From Candidatus Anaerobiospirillum merdipullorum (GTDB taxonomy: Bacteria > Pseudomonadota > Gammaproteobacteria > Enterobacterales > Succinivibrionaceae): DNA of 37,426 nt. Where the stretch lies: NCBI GenBank assembly GCA_018883895.1, contig JAHLFG010000036.1, positions 1-37,426 on the forward strand, in the 5' to 3' direction. The notes beneath the pieces were generated by a model. The model was not told where the DNA came from. It saw only the letters and a list, made by a program, of their open reading frames with translations, and made no database searches. The position numbers and the translations under genes were made by a program. Shown piece by piece: positions 1 to 37,426 of the stretch (position 1 is the stretch's first letter; each line of letters starts with the position of its first letter).

Positions 1-37
1 GATTAACAATCCATAATCCACGATATAGACTTTAAGC

Positions 38-70
38 TTACCGCAGACCAATGAAAATGCTCTGCGGTAA
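38..70. repeat. 10-bp inverted repeat beyond gntR
   Basis: TTACCGCAGA (38-47) and TCTGCGGTAA (61-70) are perfect 10-bp arms around a 13-nt loop. The hairpin lies downstream of gntR, which reads leftward. There is no clear T-run on either side, so it may be a transcript-stabilising hairpin or a weak terminator rather than a classical one. Confidence 0.4.
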
Positions 71-85
71 ACTGCACTTTTGCTT

Positions 86-114
86 AAAGGTAAGGGCATC
101 GCATAAAGCTGCCC
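86..114 (-). terminator. Possible terminator of gntR
   Basis: Read on the minus strand just after the gntR stop, GGGCA (114-110) pairs with TGCCC (98-94) across an 11-nt loop and is followed by TTACCTTT. The stem is only 5 bp and the T-tract is interrupted, so this is a weak candidate. Confidence 0.25.
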
Positions 115-121
115 CTGCTCC

Positions 122-1264
122 TTAGCTTACGCGCTCAACTCCATTGGCATCTGCAGTGCCATCTTCCGCTACATTATCAAAACAGATCTCAGGCAAATTT
201 TGCGCGCCTAACAGTTGGGCATTTTCTGTTGCCTGTTGTTGCAACAATTTAAGTTCTAAGGAGGTCACACTCTGCCCTGCAGTAATGGCATAAGGAAGCA
301 CTAAACGCTCGCTTACATTTTCGTGCTCTGTCAGATCATTGATAATCATTTGCGCAGCACAACGCCCGATTTTATAGCGCGGAGTTAGTACCGAACATAA
401 ACGCGGGGAAGTGGCAGCGCCGATGTTCAAGCCGTTGTAACCGAGCACCGAGATGGTATCAGGGATCTTAATGCCGCGCTCCTGACAGACTAGTAAGGCA
501 CCCACGGCAATATCATCATTAGTCGCCAGCACCGCATCGATATCCGGATGTTGCTGTAAACCTTCATTCATCAGTTCACGCGCCAAAGTAAAGTTAGAGC
601 GCAGTGCACTATCGAGCGCAAAGGGCTGATAACCAAATTCTCGCATAGCGCGTTCATAACCACTTTGACGCTGCATGGTACGGATATCAAGGCGCACCCC
701 TAAGTAGATGGGAAGTTTGCGCCCGGCCATGAGCAAAGCCTTAGTACAACGGTACATCACATCGCTGTGATCTAAGCCTACGGCATATTGTAGCGGCTTT
801 TTAGGAATACTCATAATCTCCACGCAGGGAATGGCCATAGAGTGAATACGCCGCATCGAGAGTTCACTATGTAAGGGCTCAGTTAAAATCAGGCCATCAA
901 CGCCATATGACAGTAGTTCTGCGATTTCTCGCTCTTCATACTTAAGATCATAGCCCGAGTGGGTAATCAGGACCGTATAGCCATATTTTATCGCCTCATC
1001 TTCCACCCCGCGAATGACGTCGGCAAAGACCATATTGGAAAAAGAAGGGATAATTATGCCAATGGCTTTAGAAGCCGATTGTGAAAGCATCGAAGGAACG
1101 CGACTGGGGACAAAACCAAGTTCATCTACGGCCTGCCGAATCTTTTCTCCGGTTGATTTGGCGACGCTATCTGGATTTTTAAAATAGCGCGATACCGTCA
1201 TCTTGGTAACGCCAATGCGCAAAGCGATGTCCTGCATCGTAACTCGCGCCTTCTTTAAACTCAT
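122..1264 (-). CDS. gntR: LacI-family gluconate repressor GntR
   Basis: 380-residue LacI-family repressor that would control gluconate uptake and catabolism. The N-terminal helix-turn-helix is clear at residues 10-29 (MQDIALRIGVTKMTVSRYF), followed by the usual hinge and a periplasmic-binding-like effector domain (about 65-340). The C-terminal 40 residues or so go beyond the usual family length (about 330-340) and look non-conserved. The start ATG at 1264 has a ribosome site (AGGAATGAGG) just upstream. It lies downstream of the gluconate permease on the same strand, and matching GntR-type operators sit at 3140-3169. The assignment as GntR rests on domain, context and operator; direct demonstration of gluconate binding is not possible from sequence. 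Confidence 0.88.
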   Translation of the reverse strand: MSLKKARVTMQDIALRIGVTKMTVSRYFKNPDSVAKSTGEKIRQAVDELGFVPSRVPSMLSQSASKAIGIIIPSFSNMVFADVIRGVEDEAIKYGYTVLITHSGYDLKYEEREIAELLSYGVDGLILTEPLHSELSMRRIHSMAIPCVEIMSIPKKPLQYAVGLDHSDVMYRCTKALLMAGRKLPIYLGVRLDIRTMQRQSGYERAMREFGYQPFALDSALRSNFTLARELMNEGLQQHPDIDAVLATNDDIAVGALLVCQERGIKIPDTISVLGYNGLNIGAATSPRLCSVLTPRYKIGRCAAQMIINDLTEHENVSERLVLPYAITAGQSVTSLELKLLQQQATENAQLLGAQNLPEICFDNVAEDGTADANGVERVS

Positions 1265-1696
1265 GGCCTCATTCCTATACCCAACAAAGTCAGCTGGCTA
1301 TTATAAAAGATTTGTTTAGCCTAAACTAGTTATCGCTAAGAGACAAAAACCCCCCTACCCCTGCCCGAAACTGAAGGACAACCTGCGTGTTGCGCGCAGC
1401 TTATTTTTCCTTCATAGTGCACAGGAGTTCTACCCTGCTGTGAGCCTTAAATGTGCTTACTTTAGCTGGCGGCTCTTTTACCATCTCACAGCCTTAAATG
1501 ACCTTATCTGGCTTAACTTTAAGTAATGTGTTAATTAGGCTATAAAAGTTTTTCCTTATCTTTTTTCTGCGCTATCAAAAACCTTTAAGGGTTCTTGATT
1601 GCCTTGCTAATACTTACCTTGCCGGACTGCTCTACAAAAGAGGAAGCGGTGTGGCGCCCCCTCTTTTATTCGTAGGACATTAGTGAGGACTAATTT
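1265..1696. other. 432-bp spacer between gntR and the permease gene
   Basis: I see no gene here. The spacer holds the likely terminator of the permease gene (1636-1667), an odd-length palindrome GTTTAGCCTAAAC at 1314-1326 just upstream of gntR that could be an operator, and an inverted repeat CTGTGAG (1438-1444) / CTCACAG (1485-1491). The 11-base string AGCCTTAAATG occurs twice, just after each inverted-repeat region (near 1443 and 1490). The length suggests gntR has its own promoter in this stretch. Confidence 0.5.
1636..1667 (-). terminator. Terminator after the gluconate permease gene
   Basis: Perfect 8-bp arms AAAAGAGG / CCTCTTTT enclose a GC-rich 16-nt loop, 30 bp after the permease stop. 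The A/T-ended arms make the structure look functional in either direction. Confidence 0.55.
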
Positions 1697-3073
1697 TTAA
1701 AAAATCACATACAGGATGCAGCTAAACAAGAAACCAATAGTACCCAATAAGGTCTCCAATACGGTCCAGGTACGGAGGGTTAATTTCTCATCAAGGTTGA
1801 AGAGACCTTTAACCAACCAGAAACCGGAGTCATTGAAGTGCGAGCACACAATGGAGCCGCCGGAAATTGCGGCCACGATGGCGCACAAATCAATGGCGTT
1901 TAAATCCGGTGAAGTCTGCACAATCGGGGCAATCAATGCCGCGGCAGTAGTCAGCGCCACGGTGGCCGAACCTTGCGCAATACGCAGGCAAGCTGCGATG
2001 ATAAAGGCCGCTAAGATGACCGGAATACCCAAATTGTTTAAGGTAGACGCTAAAGCATCACCAATACCGGAGGAGCGCAAAATACCACCGAACATACCAC
2101 CGGCACCGGTAACCAAAATCACCGAGCACACCGGACCTAAAGCATGCTCGCACAGATCGTTGAGCTTCTTGCCACCAAAAGGCTTGCAGAAGATGAGCAC
2201 GCTTAATAATAAAGTGATGAGCAAGGCAATCGGGGTCTGACCAATCAGCATGAGGAAGGAACAGACGGCATTATCCTTGGGCAGTACACCGGCAGCCTGC
2301 AGCGTAAAAATACCGGTGTTGACGAAAATAAGGAGCATCGGGGTTAAAAGTACGCTCAGCACCGTGCTAAACTTCGGCGGATTGAGGTGCTTCTTTTCAT
2401 CTTCAGCATCCTTGAAGAGATCAGGCACCGCAATATTCCACTTCTTTGAGCACCACACACCGAAGAGATAACCGCCAAGGTACCAGGTCGGAAGACCAAT
2501 GACTAAGCCGGTAAGCACCAGATAGCCGATGTTAGCCCCTAAGATACCGCCGGCGGCAACTGGACCTGGATGAGGCGGCAAGAAGGCATGCATGACCGAG
2601 AAGGCCGCCACAGAAGGCAGTGCATAGAGCAATAAGGAACCACCCAAGCGCTTGGCCACCGATAAAATTACCGGTAACATCACCACCAAGCCTGCGTCAA
2701 AGAAGATCGGAAAGCCAAAGAGTAAGGAAGCAATACCCAAGGCCAGCGCAGCTCTTTTACGCCCCAAGACTTGAATTAGCGTGTCGGCCAAAGTTTGCGC
2801 ACCACCGGAGTACTCTAAGATCTTACCAATCATCGCACCTAGGCCGACCAAGATAGCAACGGATGCTAAGGTGCCGCCAAAGCCGGAGAGCATGGTCGGA
2901 ACGACATTAACGAGGTCAATGCCGGTAGCGAGGGCCGTAAGAAAGCTCACTAAGATTAAAGAAGCAAAGGCATGCACCTTGAACTTCATTATGAGCAACA
3001 GCAGCAGTGCAATGGCAACTGCAGCTACGCTCAACAAGTAGCCTGCGGATGCAGCCTGAACAGTCTGTTCCAT
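1697..3073 (-). CDS. GntP-family gluconate:proton symporter
   Basis: 458-residue integral inner-membrane permease of the gluconate:H+ symporter (GntP/GntT/GntU) family, taking up D-gluconate or a related aldonate. The protein is almost wholly hydrophobic with about 12-14 membrane segments. Family-like stretches include PHPGPVAAGGILGANIG (about residues 167-183) and GQTPIALLI. The hydrophilic insert near residues 215-235 (DAEDEKKHLNPPKF) is a cytoplasmic loop. The ATG at 3073 is preceded by GAGGAAA. It diverges from gntK, and the shared control region holds GntR and CRP sites, so repression by GntR and activation by CRP are likely. I cannot say which paralogue (GntT, GntU or GntP) it corresponds to. 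Confidence 0.9.
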   Translation of the reverse strand: MEQTVQAASAGYLLSVAAVAIALLLLLIMKFKVHAFASLILVSFLTALATGIDLVNVVPTMLSGFGGTLASVAILVGLGAMIGKILEYSGGAQTLADTLIQVLGRKRAALALGIASLLFGFPIFFDAGLVVMLPVILSVAKRLGGSLLLYALPSVAAFSVMHAFLPPHPGPVAAGGILGANIGYLVLTGLVIGLPTWYLGGYLFGVWCSKKWNIAVPDLFKDAEDEKKHLNPPKFSTVLSVLLTPMLLIFVNTGIFTLQAAGVLPKDNAVCSFLMLIGQTPIALLITLLLSVLIFCKPFGGKKLNDLCEHALGPVCSVILVTGAGGMFGGILRSSGIGDALASTLNNLGIPVILAAFIIAACLRIAQGSATVALTTAAALIAPIVQTSPDLNAIDLCAIVAAISGGSIVCSHFNDSGFWLVKGLFNLDEKLTLRTWTVLETLLGTIGFLFSCILYVIF

Positions 3074-3118
3074 AAAATTTCCTCAAAAAACAATAATGCT
3101 TATCAGTCCAACAAGGCT

Positions 3119-3134
3119 CGTGATAAAAATCACA
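3119..3134. promoter_or_regulatory. Candidate CRP binding site
   Basis: CGTGATAAAAATCACA has the TGTGA-N6-TCACA layout of a CRP site with one mismatch in the left half. It sits between the divergent permease and gntK genes. In E. coli gntT and gntKU are CRP-activated and GntR-repressed, so the arrangement is consistent. Confidence 0.6.
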
Positions 3135-3139
3135 AAACC

Positions 3140-3155
3140 ATGTTATGGGTAACAT
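3140..3155. promoter_or_regulatory. gntR operator: GntR operator 1
   Basis: ATGTTATGGGTAACAT is a perfect ATGTTA-N4-TAACAT palindrome, identical in form to the E. coli GntR operator. It overlaps operator 2 by two bases (3154-3155), giving a 14-bp centre-to-centre spacing. Confidence 0.8.
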
Positions 3156-3169
3156 GATATCGGTAACAT
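3154..3169. promoter_or_regulatory. gntR operator: GntR operator 2, abutting operator 1
   Basis: ATGATATCGGTAACAT matches the GntR palindrome with one mismatch in the left arm. A likely gntK -10 element (TATAAAT, 3177-3183) follows, and a 17-bp spacing puts the -35 (ATGATA, 3154-3159) inside this operator, so repressor binding would block gntK transcription. A further half-palindrome TAACATTTGTTA (3164-3175) extends the site. Confidence 0.65.
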
Positions 3170-3279
3170 TTGTTAATATAAATAGCGAAGACTGGCTTTT
3201 TCTTAAATTTGAGATCAAGATCAGGTTTATGAAAAGTGAAGCTGATAGTAAAGAATTTTTACTCATTTACGGAGGAAAG

Positions 3280-3804
3280 ATGACTAAGAAATGCGTAATC
3301 GTGATGGGGGTGTGCGGCTCGGGTAAGACCTCGGTAGGCTTGGCCTTAGCCAGTCATTTCAACTGCCGTTTTGTGGATGGCGATGATCTGCATCCGCGCG
3401 CCAATATCGACAAAATGGCCTCAGGACAGCCGCTTAATGACGAAGATCGTGAGCCGTGGCTTACTCGCATTAACGATGTGGTTTATTCCTTAAAAATGCG
3501 CTCGGCAGCCGGTGTCATTGTCTGCTCGGCCCTAAAGAAGAAATACCGCGACCATATTCGCCAGGGTAATGACAATGTATGTTTCCTGCATCTGTATGGC
3601 TCTTTTGACACCATTATTGAGCGCATGCATAAAAGAAGCGGCCATTACATGAAAGAAGACATGGTCAAGAGTCAATTTGACACTTTACAATTCCCCGGCG
3701 ATGACGAAAAAGACGTGATCAATGTAGATATTACCCCATCTTTAGACGAGGTCATTGCTACTTCAATTAAAGCAGTAGAGGAGTTAGAAAAGGATGTTAA
3801 ATAA
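3280..3804 (+). CDS. gntK: Gluconokinase GntK
   Basis: 174-residue gluconokinase, phosphorylating gluconate to 6-phosphogluconate with ATP in the cytoplasm. The P-loop is GVCGSGKT at residues 10-17 and the family signature FVDGDDLHP follows at 31-39, with the DEDREPWL segment at about 54-61. Length matches the family (about 175). The frame stays open upstream to 3145, but the ATG at 3280 is chosen because GGAGG (3271-3275) precedes it and the family N-terminus aligns there. The last 11 bases overlap edd, implying translational coupling. Control is probably by GntR and CRP through 3119-3169. Confidence 0.95.
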   Translation: MTKKCVIVMGVCGSGKTSVGLALASHFNCRFVDGDDLHPRANIDKMASGQPLNDEDREPWLTRINDVVYSLKMRSAAGVIVCSALKKKYRDHIRQGNDNVCFLHLYGSFDTIIERMHKRSGHYMKEDMVKSQFDTLQFPGDDEKDVINVDITPSLDEVIATSIKAVEELEKDVK

Positions 3805-5590
3805 AGTAGTACAGCAGGTCACGGAGCGCATTATCAAGCGCTCGGAAGCAACCCGTGCCCAATATATGCAGATGATGCATGAGCAAGAGCAATTAGTGCG
3901 TGATCGCAATATGCTAACCTGCTCCAACTTAGCCCACGTCTCTGCCGGCAATAGGGGTGAAGATCAGAGCACTATCATCAGTGGCAAAGGCCCGTTAGTG
4001 GGCATTATCTCCGCTTACAATGATATGCTCTCTGCTCACTGCCCATTTAAGGTCTACCCTGACGAAATTAAGGCTACCGTACGGGGCGAAGGTGCTGCCG
4101 CCTTAGTGGCAAGTGGAGTGCCGGCGATGTGTGACGGCGTGACCCAAGGACAGCCTGGCATGGATATGTCTTTGTTCTCACGCGATATTATTGCCCAAGG
4201 TGTCGCCGTAGGTCTGAGCCACAATGTCTTTGATGCCACTTTACTTTTGGGCATCTGCGATAAGATTGCCCCGGGTTTGGTCATGGGAGCGGCCGCCTTT
4301 GGTCATCTGCCGACCGCCTTTGTCCCGGCAGGTCCGATGAGCACCGGCATCTCCAATGAAGAAAAGACCGCTGTGCGTCAGCAATATGCCGCCGGCAAGC
4401 TCGATAAGCAGGCCCTGCAACAAATGGAGTGCCAGTCTTATCACGATCAGGGCACCTGCACTTTCTATGGTACTGCCAATACCAATCAGCTTGTGCTCGA
4501 GGCCATGGGCCTCATGCTCCCAGGTTCGGCTTTTGTGCCGCCTTATGATCCGCGCCGGAAACTCTTAACGGCCGAAATTGCCAAGCGTATTGTCAAACTG
4601 ACCCACTTAGGTGACAAGTATCGTCCACTGTATCAAGTCCTGGACGTCAAGAACTTTGTCAACGGCATTGTGGCCTGGCTGGCCTCGGGCGGTAGTACCA
4701 ATCATACGCTCCACATCATCGCCATGGCGCGCGCTGCCGGGATCATCATCACATGGCAAGATTTCAGTGAATTGTCCGAAGCGGTGCCGCTTTTAGTGAG
4801 CATTTATCCTAATGCCAAACCGGATATTAATGCCCTGCAAGCCGCAGGCGGCGTACCTGTACTGCTCAATGCCCTACACAAGCGTGGGCTGGTACACGAG
4901 GATGTATTAACCTGCGTGGGTACTTTTGCCGATCAGTTGACCACTCCAATCTTAGAAGATGGCAAATTAGTCTTTGTGCCGTGTGGGGAAAGCAAAGATC
5001 CGTCTGTCCTTATTTCAGGAGATGGTTGCTTTAAAGAGCACGGTGGCATCAAGGTGCTCGATGGCAACCTCGGCCGTAGTGTTATTAAGATCTCGGCAGT
5101 GGCTCCGGAGCATCATCATGTCAAGGCCAAGGCCCGCGTCTTTGACTCGCAACACGATGTCGAAAAAGCTTACAAAGAAGGCAAGCTCAATGAAGATGCA
5201 GTGATCGTGGTCCGCTTTGCCGGTCCCGCAGCGGCCGGTATGCCGGAACTGCATAAGCTGATGCCCGTTCTTGGTAATCTGCAAAAGGCAGGCTATCACG
5301 TCGCCCTGCTCACTGACGGCAGACTATCCGGCGCTTCAGGCAAAATCCCTTCGGCACTACATGTCTGCCCCGAGGCCTTACGCGGAGGTCCGCTGGCCTA
5401 TCTGCGTGATGGCGATCTGATTGATTTTGATGCCGACAACGGCACCATTAATTGCCTGACCTCATGGGAAGGTCGTGAGCCTGCTAAGCTTGATACCGAA
5501 AGTTTAGAGCAAACCTATGGCAGATACTTGTTCAAGGCCTGCCGTAAGACCGTCTCCACTGCTGAAGAAGGTGCTACCTTCTTGTTTTAG
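3794..5590 (+). CDS. edd: Phosphogluconate dehydratase Edd
   Basis: 598-residue dehydratase of the IlvD/Edd family, converting 6-phosphogluconate to 2-keto-3-deoxy-6-phosphogluconate, the first committed step of the Entner-Doudoroff pathway. Cluster-ligand regions are visible: CDGVTQGQPGMD (residues 113-124), CDKIAPG (155-161) and the cysteine-bearing MECQSYHDQGTCTFYGTANT region near 211-230, consistent with an oxygen-labile [4Fe-4S] site. Length matches the family (about 600). The ATG at 3794 lies within the gntK end and follows a purine-rich AGGAGTTAG stretch. A strong terminator follows at 5625, so eda is not part of this transcript; no KDPG aldolase gene is in the window. Confidence 0.95.
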   Translation: MLNKVVQQVTERIIKRSEATRAQYMQMMHEQEQLVRDRNMLTCSNLAHVSAGNRGEDQSTIISGKGPLVGIISAYNDMLSAHCPFKVYPDEIKATVRGEGAAALVASGVPAMCDGVTQGQPGMDMSLFSRDIIAQGVAVGLSHNVFDATLLLGICDKIAPGLVMGAAAFGHLPTAFVPAGPMSTGISNEEKTAVRQQYAAGKLDKQALQQMECQSYHDQGTCTFYGTANTNQLVLEAMGLMLPGSAFVPPYDPRRKLLTAEIAKRIVKLTHLGDKYRPLYQVLDVKNFVNGIVAWLASGGSTNHTLHIIAMARAAGIIITWQDFSELSEAVPLLVSIYPNAKPDINALQAAGGVPVLLNALHKRGLVHEDVLTCVGTFADQLTTPILEDGKLVFVPCGESKDPSVLISGDGCFKEHGGIKVLDGNLGRSVIKISAVAPEHHHVKAKARVFDSQHDVEKAYKEGKLNEDAVIVVRFAGPAAAGMPELHKLMPVLGNLQKAGYHVALLTDGRLSGASGKIPSALHVCPEALRGGPLAYLRDGDLIDFDADNGTINCLTSWEGREPAKLDTESLEQTYGRYLFKACRKTVSTAEEGATFLF

Positions 5591-5624
5591 ACTGTAAACA
5601 AGGTCTAAATTTAGCAATATCCAC

Positions 5625-5647
5625 AACCGGCCTTGAGCCGGTTTTTT
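5625..5647 (+). terminator. Rho-independent terminator of gntK-edd
   Basis: AACCGGC (5625-5631) pairs with GCCGGTT (5637-5643) over a 5-nt loop and runs into six T residues (5642-5647). Confidence 0.85.
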
Positions 5648-5762
5648 GTTGGCACGTCTCAATTCACGCGCTTAAAGCTAACTTTAGTCAAAAGGTAGCC
5701 ACAAAGCCTAAGACCAACATGAATCTGAGTTAATGTCTTGATATTTGGAGGAGAAAAAGGAG

Positions 5763-5838
5763 TGGTGGCCAGAGACGGAATCGAACCGCCGACACGGGGA
5801 TTTTCAATCCCCTGCTCTACCGACTGAGCTATCTGGCC
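5763..5838 (-). tRNA. tRNA-Phe (GAA)
   Basis: A 76-nt cloverleaf on the minus strand with acceptor GGCCAGA paired to TCTGGCC, D-arm sequence AGCTCAGTCGGTAGAGC, anticodon stem GGGGA/TCCCC around the loop TTGAAAA (anticodon GAA), T-loop GGTTCGATTCC, discriminator A and an encoded CCA end. The acceptor is GGCCAGA where E. coli has GCCCGGA. It is a single gene, not part of a cluster here. Confidence 0.95.
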
Positions 5839-5853
5839 TCAGCGACGGGCGCT

Positions 5854-5882
5854 ATTAAATCAAAATCATCGCATGCTGTCAA
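5854..5882 (-). promoter_or_regulatory. Promoter of tRNA-Phe with GC-rich discriminator
   Basis: On the minus strand a perfect -35 TTGACA (5882-5877) and a -10 TTTAAT (5859-5854) are separated by exactly 17 bp. The -10 is followed by AGCGCCCG, a GC-rich discriminator of the type seen at stringently controlled stable-RNA promoters. An AT-rich tract upstream (about 5883-5910) resembles an UP element. Confidence 0.8.
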
Positions 5883-6051
5883 ATAAATTTTTTAAAAATT
5901 TTATAACATTTTGTTTTATAAATTAATTTAATTATGATTAAGCCTCGCTCCTGCCGCCCTGATAGAGGGAGTGCTATTTACCACCATAAAAAGCTTCTAC
6001 AATAATTGCCATGAGCATTAACATCAGCACCTGCGATTAAGCGAGGACTCT

Positions 6052-7722
6052 ATGCAGCAGCAATGGTGGCATGGCAAAACCGCCTATCAGATTTATCCCA
6101 AATCCTTTTACGACAGCAATGGCGATGGCATTGGCGATATTAAAGGCATTATCGCCAAATTGCCCTATCTGCATGCGCTCGGCATTGAGATCTTATGGAT
6201 CTCACCCATTTATAAATCGCCCTTTGTCGATAATGGTTACGATATTGCCGACTATCAGGCCATTGATCCGACCTTTGGCACCATGGAAGATTTTGATGAA
6301 CTCTTAGCGCGCGCTAAGGAGCTGGGGATTGCCATCATCATGGACTTGGTGGTCAATCACTGCTCGAGTGAACATGAATGGTTTAAGCGTGCCTGTGCCA
6401 ATCCACACGGTGAAGAAGCCTCGTATTTCTATTTTCGTGAAGGTGTGGATGGCCACGCGCCCAATAATCTGCGCGCCAACTTTGGCGGTAGCGTTTGGGA
6501 TAAGGTTCCGGGGCAGGACAATCTCTATTATTGCCACTTCTTTGCCAAAGAGCAGCCCGATCTGAATTGGTTTAATCCCAAGTTAAGACAGAAAATCTAT
6601 CAGATGATTAATTGGTGGCTAGATAAGGGCGTGGCCGGTTTTCGCATCGATGCCATTATGTCCATTGGTAAAGATCCCACCTTCCCCAATTACACCCCCG
6701 ATGCACTAGGCGATGGCATGTGCGCCTGTGGGGCGATGAACGCGCAGTGTAATGATGTGGCCACCCGTTTCCTGCAAGAAATGCAAGCGACAGTCTTCCG
6801 TCCGCGTAGGGCCTTTACCGTAGGTGAGGTCTTTAGCCTGCAAGAGGATAACTTAGCTGACTTTATTGGCGATGAAGGCAATTTTTCCACCATTTTTGAC
6901 TTTGGCCCGCGCCAGTGCGTATGCAATCATTGTGCTTACTATGCCTATGACAAACTCACCATTGCCCAATATCGCGCCGCATTATTTAAGTCCCAGCGCC
7001 AAGCTGCCCACTGCGGTTTTATCGCTCCGGTAATTGAAAATCATGATGAGCCGCGTGGTGTTTCCTGTTATTTGCCGCCCATGTGGCACAATGCCGCCGG
7101 GGCTAAGGCTTTGGGCACCATTATCATGCTCTTGCGCGGTATTCCCTTTATCTATCAGGGACAGGAGCTTGGCATGCTCAATGTGCAATTTAACAGTATT
7201 GATGAGTTCAACGATCTGCAAAGTGTCGAAGAATATCGCCGTTGCCTGCAACATGGTTTAAGTAAAACCGAAGCCCTTGCGGTCTTAAACGCACAGGCAC
7301 GCGATCACGCTCGCACCCCAATGCCGTGGACTGGCGGGGCACAGGCAGGCTTTACCTTAGGCCAACCGTGGATGCGCTTGCAACAAGATTACCCTCAGGT
7401 AAATGTGGCGGCGCAAGATAAAGATCCTAATTCGGTCCTACAGCACTATCGACGTTTAGTAGCGCTGAAAAAAGAACCGTCCTTACAGCAGCTTTTAACC
7501 TACGGCAGTTGTGAGGAAGTAGACACCCCTTATGAAGCAGTGATCTGCTATCGGCGCACCTTAGATAGCCAAATACTTTATGTGGCAGCCAATTTTGGCG
7601 AGTGGGATGCAACGCTTCATTTACCCGGCGCCCGCACCATGAGCCTTTCTACCGGTAAGGTGCAATTGCAAGGGGATAAATTACATTTAGACCCCGGCAG
7701 TAGCGCCGTGATTGTCGGCTAA
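6052..7722 (+). CDS. GH13 alpha-glucosidase (oligo-1,6-/glucan 1,6-glucosidase type)
   Basis: 556-residue cytoplasmic alpha-glucosidase of glycoside hydrolase family 13, resembling oligo-1,6-glucosidases and DexB-type enzymes acting on short alpha-glucans. It opens with the calcium-loop segment DSNGDGIGD (residues 21-29). The catalytic triad can be placed: nucleophile Asp200 in GFRIDAI, acid/base Glu259 in VGEV, and Asp332 in ENHDEPR. The VVNH motif of region I is at 100-103. A small beta-domain forms the last 80 residues or so. No signal peptide is present. The ATG at 6052 follows GCGAGGA. No partner transporter is adjacent, so the natural substrate (isomaltose, trehalose-6-phosphate or other) is open; a terminator follows at 7765. 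Confidence 0.88.
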   Translation: MQQQWWHGKTAYQIYPKSFYDSNGDGIGDIKGIIAKLPYLHALGIEILWISPIYKSPFVDNGYDIADYQAIDPTFGTMEDFDELLARAKELGIAIIMDLVVNHCSSEHEWFKRACANPHGEEASYFYFREGVDGHAPNNLRANFGGSVWDKVPGQDNLYYCHFFAKEQPDLNWFNPKLRQKIYQMINWWLDKGVAGFRIDAIMSIGKDPTFPNYTPDALGDGMCACGAMNAQCNDVATRFLQEMQATVFRPRRAFTVGEVFSLQEDNLADFIGDEGNFSTIFDFGPRQCVCNHCAYYAYDKLTIAQYRAALFKSQRQAAHCGFIAPVIENHDEPRGVSCYLPPMWHNAAGAKALGTIIMLLRGIPFIYQGQELGMLNVQFNSIDEFNDLQSVEEYRRCLQHGLSKTEALAVLNAQARDHARTPMPWTGGAQAGFTLGQPWMRLQQDYPQVNVAAQDKDPNSVLQHYRRLVALKKEPSLQQLLTYGSCEEVDTPYEAVICYRRTLDSQILYVAANFGEWDATLHLPGARTMSLSTGKVQLQGDKLHLDPGSSAVIVG

Positions 7723-7764
7723 AAATAAGGCCCCCACCTTTCTTGATTTTATGGGTTGATAATG

Positions 7765-7793
7765 GCCCTGGATTTGTCCCAGGGCTTATTATT
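7765..7793 (+). terminator. Terminator after the alpha-glucosidase gene
   Basis: GCCCTGG (7765-7771) and CCAGGGC (7779-7785) form a perfect 7-bp stem with a 7-nt loop, followed by TTATTATT. It also lies between the convergent alpha-glucosidase and transposase genes, so it may stop both. Confidence 0.65.
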
Positions 7794-9666
7794 AATTGTT
7801 GTTAAACTTTGCCACCATCTCATCTACCGTAGAGGCAATAAAGCCCTCGTCATCTGCTAATTCTTGGTCTGATTGCAGATCTTGCTGCTCTGCCTTGGTA
7901 AACACGGCAACATCTGGTATGGGAATGTCCAGCGCTTCTAGCAAAAGGCGTTTAATCCCGGTAATCTCCGTGTAATAGAGCCTGTCTTGCCACTCCTTAG
8001 CCTTAATCCCTTTAAGTTCTTCCATAATGGCTTTATCGCCATCAAATGGCAGTGCCATAGCTTTACAGTACGATGCATGGGTTTTAAACAGCAAAGCAAT
8101 TGATGTGGCGATGAAAAGTGTAAAGATTTTGCCTGCAGTTGTGCTGCAAGTTGAGGTGTGAAAACGCCCTCTGAGATCTTGTTTCCATACGGCAAAAGCC
8201 TCTGCCATGGAATTGTGCATTTGGTAGGCGCGGTAAGCTTCTCTAGGATCTGCAATGCAGTCAGAAAGCAAAATCTGATAACCTGCGGTAAATAAGTATT
8301 CAGCTATCTTTGCTTTGTTGGCTTTTATGCTGACGCAATTGCCTTCAGCGTCGCGCTCAATTATCAGCAACCGCTCGGCCAGCTTTTGCTCTTCATAAGA
8401 CAGCTTGCTCCCGCCCTTAAGCCGCAGGCGCAAGTCAGATAAAGCAATGGTTAAATTTTCGGTTTTGATATGTTTGATGTTGGCGTCAAAGAAGATGTGC
8501 ACCTGAATGTCTGCCCGCTCATGTGGGCGGCGTTGCTTACAATTAGTTTTAAAATTGACGGGGTAGCTCCATGACGTGGTAATACTGTAAACATGCTGCC
8601 GCAAAACGGGATCATAGCTGTCCATACCTTCTAGCTCTGCTTTATGTTTGGTAATGAAGTTACGGGCAAGAGAGCCTGAGGTCTTAAAGTTCATGACAAA
8701 TGAAGCTTTGCCCTGATAAAAGCGGTGAATATTAGCAATTGAAAAATAACCTCTATCACCTACCGCGATGGCGCGGCGATTAACTCCACTGCGCACGATA
8801 TCACGTAGCGTGTACAGCACGGAAGCAATGTCAGGGACATCCCCGTCAACGCAACGATAGTAAATCGGGACGCCCGTTTTCTGATTAACCAGCATAAGCA
8901 AATTAATTTGCCTTAAATGATCCTCATCTTTATTATGACCACCTGCCTCCTGGGTAAGATTTTTTGCATAGGTGCTAAATGAAGTAGCATCCAAGGCGTA
9001 GCAAGTATTGACCGAGCCAACATTGACTTGCTCAATTTTGCAAACTTCCTGATTGAGCTTTTTTAGGAATTTATCAATATCCTCTTTACTAATGCTTTTA
9101 AACAGCTGGGAGCACTGACTTGGGCGCAAAGGCGCCTGCCATGGCAGGCGATTATTTTTGGCAAAGGCCGCATAGCATTCCATGGACGTAGTGCTATTTA
9201 GGTACATGTAATAGGCCAGAGAAACTATTTTGCGATGGCGGTTATAGGGGCTGAAGACATCTTTGAGCGCCGTGGCAAGCGGGCTGTCCTTAATAATATG
9301 ATCCAACACCCAAGTAGGACCGGCAGTTAAAGTTTTGGCCTTAAAAGATTGGCGTAACGAAACCTGTTCGTCATGAGGCTCAAAGACAAGGAAATAGGAA
9401 CGTCTGCCGCCAGGCTTTGCCGGAGCTTTAGCTTTGCGGTATGTATCAAGCTTACCAAGTTCCGGATGCTCTTGTAAAAACTCTTCAGTCCAGACGACTT
9501 TGCCAGTAGTCTCCCCGCCCTCAATTTTGGCTACTGTTTTAGTCATACCTTTGACCGCAACGCACTTACCTTCTTGCCACTTATTTTTAAAGGTTACCAA
9601 ATAGCAGTGCTTACCGTTCTTTACGTGCTTCATAGGAGGAAGCGTTGGTAGAGACATCTTGGCCAT
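7792..9666 (-). mobile_element. IS4/IS1634-type DDE transposase
   Basis: 624-residue transposase of the IS4 superfamily (IS1634-like). Catalytic aspartates sit in LDATSF (Asp226) and GDRGYFS (Asp304); the C-terminal block with Tyr478-Arg479, Glu489 and Lys495 fits the Y-R-E-K signature. The open frame is full length and looks intact. The ATG at 9666 is preceded by GAGG nine bases upstream, which lies in the loop of a small hairpin (9670-9684). I could not find convincing terminal inverted repeats or a target duplication by eye, so the element ends are not defined; they would be expected near 7720-7790 and 9700-9860. The insertion separates a sugar hydrolase from a superoxide reductase gene. 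Confidence 0.88.
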
Positions 9667-9669
9667 AGG

Positions 9670-9684
9670 TGTCTGCCTCAGACA
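9670..9684. repeat. Hairpin around the transposase ribosome site
   Basis: TGTCTG (9670-9675) and CAGACA (9679-9684) form a 6-bp stem with a 3-nt loop. On the transposase transcript the loop plus flanking base supply the GAGG ribosome site, so folding would restrict translation. Confidence 0.45.
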
Positions 9685-9709
9685 TAGGTATATATTTATG
9701 TATACCTAT
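9684..9709. promoter_or_regulatory. Palindrome in the transposase leader/promoter
   Basis: ATAGGTATA (9684-9692) and TATACCTAT (9701-9709) are perfect 9-bp arms with an 8-nt spacer, immediately upstream of the first hairpin. It could be an operator or a leader hairpin shielding the transposase from read-through transcription. Confidence 0.45.
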
Positions 9710-9777
9710 AATAGCACAAACACCTTTGTTTTAAAATAAAATTAAAATTTCAACAAAGATAGATATTTAGATGAGAA

Positions 9778-9837
9778 AGATTTGGCTAAGGGCGACCACC
9801 GGGCCGCCCCTTTTTTGGCAAGCTGATCACCAAATCT
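9778..9837. repeat. Nested inverted repeat with terminator-like core
   Basis: Outer arms AGATTTGG (9778-9785) and CCAAATCT (9830-9837) enclose an inner GC-rich hairpin GGGCG (9790-9794) / CGCCC (9805-9809) followed by six T residues (9811-9816) on the plus strand. It lies 27 bp beyond the superoxide reductase stop, between that gene and the transposase. No plus-strand gene ends here, so the T-run on the plus strand is unexplained. Confidence 0.5.
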
Positions 9838-9863
9838 GCTTACTTTGTGCCTTTAAAATATGT

Positions 9864-10244
9864 TTATTCAGCCTTCCACAGACCGTGCTGATTGCACCAA
9901 GCATAGACAGTCTTCACGCTATCGCCCTCGGCCAGAGCAAATTCAGCTACCGGCGCATCCTTCGGGGAGAGCTCCTTAAACAGCACCTGCCCATTGGCAG
10001 TCTCCACACAGATCCAGCCAATGTAGTGATAAGGCATCATCGGGTGCTCAACTTCACCTACCTGCACAGTAACCTTATTGCCATCAACACCATAAACCGG
10101 CACATGCTTCTCAGTGGCGGCATCGGTGGTACCGGCCTTTAATTCCTGCATCGGATCAGAGCAGCAGGTCGGAACGACACCGGAATCACAAACGGTAAAA
10201 AGGATGTTGCCACAGTGCTGGCAGATGTAAAACTTAACTTGCAT
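9864..10244 (-). CDS. dfx: Superoxide reductase (desulfoferrodoxin, 2Fe type)
   Basis: 126-residue cytoplasmic superoxide reductase that reduces superoxide to hydrogen peroxide in anaerobes. The N-terminal desulforedoxin-like iron site has Cys8, Cys11, Cys27 and Cys28 (CQHC and CC). The catalytic site has the EKHVP motif (Glu45, Lys46, His47), His67, His73, Cys117 and His120, so both centres are complete and the protein is the class I two-iron form. The ATG at 10244 is chosen over an upstream TTG because it carries GAGG nine bases ahead and matches the family N-terminus. It is a single-gene unit; rubredoxin or another electron donor is not nearby. Confidence 0.94.
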   Translation of the reverse strand: MQVKFYICQHCGNILFTVCDSGVVPTCCSDPMQELKAGTTDAATEKHVPVYGVDGNKVTVQVGEVEHPMMPYHYIGWICVETANGQVLFKELSPKDAPVAEFALAEGDSVKTVYAWCNQHGLWKAE

Positions 10245-10406
10245 GTTGTTTAACCTCAAATGGTGGTTTTAATTATTATCAGAGTTGGCACAGCGCTACT
10301 CTGTATTGATTTACTCCAGATTGTAAGCCAAATTAGTAACGCTTTTATGAAATGATTTATCAATTGCGCCTAAAAAGCATTAAGACTATTACTGCAAGCG
10401 TAAAGT

Positions 10407-11279
10407 TTAACGCTCAGGATTAAATTGTGCGTCATAGCCAAGCAGGAACTTGGCCAATTGCGGATCGTTAAAATCACGTACGGCCGGCGCTTGCTTGCCA
10501 TCGAGGCTACGTAAGGTAGCCATCTCATCGGCCGACAGGACCAGCTCAAGTGCCCGTAAATTTTCCTCCATGCGCTCTACATGAGAGCTCTTAGGAATGG
10601 CCACCATACCCTGTGAGGTTAAAAAGCTCAGCGCCACTTGGGCGGCAGTCGCACCATGTGCGGCGGCAATTTCTGTAACCACAGGATCAGATAGCAGCGC
10701 TTGAGCGCCATGGGACAATGGTCCCCAGGCCATTAAATGCGTGCCATAGGGAGCAATCAGCTCTCGAGTGGCTTGCTGTTGGCAATAGAGATTGGTCTCA
10801 ACTTGCAAGATGTGCGGCTTGATACTAAAGTGTTCGGCCATATCGACAAAACGCCCGCCCAAGAAATTACTTAAGCCGATGGCACGCACCTTACCTTGTT
10901 GCAAAGCCTGCTCCAAAGCCCGATAAGTCCCAAAGACATCCCCATAGGCCTGATGGATAAGCAGTAAATCGATATAATCTGTCTGCAATTTGCGTAAGGA
11001 CTCTTCGATACTACGTAGCGCCGCTTGCTCACCTGCGTTACTGATCCACACCTTGGTGGTGATAAATAATTGATCGCGCGGCACTTTGCAGGAGGCGATA
11101 GCATCACCCACCCCCGCTTCGTTATAGTAGGCCTGTGCGGTATCAATTAAACGATAACCACAGGCAATGGCATTTTTAACCAAGCTTGCCGTCGCGGCAT
11201 TATCCACCTGAAAGACGCCTAAGCCCAGCTTGGGCATGGTGACGCCATTACTTAGGGTAATAGTGTGCTCTTTAGTCAT
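10407..11279 (-). CDS. Aldo/keto reductase (DkgA-like), second gene of pair
   Basis: 290-residue NADPH-dependent aldo/keto reductase of the 2,5-diketo-D-gluconate reductase type. The catalytic tetrad is visible as Asp46 and Tyr51 (in DTAQAYYNE), Lys76 (TTKVW) and His109 (LIHQ). The C-terminal cofactor motif IPKSSHVERMEENL is present near residues 236-249. Its start overlaps the end of the preceding aldo/keto reductase gene by 8 bp, so the two are co-translated. They are similar in layout and probably arose by duplication. Substrates cannot be read from sequence; reactive aldehydes such as methylglyoxal or keto-sugars are typical for the family. Confidence 0.9.
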   Translation of the reverse strand: MTKEHTITLSNGVTMPKLGLGVFQVDNAATASLVKNAIACGYRLIDTAQAYYNEAGVGDAIASCKVPRDQLFITTKVWISNAGEQAALRSIEESLRKLQTDYIDLLLIHQAYGDVFGTYRALEQALQQGKVRAIGLSNFLGGRFVDMAEHFSIKPHILQVETNLYCQQQATRELIAPYGTHLMAWGPLSHGAQALLSDPVVTEIAAAHGATAAQVALSFLTSQGMVAIPKSSHVERMEENLRALELVLSADEMATLRSLDGKQAPAVRDFNDPQLAKFLLGYDAQFNPER

Positions 11280-12120
11280 GAATTTTCATGGTCCCGATAA
11301 ATTTAGTGATATTTAAATCCTGATCGTCATAAATGGGGCTTGCTCCGGTATTAAGGCCCCCAATGCGTGCCATCTCATCTTCATTAAGGCTAAAGTCAAA
11401 AATCTGCAAATTTTCCTGCATGCGCTCATGATGAACGCTCTTGGGAATGACGCCAATCTCACGTTGAATTAAATAACGTAAAATCACCGCACCCACGCCC
11501 TTGCCATGCGCTGCTGCAATCTCCTGTAGTAGCGGATGACTGAAGATATTATTTAAGCCTTCGGCAAAAGGTGACCAGGCCTGATGCACAATGCCATGAG
11601 CCTGTAAAAAGGCATGCGCCGCTTCTTGGGTGAAAAAAGGATGGGTTTCCAATTGATTGACGGCCGGTACCACTTTGTTATGCAACATTAAATCTTGTAG
11701 CCGCTCAGAGGAAAAACTGGTCACGCCAATGGCCCGCAGGACTCCTCGTGCCTGTAAATCCTCCAGCGCCCGCCAGGCGGCATAATAATTGCCATAGGGC
11801 TTATGTAAAAGATAAAGATCCAAATAATCCAGGCCCAAATTGTGACAAGTCAGAGCGCAGGCACGCTTGGCGTCCTCACTTTCATAATCTTGTACCCACA
11901 ATTTGCCGGTGACAAAAATCTCCTCTCGTTTAAGGCCGCTTGCCTTAATCGCCGCACCGACCTCGGCCTCATTAAAATAAGCGGCCGCGGTATCAATTAA
12001 GCGATAACCTAAAGCCAATGCCTCTTCGACACAGCGTTGCGTATCTGCTTTGGGGATCTGATAGACGCCAAAACCCACGATTGGCATCTGCACTCCATTA
12101 TTTAAGGTTAAACTTTGCAT
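11272..12120 (-). CDS. Aldo/keto reductase (DkgA-like), first gene of pair
   Basis: 282-residue aldo/keto reductase. The tetrad is Asp43 and Tyr48 (DTAAAYFNE), Lys73 (TGKLW) and His106 (LLHKPYG). IPKSVHHERMQENL near residue 225-240 is the NADPH-binding signature. It is the promoter-proximal gene of a two-gene unit, divergent from an AraC-type regulator with 142 bp between them, an arrangement that suggests the regulator controls the pair. Both reductases lack signal peptides and act in the cytoplasm. Confidence 0.9.
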   Translation of the reverse strand: MQSLTLNNGVQMPIVGFGVYQIPKADTQRCVEEALALGYRLIDTAAAYFNEAEVGAAIKASGLKREEIFVTGKLWVQDYESEDAKRACALTCHNLGLDYLDLYLLHKPYGNYYAAWRALEDLQARGVLRAIGVTSFSSERLQDLMLHNKVVPAVNQLETHPFFTQEAAHAFLQAHGIVHQAWSPFAEGLNNIFSHPLLQEIAAAHGKGVGAVILRYLIQREIGVIPKSVHHERMQENLQIFDFSLNEDEMARIGGLNTGASPIYDDQDLNITKFIGTMKIHD

Positions 12121-12262
12121 GCTAAACTCCCGCTTTTAACTTAGGGGCACTATAACGCCAAATTAAAGGCTGACGCATTAGCGCAAAGTGAGTAAAATTT
12201 GTACAAAACGGAGAAAAGTGCTTGCGTAAAAGGTTCCAGGCACCTAAGGGAGCAAATCGTTC

Positions 12263-13090
12263 ATGCCACAGCCACCGCTAAGCTTGGGGATAATTTTTCT
12301 TGATGATCTGACGGCCATTGCCACGCAAAGCAAGGCCGAGCACATTTTGCATCTTTTTTGTACACAGGGGAGCGTGCGCTTTAACTTTCAGGGACAAGCC
12401 TTAGAGCTAAAAGCACAGCAATATGCGATCTTTCCGGTAGCTCCGCTCTTTTTACACCCCCAGCCAAGCGCTGACTTTAAAGCGCAGATGTTCTTGCTTT
12501 CTACACAGTGCATCCATCAATTGCCCTTAAACAGTACCTATGGCAGTAGCGGCCATATTGCGCTCATGCAAAATCCGATTATCAAATTAAATGCTCAGCA
12601 ATACGCTCTTTTATTTGCCGAAGTCACCTACTTAAGAGCACGTTTGGCGCAAACGGAGCACTGCTTTTATGCAGAGCTCATCTTGCATTTGCTCTGTGCC
12701 CATATTCTTGATCTGTATGATATCCACGCCACGGCGCATCCTAACGCCCATGTAAGCGGCAAAGCACAGACCATCCTCTCGCGCTTTATAGCTCTCTTAG
12801 AGCAAGGCCTTGCCACCACCGAGCATCAACCGGCTTATTATGCTGCACGTTTGTGTATCAGTACCCACTACTTAGGTGAAATTTGTCGCCGCCTTACCGG
12901 CAAGCCCTGTCGCTATTGGATTGACCGTTATTTGCTCCAAGCGGCGGTAAAACTCTTATGCCGCCCGGAGCTTAATTTAAGCACCATCGCTGCCACTTTA
13001 AACTTTTATGACAGCGCTCATTTTGCGCGCTTTTTCCGCGCGCAAACCGGACTTAGTCCCAAGTCCTATCGGCACACCAAATTAAACTAG
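12263..13090 (+). CDS. AraC-family transcriptional regulator
   Basis: 275-residue AraC/XylS regulator. The N-terminal 150 residues or so form a cupin-like sensing region (RFNFQGQALELKAQQYAIFP is typical). The C-terminal domain (about 175-275) holds two helix-turn-helix units: CISTHYLGEICRRLTGK and LNLSTIAATLNFYDSAHFAR, ending with the family motif FRAQTGLSPKSYR. The ATG at 12263 follows GGGAG. It is divergent from the aldo/keto reductase pair, its most likely target. The gene ends 3 bp from the stop of the convergent acidic-protein operon, so no terminator fits between them. Confidence 0.9.
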   Translation: MPQPPLSLGIIFLDDLTAIATQSKAEHILHLFCTQGSVRFNFQGQALELKAQQYAIFPVAPLFLHPQPSADFKAQMFLLSTQCIHQLPLNSTYGSSGHIALMQNPIIKLNAQQYALLFAEVTYLRARLAQTEHCFYAELILHLLCAHILDLYDIHATAHPNAHVSGKAQTILSRFIALLEQGLATTEHQPAYYAARLCISTHYLGEICRRLTGKPCRYWIDRYLLQAAVKLLCRPELNLSTIAATLNFYDSAHFARFFRAQTGLSPKSYRHTKLN

Positions 13091-13093
13091 GCT

Positions 13094-13408
13094 CTAGGTC
13101 CACTCATCGCCCCACTCATCTTCATCCTCGTCAGGCTCGTCCTCATCAGGCTCCCATTCATCCTCATCAGGCTCCCACTCGTCCTCGTCAGGCTCCCACT
13201 CGTCCTCGTCAGGCTCCCATTCATCTTCGTCAGGCTCGTTTTCGTCGGGCTCCCACTCCCCACCACGCACCAAATGTAAGTAAGACTCCGGTATGGCATT
13301 ACTAATACAAGCTTGTGCTGAAAAATTGGATGTCGCCCCTGCCATCACCCCACCGCCAAGGGCAATCATCCCCACGAGTAAGCAAAATATCAAGCGCAAC
13401 ATCCTCAA
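13094..13408 (-). CDS. Exported acidic repeat protein (EWEPDED repeats)
   Basis: 104-residue protein I do not recognise. A signal peptide or lipid-less export signal is clear (residues 1-24: MRMLRLIFCLLVGMIALGGG then a small-residue cleavage region near 24). A short linker with one Cys (Cys34) follows, then residues 51-104 are almost entirely Glu, Asp, Trp and Pro: four perfect EWEPDED units (63-90) flanked by degenerate copies, ending in GDEWT. The tail carries about 36 acidic residues of 54. A good ribosome site (AGGAG) precedes the ATG. It is the second gene of a two-gene unit, 19 bp after another exported acidic protein. Binding of metal ions or other cations at the cell surface or in the periplasm is a guess from composition only. 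Confidence 0.7.
   Translation of the reverse strand: MRMLRLIFCLLVGMIALGGGVMAGATSNFSAQACISNAIPESYLHLVRGGEWEPDENEPDEDEWEPDEDEWEPDEDEWEPDEDEWEPDEDEPDEDEDEWGDEWT
13097..13258. repeat. 21-bp tandem repeat coding EWEPDED
   Basis: The acidic tail is encoded by a 21-bp minisatellite. Four full units occupy 13139-13222, with shorter or altered copies on both sides. Third-position differences between units (for example CAT/CAC and CTC/CTT) show that the copies are not all recent. Confidence 0.85.
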
Positions 13409-13427
13409 TTCTCCTCTTTAAAGCTCC

Positions 13428-13712
13428 TTAACTCCAATGGCGCCGGTAACGGCGGCGATCATCATCGTCGTCATCGTCGTCATCGTCGTCATCATCCCAA
13501 TCATCGTCATCCCAATCATCATCGTCGTCGTCCCAGTCGTCATCATCATCATCGTCCCAATCATCATCATCGATGAGCTTGCCGTCTATGGGCATGTGAT
13601 CATCCAATTGCCATAAGGCGGGAGTGAGATTTTGTGCCTGAGGGCTGGCAGCGGCCGCTGAAGCAAGTCCCAGCGCTACCAAGAGGGCGGCAAATAAAGG
13701 GGTTTTAGGCAT
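13428..13712 (-). CDS. Exported poly-aspartate/tryptophan protein
   Basis: 94-residue protein I do not recognise. Residues 1-22 are a typical signal peptide (MPKTPLFAALLVALGLASAA) with an Ala-rich cleavage site. The mature part has a 25-residue linker, then residues 48-85 consist only of Asp and Trp: D runs of 4, 7, 6, 4 and 13 separated by single Trp at 52, 60, 67 and 72. It closes with a basic tail RRRYRRHWS. The ATG at 13712 is chosen because AGGAGG lies 5 bp upstream; the frame stays open further upstream. It is the first gene of the operon with the EWEPDED protein. Shared design (export signal, acid runs broken by single Trp) suggests related function, perhaps cation binding; this is inference. 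Confidence 0.7.
   Translation of the reverse strand: MPKTPLFAALLVALGLASAAAASPQAQNLTPALWQLDDHMPIDGKLIDDDDWDDDDDDDWDDDDDDWDDDDWDDDDDDDDDDDDDRRRYRRHWS
13458..13571. repeat. GAY-rich low-complexity tract coding (D-n)W
   Basis: A 114-bp tract of nearly uninterrupted Asp codons (GAT and GAC mixed) broken by TGG codons. Such a tract is prone to replication slippage, so its length probably varies between strains. Confidence 0.85.
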
Positions 13713-13860
13713 GTCATCCTCCTGTAGAAGTGCTTGATTAACCCATTGCATGACTTGTAGTCTGACAATGTACAACTAGCATACTTAATTTGTAGCAGGA
13801 ATTTGAGCCTAACAATTGTAAAATTTTAACTAAGCTCGCAAAAAAGCGCGCCATCTAAAG

Positions 13861-13897
13861 GAAATAAAAATACCCGCCATAGAACTACAGCGGGTAT
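13861..13897 (-). terminator. Terminator after the GH31 remnant
   Basis: On the minus strand ATACCCGC (13897-13890) pairs with GCGGGTAT (13877-13870) and is followed by TTTTATTTC. It lies 17 bp past the GH31 fragment's stop and would have ended the original alpha-xylosidase transcript. Confidence 0.75.
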
Positions 13898-13914
13898 GGG
13901 GTGTTGGTAAAGGT

Positions 13915-14313
13915 TTATGCCTCAGGCGTGACGCTAAAGCTTACCGTAGCGGGCGCGGCGTTAATGACAACGCCCACTTCCCCGGTGCTGACCGTGGCAT
14001 CGACACTCGTGGCCTGTTTAATATTGCGTAGCACCACGCACGGGGCAAGATCCTCAAGGCCTGCTTTGCTAAAGTCAATTACCTGCCCATGACGGGTGGC
14101 CGTTAAGCTGCCCACAACTTTACCTGTGGTATCGACTAATGTTGCCACCGCACTCTTACCATCGCCAAGCTCAAAGAGATGGAAGACACTGTCATGTACA
14201 TAGTCATAGTCAGGACGCTTAGCATTGTTGCCCCAGGCAAGCAAGGTATTTTCACGCACGTACAGCGGCAGCAACATAAAGCCATGCTCTTCATGGCGGT
14301 AGCTACCTCCGGC
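13915..14313 (-). pseudogene. GH31 alpha-xylosidase (YicI-like), C-terminal remnant
   Basis: Only the last 130 residues or so of a GH31 alpha-xylosidase are left. The readable frame holds HEEHGFMLLPLYVRENTLLA, then GNNAKRPDYDY and the C-terminal beta-sandwich, closely like E. coli YicI, whose full length is about 770 residues. The catalytic barrel is missing. Homology runs back past the first in-frame ATG (14277) to about 14301-14313, then an in-frame TAA appears and the sequence becomes the N-terminus-less GH120 gene on the other strand. So about 640 residues were lost by deletion. No functional protein is expected. Confidence 0.8.
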
Positions 14314-15974
14314 GCTTTAATCCTTTCACCACCTTATTATTTGGCGATTGGATTATTCACCCCTATCCTTTTGTGGTGCATTTGGGTGATGTGTACTTAA
14401 ATGGCAAGTCCCTCTATGAGGCCACTTCCTTAGAGGGCGTACGTCAGCCAGTCTTACGCACCACCGGTGTCGGCCCGGATTGAGAGGGTGTGACTGAGTA
14501 TTTAAGCGATCCGCAAGGCTCCCTTAAGACCTACTTTGCCACGGTGGAAGATGATTGCACCGTCATTTATGCCAATTTTGGTGGTGCTGATCCTAACGTC
14601 GATCAGGTGGAAATCAATGTCCGTCCAAACTGCGTTAAGCCTGTGCATGTTGGCATTAACTATATTACCTTAGAGGGCCTTGAGATCTGCTGTGCCGCCA
14701 CGCAGTGGAATCCGCCTACCGGAGTTCAGTCTGGCATGGTCGATACCTATTGGTCCAAGGGCTGGATTATCCAAAACTGCCATCTGCATGATGCCAAGAC
14801 CTCTGCCATTTCTTTGGGTAAGGAAGTCTCCACCGGTAATTGCGAGTGCACCCGCTATCGCCGTAAGCCTGGCTATCAGTATCAGATGGAAGCAGTATTT
14901 AAGGCCTTAAAGCGCGGCTGGTCCAAGGAGCTTATCGGCAGCCACAAGGTGCTACACAATGTGATCCACGATTGCGGCGAAAATGGCGTGGTCGGTCACT
15001 TAGGCTGCGTGTTCTCTGAAATTGCCTACAACTCCATCTACAATATTGCCAAGAAATATGAATTCTTTGGCCATGAGATTGCCGGCATTAAGTTACATAC
15101 CGCCATTGACGTGCGCATTCATCACAATGATATCTACAATTGCGCTTTGGGCATTTGGCTGGACTGGGAAGTGCAAGGTACCCGCGTCTCATCCAATGTC
15201 TTTGCGCAAAATACCCGTGACCTAATGATTGAAGTGACCCACGGCCCGTGCGTGGTGGACAACAATATCTTTGCCTCGGATTATAACTTTGATAATGTGG
15301 CGCAAGGCACCGCCTTGATTAATAACCTCTTTATGGGCACCCCACGTCGCATTGACACCCGTGACCGTGCCACCCCGTATCACACTCCGCACTCCACCGA
15401 TGTGGCCGGAGTGGCGGTGGTAGTCTCCGGCGATGATCGCGTCATGAACAATATCTTCGTCGGTGCCCCGATGGGCCCCAATGGCATCAGCGTCTCCGGT
15501 ACCGCCCATTACAACGGCCATGGCGATTCGATGGAAGAATATGTAGCTAAGGCCTTTGCCGGCATGCCTGAAGATCACACCGTCTTCAATGCGCTCAAAG
15601 ATCCGGTCTTTATTAAGTCCAATCTCTATGTCAATGATGCGCCACACTATGATTTAGAAAAGGACTTTACCGCCACCGCAGATAATCCGCACTTTGCCCT
15701 CGAGCGGGTCAACGGTCAGCCGGTGCTCAAATGCCACTTAAGTACAGAGATGTTAAAGCGCTGCTCCATCGTCAAGTCCTGGGATTTAGGCGCCCCGCGC
15801 ATTACCGAGTGCCCGTATGAGGACTTTGAAGGCCATGAAATCGTCTTCAATTGCGATTTAAACGGCACTTGCGCCACGTTAGATGAGACGCAGCGTTTAG
15901 CAGGCCCGCTTGCCAACCTTAAGGTAGGTGACAATGCCGTTGCCCTGCTTGCGCAGGTAGCCCGCCTGGCTTAA
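14314..15974 (+). pseudogene. GH120 beta-xylosidase, N-terminally truncated with internal TGA
   Basis: The frame encodes a right-handed parallel beta-helix protein closely resembling GH120 beta-xylosidases (for example Thermoanaerobacterium XylC, about 640 residues). Recognisable blocks are FGDW and LGDVYLNGKSLYE before the stop, then YANFGGADPN, SKGWIIQNCHLHDA, GHLGCVFSEIAYNSIYNI, GHEIAGIKLHTAIDVRIHHN and LGIWLDWE. Homology starts abruptly at about 14316 (FNP), so roughly the first 100 residues are missing, and TGA at 14481-14483 interrupts the frame. A 494-residue frame opens again at GTG 14490 but has no N-terminal beta-helix rungs. Read with the GH31 remnant, this is a broken xylo-oligosaccharide locus. 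Confidence 0.8.
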
Positions 15975-16002
15975 GCTTTTATTTACTTACTACGTTATCT
16001 CC

Positions 16003-16026
16003 AGCCCCGCAATGCGGGGCTTTTTG
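16003..16026 (+). terminator. Terminator after the GH120 remnant
   Basis: AGCCCCGC (16003-16010) and GCGGGGCT (16014-16021) form an 8-bp stem with a 3-nt loop followed by a T-run through 16025. Confidence 0.88.
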
Positions 16027-16039
16027 TGGTTTACGTGGA

Positions 16040-17026
16040 TTTGCTTCTTGCCACAGATCGCATTTAAGCGCCTTGGTAAATAGTCTTATCGAGCAAAATT
16101 TAGTCACGCGTCAAGAAACACCCCAGCATGAGGCTACCGGCAAAATCGGGCGGCCACGTGAGTTGCTCTATGTAAACCCTAATAAGTACTACACCTTAGT
16201 GTTATCCACGGGCAATGACTGCCGCTTTTTAAGTTTTCTGCACTATGGTGATATCAAGCCCTGTTTTATGCTCAAACTTCCCAATTACCCACATACCTGG
16301 GATTTGGTGCAAGCGGTAAACCACGCCATTGCTGACTTTTGCTCTGCCCGCCAAGTAAAGCGCAGTGCTTTTTTATCTCAAGTGGTGGTTTTGCGCGCCT
16401 CCTTACAACAAGGCTATGACGGGATGGTGTTTCGCGACAATACCTTGCAGGAAGTCGATTTTAAATTAGGCCAAATGCTGACTGAAGCGACCGCCATTCC
16501 CACCTATGTCTGCAATTTGGCCTATGGACATCTGTTGGGCTTGCTGGCCAAACTGCCACAGTGTGACAATGCCCTGGTCTTTATGGCAGGGGATGGAGGT
16601 GTGGGGCTGGGCTTTATCATCAATAAGCAAATCATGACAGGTCCCCATAATTGCTACCCCGAATGCTCACATTTGCCTTTTCCCGGCGGCTTTGAGCAAG
16701 CCCTCGGCAATTACGGGCCGCACAGTGCTAATGCTTTGGAATATGGCATTAAAATCTTGGCGCCCATCTTTAAATTTAGCGCCATCATTGTCTCGGGCAT
16801 TGCCTTAGCAGATCATGAGGAAGTGATTTACACGGTACAACAGCGCCTTAAAATCGACCCCAATCCTTTAATGCACCACTTTAAATTAAGCTTTGTGCCC
16901 TTAACTAATCCCGAGCGCTTTATCCACTTTGCCTATTTAAGCTTTGATTTGGCCATTGAGCGCTTAAATCCGTGCATTATCAAACGCAATTTACAAAGTG
17001 TGCTTCAAGCACGCTACGGCAAATAA
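16040..17026 (+). pseudogene. ROK-family regulator missing most of its helix-turn-helix domain
   Basis: The frame encodes a ROK-family (NagC/XylR type) regulator lacking its start. The first recognisable residues, SHLSALVNSLIEQNLV (about 16055-16102), match the recognition-helix end and wing of the DNA-binding domain; the preceding 40-50 residues of a normal ROK regulator are absent, replaced by the GH120 terminator region. Only a TTG at 16073 is available as a start. The ROK effector domain (about 100-300) is intact, with a GDGGVGLGFIINKQIMTGP block; the usual zinc-binding CxCGxxGC motif is not visible. It probably regulated the neighbouring xylosidases. DNA binding is unlikely now. Confidence 0.65.
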
Positions 17027-17079
17027 TTAAGGTAAATCTCCCCCTCCTACAAGACTAGAAGCAAGCCAACTGCCAGTCT

Positions 17080-17106
17080 ACGGTTGCCTGCAATGCTGGC
17101 AACCGT
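17080..17106. terminator. Hairpin between convergent ROK and amidase genes
   Basis: ACGGTTGCC (17080-17088) and GGCAACCGT (17098-17106) are perfect 9-bp arms with a 9-nt loop. There is no T-run on either strand, so it may be a shared bidirectional stop aided by Rho or a processing hairpin. Confidence 0.45.
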
Positions 17107-17133
17107 AAATTATGCGGCAGTGCTAAATTAAAG

Positions 17134-18675
17134 TTACTGCATAAAAGCCTGCGCTAAACCCAGCAAGGCCGGATCTTGCCCAAAGCGCCCCATAAAAGAC
17201 ATACCAATAGGCAAATTTTGACTATCGCGACCACTAGGAAGAGAAATTTCCGGCACCCCTAAGGCTGAAGCCATATAGGATGGAGTATAGGGATCGGGCG
17301 CGCTACATTTATAGGTGGGATCGGATTTGGTGGAGATGACTGACGGCGGGCAACGCATCGTGGCAAAGAACAGCGCATCTAAATTTTTCCCGTCCATAAG
17401 ATCCTGATACATCCGTCTTAAGCCTGGGATCACATTGCTTAAGATGTCGATGTACTGCGCGCCGTCAGTTAAGGTCGTAGTGGCGGCAGCCTGCAGTGCT
17501 TGATAACGACCGGGGTTGATTAAATATGTTCCTGCATGTGTTCTTTGGCGCAACAATTGCATAAACTCACTGTAATTGTGCGGGCTGCTAGGCGGAAGCG
17601 TACTTAAATAAGCATTCATCTGGGGGGTAAATTCCGCATCGCCCACCGGACCTAAGACCACCGACCACAAATCATTAAAGATCTCAGGTAATTTAAGCTC
17701 TACTAATACAGCTCCTTTATCCTTAAGCCGTTGCATAGCTTGCTGTTTTAAGGCATCAATTTCGGCATTAGCATGGTCAAAATTAGTTACTACCCCAATG
17801 CGTTTACCCTGCAAGCTAGCATGCTTTATCGCCTGCTCAAAGACCCCCGCTTGCCGTGGCAGATTGAGCGTGGCGGCATCAGCAGGATCTGCCTGATTGA
17901 GCACATCTAACACTACCGCTTGATCAGGTACGTCCTTGGTAATCACCCCTACCGTATCTGCCGTTAAGGACAACGGGATCACGCCGCTACGGCTGATAAG
18001 CCCTAAACTTGGGCGCAAGCCTACCGTCCCGGTGGTGCTTGCCGGCGCGCGAATGGAGGCAGAGGTATCAGTGCCTAAGGCAAAGGGAGCAAAACGCAGG
18101 GCGGTCGCTACTGCCGAACCACTACTCGAGCCTGACGCATCACGCAACTGATTGTAAGGATTTACCGTCTGCCCGCCGACAGAAGAATAACCTAAGCGCC
18201 CATAAGAGGCCGCCAACTCAGACAAATTAGTTTTACCAAGTAAAATCGCTCCTTGATCCAAAAGTAACTGCAAAGCAAAAGCATTTTTATCCGGAATATT
18301 GTCACTTAAGGCCAGACAGCCTCCGGTAGTGGCCAGGCCTTTACTATTGATATTGTCCTTAACTAAAAAAGGGATCCCTGCTAGGGGTGGATTATGCCCA
18401 TCATTGTGCATATCAAATGCTTTTGCTTGAGCTAAAGCCTGGTCATTAAGACTTATCACCGCATGGACAGCCAATCCTTGCTTATCATGCTTAGCAATGC
18501 GTTGCAGACAAGCTTCCACTAGTTGTTGTGCCGTAAATTCTTTGGTATCGAGGGCATAGCGCAACTCAGTCAAACTAAGATCCATGACCTTATCAGGAAG
18601 CTTGGCCTGTACTGGACTTAAACTTAAACTCATGGCGCAGAGCAAGGCTGCAACATACTTCATTTTAGGCATCAT
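17134..18675 (-). CDS. Exported amidase-signature family hydrolase
   Basis: 513-residue amidase of the amidase-signature family, exported by a signal peptide (residues 1-24, ending PVQA). The Ser-cisSer-Lys triad can be placed: Lys106 in FLVKDN, the Ser-Gly-rich signature SGSSSGSAVA (181-190) with the cis-Ser, and the nucleophile Ser207 in GTDTSASIRAPA. In most family members this stretch is GTDTGGSIR; here the GG is SA. Length fits the family (about 500). GGGAGGG lies directly ahead of the paired ATG codons at 18675 and 18672. The family hydrolyses amides or esters; the substrate is unknown. It may act in the periplasm on amides or peptides. Confidence 0.88.
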   Translation of the reverse strand: MMPKMKYVAALLCAMSLSLSPVQAKLPDKVMDLSLTELRYALDTKEFTAQQLVEACLQRIAKHDKQGLAVHAVISLNDQALAQAKAFDMHNDGHNPPLAGIPFLVKDNINSKGLATTGGCLALSDNIPDKNAFALQLLLDQGAILLGKTNLSELAASYGRLGYSSVGGQTVNPYNQLRDASGSSSGSAVATALRFAPFALGTDTSASIRAPASTTGTVGLRPSLGLISRSGVIPLSLTADTVGVITKDVPDQAVVLDVLNQADPADAATLNLPRQAGVFEQAIKHASLQGKRIGVVTNFDHANAEIDALKQQAMQRLKDKGAVLVELKLPEIFNDLWSVVLGPVGDAEFTPQMNAYLSTLPPSSPHNYSEFMQLLRQRTHAGTYLINPGRYQALQAAATTTLTDGAQYIDILSNVIPGLRRMYQDLMDGKNLDALFFATMRCPPSVISTKSDPTYKCSAPDPYTPSYMASALGVPEISLPSGRDSQNLPIGMSFMGRFGQDPALLGLAQAFMQ

Positions 18676-18843
18676 TTATCCCTCCCTTATCCGCCATCCG
18701 TTCCCACTTATGGCTAATGCCAAGCTGTTAAATACAGCGGATTTGCCTCGATTGTAAGCGCTAACATCCACAAGAATAAGGTCTGCGCTAGGATTGTGCT
18801 TTAAACGTAGCTTCAGCGCTATCTTTTCCCCATCATTACTCAT
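18676..18843 (-). CDS. Possible small protein upstream of the amidase gene
   Basis: A 55-residue open frame starting at ATG 18843 (GGGA upstream) whose TAA directly abuts the amidase ATG. I do not recognise it; no signal peptide, repeat or motif is visible. The TAA-ATG junction would fit translational coupling, but the frame may be fortuitous or the remnant of a longer gene. Confidence 0.25.
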   Translation of the reverse strand: MSNDGEKIALKLRLKHNPSADLILVDVSAYNRGKSAVFNSLALAISGNGWRIREG

Positions 18844-18955
18844 TTTTCCCTGCAATGAAGCGCCATAATGCAATTAATTAAATCTCATTTAGTTAAAATC
18901 TTCGGATAAATTTAATGGTTAGTAAGGATCTTGCCCCAGGGGTATATCCAAAAAT

Positions 18956-19825
18956 TTAAATTAAGACCCAATGCTCCGGGGAAACTTGCTGCCAGGTAGC
19001 ATCCCCATCCAAGCGGGGCAGATCATCGTCCGGAGCCAACACCAAGGCCCGCGCCCGTTTAGGATCAAGCGGCAATTGCGCCTTGAGAAGATAGTAAGTA
19101 TAGGGATGCTTGGGGCTAGTGTAGAGCTCCTGCGCTCTAGCAAGCTCGACCAAGCGGCCGGCGTACATCACGGCAATGCGATCGCCAATACAGGAGGCCA
19201 ATTGCAGATCATGGGTCACCAAGATAAGACTTAACCCCTCTTGTTTTAACTGCATTAAGGTATTGATAAGCTGTGCCTGCAAGAGCACATCCAAGGCCGC
19301 GGTAAACTCATCGCCAAGCAAAATGTGCGGCTTTATCGCCAAGGCACGAGCCAAGGCCGCCCGTTGCCGTTGTCCCCCTGAAAGCACGGCCACCGGCAAG
19401 GGCAGTAAGGCCTCATCTAAAGCCGTGAGCTTACATAAATGCCGCACTTGTGCCTGCAAAGCGGCGCTAGTGGCACATAAATGCCGCGCCCATAGGGGCT
19501 CGGCTAGCACCTCAAAGAGGCTTAACTGATTGTCAAGTGCCTGTTGTCCTTGGAAAATTAAACTAATGCCGCTTACTGATGTTTGGTGGCTGCTACACAC
19601 AGCCTTGCCGTGCACTAAAATTTGCCCGCCGCAAGGGCGCAACAGCCCGGCCAAGGTGCGACAGAGGGTGGTCTTACCACTGCCACTTTCCCCTACCACG
19701 ACCAAGCACTCCCCGCGCTGCAGACTAAAGCTTATATCCTGCAACACCATGTCCGCCTGCTGCCCTTTACGACTAAAGGCGACGCTTAAATGCTCAACTT
19801 GCAATACGGGATCAGGCTTAATCAA
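18956..19825 (-). CDS. ABC importer ATP-binding subunit (NikE/DppF/OppF-like)
   Basis: 289-residue ATPase of a peptide/nickel-type importer. Walker A is GESGSGKTT (about residues 46-54), the signature LSGGQRQRAALARALA lies near 148-163, Walker B is ILLGDEF, and the H-loop is LVTHDLQLA. Last gene of a five-gene minus-strand unit: permease, permease, binding protein, ATPase D, ATPase E. Its start overlaps the preceding ATPase gene by 8 bp. It pairs with the other ATPase to drive import across the inner membrane. The family cannot by itself separate peptide from nickel substrates. Confidence 0.88.
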   Translation of the reverse strand: MIKPDPVLQVEHLSVAFSRKGQQADMVLQDISFSLQRGECLVVVGESGSGKTTLCRTLAGLLRPCGGQILVHGKAVCSSHQTSVSGISLIFQGQQALDNQLSLFEVLAEPLWARHLCATSAALQAQVRHLCKLTALDEALLPLPVAVLSGGQRQRAALARALAIKPHILLGDEFTAALDVLLQAQLINTLMQLKQEGLSLILVTHDLQLASCIGDRIAVMYAGRLVELARAQELYTSPKHPYTYYLLKAQLPLDPKRARALVLAPDDDLPRLDGDATWQQVSPEHWVLI

Positions 19826-20882
19826 GGTTTTCTCCCATCATCTCCGGACAAAGCGGATAGTTTATGCCACATACTTTAGGATGCAGTTGCCAGGTGGCGG
19901 CGGCGTGGGTGGCACTTAAGGCAAAAAAGGGCGGCGTACGCACATAATCTACACCCAGGGCCTGCGCATCACGCCGGGCAAAGAGATCGCCAGGTGGCGG
20001 ATTTAACAGACGCGGAGCCTGCCCCGGTACCGTGGGTAAGGGTTTACCAGGCTCAAAGGAAGCCGGCTGGGCGGCCAAGAGCGCCTTAGTATAGGGATGG
20101 CGCGGGTCAAAACAAATTTCCGTAGCGCTACCAATTTCCACCAAGCGCCCGGCATACATCACGCCGATGCGATCGGCCACCGCGGCGGCAGCGGCTAAAT
20201 CATGGGTGACAAATAATACACTTAAGTCCTGCGCTTGCTTTAACTGTAATAAAAGGCGCAACAGGGTGCGCCGTGCCGTGAGGTCTAAAGCGGAGGTAAT
20301 TTCATCGGCCAAGAGCACCTGCACCTGACCTGCCAAAGCAAGTGCCAAGGCACAGCGCTGCCTTTGGCCACCTGACAATTGTGCCGGCACGCGCTTAGCT
20401 AAAGCTGTAGCTTGCGGCAAATGCAAGGTGGTAAGCAGCTCTAACATACGTTTTTGCGCCTGTAGCTCGGACAGGCCCTGCAAGCGCTTTAATTGCCGCA
20501 CAATTTGCTGTCCCACCGTTATGGTTGGATGTAGTGCTTGCTCACTATCCTGAAACATCGCCGCAATGAGCTGTCCGCGCAACTTGCGCAATTTGCCTTC
20601 AGGCAAATGAGTCAAATCAAGTGCCGGTGATAACTTGCCATCAAAAGTGGCCGGATAAAAGTAAATCGCCCCGGCTTTTAACTTAGCGCGTGAGGCATTT
20701 AGTCCTAGTACTGATTTTAGCAAGACCGATTTGCCACAACCGCTTTCCCCCACCAAGGCCAAAATTTCACCTGCGTGCAAAGTAAGATTAATGCCGCGTA
20801 AGGCGGCAATAGTGTAATGCTCATGGACAAAGTCTAAGCATAAATTGCAAAAGCGCAGGCGCGGCGTTGCCATCCTACTCAT
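19818..20882 (-). CDS. ABC importer ATP-binding subunit (NikD/DppD/OppD-like)
   Basis: 354-residue partner ATPase. Walker A GESGCGKS (about residues 42-49), signature LSGGQRQRCALALALAG, Walker B VLLADEITSALD and H-loop FVTHDLAAA are complete. The C-terminal extension has the oligopeptide/HPY-type region HPYTKALLAAQP, but the four cysteines that most family members carry after it are replaced: the GCPF.PRC block reads GDLFARRDAQALGVDY and the terminal HxVAC reads HAAATW. The only cysteines are further on (VCGINYPLCPEM). Family members use those cysteines to hold an iron-sulfur cluster, so this subunit probably lacks it. It starts 3 bp after the binding-protein stop. Confidence 0.88.
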   Translation of the reverse strand: MSRMATPRLRFCNLCLDFVHEHYTIAALRGINLTLHAGEILALVGESGCGKSVLLKSVLGLNASRAKLKAGAIYFYPATFDGKLSPALDLTHLPEGKLRKLRGQLIAAMFQDSEQALHPTITVGQQIVRQLKRLQGLSELQAQKRMLELLTTLHLPQATALAKRVPAQLSGGQRQRCALALALAGQVQVLLADEITSALDLTARRTLLRLLLQLKQAQDLSVLFVTHDLAAAAAVADRIGVMYAGRLVEIGSATEICFDPRHPYTKALLAAQPASFEPGKPLPTVPGQAPRLLNPPPGDLFARRDAQALGVDYVRTPPFFALSATHAAATWQLHPKVCGINYPLCPEMMGENLD

Positions 20883-20885
20883 CCC

Positions 20886-22499
20886 CTATTTGCTTACCTG
20901 ACTGTCTTGCCAAGACCAGTTTTCAATATTCCAAAACACCCCCGCGGCATGGTGGCCCAACACCCGTTGCGTATCAATACCATGCAAACCCTTTAGCGCC
21001 ACATAGTTGCCCTCTAAGAACACAAGCGGCAGGCAACTTGGCTGCCTGGCAAACACCACTTCAAATTCCTGATAAAAAGGCGTGCGTGCCGTTATTTCAC
21101 GTACTCTGCGGCCTGACGTTAAGAGTTCATCGACGCGGGTATTGCTATAGCTCATGGTATTGTCACTCATACCGCTTACTAAAGAAGAGTAGAGCTCATC
21201 AGGATCAAAGGGGGCCGCCATACCCCATAAATAGGCCTCGTAGCCAGTCTGCCAATCAAATTGCGGCACCAAGACCACTTCCATCGCCACCCCAGCCTGT
21301 TGCAACATGCGCGCACAAATTTGCGCTAAATCCACGCGCTCTTGCTCATAGGAGCGTACCTGCACGCGAAAAGCAAAAGGCTTGCCGTCACGCTCATAAA
21401 TGCCGGCGGCATTTTTCTGCCAGCCCCGTAGCTCCATCTCTTGGGCAAATTTGTTTACATCAAAAGGATAGATATCAGCTTGCCGATTGCCCCCCATCGG
21501 ACTTAACTGTAAGGGCGAAAAGGCTTGTACTCCGCGCCCGGCTAACACCGCTTGCACCAAGGCATCTTTATTGATGGCCAAATTAAGCAGTCCAATTTCC
21601 GCGGCATGAGCTTTGACAAAGGGAGTCTTAAAATCAAAGGCGATGGCCCGCATATCCGCCGAGACAAAGTCAAAATTATTAAAGCCGGCATTTTGTCTAA
21701 ATTGATCGGCCAAATGGGCATTTAACCACGCCAGATCGGCCTCACCTGACTGCAACATCAGGCTTTTAGTGTTCTCATCACCCACCGTGCAATAGGTAAG
21801 ATGGGTAAGGTGCGGTTTTTGCCCGTAAAAATCGTCAAAAGCGACCAATTCAATCCGCCCGGCGGCATGATCCCACGTATCCACGCGATAACGTCCACTG
21901 CCGACAGGGGCTTGATTAAAGGAGGTAGTCGCCAAATTTTGCCCATCTAACAAATGTTTGGGCAATAAGCCTAAATTAAAATACCCTAAGATGGCGCTAT
22001 TTTGCTTACTTAAAGTAAATTTGACGGTATGCGCATCGAGAGCCTCGACCTTGGCTATTTCCAAATAATTGGACTGTAGCGGGCAGATGCGCCCGGCATC
22101 AGACAACAATAATTGATAGGTAAAGACTACGTCATCAGCAGTCAGTGGCTTATCATCATGCCATTGAGCCTGCGGCCTTAACTTAAAGGTATAAGTCTGC
22201 GCGCTTTCATCATAGTTATAACTCTCCGCCACATCGGTAACCGGCTGGCCACTGCCGTCATAACGCATCAGCCCAGAGAAAATGAGGCTTGGCAATTCAT
22301 CCATTGCATTGATTAAAGGATTGATGGTACTTACCTGCTCACCTACAAAGACTAAATTGTGTCGCGCTGCGGGAGCGCTTACGGTGTTAGGAGCTGAACT
22401 TGATGATGCTGTAGTAGTCTTTTCTTGGGGTGAACAGGCCATCAAGGTCAAAGCACTGCACAGCAAGCTAAGACCGTAAAGAAAAGCGCGAAATTTCAT
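20886..22499 (-). CDS. Peptide/nickel-type ABC substrate-binding lipoprotein
   Basis: 537-residue extracytoplasmic solute-binding protein of family 5 (DppA/OppA/NikA). The signal ends in a lipobox LMAC (Cys22), so it is probably a lipoprotein anchored to a membrane. A Ser/Thr/Ala-rich linker (about 25-45) follows, then the binding domain with the family blocks YTFKLRPQAQWHDDKPLTADDVVF and PVGSGRYRV (the first split over residues 105-130). The protein ends without extra domains. As the receptor of the cluster it sets substrate specificity; family 5 includes nickel-chelate and peptide binders. A urease operon 4 kb away makes nickel supply attractive, but nothing in the sequence alone decides it. 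Confidence 0.88.
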   Translation of the reverse strand: MKFRAFLYGLSLLCSALTLMACSPQEKTTTASSSSAPNTVSAPAARHNLVFVGEQVSTINPLINAMDELPSLIFSGLMRYDGSGQPVTDVAESYNYDESAQTYTFKLRPQAQWHDDKPLTADDVVFTYQLLLSDAGRICPLQSNYLEIAKVEALDAHTVKFTLSKQNSAILGYFNLGLLPKHLLDGQNLATTSFNQAPVGSGRYRVDTWDHAAGRIELVAFDDFYGQKPHLTHLTYCTVGDENTKSLMLQSGEADLAWLNAHLADQFRQNAGFNNFDFVSADMRAIAFDFKTPFVKAHAAEIGLLNLAINKDALVQAVLAGRGVQAFSPLQLSPMGGNRQADIYPFDVNKFAQEMELRGWQKNAAGIYERDGKPFAFRVQVRSYEQERVDLAQICARMLQQAGVAMEVVLVPQFDWQTGYEAYLWGMAAPFDPDELYSSLVSGMSDNTMSYSNTRVDELLTSGRRVREITARTPFYQEFEVVFARQPSCLPLVFLEGNYVALKGLHGIDTQRVLGHHAAGVFWNIENWSWQDSQVSK

Positions 22500-22527
22500 G
22501 CTTATTTTTCCTTATGTCAGATGAAAG

Positions 22528-23469
22528 TTACAAATTACTGCAACGGCGTGTGCCGGGTTTTTGCAGACTAAAGCAGATAATGCTCACCGCCGTGAGCACG
22601 GACAGCAGCATCAGTCCAGGAAAGACGATAACCCACCAGCTATTGGTCAAAAGCGCGCGATTGGACAGCGCCAATAAAGCGCCCCAGGATAATTCTTCAG
22701 GTGGCAGGCCCAAACCCAAAAAGGTCAAGGTCGCTTCATAGGTCAGGGCACTGACAAAGGCCGCGGCTAAGATAAAACTTTGCGCGCTGATAAGTCCTGG
22801 CAGAATATGTAAGCGCAGTTTTAAGGTAAAACCCGCCCCCATGGCACAGGCGGCTTGCCAAAAGGTGGCACTGCGCAAGGTGCGCACCTGTGCCCGGACC
22901 AAACGTGCCACCGCCACCCAGGTACAAGCGCCGATAAGCAAGGCCAAGGACCAACTGTGCTCCGGGCGCACCCAAGCAGACAGCACCAACATATATAGAA
23001 TCGACGGCACACTTTGGAGCAACTCCAAGATGCGCTGTAGGGTATTATCGATAAGATCGCTACTTAAAGCCGCCACAATACCAATCAAGCCCCCCAAGAT
23101 GACAGCCGTGAGTGCAGCTAAAGCGCCTATTAACAAAGAACTGCGCCCGCCATACCACAGCAAGGTAAAGATATCGCGTCCCAAATAATCGGTACCGGCC
23201 CAAAATTGGCCATTGGGCGCGTGATTGATGGCCTCTAAGAAAAAATCCTGCGCTACGTGGGTACACCATAAAGGCGCACTGACACAGGCTAAGATGACTA
23301 AAGCTAAATAGGCCAGGCTTAACTTAAGCGGCCAACTTAATTTCCTGTGAAAAGACGGCAGTTTAACGCTAACATCCCCGGCCTTAAGCTGTCGCCTTTG
23401 CTCTGGGGAGAGCTTATCTAAAGGTTTTAACAGCTCCAATTGGGCAGGAGATAAATCTAGTTTTACCAT
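22528..23469 (-). CDS. ABC importer permease (NikC/DppC/OppC-like)
   Basis: 313-residue inner-membrane permease. A cytoplasmic N-terminal tail of about 40 residues precedes the first membrane segment; the protein has six membrane segments and the family-typical motif GTDYLGRDIFTLLWYGGR (about residues 92-109). The C-terminal half holds the coupling segment AACAMGAGFTLKLRLHILP. The ATG at 23469 overlaps the stop of the preceding permease by 7 bp and follows GGAGG. It forms the membrane channel with its partner. Confidence 0.88.
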   Translation of the reverse strand: MVKLDLSPAQLELLKPLDKLSPEQRRQLKAGDVSVKLPSFHRKLSWPLKLSLAYLALVILACVSAPLWCTHVAQDFFLEAINHAPNGQFWAGTDYLGRDIFTLLWYGGRSSLLIGALAALTAVILGGLIGIVAALSSDLIDNTLQRILELLQSVPSILYMLVLSAWVRPEHSWSLALLIGACTWVAVARLVRAQVRTLRSATFWQAACAMGAGFTLKLRLHILPGLISAQSFILAAAFVSALTYEATLTFLGLGLPPEELSWGALLALSNRALLTNSWWVIVFPGLMLLSVLTAVSIICFSLQKPGTRRCSNL

Positions 23470-24440
23470 CGCTCCTCCATCTTTTTCTCCCAGCGCGGAT
23501 CAAAGCTGCTGCTTACAAGCTTGGCCATAAGTCCTGCGCCAATGGCGAGCGTACCGGTAAATAAAACTGTAGCCAAGAGCACAGTATAATCATGATTGCG
23601 CGCGCTTGCCACCAAAAGACGCCCCAAGCCTGGATAGTTAAACACCGCTTCAATGACATAGGTTCCCCCCAAGATATGCGGTAGCGCAATGGCCATCAGA
23701 TGCAGACTATAAGGAATAAGTGCCCGCAAAGCCTGCATTAAAATGCCACAGGAACTTAAACCTGAGGCCTTAGCCTGCAAAATATAATCAGCGCGCAATT
23801 CATTGAGCAAACGCCCCCGCAAGAGGGCGGCGTAATACCACATATGACTTAAGGTGAGTACCGTTACCGGCAAGATAAGATGATAAAGTCGATTGCCGAT
23901 ACTCTGCTGCATGCCAGGATCGTAAGCGCCGGAGCTTGGGAGATAGCCCAAATTGACGCTTAACAGCAAAATTAACAGGACCGCAAGCCAAAAGGCGGGG
24001 GTAAAGAAAAAAAGCGTACCCAAGGAGCACAGTGCTTTATCGATAAATTGCCCCTCAAAGCGGGCGCACAAAAGGGCCAAGAGAAGCACCAGCGTAAAGA
24101 TGGTGAGGCAAGAGATCCCGCCTAAGAGCACGGTATTGTAAATAAGAGGCGGCAAGAGCGTATTTAAAGGTTGCTTATAGGCAAGGGAAAGCCCTAAATC
24201 CAAATGTATTACCTGCCACAGCCAGTGCCCATATTGCTGATACCACGGGGCGTTAAGGCCCAATTGCTCGCGCAGCGCTTCTTGCTCATGGAGCGTCAAA
24301 TTATCGGCGGCAGCGCCATACCAGGCCTGCAACTCATCCCCCGGCACGGCCTTTAAGAGCACAAAGACAAGGCAAGAGAGCACGAGCAAAGACAAGAAGC
24401 TCTGCCCGATGATGATGACAAGCCTCCACAGAGCGCGCAT
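23463..24440 (-). CDS. ABC importer permease (NikB/DppB/OppB-like)
   Basis: 325-residue inner-membrane permease, first gene of the five-gene importer unit. Six membrane segments are visible, with the family block QAKASGLSSCGILMQALR (about residues 202-219) that contacts the ATPase. The frame stays open to 24488, but ATG 24440 is preferred because GAGAGGTGAG precedes it and the family N-terminus (a short cytoplasmic stretch then a membrane helix) aligns there. The upstream 150 bp separates it from the divergent yghZ-type gene and holds a 14-bp palindrome at 24540-24553. Confidence 0.85.
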   Translation of the reverse strand: MRALWRLVIIIGQSFLSLLVLSCLVFVLLKAVPGDELQAWYGAAADNLTLHEQEALREQLGLNAPWYQQYGHWLWQVIHLDLGLSLAYKQPLNTLLPPLIYNTVLLGGISCLTIFTLVLLLALLCARFEGQFIDKALCSLGTLFFFTPAFWLAVLLILLLSVNLGYLPSSGAYDPGMQQSIGNRLYHLILPVTVLTLSHMWYYAALLRGRLLNELRADYILQAKASGLSSCGILMQALRALIPYSLHLMAIALPHILGGTYVIEAVFNYPGLGRLLVASARNHDYTVLLATVLFTGTLAIGAGLMAKLVSSSFDPRWEKKMEERW

Positions 24441-24539
24441 GACTTTAAGCTCACCTCTCTTTATAAAAATGCCGTCTGATATTAGCATGCGCTCCGGCCT
24501 TTACTGGGAGCACTGAGAGAATTGGGCAAAAGATAGCCT

Positions 24540-24553
24540 AAATGTGCACATTT
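24540..24553. promoter_or_regulatory. Perfect 14-bp palindrome between divergent genes
   Basis: AAATGTGCACATTT lies midway between the ABC importer operon (minus) and the yghZ-type gene (plus). It could be an operator for either direction. It does not match the E. coli NikR operator (GTATGA-N16-TCATAC). Confidence 0.4.
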
Positions 24554-24632
24554 GCACCCTCCTTGACTATACATTACCCCAGGCTTTTCTTAAGATAGGG
24601 CCTTAACAAAAAACTATCAAGGAGAGAGCCTT

Positions 24633-25637
24633 ATGTATCAGGCAGCAGCTGAGCGCTATGCATCCATGCCCTTTCATCGCTTAGGTCATAGCGGCTTAAA
24701 ACTCCCCGCCCTATCCTTGGGGATTTGGCATAACTTTGGACAAACCGGCACCTTGGAGAATATGAAAAAACTCATTTGTGCCGCCTTTGACGCCGGGGTA
24801 ACACATTTTGATGCCGCCAATAATTACGGTCCGCCCCCGGGCAGTGCCGAGACCAATTTAGGGCAAATTTTGCGCCATGAGCTTGCTGCCTATCGCGATG
24901 AGCTTATTATCAGCACTAAGGCCGGCTATGAGATGTGGGATGGTCCCTATGGCAATTGGGGCTCGCGTAAATATCTGCTCTCAAGCCTTGATCAAAGCCT
25001 CAAGCGCCTGGGGCTTGATTATGTCGATATCTTCTATCATCACCGTCCCGATCCGGACACTGATCTTGAAGAGACCATGGGCGCCTTGGCCACTGCCGTA
25101 CAACAGGGTAAAGCGCTCTATGTGGGACTTTCCAATTACAATGGCGCGCAATTGCGTCAGGCCCAGGCCATCTTAAAAGAGCTGCATGTGCCCTTGGTGA
25201 TTAATCAAAATCGCTATTCCATCTTTGATAGAACCATTGAGCACAATGGCCTAAAAGCCACCGCCCAAGAGCTTAAGCTTGGCATCATCGCCTTCTCACC
25301 CTTAGCCCAAGGCTTACTCTCCGAGCGCTATTTACATGGCATTAGCGCCGACAGTCGCGTGCGCACCGACGGACGCTTTTTAAAAGAAGATCTGGTCAAC
25401 GCTCGCCATGAGGCAATTGTACAATTACATGCCTTGGCCCAACGGCGCGGGCAAACCCTGGCACAAATGGCCTTGGCCTGGGTGATGCGCGACGGGCAGG
25501 TGCAAAGCGTGCTCATCGGCGCCTCCAAGGTCGAGCAATTAAAGGAGAACATTGCCGCCGGAGCCAATTTGCACTTTGATGAAGATGAGCTTAAGGCTAT
25601 TGATGAGATTTGTGCGCAAGCGGGCATAGCTTTATAG
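24633..25637 (+). CDS. yghZ: YghZ-type aldo/keto reductase (L-glyceraldehyde 3-phosphate reductase)
   Basis: 334-residue NADPH-dependent aldo/keto reductase closely matching YghZ (Gpr), which reduces L-glyceraldehyde 3-phosphate and methylglyoxal. Catalytic residues are Asp60, Tyr65, Lys96 and His137, within FDAANNYGPPPGSAE, STKAGY and YHHRPD. The N-terminus RLGHSGLKLPALSLGIWHNF is family-typical. The start ATG at 24633 follows AAGGAG. A DnaQ-like gene follows 13 bp later, probably cotranscribed. It is divergent from the ABC importer. Confidence 0.92.
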   Translation: MYQAAAERYASMPFHRLGHSGLKLPALSLGIWHNFGQTGTLENMKKLICAAFDAGVTHFDAANNYGPPPGSAETNLGQILRHELAAYRDELIISTKAGYEMWDGPYGNWGSRKYLLSSLDQSLKRLGLDYVDIFYHHRPDPDTDLEETMGALATAVQQGKALYVGLSNYNGAQLRQAQAILKELHVPLVINQNRYSIFDRTIEHNGLKATAQELKLGIIAFSPLAQGLLSERYLHGISADSRVRTDGRFLKEDLVNARHEAIVQLHALAQRRGQTLAQMALAWVMRDGQVQSVLIGASKVEQLKENIAAGANLHFDEDELKAIDEICAQAGIAL

Positions 25638-25650
25638 GAGAAATCTGAGG

Positions 25651-26172
25651 ATGCAAACTGACCTAAACTTTGTCGCCCTTGACTTTGAGACCGCCAATGC
25701 CATGCGTAGCAGTGTCTGTAGTGTGGGCATGGTGGTAGTAAGGCACAATTGCATCGTCAATACCTACTATGAGCTTATCAAGCCGCTGCCCAATTACTAT
25801 CAATATTGGAATACGCGCGTGCATGGTCTGACGGCGCGTGATACTGACAACGCGCCCACCTTTGCTGAAATTTGGCCGCACATGCAGGAGCTTATTGGCC
25901 CCCTACCCTTGGTGGCCCATAACAGCCCCTTTGATTCCTCGTGCCTTAAAGCGGTACTTGCAGCCTATCAACTGCCAGATCCGCATTATGAGTTTTACTG
26001 CACCCTCAAGGCTGCCCGGCGTTATTTTGGCGCGCAATTGCCCAATCATAAATTAGATACCGTGGCCGCCGCCTGCGGCATCGATCTTTCCCATCATCAC
26101 CATGCCTTAGACGACGCGCGCGCCTGCGCAGAAATTGCGCTGAAAATCGTCGATTTCGGTAAGCCGCTTTAA
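25651..26172 (+). CDS. DnaQ-like DEDDh 3'-5' exonuclease
   Basis: 173-residue exonuclease of the DnaQ/epsilon superfamily. DEDDh residues are visible: Asp11 and Glu13 (ALDFETAN), Asp95 (NSPFDSS), His150 and Asp155 (HHALDDA). It lacks the polymerase-binding C-terminal part of the DNA polymerase III epsilon subunit, so it is a stand-alone nuclease rather than DnaQ itself. It follows the yghZ-type gene by 13 bp. The substrate, DNA or RNA, is not evident. Confidence 0.88.
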   Translation: MQTDLNFVALDFETANAMRSSVCSVGMVVVRHNCIVNTYYELIKPLPNYYQYWNTRVHGLTARDTDNAPTFAEIWPHMQELIGPLPLVAHNSPFDSSCLKAVLAAYQLPDPHYEFYCTLKAARRYFGAQLPNHKLDTVAAACGIDLSHHHHALDDARACAEIALKIVDFGKPL

Positions 26173-26200
26173 AGCTGCCACCTCCTAATTTGCCAGCATT

Positions 26201-26214
26201 GGCCGGCAATGTGC
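26201..26214 (+). promoter_or_regulatory. Weak sigma-54-like promoter candidate for urtA
   Basis: GG (26201-26202) and GC (26213-26214) are exactly 10 bp apart within TTGGCCGGCAATGTGCC, like the -24/-12 elements of nitrogen-regulated promoters. The -12 side reads TGTGC rather than TTGC, and the same bases can form a TTGCC/GGCAA stem that may terminate the upstream gene. Confidence 0.2.
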
Positions 26215-26284
26215 CTTAATGGTTCCACTGCACTGTTAAGGCGCTCACATTTTTACTTTTTAGTGCTAAATTTTTACCCATAAT

Positions 26285-26300
26285 TGTGATGTAACGCACA
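26285..26300 (+). promoter_or_regulatory. CRP-like site upstream of urtA
   Basis: TGTGATGTAACGCACA fits TGTGA-N6-TCACA with one mismatch. It is about 200 bp before urtA, so it could activate the operon promoter or be accidental. Confidence 0.35.
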
Positions 26301-26498
26301 CAAAACGTGATTGACGCTTTGCTGCTGTGCACCTTTTCTTGCCTTTAGCCCCGCCTTTTATACTGCTTGCAAGGACGATTTTTCTGAAGAACGGCAGAAA
26401 AATCTGCTTAAGTCCACTGCAACCCATGCAGTGATATTTCTTAATGCAGCGTGCGTGCGATGGAAAGACATCGCCGCCCCGATAACAGGAGCATAAAC

Positions 26499-27785
26499 AT
26501 GCTGAAAAATACTTTAAGTGCCTTCGCTGCCGCCGCCTTACTGTTTAGCGCTAGCAGCTATGCTACCGATGACACCATCAAAGTAGGCGTAATGCATTCG
26601 CTATCCGGCACCATGGCCATTAGTGAATCCACCTTATCGCAGACGGTGCAGATGCTCATTGATGAGCAAAACAAAAAAGGTGGCGTCTTGGGCAAGAAAC
26701 TTGAAGCGGTGGTGGTTGATCCGGCTTCAGATTGGCCGGTATTTGCCGAAAAGAGCCGTGAATTACTCACGCAGGACGGAGTGGCCGTGGTATTTGGTTG
26801 CTGGACGTCGGTGTCCCGCAAGGCCGTGCTCCCGGTATTTGAAGAGCTGAACGGTTTACTCTTCTATCCGGTGCAGTACGAAGGTGAAGAATCATCACGC
26901 AACATCATCTATACCGGTGCTGCTCCCAATCAACAGGCGATTCCTGCGGTGGACTACCTGTTAAATGATCTGGGCATTGAGCGCTTCGTATTAGCCGGCA
27001 CGGACTATGTCTTTCCGCGCACTGCCAACAAAATTATCGAGGCTTATCTCAAAGCACACGGGATTGCTGATGAGGACATCATGATTAACTACACCCCCTT
27101 CAGCCACTCCGATTGGCAGTCCATTATCGCAGATATTAAAGATTTCGGTAGTACCGGCAAGAAAACTGCGGTCATTTCAACCTTAAATGGCGATTCCAAT
27201 GTGCCTTTTTATCGTGAACTGGCCAATCAAGGTATTAGTGCCGACTTTATTCCGGTGATGGCTTTTTCAGTCGGTGAAGAAGAGCTCTCGGGCATTGATA
27301 CCACGCCCTTAGTCGGTCATTTGGCAGCCTGGAATTACTTTGAAAGTATCGAGACTCCGGAAAATCAGGAATTTATTGACAAATGGCATGCCTATACCGG
27401 CGATGATAGCCGCGTCACCAACGATCCGATGGAAGCTAGCTATATCGGCTTTAATCTGTGGGTCAAAGCCGTGGAAAAGGCTGGCTCTACTGATGTAGAT
27501 AAGGTACTTGACGCCATTGTAGGCCTGGAAGTGCCCAATCTTACCGGCGGCATGGCCAAAGTTCTGCCCAATCACCATATCACCAAGCCAGTCTATATCG
27601 GTGAAATTCAGGCCGATGGTCAATTCCAGACGGTCTGGGAGTCTGACGGTGAAGTTGCCGGCGATGCCTGGAGTGATTTCCTTGAGGGCTCTAAGGATTT
27701 AGAAGCTGACTGGACTGCCCCTATCAATTGCGGCAATTACAGCAAGAGTCAGCATAAGTGCTTAAAGCAGGTGTCGGCCCAATAA
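26499..27785 (+). CDS. urtA: Urea ABC transporter substrate-binding protein UrtA
   Basis: 428-residue periplasmic urea-binding protein. A signal peptide (residues 1-22, ending SYA) leads into the type I binding fold with the family opening TIKVGVMHSLSGTMAISE. Family blocks include WTSVSRKAVLPVFEE, PVQYEGEESSRNIIYTG and FSHSDWQSIIADIK. ATG 26499 is chosen over the upstream in-frame start because AGGAG lies 7 bp ahead and the signal peptide starts there. First gene of a 12-gene urt-ure unit. Confidence 0.93.
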   Translation: MLKNTLSAFAAAALLFSASSYATDDTIKVGVMHSLSGTMAISESTLSQTVQMLIDEQNKKGGVLGKKLEAVVVDPASDWPVFAEKSRELLTQDGVAVVFGCWTSVSRKAVLPVFEELNGLLFYPVQYEGEESSRNIIYTGAAPNQQAIPAVDYLLNDLGIERFVLAGTDYVFPRTANKIIEAYLKAHGIADEDIMINYTPFSHSDWQSIIADIKDFGSTGKKTAVISTLNGDSNVPFYRELANQGISADFIPVMAFSVGEEELSGIDTTPLVGHLAAWNYFESIETPENQEFIDKWHAYTGDDSRVTNDPMEASYIGFNLWVKAVEKAGSTDVDKVLDAIVGLEVPNLTGGMAKVLPNHHITKPVYIGEIQADGQFQTVWESDGEVAGDAWSDFLEGSKDLEADWTAPINCGNYSKSQHKCLKQVSAQ

Positions 27786-27799
27786 AGGAGCAAGCGCGG

Positions 27800-29419
27800 A
27801 TGCATCTACTTAAACAAATATTCTTATGCTGCGCGCTATCGCTCATCCTTTCCTTACTTCCAAGTGTATATGCAGTCCCGGCAACGGGGCTGCCCCTGAC
27901 ACTAAGTGCAGAGGAAAGCGTAGCCTTATGCTCAAGTCGAGTACGCGATCGCGATCTTTTAATTAATAATTGGTCGACGACGACCAATGCCGCGCAAGTG
28001 CAACTACTGCAGGCCATCGCCGACGGCGAGCTGTACTGTAAGCGTAGCGACCAAAGTCTGTGGCTGAAAAATGCCGACGGCTCCTTTAACGCGCTGACCT
28101 CCAATGCCACCCTTACAAATGGCAAGGGCCTGCGCTGTGTTGGCAGTAGCAATAAACAGCGTCAACTTATTGCCACCATTGTGGCAGCACGCGCACTGTA
28201 TAGTGAAGAGGTCAGCGCACGACGCGCCGCCGCTGCCGCCTTATTGCAAGCCGGTGCCACCATGCCGTCTACGGACACCCTGCAGGCTTTAATGCAACAT
28301 GAAGATGATGGGCAGGTCTATCAGGATTTACGTACCGCCTGGGCTTTAACCTTGGCGCAAAATCCATCCTTGGGGCGCCAAGAGTTATTGCAGGCAGTGG
28401 AGATCTTAAAGGACAAAGGCACCCCACAATGTCTGCATGCTTTAGAGCAATTAGGGCAATCTAGCGATGAAATCTTAAGTGACGCTGCCCAACAAGCAGC
28501 CGGCTGGGTGCAATTTTACCTGCGCTGTGCCACCTTTGGCGAAAACCTGTTCTTTGGCCTAAGTTTAGGCTCAGTGCTGGTACTTGCGGCCATTGGCCTG
28601 GCCATTACCTTTGGGGTGATGGGGGTTATCAATATGGCCCATGGCGAACTTATTATGGTCGGTGCCTATTGTGTATGGTGCTTACAACAGCTCTTGCCCG
28701 GACAACCGGGGCTGGCGCTGATACTTGCCATTCCTACGGCCTTTGTGGTCAGCGGCACTCTTGGAATGTTAATTGAGCGCACGGTAATTCGCAGTCTCTA
28801 TGGACGACCGCTTGAGACCTTATTGGCCACCTTTGGCGTAAGTCTCATCTTGCAACAGGCAGTACGTACCATTTTCTCGCCGTTAAATCGCGCGGTACAA
28901 ACCCCGGCCTTTATGCAAGGGCAATTGCAAATTAGTGAAAATCTATCCGTCACCCTAAGTCGTGTCATCATCATTTTGTTCTGCGCCCTGACCTTTACCT
29001 TGATTTTAATCATCATGAATAAAACCCGTTTGGGGCTTGAAGTACGCGCTTTGGCACAAAATCGCCCGATTGCCCGTGCTTTGGGCGTCCGTGCCGGACG
29101 TATTGATGCCCTCACCTTTGGTTTAGGCTCTGGTGTTGCCGGTATGGCCGGCGTGGCCTTAAGTCAAATTACCAATGTAGGTCCTAATCTGGGGCAGAAC
29201 TATATCGTCGACACCTTCATGGTAGTGGTCTTTGGCGGGGTGGGCAATTTGTGGGGCACCTTAACCGGCGGTCTTATTATGGGACTTATTTCTAAATTCC
29301 TCGAGCCCGTCACCGGCGCCATGCTCTCTAAGATCGTGATTTTGATTGCCTTAATTCTGTTCATCCAAAAACGCCCGCGGGGCTTATTCCCGCAACGCGG
29401 TCGCGCAGCGGAGGCTTAA
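27800..29419 (+). CDS. urtB: Urea ABC transporter permease UrtB
   Basis: 539-residue permease. Like other UrtB proteins it has an exported N-terminal region (signal peptide about 1-25, then a soluble helical domain to about 235) before the LIV-type membrane permease. The permease part contains GVMGVINMAHGELIMVGAY (about residues 272-290) and the C-terminal GGVGNLWGTLTGGLIMG. Residue spacing and length (530-540) fit the family. ATG 27800 follows AAAGGAG; an upstream ATG (27758) would overlap the urtA end. It pairs with UrtC to form the channel. Confidence 0.92.
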   Translation: MHLLKQIFLCCALSLILSLLPSVYAVPATGLPLTLSAEESVALCSSRVRDRDLLINNWSTTTNAAQVQLLQAIADGELYCKRSDQSLWLKNADGSFNALTSNATLTNGKGLRCVGSSNKQRQLIATIVAARALYSEEVSARRAAAAALLQAGATMPSTDTLQALMQHEDDGQVYQDLRTAWALTLAQNPSLGRQELLQAVEILKDKGTPQCLHALEQLGQSSDEILSDAAQQAAGWVQFYLRCATFGENLFFGLSLGSVLVLAAIGLAITFGVMGVINMAHGELIMVGAYCVWCLQQLLPGQPGLALILAIPTAFVVSGTLGMLIERTVIRSLYGRPLETLLATFGVSLILQQAVRTIFSPLNRAVQTPAFMQGQLQISENLSVTLSRVIIILFCALTFTLILIIMNKTRLGLEVRALAQNRPIARALGVRAGRIDALTFGLGSGVAGMAGVALSQITNVGPNLGQNYIVDTFMVVVFGGVGNLWGTLTGGLIMGLISKFLEPVTGAMLSKIVILIALILFIQKRPRGLFPQRGRAAEA

Positions 29420-29422
29420 CTT

Positions 29423-30559
29423 ATGCACAGTGCTAAGCATGTTACAGCCCCGGTCAAGCCGGAGCTGACCTTAGAGGTAAGTAGCCCGATTTTCAATCGC
29501 TCCACCTGCTATGTGGTGGAACTGCTTGCCCTTCTTACCATCGGTAGCACCATCGGTGCTCTCTGCGGGCTTATTTCCATCTATGCCGTCACCTTAATGG
29601 GCAAGTATTTGTGCTATGCCTTAGCGGCCTTGTCGCTAGATTTAATCTGGGGCCGTTTGGGTATCTTAAGCCTCGGGCATTGTGCCTATTTTGCCTTAGG
29701 CGGTTATATGCTCGGCATGTACCTGACCTTGCAAATTGGCACCCAAGGCGTCTATGGCAGTAATTTGCCCGACTTTATGATCTTCTTAAATTGGGATCAT
29801 TTACCCTGGTATTGGCAAGGCTCGCATTATTTGCTGCCAAGTTTAGTATTAAGCCTCCTCGTGCCGGCCGCCTTAGCCTTTATCTTCGGCTTTACCACCT
29901 TTAGATCGCGCGTGGGTGGGGTCTATCTGTCCATCATCACGCAGGCCTTGACCTATGCGCTGATGCTGATGTTTTTCTTAAATGAATTAGGCTTTGGCGG
30001 TAATAATGGTCTGACTGATTTTAAGACCTTAGCCGGGATGGACATCACCGCAGATGGCACGCGCATCTTCTTATTTGCCCTCACCGCCATTTGTCTGCTG
30101 CTGGCCTTTCTACTCTTGCGTGCCCTCAATTGCACGCGCCTCGGGCGCTTACTGACGGCCGTGCGCGACAGTGAAAGCCGGGTACGCTTTATTGGCTATC
30201 GTACCGAGCATGTCAAACTTGCCATCTTTACGCTCGCCGCCGCTTTGGCAGGACTTGCCGGCGCACTGTATGTGCCACAAGTAGGCATTATCAATCCTGG
30301 GGAGTTTTCCCCGCTCAACTCCATTGAGTTGGTCATTTGCGTGGCCTTAGGCGGACGCGATCGCCTCTATGGCGCCATCATTGGTTCCTTAGTGCTCAAC
30401 TTGGTCAAGACCATCTTTACTGCCTGGTGGCCGGAGGGCTGGTTATATGTCTTAGGAGCCCTCTTTGTCATCATTACCCTGTTCTTGCCCCATGGTTTGG
30501 CCGGCTTACCCCAACAACTTAAATGGCACAGATCTAACACGATAAAGGAGGCCGCATGA
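29423..30559 (+). CDS. urtC: Urea ABC transporter permease UrtC
   Basis: 378-residue LIV-type permease with about nine membrane segments. It contains the family blocks ALAALSLDLIWGRLGILSLGH, shortened here to SLDLIWGRLGILSLGH, then RVGGVYLSIITQALTYALM and GRLLTAVRDSESRVRFIGYR. It starts 3 bp after urtB and overlaps urtD by 4 bp (ATGA), so translation is coupled. Confidence 0.92.
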   Translation: MHSAKHVTAPVKPELTLEVSSPIFNRSTCYVVELLALLTIGSTIGALCGLISIYAVTLMGKYLCYALAALSLDLIWGRLGILSLGHCAYFALGGYMLGMYLTLQIGTQGVYGSNLPDFMIFLNWDHLPWYWQGSHYLLPSLVLSLLVPAALAFIFGFTTFRSRVGGVYLSIITQALTYALMLMFFLNELGFGGNNGLTDFKTLAGMDITADGTRIFLFALTAICLLLAFLLLRALNCTRLGRLLTAVRDSESRVRFIGYRTEHVKLAIFTLAAALAGLAGALYVPQVGIINPGEFSPLNSIELVICVALGGRDRLYGAIIGSLVLNLVKTIFTAWWPEGWLYVLGALFVIITLFLPHGLAGLPQQLKWHRSNTIKEAA

Positions 30560-31443
30560 GTCCTTTAACTAAGCTTACCCAAGGTGCAAGTGCAGCGCTT
30601 ACTAAGGGGTTAAATCGTGTGGAGCATAAATGGCACCATGCCAACAGTGCCTCCCGTCCCCATGCCCGTGGCATGATGCTTTATGCTGAAGATCTGACCG
30701 TCAGTTTCGATGGTTTTAAGGCGCTGAACAATCTGACCTTCTATTTACAGGCCGGAGAATTACGCTGTTTTATCGGTCCCAATGGCGCTGGTAAGACCAC
30801 CATGATGGATGTGCTCACCGGCAGAACGCGGCCGGACAGTGGCAATGCCTTTTTCTGTTCTGATCCGCAACATGAAAGCCCCGACAATCTTTACAACCTC
30901 TTGCAGATGGATGAAGTGGCAATTGTGCGGGCTGGGATTGGGCGCAAATTTCAAAAACCCAGCGTCATCGAAAGTCTGAGCGTGGGGCAAAATTTAGAAT
31001 TGGCCGGGGCGTGCAATAAGACCGTGCGCGGCACGTTAAAACGCGGCCTTGATAGTGCCGAGCAAGATTACATCTGCGAGATCTTACAGAAAATCCGGTT
31101 AAGCTCGCGCGCCAATGTCCTCGCTGGCACCTTATCCCATGGGCAAAAACAGTGGCTGGAAATTGGCATGCTCCTGATTCAAAGACCTAGGCTGTTAATG
31201 CTCGATGAGCCGGCAGCCGGCATGACCCCTGAGGAAATTGAGCTGTCCATTGAGTTATTACATGAGCTCAAGGGGCGGCACACCATCATGGTAATTGAAC
31301 ATGACATGGCTTTTATCCGCGCCATTGCCGACATTGTGACCGTACTCTGTCGCGGACAGGTCCTTGCTGAAGGCACGATGGATGAAGTGTCATCCAATCC
31401 GGCCGTAATTGAGGCTTATTTGGGGAAAGATGACGATGCTTAG
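30556..31443 (+). CDS. urtD: Urea ABC transporter ATPase UrtD
   Basis: 295-residue ATPase. Walker A is GPNGAGKTT (about residues 74-82), the signature LSHGQKQWLEIGMLL (about 194-208), and Walker B RLLMLDEPAAGM. About 35 residues precede the usual UrtD core. The signature has H in place of the usual second G, as is common for LIV-type ATPases. The end overlaps urtE. Confidence 0.92.
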   Translation: MSPLTKLTQGASAALTKGLNRVEHKWHHANSASRPHARGMMLYAEDLTVSFDGFKALNNLTFYLQAGELRCFIGPNGAGKTTMMDVLTGRTRPDSGNAFFCSDPQHESPDNLYNLLQMDEVAIVRAGIGRKFQKPSVIESLSVGQNLELAGACNKTVRGTLKRGLDSAEQDYICEILQKIRLSSRANVLAGTLSHGQKQWLEIGMLLIQRPRLLMLDEPAAGMTPEEIELSIELLHELKGRHTIMVIEHDMAFIRAIADIVTVLCRGQVLAEGTMDEVSSNPAVIEAYLGKDDDA

Positions 31444-32131
31444 CTTTACAAACGTCAACCAATATTATGCCCAATCGCATATTTTGCGCGATGTCAATCT
31501 GCAGATTGCCCCGGGCCAGTGTACCTGCCTGATGGGGCGCAATGGTGAGGGTAAGACGACCTTATTAAATTGTTTAATGGGTCTACTCCCCATTGCCTCC
31601 GGCACCATTAGCTTTAAAGGGCAGGCCATCGAACATTTAAGTCCGGAAAAGCGCGCTCGCTTGGGACTTGGTTATGTGCCGCAAGGCAGACAAATTTTTC
31701 CGCTACTTACGGTGGAGGAAAATCTTAAAATTGGCCTGCCGCTACGTCCGCGCGGCGATCGCCATATTCCGGATTTTATCTATGATTTCTTTCCGGTGCT
31801 GCATGAAATGAAAAATCGGCGCGGCGGCGATCTCTCCGGGGGACAACAGCAACAATTGGCCATTGGCCGGGCCTTAATCACCGCCCCGCAAATGCTGATT
31901 TTAGATGAGCCCACCGAAGGTATTCAGCCCAATATCGTCAGCGATATTGCCAAATCTATCCGTAGACTCAATCAAGAAATGGGCCTTACCGTGCTCTTGG
32001 TGGAGCAAAAGGTCGGTTTTGCCCGCAAGGCGGCGCAAAACTTTGCCCTGATGGAACGGGGCGCGATTGTAGGTTGCGGACCCATGGAAGAGCTTAGTGA
32101 TGAACTCGTACGTCGCTACCTTACCGTCTAA
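31436..32131 (+). CDS. urtE: Urea ABC transporter ATPase UrtE
   Basis: 231-residue ATPase starting MLSFTNVNQYYAQSHILRDV, typical of UrtE. Walker A is GRNGEGKTT, signature LSGGQQQQLAIGRAL, Walker B MLILDEPTEGIQPN. ATG 31436 is chosen because the family start aligns there and GGGGA lies 9 bp upstream; ATG 31430 is too close to it. It overlaps urtD by 8 bp and ureD by 32 bp. Confidence 0.92.
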   Translation: MLSFTNVNQYYAQSHILRDVNLQIAPGQCTCLMGRNGEGKTTLLNCLMGLLPIASGTISFKGQAIEHLSPEKRARLGLGYVPQGRQIFPLLTVEENLKIGLPLRPRGDRHIPDFIYDFFPVLHEMKNRRGGDLSGGQQQQLAIGRALITAPQMLILDEPTEGIQPNIVSDIAKSIRRLNQEMGLTVLLVEQKVGFARKAAQNFALMERGAIVGCGPMEELSDELVRRYLTV

Positions 32132-32999
32132 AGCTTCGGCGCGCCGCTGGGAGGCGGCGCTTGACTTAAGCTTTGCTCCGGTGGCCGGGCGCACGGCGCT
32201 CACCTGCAGCCAAAGTCAAGGCCCCTTACGGGTATTACACCTTTTCTACCCGGAAACTTGTGCCGGGGTGCAACCTGCCGAATGTTGTCTCTTACATCCC
32301 CCCGGGGGCTTGGTAAGTGGCGACAAGCTGCGCTTTAACTTAGAAGCGCAAGCCGGTGCGCGGGTGATAATCACCTCCCCGTCTGCGACCAAATTCTATC
32401 GCTCCGATGGCACTTCCCCACAATGTCAGGAGGTGATGCTGAAGCTACAGGCGGCGCAAATGGCTTATTTACCCCAAGAGACTTTGTTCTACCGCGGGGC
32501 GCAAGCGCAGCAAAAACTTACGGTACAAGTGGATGCCCACAGCACTTTTTTAAGTGCCGAAATCTTCATGTTAGGCCGCATCGGCTGTGGGGAGTGCTTT
32601 GATGAGGGGTGGGTGGATTTAACGACCACCATTTGCCGTGAAGGGCAGGCGCTCTTACACGAGCGCTTGCGCGTCAATGACGAGCCTTTCTTACGTTGCT
32701 CCCTCCCGGGACTTAACGGACAGGCCCTAGGGCTTAATTTATACCTGCTCTTGCCATCAAGTGCACCCCACTCTACTTGCCTTGAGCATATCAGTGAGAG
32801 CTTAAAGACATGTTGTGAGCGCGCCAATAACCACGGCAAGCTAATAGCCGGGGTCAGCGTGCGTTTGGGGCTCTTGTGCCTGCGCGCTTTAAGCAATCAC
32901 ATCAGTGCCCTGCAGGATTTGGAGCTTTCCTGTCTACAGCAGATCTTTCCTGCCTGCATGGGCAGACCCTTTACCCAGCCACGTATCTGGCAGACTTAA
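32100..32999 (+). CDS. ureD: Urease accessory protein UreD (UreH)
   Basis: 299-residue urease accessory protein that binds the apo-urease and, with UreF and UreG, delivers nickel. Family blocks are visible: [14 protein letters not shown] (about residues 64-77), [10 protein letters not shown] and [12 protein letters not shown] (about 122-133). The start is the ATG at 32100 (a GTG precedes it), inside the urtE end and following GGAAGAG, so transport and enzyme genes are translationally coupled. It is also called UreH in some species. Confidence 0.92.
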
Positions 33000-33012
33000 T
33001 TTTGGAGGACTT

Positions 33013-33324
33013 ATGCAATTACTGCCCCGTGAAAAAGACAAATTGCTCTTAGTTACCGCCGGCATGCTCGCTGAGCGGCGTAAAGCGCGTGGCTTGAAGC
33101 TAAATTATCCCGAGGCCTGTGCCTATATTTCCTTGCAATTGATTGAGGCAGCCCGTGATGGACGATCGGTGGCTGAACTTATGAGCTGGGGGCGCACCTT
33201 ATTGACGCGCGCTGACGTGATGGAAGGGATCCCGGAGATGTTACATGAAGTTCAAGTCGAAGCGACCTTTCCTGATGGCACCAAATTAGTCACCGTCCAT
33301 GATCCGATTGTCAAGGAGTGCTAA
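33013..33324 (+). CDS. ureA: Urease gamma subunit UreA
   Basis: 103-residue gamma subunit of the UreABC enzyme, slightly longer than the usual 100. Recognisable blocks are [10 protein letters not shown] at the start and [21 protein letters not shown], shortened to YPEACAYIS, then VTVHDPI near the end. ATG 33013 follows TGGAGGA and matches the family start; the longer open frame upstream lies within ureD. The stop abuts the ureB ATG (TAAATG). Confidence 0.95.
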
Positions 33325-33639
33325 ATGGCAAATTTAATTCCCGGGCAATATTGCCTCAAAGACGAGCCCATCGTGCTCAATGCCGGACGTGAGGCCATTT
33401 CCTTGCGCGTCGTCAATACCGGCGATCGCCCGATACAAGTGGGCTCGCATTATCACTTTTATGAAGTAAATCCCGCTTTGCACTTTGACCGGCAGGCCGC
33501 TTTAGGCATGCGCCTTAATATTCCCTCCGGCACCGCGGTGCGTTTTGAACCCGGTGTGGAGCGGACCGTGCAATTAATTGCTTATGTAGGCAGACGGCAA
33601 GTTTATGGTTTTCGCGGCCAAGTCAATGGCGCCTTATAG
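33325..33639 (+). CDS. ureB: Urease beta subunit UreB
   Basis: 104-residue beta subunit. Family motifs: [34 protein letters not shown] and the C-terminal [11 protein letters not shown]. Length fits the family (about 101-106). It begins immediately at the ureA stop and ends 9 bp before ureC. Confidence 0.95.
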
Positions 33640-33648
33640 GAGAGAGAT

Positions 33649-35364
33649 ATGCTCACCATTCCCCGCGCACAATATGCGCAACTTTACGGCCCCACCGTCG
33701 GCGACAAAATTCGCCTAGCGGACACTGAACTGTGGATTGAAATTGAGAAAGATTACACCGTTTATGGCGAGGAAGTGTGCTTTGGTGGCGGTAAAACCAT
33801 CCGCGATGGCATGGGACAAGGCCAATTTGCCGACGAAGATACCATGGACACCGTCATCACCAATGCCATTGTGGTCGACTATCAGGGCATTATCAAATGC
33901 GATGTCGGCATTAAGCATGGCCGCATTGCCGCTTTAGGTAAGGCCGGCAATCCCAATGTGCAACCACAGGTAACCATGTTAATTGGCCCCAATACCGAAA
34001 TCATTGCCGGTGAGGGCATGCTCCTGACCGCAGGCGGCATGGACAGTCATGTGCATTTAATTTCCCCGCAACAGGCGGCGGAAGCTTTGGCCAGTGGCAT
34101 TACCACCTTAGTAGGCGGCGGTACCGGTCCTGCCACCGGCACCAATGCCACCACCTGCACCCCTGGCGCATGGTATTTACAACGCATGATGCTTGCCTGT
34201 GAAAACTTTCCGGTCAATATCGGTTTTTTAGGCAAGGGCAATTGCTCTGACCCGGCCTTTTTAATTGAGCAAATCAAAGCCGGCGCCTGCGGCCTTAAAT
34301 TACATGAAGACTGGGGCAGTACCCCTGCGGCCATTGATGCCTGCCTGCAAGCTTCAGATGAGTATGATGTGCAAACGGCCATCCATACCGATACCTTAAA
34401 TGAAGCGGGCTTTGTTGAAAGTACCTTAGCGGCCTTTAAGGGACGCACCATTCATACCTATCACACTGAAGGTGCCGGAGGTGGCCATGCCCCGGATATC
34501 ATCAAGGCCTGCGCCCTGCCCAATGTGCTCCCGTCATCGACCAATCCGACGCGGCCATATACCGTCAATACCATTGATGAGCATCTTGATATGCTCATGG
34601 TCTGCCATCACTTAAATCCGCGCCTGCCCGAGGACGTGGCTTTTGCCGATTCCCGTATTCGCCGCGAAACCATTGCCGCAGAGGATATTTTGCAAGACTT
34701 AGGCGCCATTTCCATGATCTCTTCAGACTCACAGGCCATGGGCCGGGTAGGTGAGGTCATTACCCGCACCTGGCAGACGGCCCATAAGATGAAGGTCCAA
34801 CGCGGTCCTTTGCCTGAGGACGCAGGTCAGGGCAATGATAATTATCGCGTGCGGCGCTATATTGCCAAATACACCATCAATCCGGCTCTCACTCACGGCA
34901 TGGCCACTGAAATTGGCTCGGTAAGCGTGGGCAAACTTGCCGACTTAGTGCTGTGGCAACCGGCCTTTTTTGGCGTTAAACCGGCCATGGTGCTCAAAGG
35001 CGGTTTTATTACCTGCGCGCAAATGGGTGATATAAATGCCTCCATCCCCACCCCGCAACCGGTCTATGCCCGGCCGATGTTTGGCGCCTTGGGTCTTGCT
35101 CCGGCTCAAGGAGCACTGACCTTTGTCTCTAAGGCTTTTTTAGATAACGACGGCCAAGCGCAATTGCAAGCTTTAGGCTCTCACCGGCAATTATGCGCGG
35201 TGAAAAATACCCGCCATTTACAGAAAACCGATTTGCCTTTAAACGGCGCCCTGCCACAGATTGAAGTGGATGCCCAAACCTATGAGGTCCGTGCCGACGG
35301 CAAACTTTTGACCTGTGAACCGGCGGCGGTTTTACCCCTGGCGCAACGCTACTTTTTAATCTAG
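33649..35364 (+). CDS. ureC: Urease alpha (catalytic) subunit UreC
   Basis: 571-residue catalytic subunit; it hydrolyses urea to ammonia and carbamate at a dinickel site. All key residues fall at standard numbering: His134 and His136 (HVHL), the carbamylated Lys217 (GLKLHEDWG), His246 (IHTDTLNE), His272 ([10 protein letters not shown]), flap Cys319-His320 (MVCHHLN) and Asp360 (SSDSQAMGR). Nothing in the subunit suggests loss of function. ATG 33649 follows GGAGAGA. Confidence 0.97.
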
Positions 35365-35372
35365 GAGTAATC

Positions 35373-35834
35373 ATGATTATCTATACCAAAAACTTAGGCC
35401 CCGTCATCCCGACCCCGGATGCCCCTAGCTTGAGCTTAAGTGCCGAGCGCTGGGCAATTTGTCGGCAAAGAACTAAGCTTGAAGATGGCACGGAAGTGGG
35501 GATTAATGTAGAGCGTGGCCAAACCTTGCATGCCGGGGACGTGCTCCAAAGTGCTGACGGACAATTATGTGTGATCTGCGCCGCCCCCGAGGAGCTTATT
35601 GAAGCTACGGCCCCGGATGCCCTGACCCATGCCCGCGCCTGCTATCACTTAGGCAATCGCCATTTGCCGCTGCAAATTTTGCCACTTAAAGTGCGCTTTT
35701 TGCCCGATAGCGTGATTGAGCAAATGTGCACCACCCTAGGTTTAAGCCTGACGCGGCTGTGGGCCACCTTTAACCCCGAAAGCGGAGCCTACGCCCATCA
35801 TCATGAGCATGAGCACGAGCATCACCATGACTGA
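35373..35834 (+). CDS. ureE: Urease nickel chaperone UreE
   Basis: 153-residue nickel-binding metallochaperone. The core has YHLGNRHLPLQI (about residues 91-102), containing the family's conserved nickel-site histidine. It ends with a His-rich tail AHHHEHEHEHHHD that would bind several nickel ions. The His codons also carry the ureF start (overlap 8 bp). Confidence 0.94.
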   Translation: MIIYTKNLGPVIPTPDAPSLSLSAERWAICRQRTKLEDGTEVGINVERGQTLHAGDVLQSADGQLCVICAAPEELIEATAPDALTHARACYHLGNRHLPLQILPLKVRFLPDSVIEQMCTTLGLSLTRLWATFNPESGAYAHHHEHEHEHHHD

Positions 35835-36516
35835 GCGTGCCTTGTGGCTTAATCTGTGTTGGCTGACCTCACCGGCCTTGCCGGTGGGTTCTTTTGCCTT
35901 CTCGCAGGGCCTAGAGCAATTATTTGAGCGTGGGAGCTTAAAGAACGGGAGCGATATCTTGCACTATCTGCGCTTTTATCTGCAGACGGGGCTGGGGTAT
36001 TGGGAATTGCCGTTGTTAAAGCGCATGTATCAGGCCTGCCAAGATGAGCAATGGGAACAATTAAAAAATCTCAACTCCCGCTTACTATCAGGGCGCGAGA
36101 CGGCCGAACTTTTACTAGAAGAGCAAGCGCAAGGTCAGGCGCTCATGCAATTATGCGGCAAACTGTTTACCCTGCCACCTAGTTTGCAAGCGTGCAAGCT
36201 AGGCTATGTGGCGGCCTTTGCCCTCTTTGCCTGGTATAGCACGCCCGTTGAAGCAAAGGACAAGCTTACTGCCTTAGAACTAATGCAAGCCTATGCCTTT
36301 GCCCAAGTACAAAATGCCTTAGCCGCAAGTTGTAAGGCCCTGCCCTTAGGACAGATGGCCGCGGCTCAAGTGCAGGTGCAATTACTGCCGGTAATTGAGG
36401 AAGTCTGTAAGCGCGCGCTTACGCTTGATGATGGCGACTTAGGGACAAGCCTGCCCTTTTTAGCCATTGTAAGCTCCTTACATGAAAGCCAATACTCCAG
36501 ATTGTTTCGCAGTTAA
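35827..36516 (+). CDS. ureF: Urease accessory protein UreF
   Basis: 229-residue accessory protein acting with UreD and UreG as a gate for nickel insertion. The family opening WLTSPALPVGSFAFSQGLE (about residues 11-29) is clear, and RLLSGRETAELLLEEQAQGQ falls near 83-102. ATG 35827 aligns with the family start and overlaps ureE by 8 bp; the frame stays open to 35803 inside ureE. A 29-bp gap to ureG with a separate ribosome site follows. Confidence 0.93.
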   Translation: MTERALWLNLCWLTSPALPVGSFAFSQGLEQLFERGSLKNGSDILHYLRFYLQTGLGYWELPLLKRMYQACQDEQWEQLKNLNSRLLSGRETAELLLEEQAQGQALMQLCGKLFTLPPSLQACKLGYVAAFALFAWYSTPVEAKDKLTALELMQAYAFAQVQNALAASCKALPLGQMAAAQVQVQLLPVIEEVCKRALTLDDGDLGTSLPFLAIVSSLHESQYSRLFRS

Positions 36517-36545
36517 ATTATTTATTTGTTAGATGAGGATTTTTT

Positions 36546-37169
36546 ATGTCAAATGCTCCTTTGCGCGTCGGCATCGGCGGACCGGTGGGATCAGGGAAGA
36601 CCGCCTTGCTGTGCAACCTCTGTGTGCTTTTGCGCGATCAGTACAATATTGCTGCGGTGACCAATGATATTTACACCAAGGAAGATGCCGAATTTTTACT
36701 GCGCCATCAGGTCCTGCCGGCGGATCGCGTGCTTGGCGTCGAGACCGGCGGTTGCCCGCATACGGCCATTCGCGAAGATGCGTCGATGAATTTAAGCGCT
36801 ATTGCCACCTTAGAATAGCGCCATCCCAATTTAGACATCATCTTTGTCGAAAGCGACGGCGATAATCTCTCGGCCACCTTTAGCCCGGAGCTTGCCGATC
36901 TGACCTTATATATTATCGCTGTCTCCGGAGGCGATAAGATCCCGCGTAAAGGCGGCCCCGGGATCACCAAGTCCGATCTGCTGGTAATTAATAAAATCGA
37001 TCTGGCCCCCTATGTGCACGCCTCGTTGGAAGTAATGGCGCGCGACAGTAAGAAGATGCGCGGTGAGCGGCCGTTTTTATTTAGTAATATGCTCACTAAA
37101 GAGGGGCTTAATGAAATTGCGCACTTTATTATAAGCGCCGGGCTTCTCCCTGATAGACTTAACGCTTAA
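36546..37169 (+). pseudogene. ureG: Urease accessory GTPase UreG, interrupted by an amber codon
   Basis: The 207-residue reading frame of the nickel-delivery GTPase UreG is recognisable throughout. The P-loop [11 protein letters not shown] (residues 9-19) and the [16 protein letters not shown] block with the metal-binding Cys-Pro-His are in the first part. Codon 91 is TAG (36816-36818), where the family has GAG (LEERHP): a single G-to-T change would do. Beyond it the frame continues intact as [38 protein letters not shown] and VINKID to TAA at 37167. The usual ESGGDN reads ESDGDN. The 90-residue product would lack the NKxD guanine-binding motif. Other genes here end in TAG, so reassignment is unlikely. 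Confidence 0.9.
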
Positions 37170-37178
37170 ATGGCGCCG

Positions 37179-37211
37179 CCTTGGTCTGTTGCTTAAGGCA
37201 ACAGGCTAAGG
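37179..37211 (+). terminator. Hairpin after ureG
   Basis: CTGTTGC (37186-37192) and GCAACAG (37198-37204) form a 7-bp stem with a 5-nt loop, with CCTT/AAGG extending it imperfectly. No T-run follows, so it may end the operon with Rho or stabilise the transcript. Confidence 0.4.
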
Positions 37212-37283
37212 TAAATTTAAATTATTGTTATATAACAGAAAAATTAAGAAAGCACTTTACGTTAGGGCAGGCTGAAAGCTTGG

Positions 37284-37318
37284 GGCCCAAAAACACAAAA
37301 AGCACCTTGCGGTGCTTT
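37284..37318 (-). terminator. Terminator of the rRNA operon
   Basis: On the minus strand AAAGCACC (37318-37311) pairs with GGTGCTTT (37306-37299) over a 4-nt loop and is followed by TTGTGTTTTT. It lies 34 bp past the 5S rRNA 3' end. Confidence 0.85.
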
Positions 37319-37351
37319 AAGGTAGCGCTCTGTGCGCTTTATGTAAAGTGG

Positions 37352-37426
37352 ATGCCTGGCGATTTCCTACTCTCGCACCGACGTACGCGGCACTACCATC
37401 GGCATCTCTGCATTTCACTTCTGTGT
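37352..37426 (-). rRNA. rrf: 5S ribosomal RNA, 3' portion (continues beyond window)
   Basis: The minus strand reads GTGCGAGAGTAGGAAATCGC and ends CCAGGCAT, matching the 3' end of gammaproteobacterial 5S rRNA (E. coli: GCGAGAGTAGGGAACTGCCAGGCAT, interrupted here for length). About 75 of about 117 nt are inside the window; the rest of the rRNA operon lies beyond 37426. Confidence 0.92.

Follow-up and report, generated by a model that had tools for sequence, protein, structure and literature searches.

Which kind of protein is encoded by two small adjacent genes of Candidatus Anaerobiospirillum merdipullorum (Succinivibrionaceae), whose products combine an export signal and a short linker with a tail of acidic residues broken by single tryptophans, and what might such tails do outside the cytoplasm? 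Both genes lie on the reverse strand of a 37,426-nucleotide stretch that was analysed at its full length and is here called the window. It represents contig 82 of a 1.95-Mb MAG (92.6% complete). A mis-binned contig was rejected as an explanation, as the tetranucleotide correlation is 0.97 with other contigs of this genome versus 0.60-0.70 with the genus g2; synteny contradicts mis-binning too, since orthologues of the peptide ABC operon, the aldo-keto reductase and the exonuclease lie together in G004, a genome of the same genus.

The two exported proteins

Gene 1 (13428..13712, stop included) encodes 94 amino acids and is supported by its translation, by an upstream ribosome site (AGGAGG, 13718-13723) and by similar pairs in relatives. 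Its product reads MPKTPLFAALLVALGLASAAAASPQAQNLTPALWQLDDHMPIDGKLI, followed by D4-W-D7-W-D6-W-D4-W-D13-RRRYRRHWS. Approximately residues 1-22 (MPKTPLFAALLVALGLASAAAA, 13647..13712) form a predicted signal peptide, read from the sequence by its short basic n-region, hydrophobic core and AxA end; a linker of about 25 residues follows. According to translation and AlphaFold2, the tail starting with DDDDW comprises residues 48-94 (13431..13571), the last nine of which are the basic C-terminus RRRYRRHWS (13431..13457). Gene 2 (13094..13402) encodes 102 amino acids in the order signal peptide, 25-residue linker, EWEPDED units and a final EWGDEWT. Its predicted signal peptide covers approximately residues 1-23 (13334..13402), and its acidic tail, residues 49-102 (13097..13258), is built of 21-bp repeat units, with a tandem repeat of period 21 and 4.9 copies at 13136-13237. 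Its start is likely the ATG at 13402, for which the ribosome site GAGGAG (13411-13416) is well placed, and the gap to gene 1 is then 25 bp; the 19 bp given in the initial annotation apply only to the alternative TTG start at 13408. Both tails described there agree exactly with the translation, and the analysis supports its view that the two genes form a unit for exported, acidic proteins with a signal peptide, a linker and a Trp-punctuated tail. On the strand of the pair, a terminator-like hairpin precedes gene 1 (13870..13897) and suggests that the pair has its own transcript; this is a weak signal, with four such hairpins found versus 2.3 expected. The antisense Ile/Val-rich frames were rejected, since signal peptides, ribosome sites and conservation fit the sense frame.

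AlphaFold2 models computed from single sequences contain for both proteins a signal helix (residues 2-16 in gene 2), short helices of low confidence in or near the linkers, and tails without structure. For gene 1, the pLDDT is below 70 throughout and secondary structure ends by residue 28. Both proteins are predicted to be intrinsically disordered in their tails.

The pair has no place in the curated catalogues. At E-values up to 1, neither protein matched a Pfam-A family, and NCBIfam returned for gene 1 just a sub-threshold match over its Asp run. The zinc uptake protein ZrgA (NF047873), an exported protein, has a low-complexity stretch resembling this run, but the alignment is confined to residues 48-85, the Asp run itself, and its 13.8 bits are far under the curated cut-off of 185 over the full protein, so that gene 1 is not a ZrgA member. 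The Gly-rich nonapeptide units of RTX calcium-binding repeats are absent from both tails. Gene 2 had no match in the PDB sequence search, and curated families, PHROGs and PDB sequences together gave no meaningful match for the pair; the plasmid search gave no match, and no description of such proteins was found in open-access papers. The pair is real, conserved and uncatalogued, and its products are probably exported disordered polyelectrolytes.

Distribution of the pair and tail conservation

The relatives comprised 57 genomes of the family, with G000 as the genome of the window, and 273 other genomes of the class served as comparison set. As the tails dominate whole-protein searches, these gave little beyond the tail of a lipoprotein in G002, and patterns were used instead. 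The DNA pattern for [DE]2-W-[DE]4 matched four times in G000 and 43 times in the family (reversed control, three), whereas that for W-[DE]-P-[DE]3, with 16 family sites and 8 in its reversed control, is less clean on its own. A stricter WD pattern occurs in 7/57 family genomes versus 0/273 others of the class (p about 3e-6).

Besides the window, exported WD-tailed genes were found in G001, G002, G004, G015, G025, G060, G061 and G063, a related D/R/W protein in G026, and EWEPDED-tailed genes in G002, G005, G060, G061 and G063. Gene 1 of the window possesses the signal peptide, short linker and W-broken D-runs of the pair, and in seven genomes from three genera (G000, G001, G002, G025, G060, G061 and G063) the WD gene adjoins a same-strand gene for an exported protein with a charged tail. 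The pair that the initial annotation proposed to look for in relatives is therefore present in several of them with open frames. G004 and G015, which lack the adjoining gene, and G026 have a single such gene, and G005 has a divergent pair, in which the neighbour 18 bp upstream encodes an exported protein with a His/Arg/Trp/Asp tail. The gap within pairs varies from 25 to 644 bp, G060 and G063 have the two genes in reversed order, and the flanking genes differ from genus to genus. In G004, the WD gene lies directly behind the ABC operon whose window counterpart is located 5 kb upstream of the pair. As the majority of the family is without recognisable copies, the genes are dispensable. G002, which belongs to the same genus group as G000, has a contig identical to one recorded for Candidatus Avisuccinivibrio stercorigallinarum (L085 = L072); this species of the Succinivibrionaceae received its name from metagenomes of the chicken gut (PMC8035907).

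Upstream of gene 1 in L070 and L074, a GTAAA-N6-GTAAA tandem box and a TATCTCACGGGCAG block are conserved between two genera. A CpxR-type control was rejected for the window, as the tandem GTAAA box occurs upstream of the G001 and G025 genes only and is at chance level in the window; a CpxR orthologue was not found at 1e-45, a strict threshold applied without a positive control.

The initial annotation had held that the regular Trp spacing argues against a simple accumulation of Asp codons. This argument is not supported, as tandem units themselves yield regular spacing: it is regular in G001, G004 and G025 (p = 0.0001 to 0.012) and follows 18-bp units in G001 and 15-bp units in G004, and gene 1 of the window, taken alone, has a mild regularity (p = 0.07). 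Selection on the tail is therefore argued from synonymous-only divergence instead. Between the window and G061, which belongs to another genus, the 21 codons at the end of gene 2 differ by five synonymous and no amino-acid changes (pS 0.58, pN 0.00), and the encoded end module EWEPDEDEPDEDEDEWGDEWT (13097..13159) is thus identical; relative to the window, G060 has one nonsynonymous difference and G063 four. The N-terminal parts of gene 2 are unalignable between the window and G061, which marks the tail as the conserved part that is kept by selection. On this comparison, which covers a short segment of gene 2 only, selection appears to preserve the tail while the head changes. The EWEPDED tail also occurs on an unrelated 383-residue lipoprotein of G002 (L073 7414-8565), for which none of the other 56 genomes of the family has a homologue, and the tail can accordingly be regarded as a portable module. 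For gene 1, the counterpart support comes from Asp codons that alternate between GAT and GAC, so that its tail did not arise by recent slippage of a single codon, from the retained Trp residues and from a weak homology of its head to that of G004 (E 2e-4). Further head matches were obtained between G001 and G025, for gene 1 (6e-5) and for gene 2 (4e-14), and the gene 2 head of the window has no convincing match. In all tails, Trp nearly always adjoins an acidic residue or Arg.

Charge of the tails and their possible function

In G001, G002 and G025, an acidic gene 1 product (net charge -35, -28 and -32) is accompanied by a near-neutral gene 2 product, an Arg-rich D/R polyampholyte (net +1, +6 and +2) with blocks such as DRWDKRP, which fits an interacting polyelectrolyte pair; in G001 and G002, RWERR blocks are present in gene 1 as well. 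In the window, gene 1 has a net charge of -30 and gene 2 is itself strongly acidic at -36, so that charge complementarity is limited to the nine-residue basic end of gene 1. The suggestion of the initial annotation that opposite charge might mediate mutual binding receives indirect support from the relatives, with less scope for it in the window. As gene 2 of the window is acidic too, we favour the view that the tails bind cationic partners generally, the partner protein being a likely ligand among them.

The proteins are probably real envelope polyelectrolytes, for which all binding, any localisation beyond the inner membrane and any network are inferred. Tentatively, the locus may be considered an operon-like unit for two Sec-exported disordered proteins of this kind that form a multivalent charged layer or condensate. 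The signal peptide would take each protein to the periplasm or beyond, where the linker would be a mere spacer and the tail the working part. Runs of Asp and Glu would attract cationic groups strongly and for the most part non-specifically, and the Trp residues spaced between them would serve as stickers through cation-pi contacts with Arg and aromatic contacts; with both properties combined, the tail is proposed to bind positively charged surfaces of proteins or peptides in preference to free ions. Its natural ligands would probably be blocks rich in Arg, Lys or His, both in the partner protein and within the same chain, for which RRRYRRHW in gene 1 and the Arg-rich second protein of relatives are candidates, and the resulting layer or condensate could buffer charge and cations in the envelope. 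The export signals as read from the sequence, the predicted disorder, the retention of the pair in relatives and the purifying selection on one tail support this model; the acidity of gene 2 in the window, three genomes with one gene, the variable spacing and order, and the lack of copies in most of the family count against it.

The fast change in tail length and units, and the many family members without the genes, would also be expected if tandem slippage simply expanded Asp codons in a dispensable exported protein whose tail has little function, and the Trp spacing that tracks tandem units in G001 and G004 points in the same direction. Such drift is weakened by the synonymous-only divergence of the gene 2 end module between genera, by the mixed Asp codons with Trp retained, by the adjacency of two such genes in seven genomes and by the good ribosome sites, and we think that it is quite improbable. 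The tail could also be released, if a protease cut at (L)LA in front of it to free a polyacidic peptide, for instance a signal or a bacteriocin-like product. Heads end in LLA in G025_1, G060_1, G061_1, G063_1, G060_2 and G063_2, in QLA in G001_1 and in LVA in G005_2, and the recurrent LLA before the charged tail is a possible processing site; however, the heads in the window end in KLI and RGG at that place and no dedicated protease or exporter was recognised beside the genes, which leaves peptide release highly improbable. It is also unlikely, though less so, that the proteins are decoys, in which an exported Trp-bearing polyanion absorbs cationic antimicrobial peptides of the host or of competitors before they reach the membrane. 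The design suits the binding of cationic amphipathic peptides, and at least one relative comes from chicken gut. The poly-gamma-glutamate capsule, an anionic surface polymer, is reported to shield bacteria from such peptides (PMC9560598). That polymer is non-ribosomal and has neither Trp nor a partner protein. Peptide-resistance genes were not recognised near the pair, and several of the relatives' second proteins are charge-balanced and not acidic.

A further alternative connects gene 2 with the urea-transport and urease operon of the window, which extends from 26451 onward and starts about 13 kb from the pair. In this alternative, the EWEPDED/EWGDEWT protein would be a metal or mineral buffer that binds Ni2+ outside the cytoplasm, or Ca2+/Mg2+ when urease raises the pH and carbonate. 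Urease alpha is found in 12/57 and the EWGDEWT end in 4/57 family genomes, and within the genera g1 and g2 both coincide in the same 4/15 genomes (G000, G060, G061 and G063; p = 0.0007; 0.0027 if the close pair G060/G063 is counted once); G063, taken as a prediction of the co-occurrence, fitted it. Against this stand eight urease genomes in other genera of the family that are without the motif, the WD gene, which has no association with urease (p = 0.19), and the position of the EWGDEWT gene and urease on different contigs in g2, so that shared descent or joint transfer could explain the co-occurrence. Moreover, metal binding does not involve Trp, and His residues are scarce in the two window proteins, which have no metal-site pattern. 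The co-occurrence is therefore a lead and not a result, and a metal buffer seems rather unlikely to us. It is very improbable that gene 2 encodes a dedicated urease-linked envelope factor, for nickel, ammonia-driven mineral or pH control, that forms a two-component condensate with its WD-tailed partner outside the cytoplasm.

Within the urease operon, the ureG frame (36546-36818) has one in-frame TAG at 36816-36818, after which UreG continues in the same frame. Either this accessory gene is broken or the assembly contains an error here, in the sole urease operon of the genus in the genomes compared; urease alpha occurs in no other genome of the window genus among the 57 family genomes. UreE (35373-35834) ends in HHHEHEHEHHHD and its gene overlaps ureF by 32 bp.

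Similar tails elsewhere and the surrounding genes

Long Asp/Glu runs are known from the eukaryotic DAXX polyD/E stretch and from calsequestrin, where they bind cationic partners or Ca2+, but these are not exported bacterial proteins, have no Trp punctuation and are not homologous to the pair. Closer likenesses are WDDDDW tails outside the family, which come from many phyla among the matches listed in named genomes. They share Asp runs that are interrupted by single Trp residues close to the C-terminus, and many follow a hydrophobic segment at the N-terminus: among the matches listed, 67 complete ORFs include 38 with such a segment, 49 with the pattern in the last 80 residues and 25 with both. 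The carriers, as read from their sequences, are PepSY-like proteins of Lachnospiraceae and Epulonipiscium, a NapC/NirT-like cytochrome of Nitrosomonas, Pro-rich anchored proteins of Corynebacterium, Rothia, Brevibacterium and Kocuria, and also Obg and other cytoplasmic proteins. As these carriers are unrelated and belong to many phyla, the tail type is convergent, and the earlier statement that no family with this design was known needs qualifying: no curated family matched, but the tail recurs.

Trp-broken Asp runs arise repeatedly on extracytoplasmic bacterial proteins, and genes of this kind escape notice behind profile libraries and low-complexity filters. In the gut Succinivibrionaceae, they make up a lineage-specific, uncatalogued set of exported proteins with predicted disorder, whose target of selection is a 21-residue acidic Trp module and not a fold. 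Pairs with oppositely balanced charge would offer a simple system in which to test protein condensates outside the cytoplasm.

Among the carriers of convergent tails, small proteins of actinobacteria (L087, L089, L093, L100, L107, L108, L121 and L146) have a membrane segment at the N-terminus, followed by a linker rich in Pro and an end like DDDWDDDDWDDDD, and are probably a separate uncatalogued set; the multihaem NapC/NirT-like cytochrome of Nitrosomonas (L101 3639-4268, also L080 and L120) carries a C-terminal DDWDDDDDWDDDDDDWDDDY. In the window, a DDE transposase gene (Pfam DDE_Tnp_1, 7792-9666) lies about 3.4 kb from the pair. At 13915-15974, a C-terminal alpha-xylosidase fragment on the reverse strand abuts a GH120-like beta-helix fragment on the forward strand, with an in-frame TGA at 14481-14483, and both are read as remnants of a rearranged sugar-degradation locus beside the pair.
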